From a virus: a stretch of DNA of 51,771 bases. The stretch lies in IMG/VR virus record IMGVR_UViG_3300010885_063635, positions 1-51,771 of that record. The stretch is one strand, 5' to 3'. The translations under genes and the position numbers were made by a program. The notes beneath the pieces are model-generated. The model saw only the letters and a list, made by a program, of their open reading frames with translations. It was not told the origin of the DNA and made no database searches. How positions within the stretch are numbered: the first letter of the stretch is position 1; every line of letters starts with the position of its first letter. This document shows positions 1 through 51,771 of the stretch, piece after piece.

Positions 1-365
1 GTACTAAAACCGCTGGCTGCGGGCTGTTGTATTGGTGCCGGCGGCGTATATGTTGTACCGACGCCTGATGGTAATTGGATTCCGCCATTGTTTGCTCCTG
101 CTAGTTTTTCTTGTGTGCGACCAAATGCAGCAATACCCAACACAGCACCCATGCTGATGTGGAATAGACCTGCACCTTGTAGTGTGAGGGGTTGCCATTG
201 CACATTTACCCCACCGTGGAATATGGCTTGTGCTGTGCTCCATAACACTGGTGCAACCACAAAGTCAAATATACACACTCCCATGTACATCCATCCCATG
301 GCTGGACGCCATTTCTTCTGCATCCAATCTTCGTCTTTCTTTTCTGGTTGTTGTTGTTCTGCCAT
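1..365 (-). CDS. Holin-like membrane protein (partial, 3' end outside window)
   Basis: From an ATG at 365 the frame stays open to the left edge, so about 121 codons are visible and the C-terminus is missing. A charged, Gln-rich start is followed by a Trp-rich stretch (KWRPAMGWMY) and two hydrophobic segments at about residues 22-42 and 63-81, then a Pro/Ala/Gln-rich tail. This layout resembles the three-TM phage holin family. An AAAGGAA ribosome site lies 6 nt before the ATG, and a T4-type late box (CATAAATA) lies just upstream. The endolysin and spanin genes are 2-3 kb away on the same strand, so a role in making the inner-membrane lesion is likely. A structural membrane protein is the alternative. 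Confidence 0.65.
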   Translation of the reverse strand, partial: MAEQQQPEKKDEDWMQKKWRPAMGWMYMGVCIFDFVVAPVLWSTAQAIFHGGVNVQWQPLTLQGAGLFHISMGAVLGIAAFGRTQEKLAGANNGGIQLPSGVGTTYTPPAPIQQPAASGFS

Positions 366-383
366 AGTGGGTTCCTTTAAGAA

Positions 384-391
384 TATTTATG
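384..391 (-). promoter_or_regulatory. T4-type late promoter box (CATAAATA)
   Basis: CATAAATA on the minus strand, 18 nt before the holin-like ATG and followed by an AAAGGAA ribosome site. It is one variant of T4 consensus TATAAATA and recurs before other late-type genes here. Confidence 0.55.
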
Positions 392-437
392 GTTACCGAA
401 CAAAGATAACTGCTGTGTAATATTTAGACAACATTAT

Positions 438-445
438 TTTAAATA
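438..445 (+). promoter_or_regulatory. T4-type late promoter box with ATG at predicted +1
   Basis: TTTAAATA on the plus strand is followed by exactly 5 nt and then the ATG at 451. In T4 late promoters the box spans -13 to -6, so the predicted +1 is the A of the ATG. This supports the otherwise unremarkable 47-aa gene that follows. Confidence 0.5.
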
Positions 446-450
446 ATAGC

Positions 451-594
451 ATGGCCCAATCTATCATTGATCAACTGTATGAATATCTTGCTGACGTAAA
501 ACGTCCTTGGCTGTTTCTTGTATCAGTGTTTGGCATGTTTCTAGTTATCTCTGCCATAGTGTTGAGTGCTGTGTGGTTTGTGACTCGTCGCTAA
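451..594 (+). CDS. Small single-pass membrane protein, 47 aa
   Basis: A 47-codon frame on the plus strand: a polar, amphipathic first 19 residues (MAQSIIDQLYEYLADVKR), one hydrophobic segment at about 20-43 and a terminal RR. No ribosome site is visible. The ATG instead sits at the predicted +1 of a late-type box (438-445), so the mRNA may be leaderless. It ends 4 nt inside the end of the opposing gene. The family is not recognised. Its size and position beside lysis-region membrane proteins would suit a small holin or antiholin, but nothing in the sequence proves this. Confidence 0.5.
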   Translation: MAQSIIDQLYEYLADVKRPWLFLVSVFGMFLVISAIVLSAVWFVTRR

Positions 595-926
595 TCATTA
601 TGAGGATGGTGTTCAAACCATTTTTCCAATTCTGGTAAATCCAGCTCTCCATCAAAGTGTTTTTTAAATCCCTTGTAGTATCGGATTTTGTCTTTGTTGC
701 CATTAAAACGATGCATTATTTGTTCTTCTTCCCGCTGTGCCTGTTGAATCTCAGGCAAAAATTCGTGGTAGCTGTAATATCCAAACAACACAAAACAAGT
801 CACAAACAACACAATGGCAAAGAACGCATTCAAATACACATGAAACACAATCAGCACAGCAGGTACTGCAAACACAGCCAGTATTGTGCCCAAGATCAAC
901 AACAAGGTCTTAGCGACTGGATTCAT
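591..926 (-). CDS. Two-TM membrane protein, 111 aa
   Basis: Start chosen at the ATG at 926 (MNPVAKTLLL), which overlaps the end of the upstream gene by 17 nt; the longer frame would run far into that gene. Two hydrophobic helices at about residues 6-28 and 32-51 are followed by an acidic/basic cytoplasmic-type tail with a His-rich end (EHHPHND). It lies directly downstream of another membrane protein of unknown role and is probably co-translated with it. Family not recognised. It may be part of the virion or of the lysis apparatus. Confidence 0.6.
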   Translation of the reverse strand: MNPVAKTLLLILGTILAVFAVPAVLIVFHVYLNAFFAIVLFVTCFVLFGYYSYHEFLPEIQQAQREEEQIMHRFNGNKDKIRYYKGFKKHFDGELDLPELEKWFEHHPHND

Positions 927-1725
927 CGTGTTCCACCCGACGACGTTGTTCCAGGAACTCTTGATACTCTTGAATTCTACGTTGGCGTTCAAACCACTCT
1001 TGTTTTTGCACTGCTGCCAGTGTGTCTCTATACTGAGTTGGGTTGCCCCATCGCTGTTGTGTATCATAGGCAATGTACATGAACACGCCCATTATCACAA
1101 ACATTACTATGATAGCACCAATGCCCGCGGCAATTTCAAACTGATATTTCTGCATGCGTTGACGCTTGCGGTGGGCTCGTTCCAATTCACGTGCCATGAG
1201 CACTTTTTGTTCTTTACCCATCTCTTTGGTCATTGATTCTACTTCAGTGAACAACGCACCCAGTTCAGGTGGGCTTTGATAGATCATGAGCTCGCGCAGT
1301 TCCTTGCCCATTTGTTCTAATTGCTTACGCATCAGCACACGTTTTAGGGCACGTTTGGCTAAACTATCGCCACCACTGTACAATTCAGTTTTTGATCGTT
1401 TCTCTTCGTCTTCTAACACTGCCAAACATTTGAAATAGTTGTCGTAGTAAGCGCCCAGGCCGTCACCAATTTCTGTATAGATGTTGGTGCTGTCTTCACT
1501 GCGTTTGTTGAGTTCAGTTACGCGAGCTTTTTCTTCGTTGAGTTGTTTTACAGCCGCTGGTGGAGGTGGCTTGCCGTCGTATTTTTTGTGAAACTGATCG
1601 TCAAGATCTTGAAGTACACCTTTTACATCGCCCGCTGCTGATTTGATGTCCTTGTACAGTTGACATCCTTTTTTCACGGCAGCAACAGCCGTGTTGGCCA
1701 AAGCAAACAGTGTTAGTGGATCCAT
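910..1725 (-). CDS. Coiled-coil protein with one TM segment, 271 aa
   Basis: The frame begins MDPLTLFALANTAVAAVKKG at the ATG at 1725; an in-frame GTG lies 9 nt earlier. A hydrophobic N-terminus and a KPPPP turn are followed by long charged helices (about residues 55-200), one clear TM helix near 205-226 and a C-terminal charged helix rich in Gln, Glu and Arg. Proteins with this NTAVAAVKKG start and a late TM helix are found in T4-like marine phages, without known function. It lies between a DUF4337-like protein and another membrane protein, in the block that follows the lysis genes. A late structural or membrane-tethering role is a guess. Confidence 0.65.
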   Translation of the reverse strand: MDPLTLFALANTAVAAVKKGCQLYKDIKSAAGDVKGVLQDLDDQFHKKYDGKPPPPAAVKQLNEEKARVTELNKRSEDSTNIYTEIGDGLGAYYDNYFKCLAVLEDEEKRSKTELYSGGDSLAKRALKRVLMRKQLEQMGKELRELMIYQSPPELGALFTEVESMTKEMGKEQKVLMARELERAHRKRQRMQKYQFEIAAGIGAIIVMFVIMGVFMYIAYDTQQRWGNPTQYRDTLAAVQKQEWFERQRRIQEYQEFLEQRRRVEHDESSR

Positions 1726-1796
1726 TATTATCACTCACGCCACTACGCTGGTGGCTCAAGTTATTTAACAGATCTTATGGAGAAATTAAGTGGGTG

Positions 1797-2333
1797 TTAG
1801 AACCACAACCAAATGCCTTGGCTCAACAGCACTGTGCCAATCACAGCCACTACTTCGCTGATTCGATACATTCGGTTGTTCACTGCCAAAATACTTGCAC
1901 TCAACAGCACAATGGCCAGTTGAAATGCCATTGACGCAAATGTCAACCATGGACTATGACGTGTGGCTTCATCACGTGCGGCTTCGTAGGCCTGTGCTCG
2001 AGCCAATAACTCTTTCTTGCCTTCGCCTTTGACAGGGTCTGACTCGTAGCGTTCAATCCGGGCCTGCAACTCTGTTCGGCGTCGAGGATCACGTGTGTCT
2101 TGCAACTGTCCCTCAGCAATGCTTTGTTTGATACTTTTGCTTTGATAGAACGCATAAGTGTCTGTGGCCTTGAGTGTGTTTTTTAATACAGCACCTGAGT
2201 AATTGTTTGAAAAGTATGTGGTAATGGCCATGAACAGGGCCATGATCACAATCACAAGTCCGGCTTTGTCTTTGATCTGTGCTTCACGTTCTGAACGTGA
2301 CAGTGGTTTTGGTTGTGCTTGTTCGTTGGCCAT
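1797..2333 (-). CDS. DUF4337-like membrane protein, 178 aa
   Basis: Three predicted TM helices: about residues 24-42, 127-149 and 158-176. Between the first and second lies the sequence TYAFYQSKSIKQ, characteristic of DUF4337 membrane proteins of bacteria and phages, followed by a charged coiled-coil segment. Length matches the family. Function is unknown. It starts 1 nt after the stop of the endolysin gene, so the two are almost certainly expressed together. Confidence 0.7.
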   Translation of the reverse strand: MANEQAQPKPLSRSEREAQIKDKAGLVIVIMALFMAITTYFSNNYSGAVLKNTLKATDTYAFYQSKSIKQSIAEGQLQDTRDPRRRTELQARIERYESDPVKGEGKKELLARAQAYEAARDEATRHSPWLTFASMAFQLAIVLLSASILAVNNRMYRISEVVAVIGTVLLSQGIWLWF

Positions 2334-2334
2334 T

Positions 2335-2949
2335 TTATGCTCCCATGATGTGTAATGCGTGTTCGTAATGCCGGATACGATCCTCTAATCCGATATATCC
2401 CCCATTTATTTTCTTGGTCATTTTCTTGATGTCGCCGTCATCAGCTTCCACATTCAAGTTGTTGCTTTCCCAAAACCAGCAGGCACTTTGTGCGGCGCCT
2501 TCAAATGTGGCCAGGTATTCGGCGGCTTCTTCGGATGAAATTTCTAAACTGGCAGCAAAGTTTTCATAGTTGCTCTTACCAGTTAACTGTATAAGTCCAC
2601 GACCACAATATCTGTAGCCATCACCAGAGTGTTCGTCTCCGTTGCCCATTCTGTTGGCATAAACTCGGTTGGCAATCATTTCAGGCTTTTTGGCGTAGGC
2701 CTGTGCCAATTCGTCGGTGGGGAAATACTTGGGGAAAACTTTTCTCAAGCTCTCTGCTTTGTAGTTCAAGTTTTCTTTGATGAAACAAAACCCGCCTGAC
2801 TCGTGTGCGCACTGTGCAATGAAGGCAGCAACACGATGTGGTGTGTTGATTTCATAGTCTGGCAGCAGTTGATCCAAGGCTTCCAGCCAGTGTTCAGCAT
2901 AGGTTATGCCTGGCACCATTTGTTTTAATTGTTGTAGGGTCAGTTCCAT
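2335..2949 (-). CDS. GH19 chitinase-like endolysin
   Basis: A 204-aa glycoside hydrolase family 19 protein. It has the catalytic-helix sequence CAHESGGF with the expected acid Glu, the NYKAESLRKVFPKYFP segment, the RVYANRMGNGDEHSGDGYRYCGRGLIQLTG substrate-cleft block (given here as landmarks MGNGDE and YCGRGLIQLTG) and a KINGG motif near the C-terminus. In phages this fold cleaves the peptidoglycan glycan strand at the end of infection. The ATG at 2949 was chosen over upstream starts because it follows an AAGGAG site at proper spacing. No signal peptide is seen, so access to the wall would need the holin. It follows directly after the o-spanin gene, forming a compact lysis cassette. Confidence 0.9.
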   Translation of the reverse strand: MELTLQQLKQMVPGITYAEHWLEALDQLLPDYEINTPHRVAAFIAQCAHESGGFCFIKENLNYKAESLRKVFPKYFPTDELAQAYAKKPEMIANRVYANRMGNGDEHSGDGYRYCGRGLIQLTGKSNYENFAASLEISSEEAAEYLATFEGAAQSACWFWESNNLNVEADDGDIKKMTKKINGGYIGLEDRIRHYEHALHIMGA

Positions 2950-2957
2950 GGGGCTCC

Positions 2958-3218
2958 TTATTTGATGTTGTTGAATATCTGTTGTTGTTTTTGATACCAT
3001 TCAATCCAGGCATCTGTTTTTACAGCGCATTCATAGTAAGTACCGTAGTTGGCAACAATGATTTTTGAAATGTCACTCAACTGAGCATTGTCGGCAATCT
3101 TTTGCAGTTGTGGACATCGTGCCAGGGCCGCATCGCTGGGTGCTTCAGGAAACGACATGGTGACCGGCACCACGGTACTACAACCGGCCAATAACAATGA
3201 TAACAGTGCTGTTCTCAT
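2958..3218 (-). CDS. o-spanin-like outer-membrane lipoprotein (Rz1 type)
   Basis: An 86-aa protein with a short signal peptide and lipobox LLAGC (Cys13), then Pro-containing, mostly helical sequence with two further cysteines. Size and lipobox fit an outer-membrane spanin subunit, which joins an inner-membrane partner to fuse the two membranes after peptidoglycan degradation. Its ATG overlaps the stop codon of the i-spanin-like gene upstream by 4 nt and the endolysin follows 8 nt after its end, the usual phage lysis arrangement. The presence of spanins implies a Gram-negative host. Confidence 0.75.
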   Translation of the reverse strand: MRTALLSLLLAGCSTVVPVTMSFPEAPSDAALARCPQLQKIADNAQLSDISKIIVANYGTYYECAVKTDAWIEWYQKQQQIFNNIK

Positions 3219-3673
3219 TTTGGACTCTCTGATGCAGTGTTGATGGCTTTGAAAAATTCCTTAGGAATTTCGCACGGTCCACCAGGTGCAAATTTGTTGT
3301 TGAACGGCACCACTTCACGGTCAACATACTTCACAATGTCCTCACCGCGTGTTCGCACCACTTGTGTACGTATCACAATTTTGGTTTTGATATTTTTGTT
3401 GGCTTCCAGGCTGGCCGCTTCGGCTTCTGAAACTTTCTGTTCCATTTCGGCCACACGCTCACGCCACTCCATTTCGATTGCATAGCCACCGCGCCAGTAC
3501 ACGCCCGCAACCAGCAGTGCAATGCCCAGCACCTGGAACGGCAAACGGTATTGATTGATAACAGGAATGCTTTTGATAAAAAATGCTGCCACAGTTAAGA
3601 AAATGCCAGCAAATAGCACAACATTACAAATAGACAGTATCAGTGTTTCGGGTAAAAAATGTAAAATCCACAT
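3215..3673 (-). CDS. i-spanin-like inner-membrane protein (Rz type)
   Basis: A 152-aa protein with hydrophobic segments at about residues 9-34 and 47-62, then a charged helix/coiled coil (about 72-100) and a C-terminal Pro/Gly-containing region. This fits an inner-membrane spanin, although two TM segments instead of one is unusual. The ATG at 3673 sits exactly 5 nt after a late-type box (ACTAAATA), so the transcript may start at the initiation codon; no ribosome site is seen. It overlaps the lipoprotein gene by 4 nt. A membrane protein of another function is possible, but the overlap with an Rz1-like gene makes the spanin call reasonable. Confidence 0.7.
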   Translation of the reverse strand: MWILHFLPETLILSICNVVLFAGIFLTVAAFFIKSIPVINQYRLPFQVLGIALLVAGVYWRGGYAIEMEWRERVAEMEQKVSEAEAASLEANKNIKTKIVIRTQVVRTRGEDIVKYVDREVVPFNNKFAPGGPCEIPKEFFKAINTASESPK

Positions 3674-3678
3674 GCCAG

Positions 3679-3686
3679 TATTTAGT
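3679..3686 (-). promoter_or_regulatory. T4-type late promoter box with ATG at predicted +1
   Basis: ACTAAATA on the minus strand, then 5 nt (CTGGC), then the i-spanin ATG at 3673. It would drive the lysis cassette as a leaderless message. Confidence 0.5.
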
Positions 3687-3701
3687 TGGCACAATTTGAA
3701 C

Positions 3702-4112
3702 TTAACACAGTGCTTTTACAATAAGGTCAATTTGATATGAAAAATCCGTGATGCGCAGATGGTACTGTTGTGGCGGCATAAACAGTTGATTGGTGTCTTC
3801 AAATCTTCCGGCCTGAATGGTGTCCATCCAAATGGTGTAGTGGGCCGAATAGGCATCACGCATTTGTGACAACGGTGCCACAAAATCCGCAATCACATAA
3901 TCAGTTACAAATTTGTCGGCCAGTTCTCGCATGCGCTGAGCCTGACGTAGTCGTCCAGTTTCGGTAAAATCCCAATCATTGTACAGACCTCTAACTTGGT
4001 CAGCATTAAGCCACTTGACTGTTTGCCCTGTTTGTTGCAGTTGATCTTTGAGTTTTTTTGCCAGAGTGGTTTTACCAGCACCGGGCAAGCCCATGATCAA
4101 GATGCGTTTCAT
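3702..4112 (-). CDS. Adenylylsulfate kinase-like P-loop protein
   Basis: A 136-aa kinase with Walker A GLPGAGKTT at residues 8-16 and the CysC-type segment LNADQVRGLYNDWDF followed by RLRQAQRM. APS kinases phosphorylate adenylylsulfate to PAPS, the donor used by sulfotransferases. The protein is shorter than cellular CysC (about 175-200 aa), lacking part of the C-terminal half, so it may act on another small substrate. It is the last gene of a chain in which each start overlaps the previous stop by 4 nt, downstream of an oxygenase and two sulfotransferase-like genes. That context favours a link to sulfonate transfer. Confidence 0.75.
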   Translation of the reverse strand: MKRILIMGLPGAGKTTLAKKLKDQLQQTGQTVKWLNADQVRGLYNDWDFTETGRLRQAQRMRELADKFVTDYVIADFVAPLSQMRDAYSAHYTIWMDTIQAGRFEDTNQLFMPPQQYHLRITDFSYQIDLIVKALC

Positions 4113-4771
4113 GGTGGCAAATGTGCCAAAAAGTCATGTGTTTTGGCTGTTTGAATACCGGTGATCTGTAGGGTGACTCGGGGATGGAATCCCGCATTGG
4201 CAGTGCAATGCGGAATGTTGCGCCAGTCAAACGTGGTCACACTGCCGGCACGCCATTGGTTCCAGTGATGGTTGCCGTATTCCCAAAACTGTCCTGGTTG
4301 CCAGTCGGTCAGTTGAACGAAAATTCGCATGACTTGTTCAGGCGACTCAGGCGCCCATTTGTACAGCTTGTCAATGTGCAGATTCCACAGTTGTCCTGGA
4401 CGTTGCACATGTATGCGATTCATGCAATCATCAAGGCCAAAAGAATCGCTCACTGCCTGCAATCGAGGTCCCAGACGCCAGGTCAAATCAGTAATGACCA
4501 TTTTGGGATCAACGCCCACACGTTCTAGATCGTATTCTTCTTCGGCCAACTCGGGTTTAGGGATAAATGCACCTTCGCCTTTGAAGCCGCGTGTTTCCCA
4601 AGTGGCCGGTTGTGATTCGGCCAGGATCTGTTGCAATTCGTCATCCCAGTTGGGCGTGATATGCCCTAGAGAAATGATCACATCGTTGCGAGCATCTACA
4701 CGAGCAGGATCAAAATGATAAGTGCTGACTGCTCGCAATCGGTCCCAGCTGCTGGATTTTGTTTCACTCAT
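4109..4771 (-). CDS. 2-oxoglutarate/Fe(II) oxygenase, beta-hydroxylase-like
   Basis: A 220-aa protein with a jelly-roll oxygenase signature: an HxD pair (H132, D134) in NLHIDKLYKW, a distal H188 in NIPHCTAN and R198 in HPRVTLQITG, which would bind iron and 2-oxoglutarate. The order and spacing resemble the aspartyl/asparaginyl beta-hydroxylase family. The ATG at 4771 was chosen because AAAGGT precedes it and it overlaps the upstream stop by 4 nt. It sits between a sulfotransferase-like gene and the APS-kinase-like gene. The substrate is unknown; hydroxylation of a peptide, lipid or small metabolite is possible. Confidence 0.75.
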   Translation of the reverse strand: MSETKSSSWDRLRAVSTYHFDPARVDARNDVIISLGHITPNWDDELQQILAESQPATWETRGFKGEGAFIPKPELAEEEYDLERVGVDPKMVITDLTWRLGPRLQAVSDSFGLDDCMNRIHVQRPGQLWNLHIDKLYKWAPESPEQVMRIFVQLTDWQPGQFWEYGNHHWNQWRAGSVTTFDWRNIPHCTANAGFHPRVTLQITGIQTAKTHDFLAHLPP

Positions 4772-5391
4772 ATTACCTTTACCCTTACGTCTGAAATTTT
4801 GTAATCTTGCCAATAGTCAACTGGTGGCACAGATATGCTCAGGGCCGAACACAGTTGTAGATTGTTGTAGACCTCTGTGTCTGGATACTGATTCCACGCA
4901 GACAGGATGCCGGCATTTTGATTTTTTATCATAGTGGCCATGTTGCGCAAATCTTGATAATACTTATGGTAGTCCGGGTAGGTAATGTTGAAATGTCCGC
5001 ACTTGACCCACCAACCCAGGCAAGCATCATCACCGCGGTGTATCAACACTATGGGACAGTCGGGCCATAATTCACGCAAATATTCAATGTTGTTGGTGTA
5101 ACTGAAAATGTGGCTTTTGATTATGCGAATGCCGGTGCCGTCAAACGGTGCATCAAACTGTTCTTCTGCTTGTTGTTTGGTCAGGCTGCCCAGATGTTCC
5201 GGCAGATCAAATTCCATGCCTGGATCAAAATAAGCGCCCAGGTGCATGAGCTCCAACTGTCCCGGCGCATCGTGCCAATAGGTACGAGCTTCGGAATAGT
5301 CACTGCAATCAATGTCGGCACTGTAGTAGATGTTCTTGCTGACCGAGCTCCATTTTGAGCCCGGAGCACCGGCTACAAAAATATATTTCAT
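4768..5391 (-). CDS. Sulfotransferase-like P-loop protein (207 aa)
   Basis: The N-terminus MKYIFVAGAPGSKWSSVS resembles the 5'-phosphosulfate loop of PAPS-dependent sulfotransferases. A second landmark, IIKSHIFSYTNNIEYL followed by PIVLIHRGDDACLGWW, resembles the 3'-phosphate-binding strand and helix (usual form: VRnPRD.a.S). The rest is not distinctive. Length fits small phage sulfotransferase-like proteins. Overlaps with both neighbours are 4 nt, indicating translational coupling. The acceptor cannot be inferred. Activity is uncertain because the canonical Arg/Ser of the 3'-phosphate site are not clearly conserved. Confidence 0.65.
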   Translation of the reverse strand: MKYIFVAGAPGSKWSSVSKNIYYSADIDCSDYSEARTYWHDAPGQLELMHLGAYFDPGMEFDLPEHLGSLTKQQAEEQFDAPFDGTGIRIIKSHIFSYTNNIEYLRELWPDCPIVLIHRGDDACLGWWVKCGHFNITYPDYHKYYQDLRNMATMIKNQNAGILSAWNQYPDTEVYNNLQLCSALSISVPPVDYWQDYKISDVRVKVI

Positions 5392-6290
5392 TCCGTTTCC
5401 AATTCAATTAATAATTTTTTAAGATCTCCGGTGTTGGACGGAAATTGGTCAAGACCGTAACACTGCAAATCAAGTTGATGCTGATCTCTCAATTTCATTT
5501 GTATGACTGCTTCGTCAATCAGTGATAGATTTTTGTCAGCCCAGGTCAGCTCAACATTGTTGATCACACTGTTGATTATGGAGTCAACCAGTTGATCTTT
5601 GTTGATATGTTTTTGCAGTCTGTACCAGGCTTGATAAATTTCTTCAAAGTTGTCTCTGGTCTTGGTCAGGCCACAAAAATCCAGCAGTTGTTCTACAGTG
5701 GGTTGAAAGTGATTGATCAGTTGATCCACGTCAATTTTGATCAGTCTGGGATCATGATAATCCACGATGGTATCTATTTCACATTCGGATGCATGCTGAG
5801 TCCAAATAAAATAAGACAGAAATTCTCTAATTTGCCAGGGCGACATTTGGCTCAAATTTTCCACCTGCCACTCTTTCAAATTACCGGCCATTTCTGGCAT
5901 TTGTTGTACCAAATCATTGATCCAGGATTGCAACGATGGCACTATTTTTTCAATTTTGTTATTCATGATCAGCAGAAACCGGTTGTAATTGCCGTACAAC
6001 AAAATTCCTTTGCTGTAGGTATCAACAAATGCGTCCAGTCTCTGGTGCAACACCTGGCCTTGTGTGTTGTCGCCAGGTCCTTTGGGATGAAACAATCGCA
6101 GGTTTGTGGCGTGTTCTCTTAGTCCAACTTCGACACCCGAGCGATGACTGCTGCCATCATTCAAAAAAGGAACACCTTGCACCTGTCCAGAAAAATACAT
6201 AATGCACCAACGTACAAAATGCCCATAGGCACCGCTGGAAAAAATGATAGGAATTATGCCAGTAGGATCATCAGGTATATCAATGATCAT
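5388..6290 (-). CDS. Sulfotransferase-like phage protein (300 aa)
   Basis: It begins with a strand-loop sequence IPIIFSSGAYGHFVRW that corresponds to the nucleotide-loop position of sulfotransferase-like proteins; the GHF element recurs in the 213-aa protein at 7274 (GFGGHFL). The remainder is helical with many Trp, Gln and Asp residues and ends ELETE. No textbook catalytic motif can be named. It is coupled by 4-nt overlaps to the TctC-type receptor upstream and the 207-aa sulfotransferase-like gene downstream. Best described as a member of a GHF-motif phage family that may be remote sulfotransferases. Confidence 0.5.
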   Translation of the reverse strand: MIIDIPDDPTGIIPIIFSSGAYGHFVRWCIMYFSGQVQGVPFLNDGSSHRSGVEVGLREHATNLRLFHPKGPGDNTQGQVLHQRLDAFVDTYSKGILLYGNYNRFLLIMNNKIEKIVPSLQSWINDLVQQMPEMAGNLKEWQVENLSQMSPWQIREFLSYFIWTQHASECEIDTIVDYHDPRLIKIDVDQLINHFQPTVEQLLDFCGLTKTRDNFEEIYQAWYRLQKHINKDQLVDSIINSVINNVELTWADKNLSLIDEAVIQMKLRDQHQLDLQCYGLDQFPSNTGDLKKLLIELETE

Positions 6291-7243
6291 TCAGGTCGAA
6301 TCTTTCTAGCAAATGGTTGCCATTGTTCACGTAGTCGGTACATGGCTGCCCGTACTCCTTGCGGTGTCTGTTCATTAGTGCTGATGAATATGAATTGCTC
6401 ACGATGTCTGGCCTGTGTTTCTTTTGAATTCAGCGCAGGAACAAAAACATTGTGGTACCAGTCTTGTACGTCTTGAGGAGTATCTTTGGGCAGGATCAAG
6501 TTCCAACAGGCATACACATTCAAATTGGGAATGTAGTCCTTGATCAATTTGAATTTTTCCAGGCCAGGCACTGGATGTTCTCCTGTTATTCCAATCAGTT
6601 TGAGTCGGCCTGACTTGATCAACGGAGCAGCCACTGCGACCGGAAATACTCCAAACTCCACATGTCCGGCCAGCACATCGTTCATGGCCTGTGCAGGACC
6701 TTTGTACATCACGGTCTGCACACTGTCGGTTGTGGGGTGGACTTTGGCCGCCAGGTACTCCACAGCCAGTCTGTGTGCAGCACCGCCCACAGCAAAGTTC
6801 AACGGGCGTTGGCCCGACTTGACTTCGGCAATTAATTTTTCTGGAGTGTCTACATCAGAAGTTGTTCTAGCAAAGAACCCCAGGGGGCTTTTGCCCAGGT
6901 TGGCGACCGGAACAAAATCCATGGGATTAAATCGCACACTGTTTGCATACCATACCTCAGCAGACACATACGTGCTTTGACAACTGGGGGTTGCCACATG
7001 GTACCCATCGCCGGGCAAGGTGTTGAAGTAATTCATAGCAACAACATCAACAGCACCGGGTCGATAATCGTACGCAAATGTGGCTCCGGTTTTTCCTTCG
7101 ACCTGTGCGGCCAGTATTCTAAATGCAAGTTCATTACCTGCACCGGGTGCATTGGGCACAACCACAGTGATGGGTTTTGTGGGGGTCCACGCCTGTGCCA
7201 CTGAACAAGCAATTATGAGCAATAATGCAATTAATTTTTTCAT
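6287..7243 (-). CDS. Periplasmic tricarboxylate-transporter receptor (Bug/TctC family)
   Basis: A 318-aa solute-binding protein. Residues 1-18 form a clear signal peptide (MKKLIALLLIIACSVAQA). The mature part starts WTPTKPITVVVPNAPGAGN, the family's first ligand-loop signature, with further family landmarks NFAVGGAAHRLAVEYL and YKGPAQAMNDVLAGHVEFGV. Bug/TctC receptors bind carboxylates in the periplasm and feed TctAB permeases; the families are expanded in Burkholderiales. No permease genes are present, so a phage-encoded receptor would have to use host TctAB or serve another role. GGAGAAAC precedes the ATG. Its 3' end overlaps the sulfotransferase-like gene by 4 nt. The likely origin is transfer from a host. 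Confidence 0.85.
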   Translation of the reverse strand: MKKLIALLLIIACSVAQAWTPTKPITVVVPNAPGAGNELAFRILAAQVEGKTGATFAYDYRPGAVDVVAMNYFNTLPGDGYHVATPSCQSTYVSAEVWYANSVRFNPMDFVPVANLGKSPLGFFARTTSDVDTPEKLIAEVKSGQRPLNFAVGGAAHRLAVEYLAAKVHPTTDSVQTVMYKGPAQAMNDVLAGHVEFGVFPVAVAAPLIKSGRLKLIGITGEHPVPGLEKFKLIKDYIPNLNVYACWNLILPKDTPQDVQDWYHNVFVPALNSKETQARHREQFIFISTNEQTPQGVRAAMYRLREQWQPFARKIRPE

Positions 7244-7273
7244 TTTGTTTCTCCAAGGTTAAAATTAAAATTC

Positions 7274-7915
7274 TCAAGTAATTCTGTTTTCTAATTGTTT
7301 TCTTTTTTCCAAATAGCTGTGTTGTTGTGCATGGGACAATTGATAGAAGTCGTTTTTCAACGGTAGCACACGAACCTGATACCAAGAGTTGTATAATACT
7401 TCGGCCTGTTCTAGATGTATGGGCACACTCATCAATTCGCTAATTTTAATATACTCGGTTTTCCATTGGGACTGGTCCAAGAACAAGTCTATTGATATTG
7501 AACACATGTTGTATGTTTCTTTGATCATTTGCTCACGTTCAAATTCACCTATACGCAGCGAAGGAAAACCTCCCCAATTCTCTTTGGTGCCCATTAACCA
7601 GTAATTAGAAAAACTGTCATATGATAAATCAACTATGAAATAACTAACATCGGGGGCGTAAACAAATTCATGCGGATGCACATAAGTTATGCATGTTTGG
7701 TCACTGTTTCGTCTGATTGCACGGCCATGATAGCTGTGAAATTTCCCCCAGGATTCAAATTTTTTATGATGATTAAAATTGTAATATTCTAACCTTTTGT
7801 TGATGTCATCAGTGTCTATAATGTGTGGAGAAACACTAGGGTCAAGCGAAAACAACAAAGTTAAAAAGTGCCCACCAAACCCGGGTTGATAGACAATTTT
7901 TATGTTTTTTTTCAT
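7274..7915 (-). CDS. GHF-motif phage protein, 213 aa
   Basis: Starts MKKNIKIVYQPGFGGHFLTLLF, similar in layout to the first strand-loop-helix of the 300-aa protein at 5388 (SSGAYGHFV), suggesting a shared P-loop or sulfotransferase-like fold. The middle is rich in Tyr, His and Phe (YVHPHEFVYAPDVSYF) and the C-terminus is charged (YLEKRKQLENRIT). No enzyme motif can be assigned. The start overlaps the stop of the amidotransferase gene by 4 nt. The AT-rich codon choice is more pronounced than in neighbours, which may mark a separate acquisition. Confidence 0.6.
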   Translation of the reverse strand: MKKNIKIVYQPGFGGHFLTLLFSLDPSVSPHIIDTDDINKRLEYYNFNHHKKFESWGKFHSYHGRAIRRNSDQTCITYVHPHEFVYAPDVSYFIVDLSYDSFSNYWLMGTKENWGGFPSLRIGEFEREQMIKETYNMCSISIDLFLDQSQWKTEYIKISELMSVPIHLEQAEVLYNSWYQVRVLPLKNDFYQLSHAQQHSYLEKRKQLENRIT

Positions 7916-8469
7916 GTTAATTCCTTGAACAACAGTGCTTCAATTTCATCGGGCAACCAGGGTTGTTTCATACGCTCAGGATGCCATACTACGCCGGCCA
8001 TGATGCCATCAATCCAGGCTTCGCAATGCCCTTGATCATCCACTGCCAATTCAGTAGCGCCACGGTGCAATTGCTTTACACATAAATTGTGATAACTATT
8101 GACCTGTTGTGATTCTCCAAAATACCAAACTCTATGTTCCATATCTTGATGATTGTCAATTTCGGTAACTTGTCCCCCCAAAACATCAACCAACAAAAAG
8201 CACCCATGGCAAATGCCTATCACTGGCTTTTTTTGCAACATCATTTGTTGCGCCAATTTCAATTCTGTTGTTCTTCTTATTGTGCTGTCGTCGCCGCCGG
8301 TGATGATGAAACTGTCCAGTTGGTCGGCTATGGCTGGGAAATCTTGATCTGTTCTATTTGGGACAAAAAACAGCGTATGTTCTTTCAAGTATGAATACCA
8401 TCCATGCTCGATCGAATCATACGCTCGTCCTCGATAATATAGAACTCTTTGTGAGAGACCTATGTTCAA
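7912..8469 (-). CDS. Class I glutamine amidotransferase-like hydrolase
   Basis: A 185-aa GATase-1 domain: nucleophile elbow GICHG (Cys87) and catalytic WHPER (His163, Glu165), with FIITGGDD as the oxyanion strand. This fits the stand-alone amidotransferase/gamma-glutamyl hydrolase (peptidase C26) group. No ATG fits; the frame begins at a TTG (8469) 1 nt after the stop of the ferritin-like gene, giving N-terminus NIGLSQRVLYYRGRAYDS, as expected for the first strand of the fold. It may release ammonia for an unknown acceptor or cleave gamma-glutamyl compounds. Similar genes occur in T4-like phages. Confidence 0.8.
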   Translation of the reverse strand: MNIGLSQRVLYYRGRAYDSIEHGWYSYLKEHTLFFVPNRTDQDFPAIADQLDSFIITGGDDSTIRRTTELKLAQQMMLQKKPVIGICHGCFLLVDVLGGQVTEIDNHQDMEHRVWYFGESQQVNSYHNLCVKQLHRGATELAVDDQGHCEAWIDGIMAGVVWHPERMKQPWLPDEIEALLFKELT

Positions 8470-8470
8470 A

Positions 8471-9166
8471 TTACCAACCGTAGGCGTCTGCCACCAATGC
8501 CTTGCCAGATTCGGCAGCCACTGTGTTTTTGCATGAAATTTCATACAAGTCTTTACGCATAGCAGAAACCAAAGTTTCAACTTTGGCAGCAACTTCAGCA
8601 TCAGTGACCAATTGCTCCAGCTTGCGAGCACCAATCTTGGCGTGGAAACCTTCGTCCTTGGCAATCTTGGCATAGCTCTTGCTGATGAACTCGTCTTCAA
8701 TGCATTCAGCCATGGTGTTCCACACAGCTTCAGCACGACCTTCAGCAACCAACTGATATGCTGCCAGGGCAACAGGATCAGTTTCGGCGTCGTACTTGGC
8801 CAACAGGCCTGCACCTTTGGCTGTGGGCTTGGCAGCTTCACGAGCAATAGCGGCTTCAACGTCAACAGGTTGGCCAGTGATGTGTTCGATCACTTCTTTT
8901 ACCATGCGGAAATGCACAGCTTCGTCAGCGGCTTGCTGAGTCAACAACTGCAATTCTACAGGATCTGCATCGGCAGGCATTTGCGCAATGGCTTGGCTGA
9001 TTTCAACCATGTTCATGCGTTCGTTGACCATACGGCCAATGAAGTGCTCCACCAACTCTTCTTGAGCAGGCTTGCTGTCAAAGTAGGCCTTCACATTGTG
9101 CTGGCTTGCTTGGAACAGTGCTTGATTGTCGGCCACGATCTTGGCTACAAAATCTTTTGAGTTCAT
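8471..9166 (-). CDS. Ferritin-like diiron protein
   Basis: A 231-aa all-helical protein with the spacing of a ferritin-like four-helix bundle: Glu50 on helix 1, Glu82xxHis85 (ADEAVHF) on helix 2, Glu142/146 on helix 3 and Glu172xxHis175 (KDEGFHAKIG) on helix 4. Two ExxH motifs are diagnostic of carboxylate-bridged diiron sites found in rubrerythrin, ribonucleotide reductase-like oxidases and PaaA/PaaC-type oxygenases. The reaction cannot be told from sequence. It has a strong AAGGAG site and a late-type box upstream and is the first gene of the coupled run that reaches 3702. It may detoxify oxidants or oxidise a metabolite. Confidence 0.75.
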   Translation of the reverse strand: MNSKDFVAKIVADNQALFQASQHNVKAYFDSKPAQEELVEHFIGRMVNERMNMVEISQAIAQMPADADPVELQLLTQQAADEAVHFRMVKEVIEHITGQPVDVEAAIAREAAKPTAKGAGLLAKYDAETDPVALAAYQLVAEGRAEAVWNTMAECIEDEFISKSYAKIAKDEGFHAKIGARKLEQLVTDAEVAAKVETLVSAMRKDLYEISCKNTVAAESGKALVADAYGW

Positions 9167-9183
9167 TAGTATCTCCTTAAATA

Positions 9184-9191
9184 TATTTAAT
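9184..9191 (-). promoter_or_regulatory. T4-type late promoter box (ATTAAATA)
   Basis: ATTAAATA on the minus strand, upstream of the ferritin-like gene and its AAGGAG site. It is placed to transcribe the accessory block down to 3702. Confidence 0.4.
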
Positions 9192-9262
9192 GAAAAATCA
9201 CAACAGCACAAAAATTTTTGCCTCTGTTGTAAATTTATTTACCTAGAACGGAAAAAACCAAC

Positions 9263-9991
9263 ATGAATACCAAAATTTTTAACTTGATTAGCAAAAATTT
9301 AGAAACAATTTTCAGCTTGCCCAAATACAAAAATACTGTGATTGCTGCAGACACTGTGGTAGATCAACTGCCGTGGACTCCGGCTCGTTACCGCAAATTC
9401 AAAGATACTATAGAAGCCGAACTGGTATTAGAGGATTGCAATTTTGACGGCACCCTGAGCAACATTGTTGATGCCCTGAGCGAACGTTATATTTTGCGAT
9501 TTTTTGGAGAAATGTGGAAACCGCGTACCGATGACTACACACATACCGGATGGCAATTGGTTGACGACGTCAACAAACTGAACCCTAGACATGTGCTAGA
9601 TGTAGGCTGTGGTTATCATCCGTTCAAAGGCCGCATACAAAATCTAGTGGGCATTGATCCCTACAACGACTGTGCAGATTTTCAAATTGATATTTTGGAA
9701 TATCGAGTTCGACAAAAATACGATGTTATTCTAGCACTGGGGTCTATCAACTTCAACAGTCGCGATGAAATTGAAGCTCGCATGCAACACTGTGTGGATT
9801 TGTTGGAAACTGGCGGAATGTTTTATCTCAGGGCCAACCCGGGTATTCCACACAAGTCTGGTCCTTATGTGGATATTTTTCCTTGGAGTTTTGAAATTGT
9901 GGCAGAGTTTGCTGAAAAATACAATCTAAAACTGTTGGAGTTTAAAAAAGACACTAACAATCGTTTGTATTTTGTGTATCAAAAACTTTGA
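9263..9991 (+). CDS. SAM-dependent methyltransferase
   Basis: A 242-aa class I methyltransferase on the plus strand, against the direction of most neighbours. Motif I is VLDVGCGYHP (residues 111-120), followed by the acidic strand end LVGIDPYND, the motif IV strand DVILALGSINF and a hydrophobic C-terminal sheet. About 100 residues of unassigned sequence precede the fold. The substrate is unknown: the absence of a DPPY/NPPF tetrapeptide argues against a classic N6-adenine or N4-cytosine DNA methylase, so a small molecule, protein or lipid is more likely. It overlaps the end of the opposing SGNH gene by 38 nt. Confidence 0.85.
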   Translation: MNTKIFNLISKNLETIFSLPKYKNTVIAADTVVDQLPWTPARYRKFKDTIEAELVLEDCNFDGTLSNIVDALSERYILRFFGEMWKPRTDDYTHTGWQLVDDVNKLNPRHVLDVGCGYHPFKGRIQNLVGIDPYNDCADFQIDILEYRVRQKYDVILALGSINFNSRDEIEARMQHCVDLLETGGMFYLRANPGIPHKSGPYVDIFPWSFEIVAEFAEKYNLKLLEFKKDTNNRLYFVYQKL

Positions 9992-10637
9992 TCATGTGGT
10001 CGGCCGCTGCGGTATGTGCAGCGGTCAACGGATGCCAAGCAGTTGATTCTGCATGGCCGTGACTGCGACTCCATTCTAAAAAAGTTTCTCCGTCGAACAG
10101 GGTCATGTAGGGTTTTACATATGACTGTAGATACAGTACAGCCGGGGTAACATTCCAGTCTTGACCAAACAACAGTGGATCCAGGTAGGTCATGATGAAC
10201 CGGATGCCTTTTTGATTCAGGGCGTCTATGACCAATTTCATGTAACTCAAACTGCTGAGTTTATCTCGATACTCTGAATGCAAATCTCTGTAGTAATTTT
10301 TAGACACACGATCGGTGTCACTGGGTCTGACCACTGACCAGCGCCACTCGGTAATATTCTCGGCCGCTGTGTCAGGAGCATGATAATCAAATCGGTCAAT
10401 CCAGGTCCAGGATATTACAAAAAAATCTGAACTGTAATCTCTGTCGCCGGCAATCTGATTTAGAACACGTTCTAAAATTTGTAAATTGCCAATACCGCCC
10501 ATGGCGCAACATTTGTAGTCGTAGCCACAGTGTTGAGCCAACAGTGCAGGCCAGGTCAGTTGACTGGGGGTTTGATCTTCCTGATCTGGCAGATCTGATC
10601 CAAAGATAAAACTGCATCCAAAACTTTTTAATTGCAT
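9954..10637 (-). CDS. SGNH/GDSL-hydrolase-like protein (degenerate triad)
   Basis: A 227-aa protein starting KSFGCSFIFGSDL, the block I nucleophile region of SGNH hydrolases (Ser9), with GGIGNLQIL as block II and SWTWIDRFDY as a later strand. The expected DxxH near the C-terminus appears as TAWHP, so the Asp of the triad is replaced. It resembles the SGNH-like proteins at 12694 and 33083, suggesting one phage family that has multiplied. A TATAAT hexamer framed by a short inverted repeat lies 5 nt before the ATG, without a convincing -35. Confidence 0.65.
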   Translation of the reverse strand: MQLKSFGCSFIFGSDLPDQEDQTPSQLTWPALLAQHCGYDYKCCAMGGIGNLQILERVLNQIAGDRDYSSDFFVISWTWIDRFDYHAPDTAAENITEWRWSVVRPSDTDRVSKNYYRDLHSEYRDKLSSLSYMKLVIDALNQKGIRFIMTYLDPLLFGQDWNVTPAVLYLQSYVKPYMTLFDGETFLEWSRSHGHAESTAWHPLTAAHTAAADHMIKVFDTQNTNDC

Positions 10638-10676
10638 AGGTAATTATATACCTACATTATGCCGCTGTTGAAATTT

Positions 10677-11237
10677 TTACAGTATGCCAGCGGCTGATTG
10701 TATTGATTGCAACAAAGGATCGCGACTGTCGTAGCTGGTGACCACCGGCAACCCCGCTGCCACACGCACTTCGTTGAGATCTTGATCGTGCAGTTCGCGA
10801 TAGGCTCGCGGACTCAGCGGCACCATTTCTTCAAATTTTTCTATTGAAAATGGCATGTCTTGATCACGATAGTGCATGGTCCAGTCCGCGCTGTTTTCAA
10901 ACTCGGTCAAGGTATTGAGATCATCCAACAACTGTGCCACATGCCCGGCGGCGGTGCTTCTGCGTCGTATTTCCACATACACCAGGTAACGATTGGGTTT
11001 GATTTCGCCGGGACTGCGATCAGCATCCAGCACAAAATCATAGCCTTTTTCAAACCAGCTCATGAGATCTCGTGCGGCCTGTGCATTGCGCACAAAAAAG
11101 CTCAGTACAATTACATCGTCATCGTCGCCCATTTTACTGCTAAATTCGTCCACATGAACAGTAGACTTCATTAGGCCTTCGAAGTCCTTAAAGCTAAGGC
11201 TTTCAGACAGCAGGTTGTTGTAGAGATTGTTGTGCAT
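10677..11237 (-). CDS. T4-like conserved protein, 186 aa
   Basis: An alpha/beta protein with VHVDEFSSKMGDDDDVIVLSF, YDFVLDADRSPGEIKPNRYLVYVE and ADWTMHYRDQDMPFS as landmarks. Proteins of this kind are conserved in T4-like cyanophages, always near a partner like that encoded at 11203, with no known function. The start is uncertain: the ATG at 11237 overlaps the upstream gene by 35 nt, and an alternative in-frame ATG at 11171 would remove the overlap. It is probably translated from the same message as the gene at 11203. A role in virion assembly or DNA transactions is possible. Confidence 0.6.
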   Translation of the reverse strand: MHNNLYNNLLSESLSFKDFEGLMKSTVHVDEFSSKMGDDDDVIVLSFFVRNAQAARDLMSWFEKGYDFVLDADRSPGEIKPNRYLVYVEIRRRSTAAGHVAQLLDDLNTLTEFENSADWTMHYRDQDMPFSIEKFEEMVPLSPRAYRELHDQDLNEVRVAAGLPVVTSYDSRDPLLQSIQSAAGIL

Positions 11238-11784
11238 TTTGGGCCTGTTGTTCATTTTGATAACTGTCTCGATCTAGATCCTGTTCGTAAGCATCGTCCA
11301 GATCTTCCAGATCGATGTCTTGATCTTCCAATTCCATAGAGCCGGTGCGTATATCACTCATTAGATCTTTGGGCATGGTTATTTCTACCAGCCACACTGG
11401 CTTTTCTTCAATTCGTGCTTTTTTTGTGCCTGGACGATAATCTGATGGATCTTCAATCTTGATTGGCACTTTCATCTGCGTTTTCTTGTAGCGCACTGTG
11501 CAGTCGAACGGCAACAGTCTGCGTCCACCCCGGGGATCGGGCATGAGCTTTTCGGGCCACATGAATATGCAGGTCACACGGTACTTGCCGATGTCGGGTC
11601 CGGCTACCAATTCACCAATCTGCCAGTTCTTGAAAGCATACAGATCCAGTTCGTCCAAAACTCTTTCAAAATCTAGCAGGGTCAACAAGCTACCTTCACT
11701 GAGATAGATATCCTGGATATTTTGGGACACTTGCCAATAGTCGCTCCCATCTTTGAATATGGCTTGATCAATAGTTTTACTCAT
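11203..11784 (-). CDS. T4-like conserved protein with acidic tail, 193 aa
   Basis: A mixed alpha/beta core (YRVTCIFMWPEKLMPDPRGG, PVWLVEITMPKDLM) followed by a strongly acidic segment (about residues 150-172) and a Gln/Asn-rich end. It resembles a protein conserved among T4-like cyanophages beside the partner at 10677. The ATG at 11784 lies exactly 5 nt after a late-type box (CATAAATA), again predicting a leaderless late message. The function is not recognised. Confidence 0.65.
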   Translation of the reverse strand: MSKTIDQAIFKDGSDYWQVSQNIQDIYLSEGSLLTLLDFERVLDELDLYAFKNWQIGELVAGPDIGKYRVTCIFMWPEKLMPDPRGGRRLLPFDCTVRYKKTQMKVPIKIEDPSDYRPGTKKARIEEKPVWLVEITMPKDLMSDIRTGSMELEDQDIDLEDLDDAYEQDLDRDSYQNEQQAQNAQQSLQQPAV

Positions 11785-11789
11785 ACAGG

Positions 11790-11797
11790 TATTTATG
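11790..11797 (-). promoter_or_regulatory. T4-type late promoter box with ATG at predicted +1
   Basis: CATAAATA, then 5 nt (CCTGT), then the ATG at 11784 on the minus strand. No ribosome site separates box and start codon. Confidence 0.5.
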
Positions 11798-11900
11798 GTA
11801 TTACAACAAGTACAGTTGGTTTGGAAATTTGCAGCTTAGCCTAATACTTAGTCAGTTTTGCAATCATTAAAAGCCCATACTAAATTGATTGTGGATGGTC

Positions 11901-11908
11901 AGTAAATA
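11901..11908 (+). promoter_or_regulatory. Possible promoter of phoH
   Basis: The 175-nt divergent gap 11785-11959 holds AGTAAATA (late-type) on the plus strand, and an overlapping TTGATT/TATTAT pair with 16-nt spacing. Either could drive phoH, leaving a leader of about 45 nt that ends in a GAGGAA ribosome site. Confidence 0.3.
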
Positions 11909-11959
11909 TTATGGACAGCCGCAAGCTGTTGATTTTATCTTAACCACAATGAGGAATTG

Positions 11960-12697
11960 ATGAGTAGACAAAGAGCAACCAAAGCGCAAAAACGTCAATC
12001 TATGACACATCAAGAAAACACAATCCGATTTGATCAAGTAAAGCCAATCAAGCAAAGACCCATTGATATTGTGCCACGCACAAGAAATCAAGAACGTCTT
12101 GTGTTGGCGTTGCAAGATGACACCCAGTCGATTGTGATCACAGCCGGTCCTGCAGGCACAGGTAAAACTTATCTGGCCATGTTGGCTGCTGTTCAAGCAT
12201 TCAGAGAAGGAGCAGTAGATAGAATAGTATTGACACGCCCAGCAGTGGGTGTGGAGGATGAAAAACACGGATTTTTACCCGGTGATCTCAATCAAAAAAT
12301 GGATCCTTGGGTACGCCCGTTGACTGACATTTTACGTGAGTATTATCGTCAGCCCAACATCCTGAACATGATAGCCGAACAGACCATCGAAATCGCACCC
12401 TTGGCTTTCATGCGAGGTAGAACTTTTAAGGGTGCGTTTATCATTGCTGATGAAATGCAAAATGCCACTCCGGCACAGTGCAAGATGCTGATGACTCGTA
12501 TCGGAGCCGGCAGCAAAATAGTAATCACCGGTGACATAGAACAGGCCGATCGCAATCGCGGCAACAATGGACTGATGGACCTTTGTACTCGATTGGAGAA
12601 GGGGGGTGTAAAAGGAATAGCTGTGTGCTCATTAGACAATCGAGACATACAGCGACACACTATCATTGATAGTGTGTTACGACTTTACACCGATTAG
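11960..12697 (+). CDS. phoH: PhoH-like P-loop ATPase
   Basis: A 245-aa PhoH domain. Walker A is GPAGTGKT (residues 63-70), followed by VLTRPAVGVEDEKHGFLPGD, a PhoH family hallmark, then Walker B FIIADEMQNA, the sensor strand KIVITGDIEQAD and RHTIIDSVL at the end. It is an NTPase related to superfamily 1 helicases and is one of the commonest auxiliary genes in marine T4-like phages. In E. coli phoH belongs to the Pho regulon, but the phage function is unresolved. The ATG at 11960 follows GAGGAA; a TTG directly before it is in frame. It converges with the SGNH gene, overlapping by 4 nt. Confidence 0.95.
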   Translation: MSRQRATKAQKRQSMTHQENTIRFDQVKPIKQRPIDIVPRTRNQERLVLALQDDTQSIVITAGPAGTGKTYLAMLAAVQAFREGAVDRIVLTRPAVGVEDEKHGFLPGDLNQKMDPWVRPLTDILREYYRQPNILNMIAEQTIEIAPLAFMRGRTFKGAFIIADEMQNATPAQCKMLMTRIGAGSKIVITGDIEQADRNRGNNGLMDLCTRLEKGGVKGIAVCSLDNRDIQRHTIIDSVLRLYTD

Positions 12698-13437
12698 TGA
12701 TCGCCCAGCTCGGCAAGTTTATCAGCCACTTGCCGAGCCAATTGTGTATATTCACTCACGCCAGGATGTGTCAAATCTCTGGCATTGCCTTCAGGAAATG
12801 GCCCACGCAACGGCACCTGTGCCCTGGTCAAAATCAATGACTGTATGTCCAACGATTCGCACAAATGCTGAAATGCCCGTGTATTTTTCTGCAGGTTCAA
12901 CTGTTGATTGGAATACGAACTGAACCAAGTTTTGATAAAATAATCATTGGCACAGGGATTGCGAGTGTCATTGGCCAAGATATTCATACTGAGTGGAATA
13001 GCATCGTCCAGTACTTCGATGCGATGCATATCGGTCTGCAACCACACCGCATAACGCGGTTTCAACAACGGCAAATAGTGTTGTGCAAATCTAAATGCAG
13101 TGTCATTGCTGCTGCCGGCGTGGCCCAGATTGGCCACTGACAGTCCGGTGATGTTTTGTAACTGCGCCGGCCAGGTGTGTGATTGCTGTACTCCGGTGCC
13201 CATGGTAAAACTGCAACCAAAACACACCACATCAACTGCCTGATCAAATTCTGCTGTTCTAAATCCGTGACTGTTGTAACAGTAATCAATTTGAGTATCT
13301 AACCATCCCAGACTGGCCAGTTGCTGTTTCAATTTGGAATCTTGAATATTTTTTAGATATTGGTCCTGGCTGTCACTGGTGTCCCATTGCACAGTTTTGC
13401 CGGCCAGGCGCGAATAGTTGTGTATGACCGATTTCAT
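12694..13437 (-). CDS. SGNH/GDSL hydrolase-like protein
   Basis: A 247-aa protein with all SGNH landmarks: VVCFGCSFTMGTG (Ser76), NLGHAGSSNDTAFRF for blocks II/III and a C-terminal DLTHPG (Asp221xxHis224). SGNH enzymes are esterases, lipases or carbohydrate deacetylases. There is no signal peptide, so it would act in the cytoplasm or in the virion. Its ATG overlaps the stop of the HAD phosphatase gene (ATGA). The intact triad makes it the best-conserved of the four SGNH-like reading frames in the window. Confidence 0.75.
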   Translation of the reverse strand: MKSVIHNYSRLAGKTVQWDTSDSQDQYLKNIQDSKLKQQLASLGWLDTQIDYCYNSHGFRTAEFDQAVDVVCFGCSFTMGTGVQQSHTWPAQLQNITGLSVANLGHAGSSNDTAFRFAQHYLPLLKPRYAVWLQTDMHRIEVLDDAIPLSMNILANDTRNPCANDYFIKTWFSSYSNQQLNLQKNTRAFQHLCESLDIQSLILTRAQVPLRGPFPEGNARDLTHPGVSEYTQLARQVADKLAELGDH

Positions 13438-14036
13438 TTTGTCACAATTTCGTAAATGTGTTTCCAGTTTTTTACCAATTGTATGCCCGGATGAACATAA
13501 TCCATGTTGTGACCATGTTCAATCAATAGACAACGCAGTCCGGCACGGTAACCGGCTTCGGCATTTTCTGGTTTGTCTTCGATCCACCAGCAACCAGTAC
13601 CTTCGTATTCTTCCAGGGCCTCATCTTTGTGGGCTCCGGTGTCTAGGCACAGCACACGTTCAAATGCAGTCTTACCAAACAGTTTGCGCAGATTCATTTC
13701 GCGCAGTTTCTGTGCATTGGGATCCAGACTCAATGACGTGATGGCGTGAAATCTAAATCCGTGTTCTTCATGCAGGCGTTTGATATAGAACATGGCATCA
13801 CGTTGTGCTGGCAAGAATCCAATTGCGGCCGATTCGTTGAATACCTTGATCAGGCGCACTATCTGTTCTCGGCTAACACCGTAGCGTATGGCCATGTCGT
13901 AGCTGAATTTACTGCCCTCAACTTCAACAAATCCGTGTTCTTGCATCCAGACATTGAATGCCCATTCCCAGTCCAGGCACACGCCGTCGCAGTCGGTCAA
14001 TATCAATCGGTTTAAGTTTTTGAATTTTGATTTCAT
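13434..14036 (-). CDS. HAD-superfamily phosphatase
   Basis: A 200-aa HAD hydrolase. Motif I is LILTDCDGVCLDW (Asp15 and Asp17), motif II the Thr/Ser in FHAITSLSLD, motif III a Lys in HKDEALEEY, and motif IV WWIEDKPENAEAG. Likely activities include nucleotide or sugar-phosphate dephosphorylation; T4-like phages carry HAD enzymes as polynucleotide or deoxynucleotide phosphatases. The ATG at 14036 starts exactly 6 nt after a TATAAT hexamer that has a TTGACT -35 box 17 nt upstream, so a leaderless transcript is predicted. It is translationally coupled to the SGNH gene downstream. Confidence 0.8.
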   Translation of the reverse strand: MKSKFKNLNRLILTDCDGVCLDWEWAFNVWMQEHGFVEVEGSKFSYDMAIRYGVSREQIVRLIKVFNESAAIGFLPAQRDAMFYIKRLHEEHGFRFHAITSLSLDPNAQKLREMNLRKLFGKTAFERVLCLDTGAHKDEALEEYEGTGCWWIEDKPENAEAGYRAGLRCLLIEHGHNMDYVHPGIQLVKNWKHIYEIVTK

Positions 14037-14042
14037 AACAGT

Positions 14043-14071
14043 ATTATACAACAAAACTCATTCAGAGTCAA
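14043..14071 (-). promoter_or_regulatory. Sigma70-type promoter placing +1 on an ATG
   Basis: TTGACT, 17-nt spacer, TATAAT on the minus strand. The next 6 nt (ACTGTT) are followed by the HAD phosphatase ATG, which is where +1 is expected. Confidence 0.7.
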
Positions 14072-14073
14072 GC

Positions 14074-14976
14074 TCAAAGTGCAGGACAGTTGTATTGACA
14101 ACCCGGTTGCTGATCCAGTGTTTGGTAAAATTCCACCGTCGGTGGTTGTTGCAACAGTTGGGTCAGGGTGTGTTTTTGTATGTCATACTGTTTTTTGTTT
14201 TTACCAAACGGTGTTTTATAATAGAATCTATGGTCGGCCAAGTAGCAACAAGAACTGTAATGGCCGTCGGCCGTGATAAAATGTTCAGCACCGTCCTGGC
14301 ATTTTGGCTTGACAGTGGTCTGGGAGTCGCCCGATTTCCAATCGGTTTGTGATCTATATCGAGCACCCAACAGGTTGGAATCTGGCACCAACCACTGTGT
14401 TTTTTCATCAAATCGATCGCTAGGATACAGTTGAAATTGATCAATTCCGATTTCTTGACTCAATTTTTCCACACGATCAATGTCGTGTTGATTGAAAGAA
14501 AACGGAATATATTTCCAGACGCTTTGACAACTTGACTGGGCCACTACCTGCATACCAGTTTTGATCGTAGCCCAATCGGCATTGACTCTGTATTGGGTAA
14601 AATTCTCAGGTGTTCCATCAACACTAAAATGTATTCGGTCCTGGTTGGTCAAATTACCAACCAGTTGTTCCCACCATTCCTGTGTTCGATGGCTGCCATT
14701 AGTGATGATTGACAAAGTGGCACCACGCTGTTTCAGTCGGTGTACAAATTCAATGAAATCTGGGTGATATATAGGATCTCCGTAATTGCCACACAACAAT
14801 ATTTTCTTGTCACAAAGGTCAATATCAAGAAACTCCAGCACTGTATCAATATCTAAACTGTGATTTTTCCAATGTTGCGGCCATTGTTCAATAAATCTAG
14901 TCCTAGAACATCCGGCACATTTCAATGTGCAGATGTTGGTAGGCTCAATGTGAATTCTCGAAATTGCGTCAATCAT
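14074..14976 (-). CDS. Radical SAM enzyme (300 aa)
   Basis: The cluster motif CTLKCAGC (Cys16, Cys20, Cys23) opens the barrel, followed by KILLCGNYGDPIYHPDF (the GGE-type SAM-binding strand in the form GNYGDP), ITNGSH and IHFSVDGTPENF. The C-terminal part holds PKCQDGAEHFI, SSCCYLADHRF and CQYNC, which could bind an auxiliary Fe-S cluster. These enzymes make a 5'-deoxyadenosyl radical and often modify peptides. The substrate is unknown. The start overlaps the stop of the 93-aa gene by 4 nt, and the other radical SAM gene lies one gene upstream. Confidence 0.85.
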   Translation of the reverse strand: MIDAISRIHIEPTNICTLKCAGCSRTRFIEQWPQHWKNHSLDIDTVLEFLDIDLCDKKILLCGNYGDPIYHPDFIEFVHRLKQRGATLSIITNGSHRTQEWWEQLVGNLTNQDRIHFSVDGTPENFTQYRVNADWATIKTGMQVVAQSSCQSVWKYIPFSFNQHDIDRVEKLSQEIGIDQFQLYPSDRFDEKTQWLVPDSNLLGARYRSQTDWKSGDSQTTVKPKCQDGAEHFITADGHYSSCCYLADHRFYYKTPFGKNKKQYDIQKHTLTQLLQQPPTVEFYQTLDQQPGCQYNCPAL

Positions 14977-15254
14977 GTTGGGGTTGCAGGGGCATCCGCC
15001 ATTTTGTGTCCGTTTTCTTCAAACAAACGCTCAATGATGGCTGTGTAATACTTGTAGTAGTAAGCAACCACAGTGTCCCAATCTTTGACTGCGGCTTGAC
15101 CAGCCACAGAGGCCTTCAGCACCTGTTGATCTCGAAAATCCAAAATCACATTGGCTGTTTGCCAATCTGTGCGTTTGACACGTTTGGCCACTGCCATGAC
15201 TTCGTCGATTTTTCCGTCTGGTTTGGTATAGTAGGTCAGCAACAGGTATCTCAT
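14973..15254 (-). CDS. T4-like conserved protein, 93 aa
   Basis: Begins MRYLLLTYYTKPDGKIDEVM and continues with TANVILDFRDQQVLKASV and YYYKYYTAIIERLFEENGH. Proteins of this form are conserved in T4-like cyanophages near the clamp-loader and polymerase genes. Function unknown. Here it lies between two radical SAM genes, overlapping both by 4 nt, so the cassette is translated as a unit with gp44. No catalytic motif is visible. Confidence 0.7.
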   Translation of the reverse strand: MRYLLLTYYTKPDGKIDEVMAVAKRVKRTDWQTANVILDFRDQQVLKASVAGQAAVKDWDTVVAYYYKYYTAIIERLFEENGHKMADAPATPT

Positions 15255-16384
15255 GATTGTGGAACTTTCTGATATTTTTTCATAATTGACTTATATGTAT
15301 CTAGATCCTGGGCCTTGGGAGCGCAAAGGCCACACAAACAGGTTGATTTTTTGCACTGTATTACTGACTGTCCGGCGGCTAGACGTTGTTGTAATTGATC
15401 AATGATTTTGTCCGTGTGATCCAGGGTACCAATCGGGCCCACTGTGCCATCGAAAGTCATTTTGCAATCTTTGTTGACAAACACTTCTCCAGTGAGTTGT
15501 TTGACAAATAGAAAAAATTGATCCACACTGCAATACCAATCAGTGAATCGATTGTCCAACACATAGTATTCACGTGTTTTATAATCCTGATCTAAGCAAG
15601 TTTGTCGTCCGCCACAACAGGCCCGTCCTATCTTGCTGAGATCTTGATCTTTATAGTCTTCTTTGTTGAATTGATTGATTGCCTTATAGCTTTTTCTTTG
15701 ATAAAATGAGTCAAACCATTTTATACTTTTTTCGTTATAAGATCTAAGATTATCCGATCTATTATCAATCTGTTTGGGCAAGGCTGCTATTTGATGGTCC
15801 TTTAACCAATCTAGAAACTCAGTGGCTTCCTGAAACAGCACCGGATCGTTGTGCATTATGACTATGCACTTGAGGCGTTTTCTTGCATTGCGTATGGTGA
15901 TTAAATTTTCTTTGAACTGTTGTTTTTGTTTGGCAGTGCTTTCCACATGCGAACTCACAGTGAATTCATCAATGTAGGGCAGTATCTTCAACAACTTTTT
16001 ATGGGGAACTATGGCATTGGTGGTGGTGGTCACTGTCAGATGCCATCGATCTGCATAGGGCGTGTACTTTGTACGCACAGTTGACAATATTTCTACTATG
16101 TCAGGATGATGTAGGCTTTCGCCACCGTACACATTCAATACCACATAGCGTATGCCTTTGGGCTTGTACTGCATGTATTGATCCACATATTCAAACATGA
16201 AATCCAAAGCCTGCAGACAGGCAGTTTTGTCAGGATGTTGGGTGCTGTTGTCGTGACCACCGTAAAGATCAGAAGTGCAATAGCTGCAATCAAGATTGCA
16301 CTTCATGGTCAGTTCCCAGTCTAACAAAAACGTGATCCGATTGTTGGGATCGATTGCCGGTTCCAAGACCTGAAAATTGGGCAT
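15251..16384 (-). CDS. Radical SAM enzyme (377 aa)
   Basis: Canonical CNLDCSYC (Cys29, Cys33, Cys36), then VVLNVYGGESLHHPD (GGE motif), TVTTTTNAIVP and EFTVSSHVEST. The C-terminal half contains many cysteines (ACCGGRQTC, DWYCSVD, NKDCKM and the cluster CKKSTCLCGLC), consistent with SPASM/twitch-type auxiliary clusters. This architecture is common in enzymes that modify ribosomally made peptides or proteins. Its start shares 1 nt with the gp44 stop. Acquisition between gp44 and its usual T4-like neighbour suggests a modular insertion. Confidence 0.85.
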   Translation of the reverse strand: MPNFQVLEPAIDPNNRITFLLDWELTMKCNLDCSYCTSDLYGGHDNSTQHPDKTACLQALDFMFEYVDQYMQYKPKGIRYVVLNVYGGESLHHPDIVEILSTVRTKYTPYADRWHLTVTTTTNAIVPHKKLLKILPYIDEFTVSSHVESTAKQKQQFKENLITIRNARKRLKCIVIMHNDPVLFQEATEFLDWLKDHQIAALPKQIDNRSDNLRSYNEKSIKWFDSFYQRKSYKAINQFNKEDYKDQDLSKIGRACCGGRQTCLDQDYKTREYYVLDNRFTDWYCSVDQFFLFVKQLTGEVFVNKDCKMTFDGTVGPIGTLDHTDKIIDQLQQRLAAGQSVIQCKKSTCLCGLCAPKAQDLDTYKSIMKKYQKVPQS

Positions 16385-17304
16385 TAGAGATTGATTAATT
16401 CAGTTATGGTGGCACTCAAATTGATTTCTTGATCGGCTACCATGGGCACATTGACCAATCCATTACGGATAATCACAATGGCCTGATCTTGCTTGACAGG
16501 GTCTCGACTCCAGAGATCCAGATTGTCGTACATCCAACGGAACACATCATCGGCTTCTTCGGGTGTACTTTGTTGACAGATCAGTGTTCGTGCTTCGCGT
16601 GTGCGACCATCTTTGAACAACTGCACACAGTCCAGTTTCCAATCAGCTGTTGAACGATCTGCAACATTGGGTGCGGGCAATGTGCCGCTTTGGCTGTTTT
16701 GTTGCACTAGATTCAGACATTTTCTCAAATCGGGATAAGTGGCTCGAACATAGCTGTCCAAGGTGTCAAGATCAAATTCTACAGATTCAGTGACCAGCAC
16801 TGTGGCCACACGAGCAGTGAATTCGGTCAGGTCAGTTTTTACAATATGGAACTGCTGACAACGACTGTGGATGGGCGGAATGACCTTGTTGGGATAGTTA
16901 CAGGTCAATATGAACCGAACAGTAGAACTGTAGTCTTCCATCAAATTTCGCAAGGCCGGTTGCACACTTGAAGGATTCATGTAGTCAGCTTCGTCAATCA
17001 AAACCACTTTGAAATCACCATAGGGCATGGTCTGACAAAAACTGATCAGGCGGTCCACCCACTCGATCTTGCGAGCTTCTTTTGATCCATTGGCATACAA
17101 CACATCATGTTCGTCTACACCCAATTCATTGATCAACATCTTGGCCAGGGTGGTTTTGCCAGTGCCCGGGCTACCCGAGAACAACAAGTGCGGAATAGTT
17201 TTGTCGCGGAGCCAGGCTTCTACCTGTTCACGCTGAGTGCCATCCACAAACACATAACCGTCCACAGTTTTAGGACGATACTTTTCTACCCATAGTTCTT
17301 TCAT
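16384..17304 (-). CDS. 44: Sliding-clamp loader large subunit (T4 gp44-like)
   Basis: A 306-aa AAA+ ATPase. It begins WVEKYRPKTVDGYV, typical of clamp loaders, with Walker A GSPGTGKT (residues 44-51), Walker B DEAD (104-107) and an SRC arginine-finger motif near residues 147-149. Phage gp44, with gp62, loads the gp45 clamp for replication and late transcription. The C-terminal collar helices are present (FRWMYDNLDLWSRD). No gp62-like gene is evident immediately beside it, although short unknown genes follow. AAGGT precedes the ATG. Confidence 0.9.
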   Translation of the reverse strand: MKELWVEKYRPKTVDGYVFVDGTQREQVEAWLRDKTIPHLLFSGSPGTGKTTLAKMLINELGVDEHDVLYANGSKEARKIEWVDRLISFCQTMPYGDFKVVLIDEADYMNPSSVQPALRNLMEDYSSTVRFILTCNYPNKVIPPIHSRCQQFHIVKTDLTEFTARVATVLVTESVEFDLDTLDSYVRATYPDLRKCLNLVQQNSQSGTLPAPNVADRSTADWKLDCVQLFKDGRTREARTLICQQSTPEEADDVFRWMYDNLDLWSRDPVKQDQAIVIIRNGLVNVPMVADQEINLSATITELINL

Positions 17305-17307
17305 ATT

Positions 17308-17541
17308 TTACCTTGACTTTAGTAGTTTCCACATTTTTTCTTTTTCTTGCTCAGCAAGCCATTCGTCTTCGCCGCTGAATTTACTGGTGTTTGCCAGCAT
17401 TGCATCCACAGCAAATTTTACACGATATAGGTCTTGTTTGCAAGGCCAATTTACCCAACCTGTTACCATTGGGTCTGTTGCACCAAAATGCATCTGTTGG
17501 CACTGGCTGATGATTTGATTTACATCCCAGTTTTGTATCAT
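17308..17541 (-). CDS. T4-like conserved protein, 77 aa
   Basis: Start at the ATG at 17541 (MIQNWDVNQIISQCQQM). It contains a Trp-rich strand (GWVNWPCKQDLYRVKF) and ends in a charged helix EDEWLAEQEKEKMWKLLKSR. Similar short proteins sit next to clamp-loader genes in T4-like cyanophages. It ends 3 nt before the gp44 start and is probably co-expressed. Too short to be a full gp62; a truncated or unrelated partner of the clamp loader is possible but unproven. Confidence 0.65.
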   Translation of the reverse strand: MIQNWDVNQIISQCQQMHFGATDPMVTGWVNWPCKQDLYRVKFAVDAMLANTSKFSGEDEWLAEQEKEKMWKLLKSR

Positions 17542-17554
17542 TTTAAAAAAGTTA

Positions 17555-17743
17555 TTAAAGTAGTTCTTGAGCCACAGCCAATAATTCGCCCAGTGCAAAC
17601 AAGGCAGCTGCAAGTTCAATTTGATAAAGGGCCAGGCAGACACAGGCTCCAATTCGAAACACACTTTTGGCCAGCGTCACAATACGGCGCTTGAGTTGAT
17701 TTGGGTTTGATACTTGTGTAATTTTAGGTTTGGTTAGTCCCAT
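17555..17743 (-). CDS. Small hydrophobic protein, 62 aa
   Basis: A basic N-terminal segment (residues 1-24) is followed by a long hydrophobic stretch (about 28-60) ending QELL. AGGAG precedes the ATG by 7 nt. It lies between the GroES-like gene and the 77-aa gene, with short gaps. Family not recognised; it is probably a single- or double-pass membrane peptide. Confidence 0.55.
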   Translation of the reverse strand: MGLTKPKITQVSNPNQLKRRIVTLAKSVFRIGACVCLALYQIELAAALFALGELLAVAQELL

Positions 17744-17752
17744 GCGATTCTC

Positions 17753-18154
17753 CTAGTCTCTGGTCTGTTTGGATACATGAACTGCGGTGCTCATGGTATC
17801 ATCTTGAGGACGTTCATCGCTGTCTGACACCAATAAGATATCAGCAGGATCAATTTTGCGTACTGTGCGTTTGTGATCCAGTTCGCCGTCGTTGATGTCA
17901 ATGCCACGAGTCCAGCGGCCATGAGCCACCATGATCCATTGTCCCACTGTGACGTCTGTTTGTTTGGGCCCCACAGCATACACTCGTCCCCATCTTGGTC
18001 GAATGCCCAAGGTGGTTCCATTGTCATTGGGCAATATCAGGCCACTGGTAGTAATGCGTGTGTCAAATTCCATGTCAGACACCAGCACGGTGTCGTTCAA
18101 TGCCTTGATTTGATGTCGTGTGATTTGGTGTGGTTCAAAAGCTAGTTTGTTCAT
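17753..18154 (-). CDS. GroES-like co-chaperonin (T4 gp31 functional type)
   Basis: A 133-aa beta-rich protein with the GroES layout: ALNDTVLVSDMEFD at the start, then TSGLILPNDNG, the mobile-loop position in cellular GroES (GGIvLp), WGRVYAVGPKQTDVTVGQWIMV, the GxVxAVGxG-type strand, and a C-terminal RKIDPADILLV. T4-like phages use gp31 or GroES-like proteins to fold the major capsid protein with host GroEL. Similar proteins are widespread in marine T4-like phages. AGAGGAA precedes the ATG. The extra acidic tail of about 15 residues is unusual. Confidence 0.75.
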   Translation of the reverse strand: MNKLAFEPHQITRHQIKALNDTVLVSDMEFDTRITTSGLILPNDNGTTLGIRPRWGRVYAVGPKQTDVTVGQWIMVAHGRWTRGIDINDGELDHKRTVRKIDPADILLVSDSDERPQDDTMSTAVHVSKQTRD

Positions 18155-18162
18155 AGTTCCTC

Positions 18163-18633
18163 TTAAATTCTGCTAACCCCTTGAGACTGTAAAATTTGTC
18201 TTGGTGTTTTTATTAGTTCCTGTTTGACTTCTTTGGATCTAGCAATGGCTGCTGCTAATCCGCCGCGGAAATTGTTGTCTGATTCTTCCGTTGGAACATT
18301 GGGCGGAGTAGCATCAACCGGGTCCGCAGACTCGCTTATGGGATCTAATTGCAACACTGTATCAATAATATCTTGTTCAACATCAGATTCTGTTGGAGTT
18401 TGAATTGCTCCAGTGCCGGTATGAGCCGGTCCGGCCGCTACATTGCTTTGTCGATCATAGCGTCGTTGAGCCTGTCGTGATCGAGTTTCAGTTACTCGAT
18501 TGTTGCTATCCAACCGATCACCGCGAGCGTTTACATTCATATTGCCTGCGGCCCGTATGTTTTCGTTTCTCAACAATAATGCGCCCATGTCAACGGGTTT
18601 TCCCATGGCTGATCTGTAAATTTTGCGTGTCAT
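18163..18633 (-). CDS. T4-like conserved protein, 156 aa
   Basis: Begins MTRKIYRSAMGKPVDMGALLLRNE and continues AAGNMNVNARGDRLDSNNRV, a pattern recurrent in T4-like marine phages, then a low-complexity acidic middle and a helical end (ARSKEVKQELIKTPRQILQS). The function is unknown; the sequence suggests a flexible virion-associated protein. AAAGGAA precedes the ATG, with a late-type box (GTTAAATA) upstream, consistent with late expression. Confidence 0.7.
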   Translation of the reverse strand: MTRKIYRSAMGKPVDMGALLLRNENIRAAGNMNVNARGDRLDSNNRVTETRSRQAQRRYDRQSNVAAGPAHTGTGAIQTPTESDVEQDIIDTVLQLDPISESADPVDATPPNVPTEESDNNFRGGLAAAIARSKEVKQELIKTPRQILQSQGVSRI

Positions 18634-18657
18634 ATCAATTCCTTTGAGGTATAGTGA

Positions 18658-18665
18658 TATTTAAC
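18658..18665 (-). promoter_or_regulatory. T4-type late promoter box (GTTAAATA)
   Basis: GTTAAATA on the minus strand overlaps the stop of the DnaE-like gene and precedes the 156-aa gene by 24 nt, with an AAAGGAA site between. Confidence 0.5.
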
Positions 18666-19173
18666 GCAAAAATTCACCGGGATCTAAATTGTAGTACATG
18701 CTGTCTATGCGATGTACTCCCAATTTATACAATACATAGCTGGCCACAGAACTGCCGCGCCCTACGCCCCAGATCAGTTGATGTTGTGTCATTGTGTCTA
18801 CCAGATATTTTAAATAGCGCAACAGGTTGAAAAGATCGCGTTCTTGATACAGCAACAGTTCGCTACCACATCTTTGTAATTCGGCTTCTGATGCACACAG
18901 GCTTAGAATATGTGCTGCTATATCTAAATTTTTGTATTGGTCGGGCATGTGCCAGACCGATTGCTGTTGCGCATGCCATTCAGCCGGCAAACAAGCCCGA
19001 TCCTGTGCTGTGGCAAATTTAGGCACAGGATCCAAAAAGTCTGGAACATTGTTCAGTTGCACACTGGCATCGACAATCATGCCATCCAGTATACCACTGT
19101 CACGGCCTTGCATCACAAGATTTATGATATCGTTTTCGTCGAATATCATTTCACCAAATTTATTTTGTATCAT
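18661..19173 (-). CDS. Stand-alone DNA polymerase III alpha-like fragment
   Basis: A 170-aa protein whose last 40 residues (IWGVGRGSSVASYVLYKLG, then IDSMYYNLDPGEFL) match the GxGRGSaaGSlvaYxLgIT region of bacterial DnaE/PolC polymerases. The catalytic aspartates and the PHP, finger and tau-binding parts are absent. The N-terminal part (EMIFDENDIINLVMQG, SVWHMPDQYKNLDI) has no counterpart I can name. Equivalent short proteins occur in T4-like cyanophages, so this is a conserved phage family and not a recent truncation. It may bind nucleotide or template without polymerising. The start at 19173 overlaps the upstream gene by 14 nt. Confidence 0.7.
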   Translation of the reverse strand: MIQNKFGEMIFDENDIINLVMQGRDSGILDGMIVDASVQLNNVPDFLDPVPKFATAQDRACLPAEWHAQQQSVWHMPDQYKNLDIAAHILSLCASEAELQRCGSELLLYQERDLFNLLRYLKYLVDTMTQHQLIWGVGRGSSVASYVLYKLGVHRIDSMYYNLDPGEFLR

Positions 19174-19762
19174 CTGCAGGTTTAAAATTTGCAAATACCA
19201 CTATGTTGCCAGCAACATCAGTTGCAACCGATTCAGGCCATGCAAGATCCAATTCTCTCCAGGGTGTGGCCTGTGGAATAGATACCACTTTGTCAGATTC
19301 GGTCAACACAATGTCACTGTGTGTAAGGTCTGACACAGTCCACCAATCAGGCACTGTGAGATTTTCTGATGTTTCGTGATCACCGTGTAGATATATCACA
19401 GCGTCGCCAGCTGATATTTCAATCTCAAGAACTGCAATGCGTTCTTCCATGATAGCATTCAATTTGTGAAACAACATGATGCCAACCAATTGTTCTGCCG
19501 GCTTTTCTGGCAAAGTGGTAATATTGAGCCCGGCCAAAGTCAACTCCACACACTTGTCTGATTGGGCCGCGTCAATGAATACCGTGCTCTCTAACTGGGT
19601 GTAGATAAAATGCCGTAGTCGTCGAACTGCAATACTTTGTTCTTCAGCATCGGATGTTTGAGTAATCATCCAAATTTTAACAGTGTACTGAGTCATCTCC
19701 AAATGATCGTCAATCCAATTGCCAGCATTGAATGACGCCAGGTGTGCTATTCTCACATTCAT
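19160..19762 (-). CDS. Unrecognised protein, 200 aa
   Basis: An alpha/beta protein beginning MNVRIAHLASFNAGNWIDDHLEMTQYTVKIWMI and containing ISAGDAVIYLHGDHETSENLTVPDWW. No catalytic motif is recognised. It overlaps the 73-aa gene upstream by 4 nt and the DnaE-like gene downstream by 14 nt, so all three are likely co-translated. It is probably a T4-like replication-region gene. Confidence 0.6.
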   Translation of the reverse strand: MNVRIAHLASFNAGNWIDDHLEMTQYTVKIWMITQTSDAEEQSIAVRRLRHFIYTQLESTVFIDAAQSDKCVELTLAGLNITTLPEKPAEQLVGIMLFHKLNAIMEERIAVLEIEISAGDAVIYLHGDHETSENLTVPDWWTVSDLTHSDIVLTESDKVVSIPQATPWRELDLAWPESVATDVAGNIVVFANFKPADDTK

Positions 19763-19980
19763 GATATATCAATTACTCCGTCGAAGTTGGCGTCAGGATT
19801 CTGTCGAATTTTTTCTTGGTATTTGTTTTGGTGGCTTTCAATAGCCATTCTTATTTGATTGCAAAGATCAAAATTGCCCATTCTTGAGGCAAAACCCAAT
19901 TTACGATTTAGGTCAGTAATTTTTTCCAGCAGTTGCTCGGGTGTGTATTGATCTAAGCTGGCAATTAACGGATGTTCCAT
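19759..19980 (-). CDS. T4-like conserved small helical protein, 73 aa
   Basis: Starts MEHPLIASLDQYTPEQLLEKI and continues LNRKLGFASRMGNFDLCNQIRMAIESHQ, a helical pattern I associate with a small conserved protein of T4-like cyanophages. Function unknown. An acidic C-terminal tail (NFDGVIDIS) follows. The ATG at 19980 was preferred to an upstream in-frame start. Confidence 0.65.
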   Translation of the reverse strand: MEHPLIASLDQYTPEQLLEKITDLNRKLGFASRMGNFDLCNQIRMAIESHQNKYQEKIRQNPDANFDGVIDIS

Positions 19981-20025
19981 ATACAAATTGTATATGATAA
20001 TTCAAACAAAGTCAATGACATTTGA

Positions 20026-20910
20026 CTAGGCAAATGTCACGCTGTTTTGGCCGATGCAAAACCATTTTCCATTGACGTACTGTAGTGTACACCCGTCACC
20101 AATTGCATTAAAGGTAATGGTTCCAGTTCCACTGGACTTCCAGCCAGCATTGGTCACTGTGATCACCATGTTTCCGCTGGCAGCATACATCACAAACGTT
20201 TTGATCTGTCCTTCAACTCCTGCGGCCAAAGTGGCCGATGATGTAGCCACTGTGCTGAAATAACTGGTGGTCAATGACAAGTTTGACACGCCGGTGTCGG
20301 TCAAATTTTGACTGCTGTTATTGAACGGTTGCAATCTACTGTTGGCCTGGGACACTGTGATAGTGGTACCACCATCAGATGTTACAAATACAAAAGTATA
20401 GACACCTGTAGCAGCAAAACTTATGGTGTTGGTTAAGGGATCAAGACCTTGAATGCCCTGTCCGTTTAGAGTGGCCGATGCTGGCAATACCAGTGTGTGA
20501 ATAACGTTTCTCACTGTGACTTCCACAGCCACAGTGGCAGCAGAACCAGCTGCTGGAAAATTGGTAAATCCCAAACTGACAGCCCCATTGGTGCTCAATG
20601 TTTGATAACTGGACAACGCATAGTTGATGATGGTTGTTCCGCTCACTGTGCCCAATGCTGTCACAGCCTGGCTCATGTTGCTGAGCAAAGCATTGGTCAG
20701 CGGACTACCCTGCATGTTGTTGTCCAGTGCAGTGCCAGTCAAGGCCTGCTTCAGCACTGCCTTGTTTTGCAGATCAGTAATTTCATCAGCTGCATATTGG
20801 AAATTCGTAGCAGTATTTGTGAAGTTATCACGAAATCCTTGCGAATTGTTGTCCTGGCCGGCTACTGGGTAAGCACCGTTGATGTTGTTTGGGTTAATTG
20901 CACTTGTCAT
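20026..20910 (-). CDS. Virion structural/fibre protein, 294 aa
   Basis: A Ser/Thr/Ala/Gly-rich beta protein with N-terminus SAINPNNINGAYPVAGQDNNSQGFRDNF, a start shared by structural proteins of T4-like marine phages. The C-terminal half has a beta-rich domain that ends GDGCTLQYVNGKWFCIGQNS, a common distal domain of phage fibre proteins. It is the last gene of the fibre cluster and has its own late box (GATAAATA) and an AAAGGA-containing leader. Likely a tail-fibre or baseplate-attached component. Confidence 0.7.
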   Translation of the reverse strand: MTSAINPNNINGAYPVAGQDNNSQGFRDNFTNTATNFQYAADEITDLQNKAVLKQALTGTALDNNMQGSPLTNALLSNMSQAVTALGTVSGTTIINYALSSYQTLSTNGAVSLGFTNFPAAGSAATVAVEVTVRNVIHTLVLPASATLNGQGIQGLDPLTNTISFAATGVYTFVFVTSDGGTTITVSQANSRLQPFNNSSQNLTDTGVSNLSLTTSYFSTVATSSATLAAGVEGQIKTFVMYAASGNMVITVTNAGWKSSGTGTITFNAIGDGCTLQYVNGKWFCIGQNSVTFA

Positions 20911-20934
20911 AAATGTTCCTAGTTTATCCTTTAA

Positions 20935-20942
20935 TATTTATC
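20935..20942 (-). promoter_or_regulatory. T4-type late promoter box (GATAAATA)
   Basis: GATAAATA on the minus strand, 24 nt before the 294-aa structural gene. Confidence 0.5.
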
Positions 20943-20974
20943 AAACTGTTACAGGGCTTAAAAAATTAGTCATT

Positions 20975-21421
20975 TTAAGACCAGTAACTCAAGATTATAC
21001 TTCCACCTCCGCCGATTGTGTTGACTGCGCCGCCGTTTGTGCCGTTGGTTATTGAGCTGCCAACTGGTGCCAAACAATTGCCATTTTCTCCAGAATAAGC
21101 ACCATTGTCACCGCTAGTAACAACTCCGCCAGCACCGCCATTTTGGCCCCCACCACCACCCCCACCACCGGCACCGTCGCCGCTGCCCTTGCCCTGTCCA
21201 TACGCACCTTGTGTGGTGCCAGCAGTACCAGGCGTGTTGTTGTTGTCTAGTCCAGGCGAGTATTGGCCACCACCACCTCCGCCACCACCACCTCCGGCTA
21301 CCACCACAGCCACAGCATTTACAAAAATAACCGACGCTGCACCGCCACCACCACCTCCGCCACTGTAGCCCGAGCCGCCATAGCTGCCACCCAATCCACC
21401 AGCATAATCTGTTCCAGGCAT
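20975..21421 (-). CDS. Glycine-rich adhesin-like protein, 148 aa
   Basis: Dominated by Gly runs (up to ten in a row) broken by short hydrophobic motifs (ASVIFVNAVAVVVAGG) and Asn/Thr/Ser loops. It ends GGGGSIILSYWS. Such sequences form polyglycine-II sandwiches in T4-like long-tail-fibre tip adhesins (gp38 type), where variable loops bind the receptor. It appears to be the C-terminal half of a larger glycine-rich module whose N-terminal half resembles the gene at 21631. It may be a stand-alone tip protein. The Gly codons make the antisense strand read as a spurious Pro-rich frame. Confidence 0.7.
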   Translation of the reverse strand: MPGTDYAGGLGGSYGGSGYSGGGGGGGAASVIFVNAVAVVVAGGGGGGGGGGQYSPGLDNNNTPGTAGTTQGAYGQGKGSGDGAGGGGGGGGQNGGAGGVVTSGDNGAYSGENGNCLAPVGSSITNGTNGGAVNTIGGGGSIILSYWS

Positions 21422-21430
21422 AGCTATTCC

Positions 21431-21634
21431 TTATTGAGTGTTCTGTTGCCAGGCAATGTAGGCCTGTACAATTGGACTACCATCATTGTGTAGACCACTC
21501 ACAATGTAGGCCAACAATGGTGCGTTTGGAACGATCTTTAGCAAGACCGCAGCGTTTTCTGACAGCATCTTGAAAAAAATGTCCTGGTTGTGTTTATCTA
21601 AATTTAGAATATTTTGTATCAGTTGATCCATCAT
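21431..21634 (-). CDS. Small helical protein in the adhesin cluster, 67 aa
   Basis: A compact helical protein (MDQLIQNILNLDKHNQDIFFKML...) with the segment VPNAPLLAYIVSGLHNDGSP. It overlaps the upstream fibre gene by 4 nt and precedes the glycine-rich adhesin by 9 nt. Its size and place between adhesin genes would suit a fibre-assembly chaperone (T4 gp57A is a small helical chaperone), but no similarity can be shown here. Confidence 0.5.
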   Translation of the reverse strand: MMDQLIQNILNLDKHNQDIFFKMLSENAAVLLKIVPNAPLLAYIVSGLHNDGSPIVQAYIAWQQNTQ

Positions 21635-22605
21635 GATAAGATTCTCCGTATTTTATTTAACAATGCATTTGTTGCGGATATGACCGTCACTGTGACCAAC
21701 AACACTGTGGCTGTGCCCCAAATTGCCACAGTCCTGGCCGCAACAGGCCATTGTGTTTTGGCGTCTGATTTTCCAATTGCTCGACACATTGGCAAACCAA
21801 TATCCATAATTAATCGTCCGGCAAAGTTACTTTGCTCGTAGCCAGCAGCTCCCATGCGATGGGCCATTTCTTCGGCCCAGGGCCGTGCCAGCGCATCAAG
21901 GTATCCAGCGACCAATTTTATCTGGAACTGTTGACGTTGTTGCTCATCTTGTATCCAGAACAGTACCACTTGTCTGAATTTTGCACTGCCGCCACCTTCC
22001 AAAAGATCAACCACAGTTTTGGCCCATCTTATGTAACCTAAATACGCTGTTTGATCGCTGGTCAGTAATTGTTTTCCAAATCGTTGATCGGCTGCATTCA
22101 TTTCGCGATCAAAATAGCCCAGCTCGGCCAGTTTCTGACAGATAATCGAACCGCCGCCGCCACCACCACTGCCACCACCAGAACCTCCGGGTCCGCCGCC
22201 AGCACCAACATAAGCATTTACTAGGCTGTTTGGACTGGCCGATATGTTTCCACCGGTCACAGTAAATCCTGCATATCCAACATGCCCAGGCTGATCATCA
22301 CTTCCACCACCACCGCCACCGCCTCCAGTCATTGACTGAATAGTCAAATTACCGGTGAATGTGCTGGGCAATACAAAAAAATTGTCCCCAGCGTCGGTAA
22401 ATGTCAGCACAGTCTGAGTTGTTTTTCTAGCCCCATAAAAATCTCTTAGACTTATGGTACCGGATGTGGGCACATTGGGAGCATAGTCCGTGAGCAGTAC
22501 ATAGGCACCACCTTTGTAGTAATTGGTAATCACCAACGGTTGGCTACCGCCGAACTCGTCTTGTATATCTCTGAGACTGATAGGCCCTGATGTTGGCAAC
22601 GGCAT
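21631..22605 (-). CDS. Chimeric fibre protein: glycine-rich module plus helical membrane-like domain
   Basis: Residues 1-60 carry two PTSGxISLRD repeats typical of phage fibre starts. Residues 61-95 are a beta segment that leads into glycine-rich runs (about 95-155). From about residue 155 the composition changes to a helical, Gln/Ala/Arg-rich domain (CQKLAELGYFDREMNAADQRFG, YLGYIRWAKTVVDLLEGG, ARPWAEEMAHRMGA) that ends with a TM-like helix near 293-314. This helical domain occurs in unrelated phages attached to other tail-fibre tips. Its role is unknown; a membrane-interacting or chaperone domain is possible. Confidence 0.7.
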   Translation of the reverse strand: MPLPTSGPISLRDIQDEFGGSQPLVITNYYKGGAYVLLTDYAPNVPTSGTISLRDFYGARKTTQTVLTFTDAGDNFFVLPSTFTGNLTIQSMTGGGGGGGGSDDQPGHVGYAGFTVTGGNISASPNSLVNAYVGAGGGPGGSGGGSGGGGGGSIICQKLAELGYFDREMNAADQRFGKQLLTSDQTAYLGYIRWAKTVVDLLEGGGSAKFRQVVLFWIQDEQQRQQFQIKLVAGYLDALARPWAEEMAHRMGAAGYEQSNFAGRLIMDIGLPMCRAIGKSDAKTQWPVAARTVAIWGTATVLLVTVTVISATNALLNKIRRILS

Positions 22606-23615
22606 TACATAGTTCCAAATGCAGTTACATTGCCCTTGGCAGTAAAGTTACCAGAAGAATCCAAAGTAGCCACATTGGTTCCGTTGTAACTGAAATACAG
22701 TTTTGTTCCGTACGGAGTGATACTCCAGCCGCCTTGTAACGCAACCGATGGAATATCGGTAATGGTTCCGCCGGTGATGGACACATTGTTGGCATTTTGC
22801 ACAGACATGGTTCCCAAGGCACCAATTTGATCATTTATTTGGTTGCTGACAAATGCTGTGGTTGCCACTTGATTGTTGGCGGTGTTGAGCGGAGCAGTGG
22901 GTGCTGTGGCTGTGCCGACCAACTGTGTGATTCCATTGACTAACAAATTTCCGCCGGTGACATTGCCTTGCGCACTGACAATGCCCAAAATGCCCAGTGT
23001 GTTAGATCCTGAATTGTAGGTCAATCCGCCTGCGGCTCCCACATTGCCGTTAAGGTTGAACAACACCTGTGTATTGGATCCGGCCACACTCACGTTGCCC
23101 ACAATGTTACCACGGAAGTTTCCAACAAAAAATTGAGCAGTTGATATATTTCCAGTGGCCGACAGTAGCCCTTGCACATAGGCATCGCCTTGTGTGGACA
23201 CATTGCCAGTGGCAGATATGATGCCAGTGGCTATGACATTGTTGGCAGTGACGTTGCCGTTGGCATGAATTAAATTGCCAATGCTGATATTGTTTCCACC
23301 AATGTTTCCAACAGTGGTAAATGCACCGCCTGTGACGGTGCCATAGGCACTGACAAGGCCGCCTGTGTTGACATTGCTGCCAGTGATGTTGCCGGTGGCT
23401 GACATTAGCCCGGGAGTGTTGAGATTTCCGGAGACCACATTGCCGGTAACCGACAGTGCAATCAGGGTACCAACACTGGTAATGTTGGGTTGTGCAGCAT
23501 TGCTCACATTGGCCGCTGTGTTGGCAAAGGTAGGAGTCACAGCAAAATTTGCGTCAAGCTGGCTCAACGGAATTGGGCTTGTTTCTGTGCCAAAGGTAAA
23601 TGGAACTGTTGTCAT
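22605..23615 (-). CDS. Repeat-rich tail-fibre protein, 336 aa
   Basis: The N-terminus MTTVPFTFGTETSPIPLSQLDANF is a common start of phage fibre subunits. It is followed by about a dozen copies of a degenerate beta-helix repeat (SATGNITGGNV type, 12-18 residues), then VATTAFVSNQIN, the usual pre-tip element, and a C-terminal WSITPYGTKLYFSYNGTNVATLDSSGNF domain found at the end of fibre proteins. It shares the repeat with the genes at 26081 and 28199, indicating duplication. Likely function: trimeric fibre shaft and tip for receptor binding. Confidence 0.75.
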   Translation of the reverse strand: MTTVPFTFGTETSPIPLSQLDANFAVTPTFANTAANVSNAAQPNITSVGTLIALSVTGNVVSGNLNTPGLMSATGNITGSNVNTGGLVSAYGTVTGGAFTTVGNIGGNNISIGNLIHANGNVTANNVIATGIISATGNVSTQGDAYVQGLLSATGNISTAQFFVGNFRGNIVGNVSVAGSNTQVLFNLNGNVGAAGGLTYNSGSNTLGILGIVSAQGNVTGGNLLVNGITQLVGTATAPTAPLNTANNQVATTAFVSNQINDQIGALGTMSVQNANNVSITGGTITDIPSVALQGGWSITPYGTKLYFSYNGTNVATLDSSGNFTAKGNVTAFGTM

Positions 23616-23617
23616 TT

Positions 23618-26077
23618 TTATCCTAAAATATTGCGTCTGGGGAACACGAGATATTTATCGTATACATTGGTGTTGGAATACATGTCGACCGGTGCCACAA
23701 ATTGCATACTTCCGCCATCAAAAGTGGTGCCCGGCGGTGTGGCATAGGTCCATTCGGCCAGGGTAAAGTATTCATCTTCCCATGTGGTCACTTGATCTGA
23801 ATCATTTATCCAGGCGGCCATGCCAGCATTGTACAAGATCAGATCTTGAGCACTGGATGACCAGTAGTCAGTATCCGTGGGCAAAGTTCCTGCTGTGGTG
23901 TCCTGTATACAAACATAAATTTTGGCGATTCTAACACCATCCGGTACAGTTTGGTACTGTATCACATCACCCATCTGATACGATGTGGTCATTGAAAAAG
24001 CCGGCAATCCCACAATATCAAATGTGGTCAAACTGCTGGGGTGTGGTGTCACTGTGCTGTCGTCATAGCCCCATTGCTGATCTTCTCTATTCCAGTTATG
24101 GGTCAACAAGTTGTCCAATTCATAACGGTCTACTTCGTAATCTATGGTATTGAGTTGCGAAGTAAAGTTTTCGCCAATGTAGTAGGCTATCTGTTGGCCA
24201 CGACCGGGATTGGCATAGGCTATGATCCAGGCTGGTATAAATCCCAATGTCTGTCCATTGGCCTGTTTACAAGTCATCCACAGTGGGAGCACATTTGATA
24301 TTTGCCCTACTATGTCAATAACTTGATTTCGCATGTTTTCTAAACTGTTGGGATAAACAATGTCCACAGTATCCATGCCCACAGTGACTGAGTAAGGGAG
24401 AGTCACCTGTTTGCTGACACTGACTCCTTCATTGTTGACCAGATTGTCAATTATTCGGCTGTAGACCACTTCGTAAATCACAGCACCAGTTGAGTCAATG
24501 GCCTGGGCCACTTCAATTTGTCCCAGTGTGAGATTTTTCCAGTAGTGGTTGATGTCAAGACTGTTGACATAGGTATCCAAGGTAGCCGCCGATAGGCCAT
24601 AGGCGTGATAGTAGGTCACATTTTTTGCTACGCCAAAATTGGGATCTGTGGGTCGATACAACAAACTTTGTTGAAATATGTCGGAGTTTTGCAAAAGATT
24701 ATTGATTTTGGCACGATCTTCAACTGGCGGCATGGCCTGTATGTAAAGATTATCATAGGGTTCGTTGTAGGCACGTACTACCTGTATTGAAAATGTTTTG
24801 GTAGAGCTTATGGAATTGTTGACACTGACAGCCTCTACAGTAAATGTACACACCAGGTCAAATGTGGTGGTATTGTTGTCAAATATGGTTGTGCCGTTGT
24901 CTAGTGCAAAGGTATCAAAACTGACTCTTCCGGCTATTTCTCCCGAAGGCAACAACTGTAGACCTTGAGGTAGTCGACTGTTGCTGCCTGACAGCAGTTG
25001 GTATTGCAAGGCCAGGCCGCTTCGACTGGCAGCTGCCACATAGAAAGTGCTGGTAGCACCATTGTCGATTGATCCAAGGAAACTGGGAGTGAGCCAATCA
25101 ATAGCACTGATCACTGGTCCCAACACAGTCAACGAATACGAATAGGCTGGACTGATATAGTCTGGATAATCAGTCAGTGCAAGACGTATTTTAAATGGGT
25201 AAGTTTCTTGATTTGCGTTTAAAAGCGGTATGGTGCCGTAGAGCCAACCTGAATTAGGGTCTAGTGTTAATCCAGGCAATTCGGTGTTGATCAGATACTG
25301 AAACGATTTGCCAAATCCCACTCCGTTGAATCGATAGGCAAAATAATCACCAGATCTAACTGTGCCTATCAGACCCGGGTCATTCAGCAGCACTGGCATC
25401 AATATAGGAGTTCCATCAGCAGTTATAAATGTGTTGTCGGCTGTGATATAGGTATTGTCGGCTGACAATGAACTGCGGCTGTATACGTAGATACTGAATG
25501 CTCGTAAAACAGTTCCGTTTACAGTGCCGTCACTGAGTTGTAACACAAACGCATAATTGGTGTTGTCGGCAGTGGGTGCGATTAACCCAGATATCACTCC
25601 TGTGGCACTGACTGTTAGACCGGGTGGCAAACTGCCAGACATCAACGACATTACAGAACTGTCGGGTCCTTGGTATTCAATCTGCAGGTCTCGAATCAAT
25701 GTGCCATCATAGGTCTGCTCCAGTCGCCCTGGCGGAGTTATAAATTCTGGTATCGCAGCATTGGCCACTTCCAACGTGAATGTGCGATCATTCAGGTGCG
25801 TCACTGTGTTGCCGATGCGTGTGTAGGCCCTTACAGCAAATTTGCTAGTGGTGTCAGCTGACACATTGGAAGGTGTACCTTGCAAAGTGACCACAGCATT
25901 GGGGATACCAGCCAAAATTCCAGTTTCATTTATTTGCATGCCTCGAGGCAATGCTCCGGCTATCAGTTGATAATAAACTGTGCTGTCGGCCGTGGCCAAC
26001 AACGGAACACTATAAAATACCCCTTCTGGTATGGTTCCCAAACTTCCAGCAGGAGTTAGCCAGACCGGTTGTGTCAT
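23618..26077 (-). CDS. Large virion protein with He_PIG/Ig-like domains, 819 aa
   Basis: At least four He_PIG-like (putative immunoglobulin) repeats are visible, marked by LPxGxxxxxxGxIxGxP-type strings: LPRGMQINETGILAGIP, LPPGLTVSATGVISGLI, LPGLTLDPNSGWLYGTIP and LPQGLQLLPSGEIAGRV. A C-terminal region of about 350 residues (LGFIPAWIIAYANPGRGQ, KYLVFPRRNILG) has no repeats and probably forms a virion-attachment or trimerisation part. Such proteins often bind host surface polysaccharide. It lies between two repeat-fibre genes with 2-3 nt gaps, so they are expressed together as part of the adhesion apparatus. Confidence 0.75.
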   Translation of the reverse strand: MTQPVWLTPAGSLGTIPEGVFYSVPLLATADSTVYYQLIAGALPRGMQINETGILAGIPNAVVTLQGTPSNVSADTTSKFAVRAYTRIGNTVTHLNDRTFTLEVANAAIPEFITPPGRLEQTYDGTLIRDLQIEYQGPDSSVMSLMSGSLPPGLTVSATGVISGLIAPTADNTNYAFVLQLSDGTVNGTVLRAFSIYVYSRSSLSADNTYITADNTFITADGTPILMPVLLNDPGLIGTVRSGDYFAYRFNGVGFGKSFQYLINTELPGLTLDPNSGWLYGTIPLLNANQETYPFKIRLALTDYPDYISPAYSYSLTVLGPVISAIDWLTPSFLGSIDNGATSTFYVAAASRSGLALQYQLLSGSNSRLPQGLQLLPSGEIAGRVSFDTFALDNGTTIFDNNTTTFDLVCTFTVEAVSVNNSISSTKTFSIQVVRAYNEPYDNLYIQAMPPVEDRAKINNLLQNSDIFQQSLLYRPTDPNFGVAKNVTYYHAYGLSAATLDTYVNSLDINHYWKNLTLGQIEVAQAIDSTGAVIYEVVYSRIIDNLVNNEGVSVSKQVTLPYSVTVGMDTVDIVYPNSLENMRNQVIDIVGQISNVLPLWMTCKQANGQTLGFIPAWIIAYANPGRGQQIAYYIGENFTSQLNTIDYEVDRYELDNLLTHNWNREDQQWGYDDSTVTPHPSSLTTFDIVGLPAFSMTTSYQMGDVIQYQTVPDGVRIAKIYVCIQDTTAGTLPTDTDYWSSSAQDLILYNAGMAAWINDSDQVTTWEDEYFTLAEWTYATPPGTTFDGGSMQFVAPVDMYSNTNVYDKYLVFPRRNILG

Positions 26078-26080
26078 AGT

Positions 26081-28189
26081 TTAAATTATTACAGCAATAA
26101 TGGTTTTCTTGCCAGACTCAAGATTGGTTTCAAGGGCCTTGGCAAACACAGCCTGCGCATAAGAACGATCTCTGCCCACACTTTGTGCATATCCTGCTAG
26201 GTCACTGGTGACCAAACTGTCACCTTTGACCACAGGTCCTGTTACTTTGACTGGCACCTGTCCGCGCAGGGCCACCGGTATTCCTGCGGTATCGGCGTTC
26301 ATTAGGTGTGCTGGATGAGTAGATATTGCGCCAGCCACTCGTTCGTCGCCCAGTTCGGTAGTGACTGTGACCTGTTGATCGCCGCCAAATATGACCACAG
26401 TACCGGGCGGATAATCAGCATCGGGCACATACATCTCGGCCAAGTCAGCGTACTGTGCTGATGTGGCTTTGGCAAACACAGTGTTGAAATAGGTCGAACT
26501 TGATCCAATATTGCCAACACCGTTGCCATTGGCATTGACAATATTACCACCAGTTATGGTACCTGTGCCAACGGTCAAATTGCCACCAGTAATGTTGCCC
26601 GATGTTGACACTGTGGTGCCTGTGTAGTTGGTGGCTGAAATATTGCCACCAGCATTGATATCCAGGATTGAACGCAAATAGTTGCCGGTCACGTTGCCAG
26701 TAGCACTGACCAGTCCACCTGTCAATATATTAGCACCAGTAATATTGGCACCGCTGGTGATTGTGCTTGTGGCTGAAATTAATCCACTGGTCAACACATT
26801 ACCGCCTGTGACATTGCCAGCGGCACTTGCTGTTCCGCCTGTGGCCAAATTACCACTAGTTACAGTACCAGTTGTGGATACAGTGTTTGATCCAAATGCA
26901 GCCAACAGTGTTGTAACATTGCTGTTGCCGTAGCTGGCAGCAATACCACTCAACAATGCACCATTACCGAGTATATAGTTACCGGTGATATTGCCAACAG
27001 CACTGACAAATCCACCGGTCAATATGTTACCGCCAGTGATGTTACCAGTCATCGATGTTGCGGTACCAGTATGGTTGGTGGCTGCAATATTGCCACCAGC
27101 ATTGATATCCAGGGTCGAACGCAAATAGTTACCGGTGATGTTGGCAGCAGCACTGACAACACCGCCAATCAAAAGATTACCACCGGTGATGTTGCCGGTG
27201 CCAGACATAATGCCACTGACAAAAAGATTTCCACCGTTGATTTGACCCGACCCGGCTGATAGGTTACCACCGGTCACATTGCCGGCAGCACTGATATTTC
27301 CAGCAGTCAAATTGCCGCTGTAGGTAGGCAAGTATGCGGCCACATTGGCATTGCTGTAGGTGGCTGGCAATCCAGTTAATAACGAGCCATCGCCAATGAT
27401 GTAGGTACCAGACACATTGCCCGTGGTGCTGATGATGCCCGCAGTCACAATATTTCCTCCAGTGACTGTGCCCGAAGAACTGATTATACCCGAAGTCAAA
27501 ACGTTGCCGCCGGTGATGTTGCCGGTCACTGACACTGTGAGTCCAACGTATCCAGCAACATTGACATTGCCGCCGGTGATGTTGCCAGCAGCGCTGATGA
27601 TTCCAGTAACAACAATATTGCCAGCACCGATATTGCCAGTGTAGGTTGGTAGATATGTGGCCACATTGCTGTTGCCATACCCGGCAGCAATACCAGTCAA
27701 CTGTGATCCATTGCCAAACAGATATGAACCAGTCACATTGCCGGCTGTGGAAACGTTGCCGCCGGTGATGTTGCCGGTCACTGCCAACGAAGTCAATGTG
27801 CCAACTGCGGTCAAACTGGATGTGGTCACATTGGCTGACAATGTATTGCCGGTCAGTGTGTTTGCACTGATCGCTCCGGCATTGATACCAGTCAACTGAC
27901 TGCCATTGCCCAGGAAATAATTGCCGGTGATGTTGCCGGTAGCAGTGACCTGTCCAACTGTTCTAATATTGCCACCAGTGACGTTGCCAGTGGCACTGAC
28001 AACTCCACCGGTCAACAGGTTGGTGCCACTCACGTTGCCGGAGCCGCCCACTGCCACTGGGATACCGCCCGATGTGGATCCATCGCCAACATAGACCGCT
28101 TGAGTGTCTGTGGTGTAGATCAATTCACCTATAACCGGTGTTATGTTGGCCAGTTGTGCGGTAGTACCGCGTCTAATTTGCAAGCTCAT
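26081..28189 (-). CDS. Long tail-fibre protein with Mtd-like N-terminus, 702 aa
   Basis: Residues 1-50 (SLQIRRGTTAQLANITPV, then GELIYTTDTQAVYVGDG) match the N-terminal domain seen in major-tropism-determinant and other phage fibres. About 500 residues of repeats follow (ATGNITGGN, plus GNGSQLTGIxAxYxNSNV modules). The last 140 residues (AQYADLAEMYVPDADYPPGTVV, VAGAISTHPAHLMN, GKKTIIAVII) form the autoprocessing-like C-terminal domain often found on T4-like cyanophage fibres. AGGAG precedes the ATG. The repeats are shared at DNA level with 28199-29629, so recombination can change fibre length. Confidence 0.8.
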   Translation of the reverse strand: MSLQIRRGTTAQLANITPVIGELIYTTDTQAVYVGDGSTSGGIPVAVGGSGNVSGTNLLTGGVVSATGNVTGGNIRTVGQVTATGNITGNYFLGNGSQLTGINAGAISANTLTGNTLSANVTTSSLTAVGTLTSLAVTGNITGGNVSTAGNVTGSYLFGNGSQLTGIAAGYGNSNVATYLPTYTGNIGAGNIVVTGIISAAGNITGGNVNVAGYVGLTVSVTGNITGGNVLTSGIISSSGTVTGGNIVTAGIISTTGNVSGTYIIGDGSLLTGLPATYSNANVAAYLPTYSGNLTAGNISAAGNVTGGNLSAGSGQINGGNLFVSGIMSGTGNITGGNLLIGGVVSAAANITGNYLRSTLDINAGGNIAATNHTGTATSMTGNITGGNILTGGFVSAVGNITGNYILGNGALLSGIAASYGNSNVTTLLAAFGSNTVSTTGTVTSGNLATGGTASAAGNVTGGNVLTSGLISATSTITSGANITGANILTGGLVSATGNVTGNYLRSILDINAGGNISATNYTGTTVSTSGNITGGNLTVGTGTITGGNIVNANGNGVGNIGSSSTYFNTVFAKATSAQYADLAEMYVPDADYPPGTVVIFGGDQQVTVTTELGDERVAGAISTHPAHLMNADTAGIPVALRGQVPVKVTGPVVKGDSLVTSDLAGYAQSVGRDRSYAQAVFAKALETNLESGKKTIIAVII

Positions 28190-28198
28190 TCAATTCTC

Positions 28199-29629
28199 CT
28201 AGAATATTGTTCCGATGTCGATGTTCAGTGTTGCTGGTGCTGTGACTGTGCCCATATCGATGTTGCCCAACGAAGTCTGAGCAAAAATCCACTGTAATGG
28301 ATTGGTATAGGTATTGGCCACTATGTAGCCAAAATCCCATGTGCCATAGGCCGGGTTCACACCATTTACCAGACCTGTCAGTTGTCCATTTACTGTGCCG
28401 TAAACATTGCCAATCACAGACCCATTGCTGGGTATGGTCACATTGCCAGCAGTCAAATTGCCAGTGTAGGTGGTCAAGTATGAGGCCACATTGGCATTGC
28501 TGTAAGTGGGTGGCAATCCGGTCAACTGTGAACCGTTACCAAAAAGATATGCACCGGTGATATTGCCAATGGCCGACACATTGCCGGCAGTCAAGTTGCC
28601 AGTGTAGGTGGTCAAGTATGAGGCCACATTGGCATTGCTGTAAGTGGCTGGCAATCCAGTCAACTGTGACCCATTGCCCAGTATGTAAGCACCGGTGATG
28701 TTGCCGGTGGCCGACACTGTGGTAAACGTGGCCGACTGCGGACTAGTATTGCCAATGACCATGTTGTTGATTGATCCAACACCAGCCGGATTAACGGTAA
28801 TTGCTCCACCGTAGGTTGTGGTCAGTGTTATAGAATTTGCAGCCGGACTGAGTGTGATGCCGTTGCTTCCGTTGACAGTGAGTCCGCTTAGATTGCCAAC
28901 CTGTGTGATGTTTGGTTGTGAAGCCGTGACCAGGGTGCCACCAAGATTGCCACTGTAGGTTGGCAGATACGCGGCCACATTGGCATTGGTGTAGGTACCG
29001 CCTGTGAATGGTGCTCCGTTGGCATACAGATAAGTGTTGGTCCAAATTGCACCAGGATAAAGATTGCCAGTATAGGTTGGCAAATACGCAGCCACATTGG
29101 CGTTGCCATACACCGAAGCCAATCCAGTCAACTGTGATCCATTGCCAAACAGATATGCACCGGTAACGTTGCCAGCAGCGCTGACCAATCCGGGTGTTTT
29201 TAAGTTACCACCACTGATGTTGCCAGTGGCCGAAATCAATCCGGTGATTCGTAGCCCAGTGCTGCTGAAAATGGCCACGTTGCTGGTGCCGTTGACACCA
29301 ACAGAAATATTGGCATTGACTGTGGGTATGGTTACATTGCTGGTACCGTTGACAATGGCCGTAGCTGTAACATTACCAGAATTGGTAAGTTGGGCCCAAA
29401 CCGCAGTGACACCGTTGTAGGGCGCATAGCAATAGTAGAAATATTCAGCATCATAAGCATACCATCCGGGTCTGTCACCTATGCTGCCAACCAGAGTCGT
29501 TGGAGGTGTGACCTGTGCTCGTGCATACAGCTCGCTAAAATTCTGATTGCAAATAATAAAAGAATTGCGTAGCGGAGTTCCCAACCCGTCGTTGGGCGAG
29601 GTTCCTACAGCAATAACTTGTTGGGTCAT
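28199..29629 (-). CDS. Tail-fibre protein, 476 aa
   Basis: Begins TQQVIAVGTSPNDGLGTPLRNSFI, the usual start of phage fibre subunits that attach to a preceding tail part, then GWYAYDAEYFYYCYAPYNGVTAVW as a first domain and about 350 residues of shaft built from GNGSQLTGLPxxYSNANVAxYLxTYTGNL modules (about 45 residues each) and shorter ATGN repeats. It is the promoter-proximal gene of the cluster, with a late box (CTAAATAC) and GAGAGGA in its leader. Two modules are nearly identical at DNA level over 52 nt. Confidence 0.75.
   Translation of the reverse strand: MTQQVIAVGTSPNDGLGTPLRNSFIICNQNFSELYARAQVTPPTTLVGSIGDRPGWYAYDAEYFYYCYAPYNGVTAVWAQLTNSGNVTATAIVNGTSNVTIPTVNANISVGVNGTSNVAIFSSTGLRITGLISATGNISGGNLKTPGLVSAAGNVTGAYLFGNGSQLTGLASVYGNANVAAYLPTYTGNLYPGAIWTNTYLYANGAPFTGGTYTNANVAAYLPTYSGNLGGTLVTASQPNITQVGNLSGLTVNGSNGITLSPAANSITLTTTYGGAITVNPAGVGSINNMVIGNTSPQSATFTTVSATGNITGAYILGNGSQLTGLPATYSNANVASYLTTYTGNLTAGNVSAIGNITGAYLFGNGSQLTGLPPTYSNANVASYLTTYTGNLTAGNVTIPSNGSVIGNVYGTVNGQLTGLVNGVNPAYGTWDFGYIVANTYTNPLQWIFAQTSLGNIDMGTVTAPATLNIDIGTIF
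28458..28509. repeat. 52-nt perfect direct repeat, copy A
   Basis: Identical to 28596-28647; offset 138 nt (46 codons). It encodes part of the GNLTAGN/YSNANVAxYL fibre module, and more diverged copies occur near 27315, 27640 and 29070. Confidence 0.9.
28596..28647. repeat. 52-nt perfect direct repeat, copy B
   Basis: Second copy of 28458-28509. Unequal crossing-over would delete or add 46 codons without a frameshift. Confidence 0.9.
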
Positions 29630-29648
29630 AGATCATTGTCCTCTCGCT

Positions 29649-29656
29649 GTATTTAG
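29649..29656 (-). promoter_or_regulatory. T4-type late promoter box (CTAAATAC)
   Basis: CTAAATAC on the minus strand, 19 nt before the first gene of the fibre cluster; a GAGAGGA ribosome site lies between. Confidence 0.55.
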
Positions 29657-29691
29657 CTGAGGGCACAATCTAGTCTAAATGAGTATTTTGG

Positions 29692-30018
29692 TCAGTGGGG
29701 ATTAAAACTGCTGCCACACCCGCAGGTGGTTTGAGCATTGGGATTTTGAATGCTGAAACTGGCACCCATGGCATCTTCTCGGTAATCAATCGATGAGCCT
29801 TGTAGATATTGCATGCTCATGGAATCCACAACAACTTGCACAGAGTCGTACACAAAATCAAAATCATCTTCGTTTTTGACTTCATCAAAGGTGAAGCCAT
29901 AACTGAATCCCGAGCATCCGCCACCTTGCACAAACACACGCAACATCAAGTTGGGATTGCCTTCTTCGGCCACAAGTTCTTTTAATTTGTCAATAGCCGC
30001 CGGTTGTAGGTTCATCAT
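29692..30018 (-). CDS. A-type iron-sulfur carrier (IscA/ErpA family)
   Basis: A 108-aa protein with the three conserved cysteines of A-type carriers: Cys35 in [12 protein letters not shown] and Cys99/Cys101 in TTCGCGSSF. Length and strand order match ErpA/IscA, which pass Fe-S clusters to apo-enzymes. Genes of this family are known in T4-like marine phages. The ATG at 30018 overlaps the superoxide dismutase stop (ATGA), so the two are co-translated. With three radical SAM enzymes in the window, a supply of Fe-S clusters would be useful to the phage. Confidence 0.92.
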
Positions 30019-30557
30019 AGTCTTTCGTTGCAAACGTCCCAGTCAATAATTTTCCAAATATTGTCCAGGTATTTTTCTTTGTCCCACTGGTAGTCCAACG
30101 AATATGCATGCTCCCACCAGTCAATTAACACGCATATATCTGTACGTACAGCATGGTTGGCAATGGTTTTGATTGCGCCCGCAGTGCTCAAGTACACCCA
30201 ACCCGAACCCTGTATCTTCATGGCAGTTTCTTTCACTGCTGCTTTAAAGTCTTCGTAGGTTTTGAAATGTTCTTCAATCAGCACCAGTACAGCACCACGC
30301 GGTCTGTTGGCGCCTTTGACCGGTCTCAGCTGAGGGAAAAACTTGTTGTGCAAAAAGCTACCAGCACGATTGAAATCTGCATTGCCTTCGCCAGCGTTGT
30401 AACGCCGGGCATAGCCTTTGGCCAAGTGTTCATAGTGATAGTCAATTGTGTCGGCACTCATCACCGGTTCTAAATCTTTAGGACCGTAAGGCAAAGGTGT
30501 TGTTTCCAACTTGGCCGGTCTGGTGTTGGCTTCTACTAGGTCAATGTGTTCACGCAT
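30015..30557 (-). CDS. Fe/Mn superoxide dismutase
   Basis: A 180-aa SodA/SodB-type enzyme. Metal ligands are visible in order: His41 ([11 protein letters not shown]), His70 (LHNKFFPQL), Asp145 and His149 ([12 protein letters not shown]). The helical hairpin and the C-terminal alpha/beta domain are both present. It converts superoxide to peroxide and oxygen. The second motif reads HNKFFPQL where cellular enzymes usually have NHxFFW, so it is a divergent phage-type member. The start at 30557 was chosen because it is exactly 5 nt after a late-type box; an in-frame ATG lies 6 nt upstream. No signal peptide is present, so it is cytoplasmic. Confidence 0.88.
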
Positions 30558-30562
30558 GTTCA

Positions 30563-30570
30563 TATTTATC
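30563..30570 (-). promoter_or_regulatory. T4-type late promoter box with ATG at predicted +1
   Basis: GATAAATA, then 5 nt (TGAAC), then the superoxide dismutase ATG at 30557. It overlaps the IF-1 stop codon. Confidence 0.45.
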
Positions 30571-30784
30571 TGCGGCGTGTGATGCGGCCACGTGTGAGAT
30601 CGTACGGACTAAATTCCATAGCAACTCTGTCACCTAATAGTACTTTGATATTGTTGGTACGCATACGGCCTGACAGATATGCAATAACTTCGGTGTTGAC
30701 ATCATCCAACATGATTCTAAACATAGCATTGGGCAGGATTTCCTGTACCTTGCCCTCCATGTTGATTGTTTCTTCTTTGGCCAT
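30566..30784 (-). CDS. infA: Translation initiation factor IF-1
   Basis: A 72-aa S1/OB-fold protein, the exact length of bacterial IF-1. It starts [24 protein letters not shown], and continues [22 protein letters not shown], with the characteristic [16 protein letters not shown] strand-loop. IF-1 binds the A site of the 30S subunit during initiation with IF-2 and IF-3. It lies 3 nt before the SOD late box and 7 nt after the WYL_2-like gene, in the same transcription unit. Phage copies are unusual. It might retune initiation late in infection, for example on the leaderless messages predicted here. Confidence 0.93.
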
Positions 30785-30791
30785 GCGTTAC

Positions 30792-31199
30792 TTATTCAAA
30801 ACTCACAGTGGCTGTGACCTTTCGGAGCCGATCGTAACGGAAACTGCGCCAGGCACTGGCATCCAGGTCAAATACCTTTTGGGTGTGCGATTCTTCAGGT
30901 TTTGTGACTTCTTTGCTCTCACGCACAATGCCATCCACAGGGGTTTCTTTTGCAGGCTTTTCTGCATGTGGTGGCTGGGGCGGGATCTTGTCTCGATCCA
31001 AGGTGCATCGCATGTCACGTACAGTGCCATCTGCTTTGACAAATGTCACAGTGATTTCTGTCACATCTAATAAACCGCGCACCCAGTCTCTAAAATACTT
31101 GCGCCCTGTTTCGTCGGCTTCTTGATACATTGTGCCTGGCTGTGCTTTCAACAATCTAAACACTTCTTGCTGTTCCCAGCTCAATGGGTCTTCAAACAT
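30792..31199 (-). CDS. WYL_2/Sm-like SH3-fold protein, 135 aa
   Basis: Two strand pairs typical of the WYL_2 (DUF2693-like) family: TVTFVKADGTVRDMRCTL and, near the C-terminus, KVFDLDASAWRSFRYDRL. A Pro/Lys-rich linker joins them. The family is common in T4-like phages, function unknown, and is proposed to bind nucleic acid or small ligands. The ATG at 31199 has a strong AAAGGAG site; an in-frame ATG at 31238 overlaps the stop of the upstream lipoprotein gene and is a credible alternative giving 13 more residues. Confidence 0.7.
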   Translation of the reverse strand: MFEDPLSWEQQEVFRLLKAQPGTMYQEADETGRKYFRDWVRGLLDVTEITVTFVKADGTVRDMRCTLDRDKIPPQPPHAEKPAKETPVDGIVRESKEVTKPEESHTQKVFDLDASAWRSFRYDRLRKVTATVSFE

Positions 31200-31234
31200 A
31201 GATTCTCCTTTGTCAGTCAGCATTAGTTTCTTTC

Positions 31235-31408
31235 TCATTTTTTCTTGTTCACAATGTCCGGGGTGATGGCGTCAATGGTATTGACCACAGTTTTTCCTGC
31301 ATACACCACTGTGGCGCCAGCCACATCAACCACTGCAAATGCTGTGGCACAGCCTTGCAAACACAGTATCACGGTGACAATCAATAATCGTTTTGTTGTA
31401 TCACCCAC
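31235..31408 (-). CDS. Small lipoprotein, 57 aa
   Basis: A frame with no ATG, read from the GTG at 31408 that overlaps the upstream stop. The first 20 residues form a lipoprotein signal (KRLLIVTVILCLQGCA) with lipobox LQGC, then a Val/Ala-rich region (VVDVAGATVVYAGKTVVNTID) and a basic end. The stop overlaps a possible ATG of the next gene (ATGA). Its place in a tightly packed operon and the clear lipobox make it likely to be real. Function unknown; it may be a membrane-anchored superinfection or lysis factor. Confidence 0.55.
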   Translation of the reverse strand: MGDTTKRLLIVTVILCLQGCATAFAVVDVAGATVVYAGKTVVNTIDAITPDIVNKKK

Positions 31409-31790
31409 GGCGCATCCTGGAAATTTCTACGGCTTCTTCATCACTAAACACAGGCACAGCATTTGACTTGTGCATGGTGGCAATGCCCTTGACCTTGGTA
31501 CCTGTGTACACCTTGGCCGGAGCCAGTGTAGCATTGCCACCAGTGTCGCGTGACGGAATATGATGTGTGTTGGTACGGCCCACAGGTGTGGTCAGTTTGT
31601 AATCCAAGGCAGGTGCCTTCAAGGCACGAGCTCGTTTCTTTTCTTCTGCTTCTACACCTTGACGTTTACACAGTTCTCGCCAGCTTTCTTCCAACTCACG
31701 TGCCTTTCTTGCTTCATCAGCGTTGCGAAATTTGACCTTGCCGCGCTTTTTACCGGTCATGCTGAGCCACGGGCCTTCAAGATGCATCAT
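31401..31790 (-). CDS. T4-like conserved basic protein, 129 aa
   Basis: Starts MMHLEGPWLSMTGKKRGKVKFRNADEARKARELEESW and ends MHKSNAVPVFSDEEAVEISRMRR. This arrangement (basic helix, Pro-rich middle, terminal motif with KSNAVPVF) is found in phages of several proteobacteria with no assigned function. It follows a consensus sigma70 promoter by 33 nt. A GGAGTA site precedes the ATG, and a nine-codon upstream frame ends inside its start codon. Confidence 0.7.
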   Translation of the reverse strand: MMHLEGPWLSMTGKKRGKVKFRNADEARKARELEESWRELCKRQGVEAEEKKRARALKAPALDYKLTTPVGRTNTHHIPSRDTGGNATLAPAKVYTGTKVKGIATMHKSNAVPVFSDEEAVEISRMRRG

Positions 31791-31816
31791 TGCAGTACTC
31801 CAAAGTTTACAATCAT
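31787..31816 (-). other. Possible nine-codon leader minicistron
   Basis: The ATG at 31816 is 6 nt after TATAAT, i.e. at the predicted +1. It encodes MIVNFGVLQ and stops in the overlap with the start of the 129-aa gene, which could couple its translation. Confidence 0.35.
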
Positions 31817-31822
31817 GTGACT

Positions 31823-31851
31823 ATTATAGCACAACCGCAATTATTGGTCAA
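31823..31851 (-). promoter_or_regulatory. Consensus sigma70-type early promoter
   Basis: TTGACC, 17-nt spacer, TATAAT on the minus strand. It matches the early promoters of the 36-41 kb region and drives the genes from 31790 downwards. Confidence 0.8.
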
Positions 31852-32163
31852 TTAACGAAAAAGTATTAAGGCCATTAACCCTGCTTGCACTATAAACCCC
31901 ACACCAATTGTGATGATGTTCAGGGTGTCTCGTAATACAATAGCCCGCAGGAACAGCAGTACAAGCCCGGCCCAAAGAAACGCCACCACATCCAGACTGG
32001 GCACTCGATCACTGAGCCCGGTCATCAAGGCCAGCAAGGTAGGAAAGGTAGCACAGTGCAACACAATGGCTGCCAACCAGCCCAGGGTGTCTGCCGAAAT
32101 CCTACTCAGATGATTGGTCACGAAATCACGGATGATCTGCAGGTTAAAGGGCCAGTTGTTCAT
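31852..32163 (-). CDS. Three-TM membrane protein, 103 aa
   Basis: After an amphipathic N-terminal helix come three hydrophobic helices at about residues 26-48, 58-74 and 81-101. The sequence ISADTLGWLAAIVLHCATFPTLLALMTGLSDRVP resembles a small membrane protein common in T4-like marine phages. Function unknown; holin or membrane-remodelling roles are possible. It overlaps the SleB-type hydrolase stop by 4 nt, so the two may form a second lysis-type pair. Confidence 0.65.
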   Translation of the reverse strand: MNNWPFNLQIIRDFVTNHLSRISADTLGWLAAIVLHCATFPTLLALMTGLSDRVPSLDVVAFLWAGLVLLFLRAIVLRDTLNIITIGVGFIVQAGLMALILFR

Positions 32164-32723
32164 GAACGTTCTCCATAAAATATATGATGTCCGATTTTTT
32201 CAATTCGGGGTTTGCGCCAGTTGGGATTTACATAGTCGGCATGGTAGTACAGGGCATCTTTCATGCTGGGCAGGCGGAAGTTTTCCAACAGCACTTTTTT
32301 GGCCACCAGTTCGCTTTCTTGCCATAAGGGTTGATACACTGCTCGGGTCTTGTGTGTGTTTTCGCACAGCCAACTAAATTGGCAAACTACCCGTTCGTAG
32401 AACACATTCTTTTGATAGACCACACCGCAAACTGTGTCAGCAAAGCGGCCCGACTCCACACGATTCATAGTGACCTGTGCCACTGCCACTTTGCCTTCAA
32501 ACGGCTCCGAAGCAGCTTCCCAGTAGATGTTGCGAGTCAAGCAATCCAGTTGTCGCAGTCGTTCTGCGGCACTCACATGACCAATCATATTGGCGTTGTT
32601 TTGAGTACGCAAGTCATTTAGCCGTTGTACTGTGACTTGAAACACTATCATGACCACACACAACAATCCAATGGTTTTTAAAACCATGCTGCTAATACCA
32701 AACTTATTAATACTTGTTGTCAA
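32160..32723 (-). CDS. SleB-type cell-wall hydrolase
   Basis: A 187-aa protein with an N-terminal membrane anchor (about residues 15-32) and a Hydrolase_2/SleB domain: CLTRNIYWEAASEPFEGKVAVAQVTMNRV, FADTVCGVVYQ, CQFSWLC and DALYYHADYVNPNW. The family includes spore cortex lytic and phage lysis or virion-associated peptidoglycan hydrolases; the catalytic acid is the Glu in YWEA. The TTG at 32723 is chosen as start because a strong AAGGAG lies 6 nt upstream; the nearest ATG (32687) lacks a ribosome site. It is a second wall-degrading enzyme beside the GH19 endolysin. Confidence 0.88.
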   Translation of the reverse strand: MTTSINKFGISSMVLKTIGLLCVVMIVFQVTVQRLNDLRTQNNANMIGHVSAAERLRQLDCLTRNIYWEAASEPFEGKVAVAQVTMNRVESGRFADTVCGVVYQKNVFYERVVCQFSWLCENTHKTRAVYQPLWQESELVAKKVLLENFRLPSMKDALYYHADYVNPNWRKPRIEKIGHHIFYGERS

Positions 32724-32739
32724 TATTTTCTCCTTGGCG

Positions 32740-33090
32740 CTATACTGAGCGCATCAGCGGCATCCCCAATTGGGCACATTGACGGTGGTAGATGATTGGA
32801 CAGGAGACCTCGGTCTTCTTTGCCATACTCTTTGGGAGTCTCATACTGCAAGACTGCCCAAACCATTTGTCAACGAAGAGGATTTCCGAAGTCCTCTTTA
32901 AAACTGTTGGCTTTGCGGAGCCAACTGATCCGTTGTGGAGTAGATCTCGGGTGTAATCACGTGCTGAGTAATCATTTACCAGCCTGGTTGTTTTTCTACT
33001 CTCTAAGATACTTAGTTTTTGTTGGCCAACAAGTACCAAAAACCATATTCTTTTGACACTTTTTTGACAATAACGGCTTACATTACTCAT
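32740..33090 (-). CDS. Doubtful basic ORF over a hairpin-rich segment, 116 aa
   Basis: An uninterrupted frame from the ATG at 33090, which overlaps the stop of the SGNH gene, down to 16 nt before the SleB gene's start. The product is basic with no recognisable domain (SNVSRYCQKSVKRIWFLVLV at the start). The same stretch contains at least four inverted repeats, so it could be a structured non-coding RNA or leader, with the frame open by chance. Gene overlap at its 5' end and the complete fill of an otherwise 360-nt gap argue for coding. The two readings cannot be separated by eye. Confidence 0.4.
   Translation of the reverse strand: MSNVSRYCQKSVKRIWFLVLVGQQKLSILESRKTTRLVNDYSARDYTRDLLHNGSVGSAKPTVLKRTSEILFVDKWFGQSCSMRLPKSMAKKTEVSCPIIYHRQCAQLGMPLMRSV
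32876..33032 (-). ncRNA. Hairpin-rich segment, candidate structured RNA
   Basis: Inverted repeats within 160 nt: 32876-32898 (7-bp stem), 32906-32925 (7-bp stem GTTGGCT/AGCCAAC), 33003-33015 (CTAAG/CTTAG) and 33019-33032 (perfect 14-nt palindrome). The first two are separated by 7 nt. It overlaps the doubtful 116-aa ORF. No known RNA family is recognised. Confidence 0.3.
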
Positions 33091-33793
33091 TGTTGTTGCC
33101 AATGATCACATCTGACATAAATTTGGCAAATTGCTGGTGGCCGTTGGCTGATAGGTGTCCGGTGCTGTCACAATCCGGGTCATGGGCTTTGGCCCAGGCT
33201 TCCAGTGAAAAATCTTGCAGTTTGTAAATGTTTGGATTGTCTAGTACCCACCGGGTCATGTTCATACTGTACACATGCGGGTAGTTTTGTGCCCGGCAAT
33301 GATGATTGTCAGCCGCTGAAAAAAATCGATAAGTCAACTGTTTTGACTCTAGAAAATTGGCCAGCAGATAAAGATTTGTATAAAAATCAGTCAGGGCTTT
33401 TTCGGGATTGGTGTAGCTTTGGGTCAGCGCTTTGTGTTCTAGTGTTGCTTCGTTGGAATTCAACAGCCAGTCCAGGGTGATCAATTTGGAATCTTTGTTG
33501 AGTTTTTGATCCGGGATCGACGCAGTGATCGATTGATTATTGCCATGATACCACACTTCAACGCGGTGAACAAAAGTCCAGCTGATCAGCACCAGTGGGT
33601 TTTGATACTGAAAACGCAGGCGATCTAGATATTCAATTGAGCTTCTCAGTATGCGTTGATTGCAACAGCCACGCACTGCAAAGTTTTTTACCGGCACATT
33701 GAACTGATCAGCCAACCAATCTGCATAGACTTTTGAACCATTGGACGCAGAATAACTGTCGCCATTGACAAAAATGCAATCAAAATTGTTCAT
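33083..33793 (-). CDS. SGNH/GDSL-hydrolase-like protein, 236 aa
   Basis: Begins MNNFDCIFVNGDSYSASNGS with a genuine GDS nucleophile block (Ser13), followed by NFAVRGCCNQRIL (block II type) and a C-terminal GHLSANGHQQFAKFM that supplies the His. It is related in layout to the proteins at 9954 and 12694. Its ATG overlaps the stop of the upstream gene (ATGA). No signal peptide. Possible esterase or deacetylase acting on a phage or host glycan; no direct evidence. Confidence 0.75.
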   Translation of the reverse strand: MNNFDCIFVNGDSYSASNGSKVYADWLADQFNVPVKNFAVRGCCNQRILRSSIEYLDRLRFQYQNPLVLISWTFVHRVEVWYHGNNQSITASIPDQKLNKDSKLITLDWLLNSNEATLEHKALTQSYTNPEKALTDFYTNLYLLANFLESKQLTYRFFSAADNHHCRAQNYPHVYSMNMTRWVLDNPNIYKLQDFSLEAWAKAHDPDCDSTGHLSANGHQQFAKFMSDVIIGNNNE

Positions 33794-34257
33794 GGTTGTT
33801 GAGTTTGTACTTGTTTGAGTTTTTCCCACATCCGGGCTTTTTCTCGGCACTGCTGTTCCAGGGCTCGGTAGCGTTCACCCAGTTCTTGCAATTCATCCCA
33901 TTCTGCTTCCAGTTCGGGATTGGGTGTCAAGATGTTCAATCGTTCTTCCACTGCTTCCATCCAGGTTTTCATGCTTTTGCCATTAATCTTGATGTCAGCA
34001 TTTTGGCCTTGAATATCTATACTGCCACTTTGGTTGACCACCATTGCAGGGTTCGAACCTGTGGCGAGGAATGGACTGGTGGTATTGGTTGTGTAGGTGT
34101 AACCGGTTCCGCCAAGCACTGTGTTTACTCCAGACACGGTTGGACCAAACGTAGTTGGACTGCTGTAGGTACCAGCGGCAACCCTGGCATTGATCAGAGT
34201 GTTCAATTGTTCTGAAGATTCTTCAAAAATATGTTCAACAATGGTGTTTGTGGTCAT
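33790..34257 (-). CDS. T4-like structural-type protein with coiled-coil tail, 155 aa
   Basis: N-terminal helix (TNTIVEHIFEESSEQLNTL), then a Gly/Thr/Ser-rich segment (SGVNTVLGGTGYTYTTNTTS), a short beta unit (SIDIQGQNADIKINGKSMKTWMEAVEERLNIL) and a charged coiled coil (about residues 105-150). The SIDIxGxxADIxINGKSMxxW unit recurs in T4-like phage proteins of unknown virion role. The ATG is at the predicted +1 of a TTGACA-16-TATAAT promoter, with no ribosome site. Confidence 0.65.
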   Translation of the reverse strand: MTTNTIVEHIFEESSEQLNTLINARVAAGTYSSPTTFGPTVSGVNTVLGGTGYTYTTNTTSPFLATGSNPAMVVNQSGSIDIQGQNADIKINGKSMKTWMEAVEERLNILTPNPELEAEWDELQELGERYRALEQQCREKARMWEKLKQVQTQQP

Positions 34258-34263
34258 GCCGCT

Positions 34264-34291
34264 ATTATACAATCTATACTGAATATGTCAA
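34264..34291 (-). promoter_or_regulatory. Sigma70-type promoter placing +1 on an ATG
   Basis: TTGACA, 16-nt spacer, TATAAT, then 6 nt (AGCGGC) and the ATG at 34257. Confidence 0.75.
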
Positions 34292-34512
34292 ATTGCAATA
34301 TGCCGTTTCAACCAGGTGTCCCAGATCAGCACATTGTCCCAACTGTGCCCCCAGGACACCATAAAAAGACTTAGCGTATTGTGATCATAAATGTGCATGC
34401 GATTGTCTTCTACACGAGCCTGTATATTGCGATTGCTGTTTTTCCATTGGGTCAAGCGATTCTTGGCTTCAGAATCTCGTATGATCACAGTATAAAGAAT
34501 TGTTGGGTTCAT
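34288..34512 (-). CDS. Unrecognised small protein, 74 aa
   Basis: Start at the ATG at 34512, 7 nt after the radical SAM stop. The sequence MNPTILYTVIIRDSEAKNRL followed by a Trp-rich end (VSWGHSWDNVLIWDTWLKRHIAI) gives no family match. It ends just inside the promoter region of the next gene, overlapping the -35 box. Likely co-transcribed with the radical SAM gene and possibly its partner or substrate. Confidence 0.5.
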   Translation of the reverse strand: MNPTILYTVIIRDSEAKNRLTQWKNSNRNIQARVEDNRMHIYDHNTLSLFMVSWGHSWDNVLIWDTWLKRHIAI

Positions 34513-34519
34513 GTGAAGA

Positions 34520-35710
34520 TCAAAAGTCTGGATCAAACTGCCGACAGAGCGTGTAGAACTCAGGAAACGTTTGGCCAAAAATTTCATTGCGATATTCGTC
34601 TTTGGCCCGAGTCCAGAATTTAAAATCTTCCCAATGTTGCAAATTTTCGACCGAGCCCAACATGTTGATTAAGAATTGTATCTTTGAAATGTGTTGATAG
34701 GTTTTTAATTTTTCAATAACCGCTGCTTTTATTACAACTGGTAGATGTGTAATATCGTAATAGGCCGGTCCATGCAAGGTGTTTAAAAAATAAGAAAGAT
34801 CTATTTGGTCCAGGGTGTTCAACAGCTCTGGTAGATAAAATATATTCAAATTGCTCACTGTGCAGATGGCATTGAATTTGACCGGTATGGTCCACGGACG
34901 AGTGCGAATGTCAGTCACATTGGTCAACCAATCCTGCCAAATACCCGGATGTCTAGCATAGGTAAATCGAGCCTCGATGTCGTCCACGCTGAAATTGAAT
35001 TCAAGAGCCTGGAACTGAGACCAGAGTTGATAGTGAGTTTCAGTTGGTGCCACTGTGCCGTTGGTGTTGTAAAACAAAGTGATGTTTTTGCTTTGTCCAG
35101 AATCCACTAGTTTTTGCAACAGTGTCAGGGTAGGAATATCCAGTAAAGGTTCTCCTCCATAAAATTCAATTCTTTGTAAATTTTTTCCCAGGTTGAACAT
35201 TTGATCAATTTGTTGACTGGAAAATTTTATTGGTTTTTTTCGATTGGCAGTGTATCGATTGTTGGGCAAATTGTATTGGTCTTTGTAATACTTGCCCTCA
35301 ACTGCATAAGTTGACGAACTTGCTACACAACAGACTCGGCAACGTAGATTGCAGGTATTGCCTACCATGATATTGATTTGTGTGGGACCTTCTTGATACC
35401 CCGATTTTAAAAATGGCATCAACTCCCCAGGAGCAAATTTTTTAGTGGGCGAAGACAATAATCTTTTTCTTAAACTTTGATTGCCATAATCTTCCTGTTC
35501 CCAACACCGATTGCACACTTGATGTTTTTGGTTGCTGGCAAACGAATTTCTTAAATCATCAAATTCGTCCGAGTTCCACATGCGAATCAGATCAATTGTT
35601 TTTTCTTTCCAAGGTCGGCCGCCGATTTCTGGACAAGGGCTGTAGTTGCCGGTGGGACCAAATGTAACTTGGGTAAATGGTGCAATGCAGAAAAATTTTC
35701 CAGGGTTCAT
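34520..35710 (-). CDS. Radical SAM enzyme with N-terminal auxiliary cysteines, 396 aa
   Basis: Canonical CNLRCRVC (Cys120, Cys124, Cys127), GGEP in IEFYGGEPLLD, NTNGTV and NFSVDDIEARF. The N-terminus FFCIAPFTQVTFGPTGNYSPCPE together with QVCNRCWEQE (Cys8, 26, 66, 69) forms a SPASM-like auxiliary cluster set placed before the barrel instead of after it. Enzymes of this arrangement are found in T4-like cyanophages and marine bacteria, with unknown substrates. A 76-aa and a 74-aa gene flank it closely; either could be a partner. Confidence 0.85.
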   Translation of the reverse strand: MNPGKFFCIAPFTQVTFGPTGNYSPCPEIGGRPWKEKTIDLIRMWNSDEFDDLRNSFASNQKHQVCNRCWEQEDYGNQSLRKRLLSSPTKKFAPGELMPFLKSGYQEGPTQINIMVGNTCNLRCRVCCVASSSTYAVEGKYYKDQYNLPNNRYTANRKKPIKFSSQQIDQMFNLGKNLQRIEFYGGEPLLDIPTLTLLQKLVDSGQSKNITLFYNTNGTVAPTETHYQLWSQFQALEFNFSVDDIEARFTYARHPGIWQDWLTNVTDIRTRPWTIPVKFNAICTVSNLNIFYLPELLNTLDQIDLSYFLNTLHGPAYYDITHLPVVIKAAVIEKLKTYQHISKIQFLINMLGSVENLQHWEDFKFWTRAKDEYRNEIFGQTFPEFYTLCRQFDPDF

Positions 35711-35714
35711 GGTT

Positions 35715-35945
35715 TTAATGTATCAGTTGGTCGGGCGCTTTTGGCAGATTGAATGTTTCTATGTAACGCACAACCTCGTTGTCCATTACTATGCGCTCAT
35801 CATCATACTGCCGAGCAATTTCGTCAGCAATGCCCAGCAACCGCATGAGTCCGCCGGTGTGAATTTGAGTGATTCCTTGGTTATACAGCACCAACAAGAG
35901 ATTGTGTACTGCTGCTCGGACCGTAAAGTCGAGTTCGTCAAACAT
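35715..35945 (-). CDS. T4-like conserved small protein, 76 aa
   Basis: Starts MFDELDFTVRAAVHNLLLVLYNQGITQIHTGGLMRLLGI, a form recurrent in T4-like phages; helical, with an acidic segment (YDDERIVMDNE). Function unknown. It ends 4 nt before the radical SAM start. Confidence 0.65.
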   Translation of the reverse strand: MFDELDFTVRAAVHNLLLVLYNQGITQIHTGGLMRLLGIADEIARQYDDERIVMDNEVVRYIETFNLPKAPDQLIH

Positions 35946-35972
35946 ACAAAATACTTAGCCCAATGGGCCGTA

Positions 35973-36260
35973 TTACGGACGATATCGAGACTCGATTTCG
36001 GTCACTGTGGATGACAGTGTGCTGTTGGTGGCAATTGGTACCAAGGTAGAAACTTTGTCTTGGCAGATTTCTTCGTTACGAAGCGCACGAAACACTCTGC
36101 AATCTTTGTCTTTGACCTGGCTGATTGCGTGATCGGTAATGGTTTTTCCGGTAGTTTCGTTGGTGGCCACACTTGCAAGGCCGACTCCGGTCAGCATGAC
36201 AGGATTGGTCATGCATCCGGTTAGTAAAAAAAGAAAAGATACTGACAGTATCTTGAACAT
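35973..36260 (-). CDS. Lipoprotein, 95 aa
   Basis: Lipoprotein signal MFKILSVSFLFLLTGC with the lipid-receiving Cys at position 16, then MTNPVMLTGVGLASVATNETTGKTITDHAISQVKDKDCRVFRA. The motif GKTITDHAxSxVxxxDCRVxRxL recalls a small outer-membrane-type lipoprotein known in proteobacteria and phages. An ATG at 36260 is preferred to an upstream start. Role unknown; surface exclusion or lysis timing are possibilities. Confidence 0.65.
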   Translation of the reverse strand: MFKILSVSFLFLLTGCMTNPVMLTGVGLASVATNETTGKTITDHAISQVKDKDCRVFRALRNEEICQDKVSTLVPIATNSTLSSTVTEIESRYRP

Positions 36261-36268
36261 GGTGATAT

Positions 36269-36301
36269 ACAAGGGACTTACGGATCAGATCCGGCCCTTG
36301 T
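36269..36301 (-). terminator. Strong intergenic hairpin
   Basis: An inverted repeat with outer arms ACAAGGG/CCCTTGT and an inner CGGATC/GATCCG palindrome, between the genes at 36305 and 35973. No U-rich tract follows, so termination or RNA processing is possible but not assured. Confidence 0.45.
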
Positions 36302-36304
36302 GAA

Positions 36305-36646
36305 TTAGACTGTTGCTTTGTCTGTGGTGGCCACATCTGCTTTGGCAGACTTGATGGCTTTGCCGGAGACCTTGACTTCGCCTTTTTTGGCTACCTTGCT
36401 CTTCTCGGCCAGCTTGTTGGCTACTGCAAAGCCAGCGTCACCAGCGGTGATGCCCTGTTCTTGCAAGTGCTTGAGTGCTTGCAATTTGGTCATTGCCTGA
36501 GGCAATTCAATCAGGTTGATGTTGCTACAACCTGCCTTGTTGAGAATCTTGATGCGAGCCACCAAGTCGTTTGCAAAGCGGACCTTGACGGTGCCATCTG
36601 CGTTGGTTGCGGTACCTGCTACGGTAAAAGTTTTGTCATTTGACAT
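36305..36646 (-). CDS. T4-like conserved protein, 113 aa
   Basis: Begins KTFTVAGTATNADGTVKVRFANDLVARIKILNKAGCSNINLIELP and ends with a Lys/Ala-rich tail. This sequence type is strongly conserved among T4-like marine phages; function unknown. AAAGG lies before the ATG, and a consensus sigma70 promoter 60 nt upstream gives a leader with a short hairpin. Confidence 0.7.
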   Translation of the reverse strand: MSNDKTFTVAGTATNADGTVKVRFANDLVARIKILNKAGCSNINLIELPQAMTKLQALKHLQEQGITAGDAGFAVANKLAEKSKVAKKGEVKVSGKAIKSAKADVATTDKATV

Positions 36647-36704
36647 TGTGTTGCCTTTCTGAGTTGCCTAAAGTTAAGTTACGAAACATGCTGTGCTTCA
36701 GCAT
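36636..36704 (-). other. Possible leader ORF, 22 codons
   Basis: The ATG at 36704 sits 6 nt after TATAAT, at the predicted +1. The frame runs 22 codons and stops 8 nt inside the start of the 113-aa gene in another frame. It may be a leaderless attenuator-like peptide or chance. Confidence 0.25.
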
Positions 36705-36710
36705 ATCCAA

Positions 36711-36739
36711 ATTATACACAAAAACGATATTGATGTCAA
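36711..36739 (-). promoter_or_regulatory. Consensus sigma70-type early promoter
   Basis: TTGACA, 17-nt spacer, TATAAT on the minus strand, driving the 113-aa gene. Confidence 0.8.
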
Positions 36740-36775
36740 CCACTTTGTGTACGATTGGGATTTGATTTGTCCGAA

Positions 36776-36904
36776 TTACTGGGCCAATTCTCGGCTTTGT
36801 TCTTGGATGGTTTGGACGCCTCGGTCAGCAATTCGAGCAATGCCCGAAAAGCCCACAGCCGCCACTACCAATCCCAATACAAAACCAATGATAAATTTAC
36901 TCAT
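36776..36904 (-). CDS. Small membrane protein, 42 aa
   Basis: A 42-codon frame with one hydrophobic helix (SKFIIGFVLGLVVAAVGFSG) followed by an amphipathic Gln/Arg-rich tail. AAGGAAA is correctly placed before the ATG. It lies 9 nt after the 256-aa gene. The GFVxGLVxAxVGFSG pattern resembles a short peptide seen in other T4-like phages. Function unknown. Confidence 0.65.
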   Translation of the reverse strand: MSKFIIGFVLGLVVAAVGFSGIARIADRGVQTIQEQSRELAQ

Positions 36905-36913
36905 GATATTTCC

Positions 36914-37684
36914 TTATAAAACGCTTACACGATTGAGTTGAGTCTGTCCGTCCCTGTGTGCTTTTACAGTGCCACGGACAGTGATGTGTACGCCAGCATC
37001 AAATGGTTCGCGGATGGAAAAGAACACCGTTTCGTTGTTGCTGGTAATAGCAGTTGCGTAGTAAGTGTTCCATTTCTGACTGAAAACACAACGAACAATT
37101 TCCACGTTGATGGTGACCTTGTCACCCACAGCACCTATATAACCAGCAGTTTGATTGATCCTGTCCTGTTCCGCAATGCGTTTCATGGCACGTTCATGAC
37201 TGTTGGGCAAACATGCCACAGTGGCCAATTCCAGTCTGTGCGCCTGCGGAAAGAATCTATCCGTGGTCACAGCAGTGACCTTGATCACACTGCGGTCAAA
37301 GTCTGTGAGACGGTTTTGCAGTGCGCGGAACGTCAGGTCATTTTGCAAGAACTTTAGGCACTGTTCACCTGCCACACGATCTTCGTCAGAGATCATGAAA
37401 GGATTTTCTAGTGCTTCCATCATGATGTTGCGATTGCTCTTGCGTTTGAGTTGCACAGCAGTTGCCGACTCCGAGGGCAGTTCCCATTCATCTTGTTTGA
37501 TGTAGGCACCATTGATGCGTTGTGCATGACATGCCGCACCCCATACATCACTCACACTGTAGCCCCGATGTCCACCACCGGCCGTGCGGCGTGACATCCA
37601 CTTTGGTTGCACAGGACCTTCATCGTCCATGTGACCCAGGCGTTGTATTTCCCGGGGTGTCATATTGGTTACATCCACAAACAT
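36914..37684 (-). CDS. Protein with C-terminal OB-fold-like domain, 256 aa
   Basis: The N-terminal two-thirds include TPREIQRLGHMDDEGPVQPKW, a GGGHRGYSVSDVWGAACHAQ loop and a basic segment (LKRKSNRNIMMEAL). The last 80 residues, GYIGAVGDKVTINVEIVR through FDAGVHITVRGTVKAH, follow the five-strand pattern of an OB fold, suggesting nucleic acid binding. Known T4-like phages have similar early proteins. The ATG at 37684 follows the 63-aa gene by 1 nt. Possible single-stranded nucleic acid-binding early protein; unproven. Confidence 0.6.
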   Translation of the reverse strand: MFVDVTNMTPREIQRLGHMDDEGPVQPKWMSRRTAGGGHRGYSVSDVWGAACHAQRINGAYIKQDEWELPSESATAVQLKRKSNRNIMMEALENPFMISDEDRVAGEQCLKFLQNDLTFRALQNRLTDFDRSVIKVTAVTTDRFFPQAHRLELATVACLPNSHERAMKRIAEQDRINQTAGYIGAVGDKVTINVEIVRCVFSQKWNTYYATAITSNNETVFFSIREPFDAGVHITVRGTVKAHRDGQTQLNRVSVL

Positions 37685-37685
37685 A

Positions 37686-37877
37686 TCAGTCTTTCTTAGA
37701 GCTGAAGCTGCCACGGAACATACCGCCAACCAACATCACGGCCAACCATGTTTCAAAGGTGTAAGGGATTGCCAACACAGGAAACAAGGTGTTCAAGGAC
37801 CAAATGCTCAACAGCGGACCCGCAATGATCACAATCACTACCAGTACCAGCCACAAATATTCGTTGTGTATTTTCAT
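37686..37877 (-). CDS. Small two-TM membrane protein, 63 aa
   Basis: Two hydrophobic helices (about residues 7-27 and 29-54) with a short polar N-terminus and a basic end SSKKD. AAAAAGGAG precedes the ATG, and a repeated sigma70 promoter cassette lies immediately upstream, marking it as an early gene. Possibly a superinfection-exclusion or membrane-takeover peptide. Confidence 0.6.
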   Translation of the reverse strand: MKIHNEYLWLVLVVIVIIAGPLLSIWSLNTLFPVLAIPYTFETWLAVMLVGGMFRGSFSSKKD

Positions 37878-37907
37878 TTCCGACTCCTTTTTCTTTGTAT
37901 GTCCGTA

Positions 37908-37936
37908 TTATAGTATTTGAGCAATTATTGGTCAAA
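37908..37936 (-). promoter_or_regulatory. Repeated early promoter cassette 1
   Basis: TTGACC, 17-nt spacer, TATAAT, then ACGGACATACAAAG and AAAAAGGAG. Shares spacer and leader sequence with cassettes at 38625 and 39019. Confidence 0.85.
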
Positions 37937-38398
37937 CGCATCATATTCCAGTGCTTCGCTCAACAATACCAGGCGTTTGTAAAAAGGATCACGCTCGTGC
38001 ATGCTACCACAGTACCATTGACCATTTTCCATGATGTAGTAGTACTCAGCGCCACAGCCGTCTACACGTTCTAAAAACTCTGCAAAGGTGTGATCAACTT
38101 TGAACTCTGTGTTCTTTTCTTCACGATCACGACCGTAAAATGTACACCAGTGCGGCATGTGCTCATGCTTTTGTTGGAACTCACCAGGAGCTATCCATGT
38201 CATGCTGAACGCATGCTTCTCGCCAATTTCATGTTGCAGGCTTGACATGTCGCCCAGTGCTACCAACTGATTGGCCTTGGCTGAGTCATAGCTTTCTTGC
38301 AAGAACACACCATTGTAGTCCAAGTAGCCGTCATTGTGACAGTAAATGCTTTTGACTTTGTCACCGTGCATGACACCAATTCGACTGCGTGTTCCCAT
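37925..38398 (-). CDS. T4-like conserved protein (GTRSRIGVMHGD family), 157 aa
   Basis: Starts MGTRSRIGVMHGDKVKSIYCHNDGYLDYNG, the signature of a small protein found widely in T4-like and other large phages. Further landmarks are WCTFYGRDREEKNTEFKV and EYYYIMENGQWYCGS. Function is unknown. AGAGGTGG precedes the ATG at 38398. It starts 1 nt before the stop region of the 64-aa gene. Confidence 0.75.
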   Translation of the reverse strand: MGTRSRIGVMHGDKVKSIYCHNDGYLDYNGVFLQESYDSAKANQLVALGDMSSLQHEIGEKHAFSMTWIAPGEFQQKHEHMPHWCTFYGRDREEKNTEFKVDHTFAEFLERVDGCGAEYYYIMENGQWYCGSMHERDPFYKRLVLLSEALEYDAFDQ

Positions 38399-38399
38399 A

Positions 38400-38594
38400 T
38401 TAAGCCACCTCTTTCTGTTGTTGCAAACTCGTATAATCACCAATTAAATCTGCTGGATAATCTTCGTTGTAGCAAAAATAATAACGAGCGGCCTTTAGGC
38501 CTCTTTCTTGCTTCATCACAGCAAAACCAGCATCCAAAATTTCGTTTTCAGTTTTGAGCCCTGAGGGCAGTTGTGTTGCAATACTTGTCATCAT
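38400..38594 (-). CDS. Unrecognised small early protein, 64 aa
   Basis: A 64-aa frame (MMTSIATQLPSGLKTENEIL...) with an AAGGAAAAG ribosome site, following early promoter cassette 2. It ends 1 nt before the next start. Contains the Tyr-rich segment ARYYFCYNEDYP. No family recognised. Confidence 0.6.
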   Translation of the reverse strand: MMTSIATQLPSGLKTENEILDAGFAVMKQERGLKAARYYFCYNEDYPADLIGDYTSLQQQKEVA

Positions 38595-38624
38595 TTGCTT
38601 TTCCTTTTTGCTTTGTATGTCCGT

Positions 38625-38653
38625 ATTATAGCATTTTGGGCATTATTGGTCAA
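38625..38653 (-). promoter_or_regulatory. Repeated early promoter cassette 2
   Basis: TTGACC, 17-nt spacer, TATAAT with the same spacer and leader as cassettes 1 and 3. Confidence 0.85.
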
Positions 38654-38658
38654 CCTTT

Positions 38659-38988
38659 TTACACGGTAATACGAAAGTTAAAACCCTGAGGTGTTACTGT
38701 TTTTTCGTAATTGCGCTCGGCAACAATGGCATCAATCTCACGTGCCATTTGACGATCTCGAACTTGCCCGTGTTCAACTTTGACGACGATGAACTTTTTA
38801 CGATAAGTAGGCTCGGCCCGAACATTGGTGTAAGCCATCTCTACCAAATCTCTAAATGTCTCGGCCCGCGCACGTTGCGCAGATGTGTAACGCATACGGC
38901 ACTCGTCACTGTAACGATGTGCATCTTGTGCTGCTGCCCATGCATACATGCCAGCGGGTCGTGTGTTGAGTTCTTTTTCTTTTATCAT
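38659..38988 (-). CDS. Unrecognised early protein, 109 aa
   Basis: A basic, helical protein (EKELNTRPAGMYAWAAAQDAHRYSDECRMRY...) whose second half has a strand-rich segment KKFIVVKVEHGQVRDRQMAREID. A strong AAGGAG site follows early promoter cassette 3. It ends 6 nt before the -35 box of cassette 2, so it is probably a monocistronic early message. Function unknown. Confidence 0.6.
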   Translation of the reverse strand: MIKEKELNTRPAGMYAWAAAQDAHRYSDECRMRYTSAQRARAETFRDLVEMAYTNVRAEPTYRKKFIVVKVEHGQVRDRQMAREIDAIVAERNYEKTVTPQGFNFRITV

Positions 38989-39018
38989 TGCAGGCTCCTT
39001 TTTGCTTTGTATGTCCGT

Positions 39019-39047
39019 ATTATAGCATTTTGGGCATTATTGGTCAA
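39019..39047 (-). promoter_or_regulatory. Repeated early promoter cassette 3
   Basis: TTGACC, 17-nt spacer, TATAAT; almost identical to cassette 2 for more than 45 nt, and preceded by a terminator hairpin. Confidence 0.85.
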
Positions 39048-39051
39048 CCAC

Positions 39052-39079
39052 AAAAGTAGTACTTTTTAGTACTACTTTT
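39052..39079 (-). terminator. Rho-independent-type terminator
   Basis: Perfect 12-bp inverted repeat with a 4-nt loop, ending in TTTT, 2 nt after the stop of the 88-aa gene and directly before promoter cassette 3. Confidence 0.75.
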
Positions 39080-39081
39080 TG

Positions 39082-39348
39082 TTACTCCGAAAACTCGTAC
39101 ATGTACTGCGCAACACTGGGATCCAATTTGATAAGATCCTTGGCCGCGGCAGTCAATGCACGATATTGAGCTTGCACCTGACTACGTGGCAGTTCGCCGT
39201 CACAGGTTAGGTTTTCGGGACTCAGTGCGGCATCAATCATTTCTGCCACTTGTTTACGACCTTCACGTGTGTCAATTTCATATTGACGACCTTTGAAGAT
39301 AGCGTTCCACTGATTTTTTTGATCAATAAGTTTTTGAAGTGCTTTCAT
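39082..39348 (-). CDS. Unrecognised early protein, 88 aa
   Basis: A helical protein (MKALQKLIDQKNQWNAIFKGRQYEIDTREG...) with an acidic C-terminus. AAGGAG precedes its ATG; promoter cassette 4 lies upstream and a terminator hairpin downstream, so it is its own transcription unit. No domain recognised. Confidence 0.6.
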   Translation of the reverse strand: MKALQKLIDQKNQWNAIFKGRQYEIDTREGRKQVAEMIDAALSPENLTCDGELPRSQVQAQYRALTAAAKDLIKLDPSVAQYMYEFSE

Positions 39349-39380
39349 TATGGGCTCCTTGTTGTTTACAATATGTCCAT

Positions 39381-39409
39381 ATTATAGCATTTTGGCAATT
39401 ATTGGTCAA
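39381..39409 (-). promoter_or_regulatory. Repeated early promoter cassette 4
   Basis: TTGACC, 17-nt spacer, TATAAT. The leader diverges slightly from cassettes 1-3. A double hairpin precedes it. Confidence 0.85.
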
Positions 39410-39414
39410 AAGAA

Positions 39415-39458
39415 ACCCTACAATCTGTAGGGTCTCCAAGGTAATACTTCGGTATTAC
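39415..39458 (-). terminator. Double hairpin terminator
   Basis: On the minus strand, a GTAATAC/GTATTAC stem with a CGAA loop (39441-39458), then an ACCCTACA/TGTAGGGT stem (39415-39433) followed by TTTCTTTT. It separates the 70-aa gene from promoter cassette 4. Confidence 0.75.
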
Positions 39459-39470
39459 ATGTTTCTCACA

Positions 39471-39683
39471 TCAGACACAATCGATTCGAGCCAACCGATC
39501 AAAAATGGATTGTTGCAACAGTGCAACCTCATCACGGTCAACATAAAAGTCAGTGCGAGGATCCCAGTACTCGCCTGCGGTTGCATCGTAGTACAAGACT
39601 CGTCCATTAGGGTAATGAAACGGCCCTTCAAGTCCTTTACGGGGGCCGTATTCTTTATTGTGTTTGAAAACAGTATAAGACAT
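39471..39683 (-). CDS. T4-like conserved small protein, 70 aa
   Basis: Starts MSYTVFKHNKEYGPRKGLEGPFHYPNGRVLYYDATAGEYWDPRTDFYV. The GLEGPFxYPNGRVLYYD and YWDPxTDFYV pattern recurs in T4-like phages. Function unknown; ends RIDCV. AGAGGT precedes the ATG. Confidence 0.7.
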   Translation of the reverse strand: MSYTVFKHNKEYGPRKGLEGPFHYPNGRVLYYDATAGEYWDPRTDFYVDRDEVALLQQSIFDRLARIDCV

Positions 39684-39693
39684 AAGGACCTCT

Positions 39694-39852
39694 TTAGTGG
39701 CAAGTGCCTTGTTCGACGATTTCAAGATCCGTTTGTTCGAGTACGGCATACACCCATGCGACTGGAATTCCCAGGTTAGTGGCAATTGCCATGGGATACT
39801 CACCTTCGTCCAACATGTTTTGGATGTCAATGCTGATGTCACTCATTCCCAT
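39694..39852 (-). CDS. Small protein, 52 aa, HTH-like
   Basis: A 52-codon frame with AGGAG 6 nt before the ATG at 39852; its start overlaps the end of the 77-aa gene. The segment YPMAIATNLGIPVAWVYAVLEQ has the helix-turn-helix rhythm (Ala/Ile-Gly-Ile/Pro-Val) of small DNA-binding proteins. The protein is too short for certainty. Confidence 0.55.
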   Translation of the reverse strand: MGMSDISIDIQNMLDEGEYPMAIATNLGIPVAWVYAVLEQTDLEIVEQGTCH

Positions 39853-40072
39853 TTTTCACTCCTATTGTCAGCAACCAGGCTGTCAAGGCTGGACCTTCTA
39901 CAATGCAACACTCGTCACCATGTTTGACCTTGTCCCTGACCAACTGATAATGGTGTCCCAGGTAGTTCATGTACACCCGGTAGCCCTTGGTTTTGGATAC
40001 CCGGTACATGCCGCCATTGTAAAAGACAGCATCGCCTGGGTTGATATCACGGCCAATTACGTCTCGTGCCAT
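39839..40072 (-). CDS. Unrecognised small protein, 77 aa
   Basis: MARDVIGRDINPGDAVFYNGGMYRVSKTKGYRVY... has the PGDxVxYxGxxYRV pattern of a small SH3-like beta barrel. It overlaps the 63-aa gene stop by 1 nt and the 52-aa gene start by 14 nt. Probably co-translated. Function unknown. Confidence 0.6.
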   Translation of the reverse strand: MARDVIGRDINPGDAVFYNGGMYRVSKTKGYRVYMNYLGHHYQLVRDKVKHGDECCIVEGPALTAWLLTIGVKNGNE

Positions 40073-40263
40073 TACAGGTTCTCCTCAATTAATTGGTCGT
40101 CAATGTGACCCAGCATGTGGAACAGTATTTCGTCAATATCATCAAAGTCCACACACTCGGGCTCAAACAGTTTACCAAACTCACTCATCTGTGTGCGTAA
40201 CTTTGCCACAGTGTCACAGAGCTCAGCATACTTGGCTTGAGCCTGTTCTAGTCGCTCGCTCAT
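40072..40263 (-). CDS. Small coiled-coil acidic protein, 63 aa
   Basis: Residues 1-30 form a heptad-type helix (SERLEQAQAKYAELCDTVAKL), followed by an acidic segment (FEPECVDFDDIDEIL). It overlaps its upstream neighbour by 4 nt. Function unknown; an early host-takeover peptide is possible. Confidence 0.55.
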   Translation of the reverse strand: MSERLEQAQAKYAELCDTVAKLRTQMSEFGKLFEPECVDFDDIDEILFHMLGHIDDQLIEENL

Positions 40264-40520
40264 ACCGCCTCCGCTATCTTAGGATAACGATCGTAAGCTT
40301 CAGTGGCTCCGTCACAGGCAAATTTGGGATAGCTAAATTGATCTATAACATGCACAAGGATGTCATCATAAGCGGCCCACTCGATGCATTCTTTTCGCGC
40401 CGCTTGATAGTTGTTGGTAGTCAACAACACTTGACGACCGACTGCATCTATGTCAGCATCTTCTTTAGAAGATACTTCTGTGACCACTCGATATTTGTAA
40501 GGCATGTTACCGTATCTCAT
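40260..40520 (-). CDS. Unrecognised small protein, 86 aa
   Basis: MRYGNMPYKYRVVTEVSSKEDADIDAVGRQ... is an alpha/beta protein whose ends overlap both neighbours (ATGA at 40263; 1 nt at 40520). No family recognised. Part of a four-gene translationally coupled early run. Confidence 0.55.
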   Translation of the reverse strand: MRYGNMPYKYRVVTEVSSKEDADIDAVGRQVLLTTNNYQAARKECIEWAAYDDILVHVIDQFSYPKFACDGATEAYDRYPKIAEAV

Positions 40521-40816
40521 TATGCAGTCTCCCGATCCATGACGTAAGTGAATAAAACAAATTTGGCGCGGTTCAACAGTTGACGTTGATCTTCGATGGT
40601 GTTAAAGTCGGGCTGTTCATAAGCCATCATTTCTTGTGCATCACTCATCATTGACGCCACAACCATTGCAGGTCCGCTGAATTTGAAAGTGCTTGAGGAT
40701 TCCACTGCTTCACGCATCTGTGCTTCAGTGCAACCGTACATACCAACTTCACGGATTTGTTTAGTTGTCAGTCCTTCAAATGCTTTTCTCATTGCTGGCT
40801 CCTTTTTGCTTTGCAT
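40520..40816 (-). CDS. Early protein with two in-frame starts, 98/90 aa
   Basis: The frame can begin at an ATG at 40816, which is the predicted +1 of an early promoter, or eight codons later at an ATG (40792) that has an AAGGAG site. The common part reads MRKAFEGLTTKQIREVGMYGCTEAQMREAVESS, helical and with an EAQMREA segment. Function unknown. The dual start could yield leaderless and leadered forms from one message. Confidence 0.55.
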   Translation of the reverse strand: MQSKKEPAMRKAFEGLTTKQIREVGMYGCTEAQMREAVESSSTFKFSGPAMVVASMMSDAQEMMAYEQPDFNTIEDQRQLLNRAKFVLFTYVMDRETA

Positions 40817-40822
40817 GCCACT

Positions 40823-40851
40823 ATTATAACAAATTGGGAATTTCTGGTCAA
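40823..40851 (-). promoter_or_regulatory. Early promoter placing +1 on an ATG
   Basis: TTGACC, 17-nt spacer, TATAAT, then AGTGGC and the in-frame ATG at 40816. The leader retains the AAAGCAAAAAGGAG cassette sequence. Confidence 0.85.
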
Positions 40852-40870
40852 GTACTACTCTAGTATTACA

Positions 40871-41098
40871 TCAGTCCAGTAGGGTCATGTATGCTTCAGC
40901 ATTGTGTTCACGAAACCAGTCCAGTGCCTTACGGAGCATTCGGAAGTCACCCACAAGCTCACAGCCTTTGAGATAGTCGTACACTGCAACCTCATTGGGA
41001 GTGAGCATCACAGTCTCACCGCTGAAAAAGTTTTCAACTATGACAGGCTCTGTGTCCAGGATCATGATGCCGGGAAACTGTTCTTTTATGGATTTCAT
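40871..41098 (-). CDS. T4-like conserved small protein, 75 aa
   Basis: Starts MKSIKEQFPGIMILDTEPVIVENFFSGETVMLTPNEVAVYDYLKGCEL; this kind of sequence (FSGxxxxLxPxEvAVYD) recurs in T4-like marine phages. Function unknown. An AAGGAGCCC site precedes the ATG, with early promoter cassette 6 upstream. Confidence 0.65.
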   Translation of the reverse strand: MKSIKEQFPGIMILDTEPVIVENFFSGETVMLTPNEVAVYDYLKGCELVGDFRMLRKALDWFREHNAEAYMTLLD

Positions 41099-41128
41099 TT
41101 TGGGCTCCTTTTTGCGTTGTATGCCATT

Positions 41129-41157
41129 ATTATAGCAAATTGGGAAATTTCAGTCAA
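41129..41157 (-). promoter_or_regulatory. Repeated early promoter cassette 6
   Basis: TTGACT, 17-nt spacer, TATAAT, then a leader with AAAAAGGAG. Drives the 75-aa gene. Confidence 0.8.
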
Positions 41158-41163
41158 CCAAAA

Positions 41164-41490
41164 TCAATGCGTGTTCAACGCAGGTGTGTAAGCATTGATC
41201 AGTTCGCGCTCACGAGCGTGAGCTGGCTTGCGTCCACGTATTTTTTCAACAAGATCAACCACATGCGTTTCTGCACCGTATTCGCGAATACTGTGGCACA
41301 AGGCCCACGTTTTTTCTTCAGTCAACGCACGGCGCACATGCTTTTGGAACCGTACTTTTAGGGCTTGTTTGATCGAACCTGAACACACGGTAATACCAAT
41401 GTAGTACTCGCCGGTGATCATGTTGGTTATGGTGTAGACAGCATGATTGCTGTCTTGACGTCGTTTCCGAGTGGGCTTTTTAACTTCCAT
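41164..41490 (-). CDS. GIY-YIG nuclease-domain protein, 108 aa
   Basis: A small GIY-YIG domain: VYTITN (residues 18-23) stands for GIY, YYIGIT (29-34) for YIG, then a conserved Arg in KVRFQKHVRRA and a late acidic residue. The N-terminus is very basic (EVKKPTRKRRQ), as in homing-type or repair nucleases. It has no ribosome site: the ATG lies exactly at the predicted +1 of its promoter, giving a leaderless message. Possible roles are homing into an adjacent gene or early host-DNA cutting. The flanking sequence shows no obvious intron. Confidence 0.75.
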   Translation of the reverse strand: MEVKKPTRKRRQDSNHAVYTITNMITGEYYIGITVCSGSIKQALKVRFQKHVRRALTEEKTWALCHSIREYGAETHVVDLVEKIRGRKPAHARERELINAYTPALNTH

Positions 41491-41496
41491 ACCCAA

Positions 41497-41525
41497 ATTA
41501 TAGCAAAAAAGCAATTTCGAGTCAA
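41497..41525 (-). promoter_or_regulatory. Early promoter placing +1 on an ATG
   Basis: TTGACT, 17-nt spacer, TATAAT, then TTGGGT and the GIY-YIG ATG at 41490. Confidence 0.75.
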
Positions 41526-41598
41526 CCGTTTTCGGCCGCACAATAACCCTACATTTTACTGGGTATTTTGTTGTTTTTACGCCACAAAATTTCAAGTG

Positions 41599-41606
41599 GT
41601 TAAATA
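41599..41606 (+). promoter_or_regulatory. T4-type late promoter box (plus strand)
   Basis: GTTAAATA in the divergent gap 41526-41727, facing the plus-strand block 41728-43165. The gap also holds a short inverted repeat at about 41543-41566. Confidence 0.4.
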
Positions 41607-41727
41607 GCTGTCTACAATCCAAAAAAGGCCCATTAAATGATTGATTTTGTTGTGACATTCTTTGCTGTTTTTTTTTACAGATGTCTTCTACACCTACTAC
41701 CTAAAATCAGTGCAAGAAGAACACACA

Positions 41728-41877
41728 ATGAAAGCCAGCTTATGGGCCACCATAGTGTTTCTCATTGCCTGCGTGGCTGTGATCAACTACACCACCAACA
41801 GTTGGTTGTTGATTCCGGCCGGCCTGGGGGCCTTTTGCGGCACCTGGATCGGAATGAAACTGCAATCGCGAAGCTGA
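41728..41877 (+). CDS. Small two-TM protein, 49 aa
   Basis: Two hydrophobic helices (about residues 4-20 and 25-42) with a Lys/Arg C-terminus (MKLQSRS). A weak AAGAAG site precedes the ATG at 41728, so the longer upstream reading was not used. First gene of the plus-strand block; function unknown. Confidence 0.55.
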   Translation: MKASLWATIVFLIACVAVINYTTNSWLLIPAGLGAFCGTWIGMKLQSRS

Positions 41878-41887
41878 TTGGCATTGC

Positions 41888-42538
41888 ATGAAGCCCACCA
41901 TAGCTCTATTCATATACGACCCCAAGTGCTCAGTGCAGTGCGGAAATGGGCTTATGCAAGCACTCAGTCCCTACTACAACTTCAAATTGTTTTCAAAAAA
42001 TCGTGTTGAAAATGTGTTTTTTGAAGACGTAGACATAGTTGCTGTGCCCGGGGGCATAGGTGATGCCGACACATTCACACAACTGTTCAAAAACAATGCC
42101 AATCGAGTACGAGAATTCGTGGGCCAAGGCGGCGGCTATCTAGGCATTTGTATGGGTGCATACTGGGCAGGATCACACTACCTCAACATTCTAAAAGAAG
42201 TAGATGCAGTACAATATTTGAAACGCCCGGGCACAGATACCCGACGCCCGCATGCCAAAAACATCGCCATCAACTGGCAGGGTCAAGACATGTCCATGTT
42301 CTGGTACGATGGTTGTGCCCTGGTGGGCAACCGTGATCGATTTGAAACTGTGGCCACCTACAGCAACGGTGATGCCATGGCCATTTATCAGGATCGCATC
42401 GGGCTAATTGGTTGTCACCCCGAAAGCGAAAAGTTTTGGTATGACGGCTACAGTTGGATGCGGCCTCATTGGCATCACCGTGCGCATCATCAACTGTTGG
42501 TGGATTTTGTTGATCAACTGTATCGACGCCAAAAATAA
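41888..42538 (+). CDS. Class I amidotransferase-like protein (BPL_N type), 216 aa
   Basis: It has the nucleophile elbow GICMGAYWAG (Cys88), strand DIVAVPGGIGDADT before it and CHPES (His177, Glu179) at the end, as in the biotin-protein-ligase N-terminal group of the amidotransferase superfamily. The protein is a stand-alone domain with no ligase part. The substrate is unknown. A second amidotransferase-like protein (7912) is present in the window, but the two do not look recently duplicated. It precedes the Mpo1-like membrane gene by 18 nt. Confidence 0.75.
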   Translation: MKPTIALFIYDPKCSVQCGNGLMQALSPYYNFKLFSKNRVENVFFEDVDIVAVPGGIGDADTFTQLFKNNANRVREFVGQGGGYLGICMGAYWAGSHYLNILKEVDAVQYLKRPGTDTRRPHAKNIAINWQGQDMSMFWYDGCALVGNRDRFETVATYSNGDAMAIYQDRIGLIGCHPESEKFWYDGYSWMRPHWHHRAHHQLLVDFVDQLYRRQK

Positions 42539-42556
42539 ATATATCAAAGGAAACAT

Positions 42557-43165
42557 ATGAAAGAAATTCTACAAACACTTAAAGAGCAACGTTGGGACGA
42601 CCATCGTTATTATCATCACAGCAGAATCAATCAATTTTTGCATTTGATCTCAGCCACAAGTTTTTTGATTGCCTATGTATATCTATTCATTGATCCGGTT
42701 GTGAGTGCTTATGTTGCATGGTTGATTGCCATGACCACTCGTCAAGCCGGTCATTTCTTCTTTGAACCACACGGCTACGATGAATACAACAATGCCACAT
42801 TCGAATACAAAGAGAAAATCAAAATTGGGTTCAATTTAAAACGCAAACGTGTGTTGATGGCCTGTTTTGTAGCTGTACCATTATTGGCCTATTTTGATGC
42901 TGAGCTGATGAATGTGTTGATACCCGATAATGATCCAATGACCTTTGTGAATCGTGTGGGCATGGGTTGGTTATGGTTGGGTGCAGCCGGTGTTGTGTTT
43001 AGAATGATTCAACTCACTGCATTGCAAAGCAGACGAGTTGCATTGGTTTGGTGTCTCAAAATTGTAACAGACCCATTCCACGATGTGTGGATTTATCGCA
43101 AGAGTCCCATTTACTTGATGCAGGGTCAATTGATTGATCCTGACCTGCGCCAAGATTACGAATAA
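42557..43165 (+). CDS. Multi-pass membrane protein, Mpo1/DUF962-like features
   Basis: A 202-aa protein with about four hydrophobic helices (near 28-46, 50-65, 97-117, 137-158). The N-terminal part YYHHSRINQFLHLISATSF and later RQAGHFFFEPHGYDE resemble the H-x-N...H and GHxxFE elements of Mpo1/DUF962 proteins, some of which oxidise 2-hydroxy fatty acids using iron. The similarity is limited, so this is a suggestion. AAAGGAAA precedes the ATG. It converges on the glycosyltransferase gene, with a 10-nt overlap, beside the possible lipid-remodelling pair. Confidence 0.6.
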   Translation: MKEILQTLKEQRWDDHRYYHHSRINQFLHLISATSFLIAYVYLFIDPVVSAYVAWLIAMTTRQAGHFFFEPHGYDEYNNATFEYKEKIKIGFNLKRKRVLMACFVAVPLLAYFDAELMNVLIPDNDPMTFVNRVGMGWLWLGAAGVVFRMIQLTALQSRRVALVWCLKIVTDPFHDVWIYRKSPIYLMQGQLIDPDLRQDYE

Positions 43166-44187
43166 CCATCCTCATCAGTCCACTTGCCGTTGGGAGTGAG
43201 ATTGTCTCGGAATATATGCCAGGCACGCTCCCAACTCCAACGATGACTACCTGACCAAACTTGTTGTCTTGACAAGAACAAACAATCTGTCACCGCTTGT
43301 TTCAAGTCATCATTCATACAACCAGTGATGCCTTCGTCAATCACATCTACAGGACCCTGCACCGGATATGCTGCAACTGGTGTGCCGCAGGCCATGGCTT
43401 CAATCATCACAAGGCCAAATGTTTCCCACTTACTGGGAAATACAAATACATCTGCCATGGCATAATATCGTGCTAGATCGGCACCGGTCTTGTAACCAAC
43501 AAAGTTTATATCAGGATAACGTTGTTCTAGTTCTGCTCGGTATGGGCCATCACCCACAATGATTTTGTTAGCACCGGTGAATTGCAAATTGCAAAAATCA
43601 TCTAGATTCTTTTCTCGGCTCACACGGCCCACATACAACAAGATAGGGCCATTGACCACTGTGTCAGTTCTATATCCTGGATGAAATACCGTACGATCAA
43701 CCCCACGGGTCCAGGATATAATATCACCATCAAAGCCGTGTTCGTGTAACTCTGTGACCATTGAGTCTGTGGTGGTCAATACTTTGCCTGAATGTTTGTG
43801 GAACCAACGCACATAACGCCAAGTCCATGATTCGGGTATGCCGGCTATCTTTTTTAAGCCTTCAGGAAACTTAGTATGGTAAGCAGTATTATACCGACGA
43901 TTCCGCTGGTCAAGATAAAATCTAGCGTACAGACCAAGAGGACCTTCGGTGGCGATGTGTATATAATCCGGAGCCACAGCCCTAATCTTCTTCCCAATCT
44001 TCCAGGGAATCGAAATTTTAATTTCACGGTAGCCTGGGCTACTAACATGTAAGAACTCCAGGGGAGTAAGGTATACAACACGATAGCCGTCCAAAACCGC
44101 CAGTGCCTCAATGTTCTTGTATGTTGTGACCACACCATTTATTTGCTCCGGTAAGTTGTCTGTAATGATCAATATTGTTTTTTGCAT
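43156..44187 (-). CDS. GT4-family glycosyltransferase (Agt-like)
   Basis: A 343-aa GT-B glycosyltransferase. The N-terminal Rossmann fold starts TILIITDNLPEQINGVVTTY, the loop typical of retaining GT4 lipid glycosyltransferases. The C-terminal half has LLYVGRVSREKNLDDF, IIVGDGPYRAEL, FVFPSKWETFGLVMIEAMACGTPV with the E-x7-E pair, and QGPVDVI. These features match sulfolipid/diacylglycerol glycosyltransferases such as SqdX and Agt. It follows the PlcP-like gene by 60 nt on the same strand. Likely transfers a sugar from a nucleotide donor to diacylglycerol or another lipid. Confidence 0.85.
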   Translation of the reverse strand: MQKTILIITDNLPEQINGVVTTYKNIEALAVLDGYRVVYLTPLEFLHVSSPGYREIKISIPWKIGKKIRAVAPDYIHIATEGPLGLYARFYLDQRNRRYNTAYHTKFPEGLKKIAGIPESWTWRYVRWFHKHSGKVLTTTDSMVTELHEHGFDGDIISWTRGVDRTVFHPGYRTDTVVNGPILLYVGRVSREKNLDDFCNLQFTGANKIIVGDGPYRAELEQRYPDINFVGYKTGADLARYYAMADVFVFPSKWETFGLVMIEAMACGTPVAAYPVQGPVDVIDEGITGCMNDDLKQAVTDCLFLSRQQVWSGSHRWSWERAWHIFRDNLTPNGKWTDEDGYS

Positions 44188-44247
44188 TCGCCTGTTACCT
44201 TGAATGTTTTGAATTTTAAATCATATCGCATAGTCGCCAGCACTTGT

Positions 44248-45093
44248 TCACAACTGTTTTGCGTTGGAAAAATCAATTCTATTCTTCCGGGTTGATCTTG
44301 CGGGTTCGTTGTGTGTACTGCTATCAATATCATCAACCACATTGTCGCTCTCCTGTGTCCATGTTACAATTTCCCATGTGCCATCATGATGTTCTACCAA
44401 GGCTGTACATGACTCTACCCAGTCCCCGTCATTCATATATGTCACACCATCTATGAGTTTGATTTCTGCGTGATGTATGTGTCCGCAGATCACACCATCA
44501 AATCCACGTTTCTTACAATATGCAGCAAGGTTGTGTTCAAAGTGAAATATAAAGTCTACTGCTTTTTTGACCCGGTGTTTAAGGAACAGGCTAAGGCTAA
44601 AGTACCCAAAACCAAAATGGTGACGAATCCAATTAATGCGGGTATTGAGTCCAAGAATGAAATCATATGCTTTGTCTCCCAACATGGCCAACCACGGAGC
44701 CAGTCTGGTAATGCCGTCAAATAAATCGCCATGCACCACAAGATAGTGTCGACCATCTGCACCTATGTGCTCTGTTTGATTTACCAATTCAATTATGCCA
44801 AATCCAATGCCATAATGCATGAAAGGTCTTAGAAACTCGTCATGATTACCAGCCACATATACAACCCTAGTACCACGCTTGCTATGACCCAGAACGCGGC
44901 GAATGACATTGGTGTGACTTTGTTTCCATCGCCATTTGTTTTGTTTAATTTTCCAAGCATCAATGATGTCTCCTACGAGATATAGAGTTTCGCAGGTGTT
45001 GTGTTTGAGGAAGTTGTTGAGGCGATCTGCTTGACAATCTCTAGTACCAAGATGCACATCACTGATGAATATACTGCGATAGGTCTTCTGCAT
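44248..45093 (-). CDS. LpxH/PlcP-like metallophosphoesterase
   Basis: A 281-aa calcineurin-like phosphoesterase with all metal motifs: SDVHLG (Asp12, His14), GDIID (Asp42), AGNHDE (Asn83, His84), VHGD (His121) and CGHIHH (His205, His207). The family is commonly annotated UDP-2,3-diacylglucosamine diphosphatase, but forms of about 270-290 aa next to a GT4 gene are often PlcP, a phospholipase C that splits membrane phospholipids to diacylglycerol during phosphate starvation. A late box ends 4 nt before the ATG, and a Pho-box-like sequence lies just upstream. The C-terminal tail is Asp/Ser/Arg-rich. Confidence 0.85.
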   Translation of the reverse strand: MQKTYRSIFISDVHLGTRDCQADRLNNFLKHNTCETLYLVGDIIDAWKIKQNKWRWKQSHTNVIRRVLGHSKRGTRVVYVAGNHDEFLRPFMHYGIGFGIIELVNQTEHIGADGRHYLVVHGDLFDGITRLAPWLAMLGDKAYDFILGLNTRINWIRHHFGFGYFSLSLFLKHRVKKAVDFIFHFEHNLAAYCKKRGFDGVICGHIHHAEIKLIDGVTYMNDGDWVESCTALVEHHDGTWEIVTWTQESDNVVDDIDSSTHNEPARSTRKNRIDFSNAKQL

Positions 45094-45097
45094 GTAA

Positions 45098-45105
45098 TAT
45101 TTACG
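45098..45105 (-). promoter_or_regulatory. Late-type box close to the PlcP-like ATG
   Basis: CGTAAATA followed by 4 nt (TTAC) and the ATG at 45093; near, but one base short of, the leaderless spacing seen elsewhere. Confidence 0.4.
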
Positions 45106-45114
45106 CAGAAGACC

Positions 45115-45132
45115 ATTACAGTTTTGTTACGA
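45115..45132 (-). promoter_or_regulatory. Pho-box-like sequence
   Basis: TCGTAAC AAAA CTGTAAT on the minus strand agrees with CTGTCAT AAAA CTGTCAT at 13 of 18 positions, with the second half and the A-tract nearly perfect. It could allow host PhoB to activate the PlcP-GT4 pair. A match of this quality could arise by chance. Confidence 0.3.
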
Positions 45133-45139
45133 CCGTGTG

Positions 45140-45271
45140 TTATTTGACTGCTTCGGTATGCTTGTGTTTAAAACTTTTCTTCAACAGTTTAAACCAAAGT
45201 TCTTGAACTTTTTTAAAATTGTGTTCGACTTCGGCTCGATTCAATTTCATGATCAATTTTTTAACTTTCAT
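45140..45271 (-). CDS. Small basic protein, 43 aa
   Basis: A 43-codon frame with a very strong ribosome site (GAGGAGGG, 8 nt) before the ATG at 45271 and a late-type box (GTTAAATA) upstream. The product is Lys-rich and helical (KKLIMKLNRAEVEHNFKKV, LWFKLLKKSFKHKH). It resembles short basic peptides in T4-like marine phages. Function unknown; possibly nucleic-acid binding. Confidence 0.7.
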   Translation of the reverse strand: MKVKKLIMKLNRAEVEHNFKKVQELWFKLLKKSFKHKHTEAVK

Positions 45272-45291
45272 GATCTTGCCCTCCTCGCAAG

Positions 45292-45299
45292 TATTTAAC
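45292..45299 (-). promoter_or_regulatory. T4-type late promoter box (GTTAAATA)
   Basis: GTTAAATA on the minus strand, 20 nt before the 43-aa gene and overlapping the AhpD-like stop. Confidence 0.5.
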
Positions 45300-45801
45300 T
45301 ATTTAACACCCGGGCCACTGATGTCATCACAGCGGCAATACGCCCAATGTCACGCAGTTGTTCCACGGTGTAGCCTTCTTGCTTGAGTGTGTCATAGTGT
45401 GCTTTTACACAGAAGTGACACTTGCCCACAATGCTGGCTGCAAGACTGAATGCTTCAAAGTTGGCCTTGCTAGTTCCGCCATGTGACGCAATAGCATTCA
45501 TGCGTAAACCTGCTGGTAATCCTTTTAGACTTTCATCATCAGCCATTTCCACATAGGGATACCATACATTGTTCTGTGCCATAATACTAGCCGCTGTCAT
45601 GGCTGACTCTGCATGTACTGGAGCATCTGCTAAAATTACTGATAGGATTTTACCGTTACCAGTTGCAGCCAGTGCGGCCACAGCACATCCCATGGCCACA
45701 TCGGCGTCCAAGGTACTACGCAGTAGAACAGCATCAAGATTTAACTTGGTGTCCTTGGCATAGTCTGGTAACGCTGTTTTAACTGATTCAATAAAACTCA
45801 T
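45295..45801 (-). CDS. AhpD-like alkylhydroperoxidase
   Basis: A 168-aa all-helical carboxymuconolactone-decarboxylase/AhpD protein with the catalytic pair Cys128-x2-Cys131 and His135 in GKCHFCVKAHYD. AhpD in mycobacteria reduces AhpC and itself has weak peroxidase activity. Length matches AhpD (about 175 aa). Its ATG overlaps the stop of the interrupted SGNH frame (ATGA), and AhpC-type peroxiredoxin lies one gene upstream, so an AhpC-AhpD detoxification pair is plausible. Confidence 0.88.
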   Translation of the reverse strand: MSFIESVKTALPDYAKDTKLNLDAVLLRSTLDADVAMGCAVAALAATGNGKILSVILADAPVHAESAMTAASIMAQNNVWYPYVEMADDESLKGLPAGLRMNAIASHGGTSKANFEAFSLAASIVGKCHFCVKAHYDTLKQEGYTVEQLRDIGRIAAVMTSVARVLNS

Positions 45802-46208
45802 TTTGTCTTCTCCGCTATATCTTTATAACCGTTATAAGTAGGATGAACAGTGTCGAGACCACGTTCAGAGCCTCTGGCATCAATTACCCAATCGTTGTAT
45901 TTGTTTGCTACATCCCAAACGGCCCGACGTTTTGTTTCTTTGATGTTTGGCAATATCCAATAAACTCGATCTGCTTTGACCAACTGTCTAAGCGTGTCAA
46001 GTTCCTCAAAGGTATTGATGTTTTTAAAATCGTTTGATCCTAGACTGATAATAATTGTTTTGGCCTGATTGTTGACATCACCATTTGATACATGACGATT
46101 TACAAAGTCATAACTGTTGATGCCCGATTTGGCATAGGTAACACATTCTTTACGAACTTAGCCTATTCCTACTGCCAGACTATCGCCTAAGATCAAACAA
46201 TCTAACAT
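45798..46208 (-). pseudogene. SGNH hydrolase interrupted by one in-frame stop
   Basis: From the ATG at 46208 the frame reads MLDCLILGDSLAVGIG, the nucleophile block of an SGNH hydrolase (Ser10), then a TAA at 46158-46160. After it the same frame continues without a break for 119 codons with block III IIISLGSNDF and the catalytic DTVHP (Asp-x-x-His), ending in the AhpD start overlap (ATGA). No frameshift is needed, and all expected blocks are in place. It may be a pseudogene, a readthrough case, an assembly error, or initiation may occur later. Confidence 0.75.
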
Positions 46209-46217
46209 GATATCCCT

Positions 46218-46751
46218 TTACAGTGTCTCTCCGCCCACAGTGCGGTTGCAAGCACACAGTTCACCAGTTTGCAATGCGTCAAGAACTCGCAAGGTTTCTT
46301 CTGGGCTACGACCCACATCCAAATTATTAACTGTTACGTGTTGAATAACGTTGTCAGGATCAACAATGAATGTGGCGCGAAGTGCGGCACCGGCTGGTGC
46401 AAAGAACACACCCAACTGTTCTGCCAAGCTCAATTCGCCACGCTGGGTGTCGGCAAACTGAATATGACGGATCTTGCCCAAGTCTTCGTGGCTACGTTGC
46501 CAGGCCAACTTGCAGAACTCGTTGTCTGTTGAACCTGTGAGCAACACTGCGTCGCGGTCCTCAAAGTCTTGGAACAGCTTGTCATAGGCCACGATCTCTG
46601 TGGGGCAAACAAATGTAAAGTCCTTGGGATAGAAAGCAATCACTTTCCACTTGCCGGCAAAGCTCTCATCGGTGATAGTAAAGAAATCATCTCGACCAGG
46701 ATTGACGCCGGTTACGGCAAATTTTTCGATCTTGTTACCTACTGTTTTCAT
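46218..46751 (-). CDS. AhpC-type 2-Cys peroxiredoxin
   Basis: A 177-aa peroxiredoxin with peroxidatic Cys49 in FYPKDFTFVCPTE and C-terminal Cys166/Cys168 (ELCACNRT). The GSTDNEFCKLAWQ helix and RATFIVDPDNVIQH strand match AhpC. It reduces hydrogen and alkyl peroxides; reductant may be AhpD nearby or host thioredoxin. GAAAGGAAA precedes the ATG at 46751. A TTGATT-17-TACAAT promoter lies about 50 nt upstream, with a long inverted repeat behind it. Length and motif match AhpE/AhpC forms of actinobacteria and proteobacteria. Confidence 0.93.
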   Translation of the reverse strand: MKTVGNKIEKFAVTGVNPGRDDFFTITDESFAGKWKVIAFYPKDFTFVCPTEIVAYDKLFQDFEDRDAVLLTGSTDNEFCKLAWQRSHEDLGKIRHIQFADTQRGELSLAEQLGVFFAPAGAALRATFIVDPDNVIQHVTVNNLDVGRSPEETLRVLDALQTGELCACNRTVGGETL

Positions 46752-46802
46752 GTGTTTTCCTTTCAAAGTTTAATAGAGGATCAGTGTTTGTACTGATGTG
46801 TT

Positions 46803-46831
46803 ATTGTAATAGTATATATCATAGAAATCAA
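46803..46831 (-). promoter_or_regulatory. Promoter of the peroxiredoxin gene
   Basis: TTGATT, 17-nt spacer, TACAAT on the minus strand, in a strongly AT-rich gap (46752-46892). Confidence 0.5.
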
Positions 46832-46837
46832 CTGTTT

Positions 46838-46890
46838 TCATTGATTTTTTCAATAATTATTTCTATGACTGTTATTGAAAAAATCAATGA
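46838..46890. terminator. Perfect 19-bp inverted repeat
   Basis: Arms 46838-46856 and 46872-46890 are exact reverse complements, with a 15-nt loop. It lies 2 nt after the stop of the ABC-GNAT gene and just upstream of the peroxiredoxin promoter. It could terminate transcription, stabilise the 3' end, or bind a dimeric regulator. Confidence 0.6.
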
Positions 46891-46892
46891 CG

Positions 46893-47951
46893 CTAGGTGG
46901 GTTTGTGTCCAATGTATTCGTGACTGTAGCACACACGGCCTGCATCTCTAGCCGTGGTAGTGCCGCCGTAGCCGGGCATTTTTCTAGCAGTGCCATCTTT
47001 CAACAGATAACTGCCGGTGCGACTTTTTAGATTGGTACTGGTAGCCCGCCACAAGGCACTGCGTTGTCGGTGTTCTCCAAAACTGGGATGTGCAGTCTTG
47101 CTGAAGTATCTCAGGCCCCGACTCACGTAGATTTCAGCAATGGCATCACTGAACGCTGTGCCAATGCCCAGGCCTTGAAATTCCGGCAACACCACTGTTC
47201 GGTGACCACGCCAGTAACTGTGTATGTCTCGGTTGGTGCTGTGTATTGCGGCATGAAACGCCACTGGTTTGTGGCCTATTAGTCCCACATAGCAATGCAC
47301 CGACCTGCTCATTTGTGTGTCTAGATAATGATACTTTGAGAAATATCGCCAATGGTCCGGAGTTGTGCTTCGGATGTCAAGTGTGATTTTTGGTCGCCCC
47401 ATTCGAAGAAGTGACCTCCGGTCTTCTAAGACACAGAGATCCGTGTCATATGTGTAGTCAGGATTCAACCAGTCTACTATGTCTCTGTGACAGCTGGCAA
47501 TGTACAAGGCACCAGGATCGGTCTGACGATCGTAGTACCGGCGCACACTGTAGGCCAGGCTTTTGGCAGTGTCTCTATCCACCACGGATGTGAATTCGTC
47601 AATGACCGAGACGCCCTGATCCAGACTCACGGCCATTTCAAATCTATGATATTCGCCATTGCTGAGAGTGCGAGCCGGACGAAACCAGGCCGGAATTGTG
47701 CGCAGGCCACAGGCCAACAGCAGTTCTTCGCCCTGTTGGGCTGTGCTGAAATTTGCAATCACTGCCTGATCCTGATCAATTCGCGGTTGTTGCAGTTGAC
47801 CAAGACTGCGCAGTATCGTGCTTTTGCCCGATCCTGACGTGCCCACAATCAACACTATGCCATCTTGCGGCAAAGTTGGGATGTTGATGGCCGGCTCTTT
47901 GTAGTCGTGGATGTCGTACTTTTTACGAATAGTTTCTAGATAGTCGCTCAT
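46893..47951 (-). CDS. ABC-type ATPase fused to a GNAT acetyltransferase domain
   Basis: Residues 1-190 form an ABC-class ATPase: Walker A GTSGSGKS (37-44), a signature-like LSNGEYHRFEMA and Walker B VSVIDEF. Residues 200-350 form a GNAT fold with YHYLDTQMSRSVHCYVGLIG at the start and the acetyl-CoA loop LPEFQGLGIGTAF. This is the layout of COG2401-type proteins (ABC ATPase with predicted acetyltransferase), also related to the GNAT-type Mom DNA-modification enzyme of phage Mu. It is translationally coupled (ATGA) to an HNH-like gene. A role in modifying phage DNA or RNA is a reasoned guess. Confidence 0.8.
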   Translation of the reverse strand: MSDYLETIRKKYDIHDYKEPAINIPTLPQDGIVLIVGTSGSGKSTILRSLGQLQQPRIDQDQAVIANFSTAQQGEELLLACGLRTIPAWFRPARTLSNGEYHRFEMAVSLDQGVSVIDEFTSVVDRDTAKSLAYSVRRYYDRQTDPGALYIASCHRDIVDWLNPDYTYDTDLCVLEDRRSLLRMGRPKITLDIRSTTPDHWRYFSKYHYLDTQMSRSVHCYVGLIGHKPVAFHAAIHSTNRDIHSYWRGHRTVVLPEFQGLGIGTAFSDAIAEIYVSRGLRYFSKTAHPSFGEHRQRSALWRATSTNLKSRTGSYLLKDGTARKMPGYGGTTTARDAGRVCYSHEYIGHKPT

Positions 47952-48508
47952 TGGATCACCAAATGTCGAAAGTAATTGAAATGTTGTTCCAGTGTCCAGG
48001 TGGCTGTGTCAATTGCAGTGCCATCATGTGTTTCAAACTGGGCCGCAAACACCTGCGTGTAGCGCAAGAATGGCAACCACATGTTGGGAGTCTTGGCGTC
48101 CCATCCTGTTTCTTTCAGCATTGTGTGTTTGGCACGGCTCAAACGCACTGTGGGTGCGTTCAAGGCTTGTTCAACACTAATAGTGCTGGACAACAACAGG
48201 TCTCGGATTCTTGCGGCCGGAATCAAATGCTCAAAGTCACATTCCTCATCTGCGTCAATTTCGTGATAGTGTGCCAGCATGCCATCACGTTGTTTGATAC
48301 AGTACTCGTGATATCTACGCAGGTAGTAGTCAATGTCATTGCGTATTTCACGCAACAGTTGTTGATCATTTTGCACTGCATTGTATTCTGCAACAAGACG
48401 AGTCAAGTTGCCGGTACAGTAACTGGCCACAGTTTGATAAGTTTCTGTGGTGCGTCGGGTTTTGCCATACACCGGCGCAGTGAATTGTTCAAGTGATTCT
48501 TTAAGCAT
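47948..48508 (-). CDS. HNH-like nuclease-fold protein, 186 aa
   Basis: The central block CDFEHLIPAARIRDLLLSS, then PTVRLSRAKHTMLKETG, has the DxEHxIPaxxIRdLL...sKxkHxxLKExG pattern of phage HNH-type proteins. The surroundings are helical with many Tyr/His (YLRRYHEYCIKQ). It overlaps the HNH gene at 48501 by 8 nt and the ABC-GNAT gene by 4 nt. It may be a nuclease or a degenerate, DNA-binding form. Confidence 0.6.
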   Translation of the reverse strand: MLKESLEQFTAPVYGKTRRTTETYQTVASYCTGNLTRLVAEYNAVQNDQQLLREIRNDIDYYLRRYHEYCIKQRDGMLAHYHEIDADEECDFEHLIPAARIRDLLLSSTISVEQALNAPTVRLSRAKHTMLKETGWDAKTPNMWLPFLRYTQVFAAQFETHDGTAIDTATWTLEQHFNYFRHLVIQ

Positions 48509-48854
48509 GATGTTTTGCTACCGATTTACACATTTCCACAAAATCCCGGTCATTCAAATGACCTTTTGTTTTGTTGGCAAACCAAGTTACCAATTGCACA
48601 TTGCCAACCACGTAACCTTTTTCGTTGTTGATTCGATCTATAGTACAGCTCATTGGATTGCACCATTTTCCGCCCCAATAAGTTCCACCGCGTACAAACT
48701 CAAGGTCCCATCCAGTCAATGCACATTTCCAATTTTGCATTTCTCCCACTGTCACAAGATAATGCAAATCGACTGTGATGGTCTGCGCATTTTCTCGATA
48801 TCGGGCACGTTTTAAGTTTTGTTCAAGAAATATATATTTTTCATGCAACGACAT
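48501..48854 (-). CDS. HNH endonuclease, 117 aa
   Basis: An HNH-like domain: a CALTGWDL zinc-loop motif, then MSCTIDRINNEKGYVVGNVQLVTWFANKTKG, with the typical HNH (IDRI) centre, the GYVxGNVQxV helix and the C-terminal KxxK. The ATG at 48854 follows GAGGAGA and overlaps the stop of the ParB-like gene. Phage HNH proteins act in packaging, host DNA breakdown or as homing enzymes. Confidence 0.8.
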   Translation of the reverse strand: MSLHEKYIFLEQNLKRARYRENAQTITVDLHYLVTVGEMQNWKCALTGWDLEFVRGGTYWGGKWCNPMSCTIDRINNEKGYVVGNVQLVTWFANKTKGHLNDRDFVEMCKSVAKHHA

Positions 48855-48855
48855 A

Positions 48856-49911
48856 TTATTTCTCCTCGGGGAACAGGCCAGGGGCAGGATTGCCAGCTTC
48901 AATGCCCATTTTAGCACCTTCTCCATGATAGGGCAAGTTTAATTTGCCACTGTTGCGTATGTGTAACTCACGCAAGAAGTTGGCCATGGCACTGGGCGCA
49001 TTCCATGCGCCACCAGGGAATTGATGTTCAAACTGTACTTTGGCTTTGGCATGTATCAATGCACTGGACTTGAATGTGGGTTTAATGCTTTCCAGCACAG
49101 TTTTCATCCAACCTTTGGGTAACCGGTCTGCAGGGTTGGTGCTAGAGATGCGATGCAATTCATATAAGCCAATAAAACAACCTTGATCAATTTCTTCTTG
49201 CACAGGGAAAGTATCACGTATTGCTTCAAGTATATTGTGGAGGATCTTGCCGCTGTCATCGACTTCGATACCTTTGTAGGCATACTTGAAGTGACTAAAG
49301 AAATAGTCATTGTCGCCACGTAGATTGTCGCTGGCACGTGAGCCTTTGTCTTGCAGATCAATACCTAAGTTATCAAATTGATCTTGCAAGGTTTTAGCAC
49401 GAACATTCTTGACATCTTTACTACCATTCTTATAACGAACCAAGGCGTTACGGTGCAGGTCTCCGGGTGTTAGACGTTTGACACCAGTGTCGTTGAGCAT
49501 TTCAAATGCGTAGCTGGCAAAGTTGGGGTCATCTGTTTCGACCACTGCACAGGGAATTTCTGTAAACCCTAACAAGGCCGCAGCCAAGGTGCGGTGCTGG
49601 GCATCATACAAATATATATTGGATCCTTTAATACGACAAGCACTGCCCGGGCTACAGATACGTGCGTCCCACTTTTTCATAATATTGATCACGTGTTTGT
49701 GGATCACATCACGTTGTACCTCATAGTCAATCCAAAGGTCTTCAATGGCAACCATGGTACTGTGAGGGAATTTGTCTACAATGTACTTTGCTTGGGCACG
49801 GGCTCGCCAGGCATCAAGTTCTTTTTGAGTTACGTTGTAGTGTGCTTTGAGCTGTCGTTCAACTTCAGCAACCACTTCTGTGAATTTACGTACAAGGCGC
49901 TTTGCGGCCAT
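48856..49911 (-). CDS. ParB/sulfiredoxin-fold protein, 351 aa
   Basis: A 351-aa protein whose middle carries IYLYDAQHRTLAAALLGFTEIPCAVVETDD, the DGQHR-type phosphate-binding motif of ParB/Srx-fold proteins, with the preceding domain IEDLWIDYEVQRDVIHKHV serving as the first ParB box. The C-terminal half (ADRLPKGWMKTVLESIKPTF, KAKVQFEHQFPGGAW) is unassigned. Phage ParB-fold proteins can be CTP- or nucleic-acid-dependent regulators. AAGGAGG precedes the ATG; the mRNA leader holds two matching hairpins. It heads the transcription unit that contains two HNH genes and the ABC-GNAT gene. Confidence 0.75.
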   Translation of the reverse strand: MAAKRLVRKFTEVVAEVERQLKAHYNVTQKELDAWRARAQAKYIVDKFPHSTMVAIEDLWIDYEVQRDVIHKHVINIMKKWDARICSPGSACRIKGSNIYLYDAQHRTLAAALLGFTEIPCAVVETDDPNFASYAFEMLNDTGVKRLTPGDLHRNALVRYKNGSKDVKNVRAKTLQDQFDNLGIDLQDKGSRASDNLRGDNDYFFSHFKYAYKGIEVDDSGKILHNILEAIRDTFPVQEEIDQGCFIGLYELHRISSTNPADRLPKGWMKTVLESIKPTFKSSALIHAKAKVQFEHQFPGGAWNAPSAMANFLRELHIRNSGKLNLPYHGEGAKMGIEAGNPAPGLFPEEK

Positions 49912-49936
49912 ATTGGACCTCCTTGGGGTTAAGAAC

Positions 49937-49984
49937 GGAGCACCATGCTCCTACCACTGATTGAACAATGGCACACCATGTGCC
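49937..49984 (-). promoter_or_regulatory. Twin hairpins with identical loops in the ParB-like leader
   Basis: On the minus strand GGCAC-ATGGT-GTGCC (49984-49970) and GGAGC-ATGGT-GCTCC (49951-49937): two 5-bp stems with the same ATGGT loop, between a promoter and the gene's AAGGAGG site. They might bind a translational regulator or hide start-codon-like sequences. Confidence 0.5.
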
Positions 49985-50008
49985 GACGTTCTCCTAGCAA
50001 GTGCAGAC

Positions 50009-50037
50009 AGTGTAGCACAAATAGATATTGTTGTCAA
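50009..50037 (-). promoter_or_regulatory. Sigma70-type promoter of the ParB-like gene
   Basis: TTGACA, 17-nt spacer, TACACT on the minus strand; overlaps the last codons of the 62-aa gene. Confidence 0.65.
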
Positions 50038-50222
50038 CCAGTTTGTTTATCTTGGATTTCCCAAAATTGCTGACTAAATGACTCGATCAGGCACGAATAC
50101 TGTTGGTCAGTGTGCTGTTCCACGTAATAAACTGTGAGCCCAAATGGAGTTTGCATCACCTTGTTCACTTTGAAAATTTGGCCTTGTGCGTTGGTAAATT
50201 TTGCTCGAAATTGATTGGTCAT
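50034..50222 (-). CDS. Unrecognised small protein, 62 aa
   Basis: A beta-rich protein (MTNQFRAKFTNAQGQIFKVNK...) ending just inside the ParB-like gene's promoter. It starts 4 nt after the stop of the preceding gene. No domain recognised. Confidence 0.55.
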   Translation of the reverse strand: MTNQFRAKFTNAQGQIFKVNKVMQTPFGLTVYYVEQHTDQQYSCLIESFSQQFWEIQDKQTG

Positions 50223-50226
50223 ACAG

Positions 50227-50466
50227 TCAGGTCCATTTCATAATGAATGCCAAGTAATCGCGCTCGCTGTCAAAGAAAAAACAATAGCGCCCGGGCCGAT
50301 CGGTGGTGCTGCTGTCAACCAATTGCCAGCGCCATTCGCCAATCAATTCGCTTTTGCACCAGTCCAATACCAGTTCCAATGTTCCGGCCGGCTTAGAAAT
50401 TTCTTTTGCATGTCGAAAACTATCGCGATCTCGAACCTGCTCTAACAAAAAATCAGACAAGGGCAT
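50227..50466 (-). CDS. Small conserved phage protein, 79 aa
   Basis: Reads MPLSDFLLEQVRDRDSFRHAKE... and ends GRYCFFFDSERDYLAFIMKW. The ending FxFxxxRDxLxF is shared with the gene immediately upstream, suggesting an old tandem duplication. The start is uncertain: the ATG at 50466 overlaps the upstream gene by 14 nt, and longer in-frame starts exist. Function unknown. Confidence 0.55.
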   Translation of the reverse strand: MPLSDFLLEQVRDRDSFRHAKEISKPAGTLELVLDWCKSELIGEWRWQLVDSSTTDRPGRYCFFFDSERDYLAFIMKWT

Positions 50467-50668
50467 GAGATCTGGTTTGAGTGCTGTGGCCATGGCACAG
50501 TCGGAATAGCAGTGCATCACGGTGGTCACGAAACCAAAAGGTCATTTCTTCCGAAGAAACTTCTGTGACGTATCTATCACCGGGCAAGCCAAACACTTGT
50601 ACTATGTTGGCCAGCATGTGATTCCAACGTTGCATTTCATGGTCATGATACAGCCAATTCAAAATCAT
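50453..50668 (-). CDS. Small conserved phage protein, 71 aa
   Basis: Reads MILNWLYHDHEMQRWNHMLANIV and contains MTFWFRDHRDALLFRLCHG, like the ending of the 79-aa protein downstream. An upstream TTG at 50695 is in frame, but the ATG at 50668 is preferred. No function is known. Confidence 0.5.
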   Translation of the reverse strand: MILNWLYHDHEMQRWNHMLANIVQVFGLPGDRYVTEVSSEEMTFWFRDHRDALLFRLCHGHSTQTRSHALV

Positions 50669-50681
50669 ACCATGTGTGTGG

Positions 50682-50939
50682 TCAGGGCTTCTCAAGATAC
50701 ACGGTCCTTATATGTTGGTCAGCACTGGCCCAATCTATTTTGTAAAACAGCACATAGTCTGTTATGTTGAAATGATTGCAAAAACTCTGTCCATATCTGG
50801 CACCTCGAATGCCTTCAAATGTGAACTCTCGACGCCAAGCCTCGTAAGATTCCTCCGTGATGCTGTGTTGATGATCTATACGCACAGCAGGATTGGCCAG
50901 CAAGGCTTCAGTCATGTTTTTAAATGCTGAGTTACCCAT
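50682..50939 (-). CDS. T4-like conserved protein, 85 aa
   Basis: Starts MGNSAFKNMTEALLANPAVRIDHQHSITEESYEAWRREFTFEGIRGARYGQSF, the type of sequence found at this place in T4-like phages; the ATG is at 50939 after the upstream stop (50941). Ends FYKIDWASADQHIRTVYLEKP. Function unknown. Confidence 0.65.
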   Translation of the reverse strand: MGNSAFKNMTEALLANPAVRIDHQHSITEESYEAWRREFTFEGIRGARYGQSFCNHFNITDYVLFYKIDWASADQHIRTVYLEKP

Positions 50940-50940
50940 A

Positions 50941-51666
50941 TCAGTCCCAGAGACCCTGGTAGTATTTGCCAAACAAGCGGAAGCCATTTTGAATACGAGC
51001 TTCTACCACTTTCATACCTTCGTAATCGCATTGATAGGTATCGTTGGGACCTTTGCCCAGTTGATAGTACTTGTGCTCGCCCTTGGGCACTTCGTTGCCT
51101 TCCCGATCCACTGGCACCCATAGTATATCATGTTCGCCTGAACAGAAAGCATCTTGCCATGAATCATCTACCTTGCACTCAAACGCAAAGATCATTTCAT
51201 CCATGGCCCAGTCCCAACGAAGAAAGTGATTGGCATCTGTATCCCATTCGTTTTCTTTGGGCGGTGCGGCTGTGCTACGCAGGTGCTCGGGAACATCCTC
51301 ATCATCCACAAATGGACTACCGTGTTTGGTTTCTTTCAGTTGTTTCAGCATGGGCAGGATAATGGGACTCAAGGTATGGTCCATGCTCCAGGTATCATAG
51401 CGGTCAATCTTAATGTAGTTAATGGCAGGATGCACTCGATCCAGCACCCACATGATGCCACGGCTGACGGGCGCAAGACGGTCAGCCCACTTTTCACACC
51501 AGTCGGGACGTTCCACATACAGAGATTTTTCTCGGCGATGATCTTCAAGACTTTGTTCCACAGTCCAACGAGAGCACTTGGACCAGTCAGTCCAGAAAAA
51601 CACATAGTCCAGCATGGTGTAGGGTGAGATCCAGTGATCTCGATATCCGCTGAGATAAATTTTCAT
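50941..51666 (-). CDS. T4-like conserved protein, 241 aa
   Basis: Aromatic-rich protein with landmarks YVFFWTDWSKCSRWT, IDRYDTWSMDHTLSPIILPMLKQLKETKHGSPFVDDEDVPEHLR and HFLRWDWAMDEMIFAFECK. This protein type is widespread in T4-like and other large tailed phages but has no assigned function. The ATG overlaps the stop of the upstream partial gene by 4 nt, so it belongs to a longer unit that starts outside the window. Confidence 0.75.
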   Translation of the reverse strand: MKIYLSGYRDHWISPYTMLDYVFFWTDWSKCSRWTVEQSLEDHRREKSLYVERPDWCEKWADRLAPVSRGIMWVLDRVHPAINYIKIDRYDTWSMDHTLSPIILPMLKQLKETKHGSPFVDDEDVPEHLRSTAAPPKENEWDTDANHFLRWDWAMDEMIFAFECKVDDSWQDAFCSGEHDILWVPVDREGNEVPKGEHKYYQLGKGPNDTYQCDYEGMKVVEARIQNGFRLFGKYYQGLWD

Positions 51667-51771
51667 AGTTCAACCTTAAAATGTCTTTTGATTGCACTGC
51701 TACATTCTCGAGCAAACTGAGCAGTTGGTGCTTGATCATGTAAGAAACTTCCGCCTTCGACAACTCCCACA
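51663..51771 (-). CDS. C-terminal end of a gene beyond the window
   Basis: The last 35 codons of an open frame that enters from the right edge (VGVVEGGSFLHDQAPTAQFA... ending FKVEL). The stop overlaps the next ATG (ATGA). Identity cannot be established. Confidence 0.55.
   Translation of the reverse strand, partial: VGVVEGGSFLHDQAPTAQFARECSSAIKRHFKVEL

Follow-up and report, generated by a model that had tools for sequence, protein, structure and literature searches.

A phage operon predicted to renovate host membrane lipids: a PlcP-like phosphoesterase paired with an Agt-like glycosyltransferase behind a Pho-box-like promoter

In bacteria, PlcP makes diacylglycerol (DAG) from phospholipid and Agt glycosylates the DAG, and the operon encoding the two enzymes is under Pho control (PMC8528852, PMC4796936, PMC8231724). 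In Pseudomonas aeruginosa the pathway is encoded by PA3219-PA3218, which lie in the order plcP-agt in an operon controlled by a Pho box (PMC8528852), and the locus described here has the same order. However, it is encoded by a phage, its glycosyltransferase reads WETFG instead of TDTYG, and its promoter consists of TGTAAY repeats with TAAATA 11 nt away. The Agt enzymes of SAR11 and Agrobacterium (GTcp and Atu2297, DAG glycosyltransferases of family GT4) have the GRVxxEKN motif, the donor-site residues and the catalytic His in common with the phage glycosyltransferase (PMC8231724), whereas the viral subclade to which the latter belongs has Glu in place of the catalytic Asp and Trp in place of the preceding Thr. 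Among viruses, cyanophages with pstS, such as Synechococcus virus S-PM2d, are also T4-like and carry phosphate genes and Pho boxes with PhoB binding (PMC10976474); their PhoB-linked genes, however, act on phosphate uptake or on phage genes, and none has been reported to convert membrane phospholipids. Cyanophage lipid desaturases (PMC5776448, cited in PMC11480375) are lipid-modifying auxiliary genes too, but they alter fatty acids and not head groups, and they release no phosphate.

The window, by which we mean the whole stretch of 51,771 nucleotides that was analysed (IMG/VR record IMGVR_UViG_3300010885_063635), belongs to a viral record and encodes a T4-type clamp loader, a phage endolysin and phoH. 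Its source is apparently a T4-like, freshwater phage, although the freshwater label is our assumption from its relatives and from general knowledge of IMG/VR sources and does not come from a metadata field. Two intact open reading frames lie head to tail on the minus strand: the gene for a plcP-like metallophosphoesterase (44248–45093, 281 aa, a predicted phospholipase C) comes first and is followed, after a gap of 60 bp, by an agt-like GT4 gene (43156–44187, 343 aa, a predicted diacylglycerol glycosyltransferase). An earlier note on this DNA had described a phosphoesterase with complete metal motifs followed on the same strand by a GT4 enzyme; the order is as it described, and the motifs SDVHLG, GDIID, GNHDE, HGD and GHIHH are all present. 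The phoH gene, which it had also reported, was found outside the operon at 11957–12697 on the plus strand (PF02562 match at 12068–12688, E = 2e-72, 237.7 bits) and by itself is only weak evidence for a phosphate role.

Other genes of the window drew our attention as well. Convergent with the glycosyltransferase gene lies an Mpo1-like (DUF962) membrane protein gene (42557–43165, plus strand), whose Pfam score of 20.6 bits is below the cut-off; such a gene adjoins the glycosyltransferase in about 15 relatives, and P. aeruginosa has another close to its plcP-agt1 genes. It is possible that the window gene is a third lipid gene. On the other side, beside plcP and kept in many relatives, are an AhpD-like carboxymuconolactone decarboxylase and an AhpC-type peroxiredoxin (45295–45801 and 46218–46766, minus strand), possibly a phage peroxide-defence pair. 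A BPL_N/glutamine-amidotransferase-like protein (41888–42538, plus strand) is found near plcP in many relatives with varying orientation. The protein encoded at 46893–47951 (minus strand) combines a terminal ABC-type ATPase P-loop with a GNAT acetyltransferase at its opposite end; it matches phrog_11143 (E = 3.1e-84), a phage family to which no function has been assigned. The minus strand also encodes three radical SAM proteins, at 14074–16384 and 34520–35710; two of these lie close together, and their product is unknown.

The phosphoesterase matched Metallophos (PF00149) at 1.9e-10 in a profile search, and its metal ligands were invariant in an alignment of 36 sequences. It is 57% identical to the homologue of P. 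aeruginosa PA3219 (PlcP; L223) and 47% identical to a Sinorhizobium meliloti homologue (L224) that we take to be SMc00171 from its position beside AHL synthase and LuxR genes. Its closest cellular relatives are mostly alphaproteobacterial proteins (50–63%). LpxH (UDP-2,3-diacylglucosamine hydrolase) shares its calcineurin-like fold and its metal motifs and gives it its usual database label. However, a tree that took in six LpxH sequences, with those from a plasmid collection used for the gammaproteobacteria, split LpxH with support of 100/99 from the PlcP homologues, among them the window protein, SMc00171 (as assigned) and PA3219. The active-site signature of the window protein is GNHDE; almost every PlcP row reads GNHD, with GNHE in that of S-SRM01, as opposed to GNRDF in 5 of 5 gammaproteobacterial LpxH rows; the Bacteroides LpxH row, far off on a very long branch, reads GNHDI. 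Against the NCBIfam LpxH models the window protein scored 42.2 bits where the cut-off is 134 and 34.7 bits where it is 190. The AlphaFold model was of moderate confidence (pLDDT 77), and LpxH structures were its nearest solved folds, as expected for the superfamily. On the strength of tree, signature and sub-cut-off scores we reject an LpxH identity, and the placement with true LpxH that would have refuted a PlcP-like phosphoesterase was not seen.

The glycosyltransferase matched Glyco_trans_1_4 at 2.8e-25 and Glyco_transf_4 at 1.3e-12 in a profile search. Over about 330 residues it is 37–47% identical to Agt-like proteins from 56 of 142 alphaproteobacterial genomes, which is at or below the 46–58% reported within the family; identity to the homologue of Agt1 (PA3218; L223) is 43%, whereas most other GT4 enzymes reach no more than about 30%. 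In the tree the viral glycosyltransferases were monophyletic (100/99) and nested within the bacterial Agt clade that holds P. aeruginosa Agt1. WaaG and WaaB, representing non-lipid GT4 enzymes, did not join the Agt group, although their branches were very long; the assignment to the DAG-glycosyltransferase type, made in the earlier note, thus survived the comparison that could have overturned it. The structural model has a GT-B fold (pLDDT 93), and a structure search returned only generic GT-B/GT4 relatives (BshA, MshA), which does not settle the acceptor.

The active site of this enzyme is conserved in part. GRVxxEKN, the catalytic His and the donor-site Gly, Arg, Lys and Glu are invariant columns when set against the GTcp residues in PMC8231724; the window protein reads GRVSREKN, and the first Gly varies in some relatives. 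The Agt motif FPSxTDTFG with its catalytic Asp is absent from the window protein, which reads FPSKWETFG. The form FPSxWETFG characterizes the window-side subclade, whereas the sister viral subclade keeps xDTFG. The homologue of Agt2 (PA0842), which was identified by its position beside plcR, reads SETFG, and because Agt2 is a DAG glucuronosyltransferase (PMC8528852), Glu at this position is compatible with DAG glycosylation. The Trp before the Glu is unusual, and judging from the residues alone the donor may differ from that of Agt. The sugar donor, which can only be inferred, therefore remains uncertain, and on sequence grounds the enzyme is Agt-like, that is, a member of the Agt clade with a variant active site.

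The pairing of the two genes is not confined to the window. A scan of IMG/VR gave at least 596 confirmed plcP-encoding viral stretches and 469 stretches with the glycosyltransferase. The relatives sampled from these were the best matches to the window and not a random sample, so the fractions that follow describe the clade and not all phages. In all 72 evaluable viral GT4 loci, plcP lay directly upstream on the same strand, the two genes usually overlapping or less than 130 bp apart. Conversely, among 74 evaluable viral plcP loci, GT4 came next in 31, a GT2 enzyme took its place in 40, neither was present in 3, and no locus had both. With a glycosyltransferase directly downstream in 71 of the 74 loci, phage plcP almost always travels with such an enzyme, of one of two unrelated families. 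Conservation of the genes across hundreds of contigs excludes a chance pairing. The GT2 partner (PF00535) begins between 13 bp before and 103 bp after the end of the plcP match (L067:8882–9625 is an example), and its lipid product is unknown. In one locus (L159) a divergent PlcP (53%) is joined to the same type of GT4. In isolates, plcP alone was found in pelagiphage Mosig and in the freshwater Synechococcus phage S-SRM01. The T4-like capsid protein Gp23 was encoded by 11 of 24 large contigs, which reach 367 kb; contamination by host DNA was considered and rejected on the strength of Gp23, of the monophyly of the viral glycosyltransferases and of the phage genes in the window. A conserved unknown protein (MRxEDLAARLVxVEAKLAxLTG...) lies downstream of plcP and the glycosyltransferase gene in three loci, with its own Pho-box-like repeat about 60–65 bp upstream.

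Phosphate genes were found near plcP in many of these contigs. PstS scored above the curated cut-off in 13 of 24 contigs (431.9 bits against 339 in one example), and in 12 of those 13 it was encoded within about 5 kb of plcP. Several pstS genes lie only 100–170 bp from plcP and run in the same direction, as in contig G006 (PstS, 69129–70046; plcP, 68261–69028). A phosphate-selective porin is encoded near plcP in 8 loci (porin match, E = 1e-45), and in pelagiphage Mosig plcP adjoins a gene annotated as a putative phosphate ABC transporter. No pstS homologue was found in the window fragment. In one locus (L060) plcP has no glycosyltransferase and is followed, on inspection by eye, by a PhoH-like open reading frame.

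Upstream of plcP in the window lies a Pho-box-like direct repeat, TCGTAACAAAACTGTAAT (45115–45132, minus strand), 21 nt from the ATG and with one mismatch to YTGTMAYNNNNYTGTMAY; its end coincides with the end coordinate (45132) of the feature marked in the earlier note. Exactly 11 nt past the repeat is TAAATA (45098–45103, minus strand), a putative, T4-late-like −10 element. Of 92 dereplicated loci, 46 had the pattern TGTMAY-N5-TGTMAY in the 100 bp preceding plcP, compared with 0.025 expected from shuffles; this pattern covers CTGTCATNNNNCTGTCAT, the Pho box consensus of PMC8528852. Across 25 whole records there were 35 matches, of which 14 lay just upstream of plcP and 12 (at 10 promoters) upstream of pstS, whereas the reversed pattern, used as a control, gave 25 scattered matches. 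In a set of 80 plcP loci, 35 of 47 matches preceded plcP and 7 preceded pstS. TAAATA followed every plcP repeat in 52 relatives, at 11 nt in 34 of them and at 21–22 nt, one helical turn more, in 18. Two TGTMAY half-sites with an 11-bp period upstream of the −10 element, an arrangement shared with pstS, are exact in many relatives; the window copy has the one mismatch. Some viral plcP loci have, in place of the Pho-box promoter, a different conserved element upstream, AATCGGTCAC...GGTGACTCTGGA...CGTAACCAGA; in several loci with this element pstS and the porin gene lie upstream.

These counts depend on how the motif was chosen. When the half-sites were restricted to CTGTCAT, an initial scan exceeded the shuffled sequences only slightly (best scores 8–11 of 14, shuffled mean 8.9). 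The TGTMAY form was taken from inspected upstream sequences and then tested against shuffles, other open reading frames and the reversed pattern; because it was chosen after these sequences had been seen, the pstS sites are the more independent test. The control count among other upstream regions (36 of 1382) is too high, since it took in alternative start codons of plcP as well as pstS. Within the window itself, a scan allowing two mismatches gave 22 sites where 20.8 were expected, which is chance level, so the support for the window repeat is positional. TAAATA also occurs upstream of several other window genes; that it is a T4-type late −10 element is an inference and may be the case. Pho boxes predicted in phages can turn out to be unreliable or non-functional, although there is precedent for cyanophage promoters being bound by PhoB (PMC10976474). 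The promoter hints that the operon is transcribed through host PhoB when cells run short of phosphate, with PhoB binding inferred and the host unknown.

Taken together, we consider it probable that the pair forms a Pho-controlled phage operon of two genes that hydrolyses phospholipid, sets phosphate free and makes good the lost membrane lipid with glycolipid. Under phosphate starvation the operon would be transcribed by way of host PhoB. PlcP would cut the phosphorylated head group off host phospholipids, yielding DAG and a phospho-head group from which phosphate could be recovered, and the Agt-like GT4 would transfer a sugar from a UDP-sugar to the DAG, so that membrane bulk would be kept as glycolipid. 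The freed phosphate would then serve phage DNA synthesis. The enzyme activities, the lipid change during infection and the benefit to the phage are inferred, no biochemical or lipidomic data being available for any viral copy.

The earlier note had allowed that such a pair might either scavenge phosphate or change the envelope to affect lysis or superinfection. We favour phosphate scavenging because of the linked pstS and phosphate porin and because of the Pho-box-like promoters before both plcP and pstS, where the repeat is concentrated. A role mainly in remodelling the membrane or envelope to alter lysis, superinfection or adsorption, with phosphate release incidental, seems unlikely on these grounds, but it has some support: glycolipids from lipid renovation protect against polymyxin B (PMC8528852), an unpublished remark in PMC9804370 mentions altered phage adsorption, the exchange of GT4 for GT2 might indicate that what counts is the lipid head group, and DesA-like desaturases are encoded near plcP in 12 relatives.

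Other doubts concern the enzymes themselves. Conversion of phospholipid to glycolipid might be the right activity while the acceptor or donor of the window glycosyltransferase has been shifted by the W-E change, so that the product is not MGDG or GADG. The restriction of FPSxWETFG to the window-side subclade, with xDTFG in the sister viral enzymes, would fit such a shift; we nevertheless regard it as improbable, since GT4 shares an operon with PlcP in all 72 evaluable loci, the remaining donor-site residues listed for GTcp are conserved and Agt2 also carries Glu. We give hardly any credence to a lipid A route, in which a true LpxH would act on UDP-diacylglucosamine and the GT4 would modify the LPS core or O-antigen. 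Such a reading can draw on LpxH as the best HMM and fold match and on public records, which name the homologues UDP-2,3-diacylglucosamine hydrolase or diphosphatase, but it is contradicted by the separate LpxH group, by scores far under the NCBIfam cut-offs, by GNH[DE] in the PlcP rows where five gammaproteobacterial LpxH have GNRDF, and by a glycosyltransferase that sits within Agt and not with WaaG or WaaB.

We found no report of phage plcP-agt in the open full-text library that was searched (subscription papers and preprints were outside the scope), and the literature examined on pelagiphage Mosig does not discuss plcP. Viral plcP is easily overlooked, since PlcP is recorded in databases under the name of LpxH, which belongs to lipid A metabolism. 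A virome list from Lake Baikal has one lpxH entry, which could be phage plcP under another name, and some of the genes listed as lpxH for viruses may belong to the PlcP pathway.

Phages are phosphorus-rich, and phosphorus is often limiting in lakes and oceans; the known viral phosphate genes help phosphate import. Because the unit recurs in very many phage contigs, viruses may mine host membranes for phosphate. We lean towards the wider view that a lipid-renovation operon inducible by host PhoB is common in T4-like phages of aquatic, probably mostly freshwater, habitats. It would consist of plcP and either of two exchangeable glycosyltransferases, often with pstS and a phosphate porin, and would strip membrane phosphate for viral DNA while glycolipid keeps the membrane intact, a phosphate source that has not so far been attributed to viruses. 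If this is true, the phage would tap the phosphate bound up in host membranes, and infected cells would be rich in glycolipid, with effects on lysis, on grazing and on the phosphorus released to the food web.
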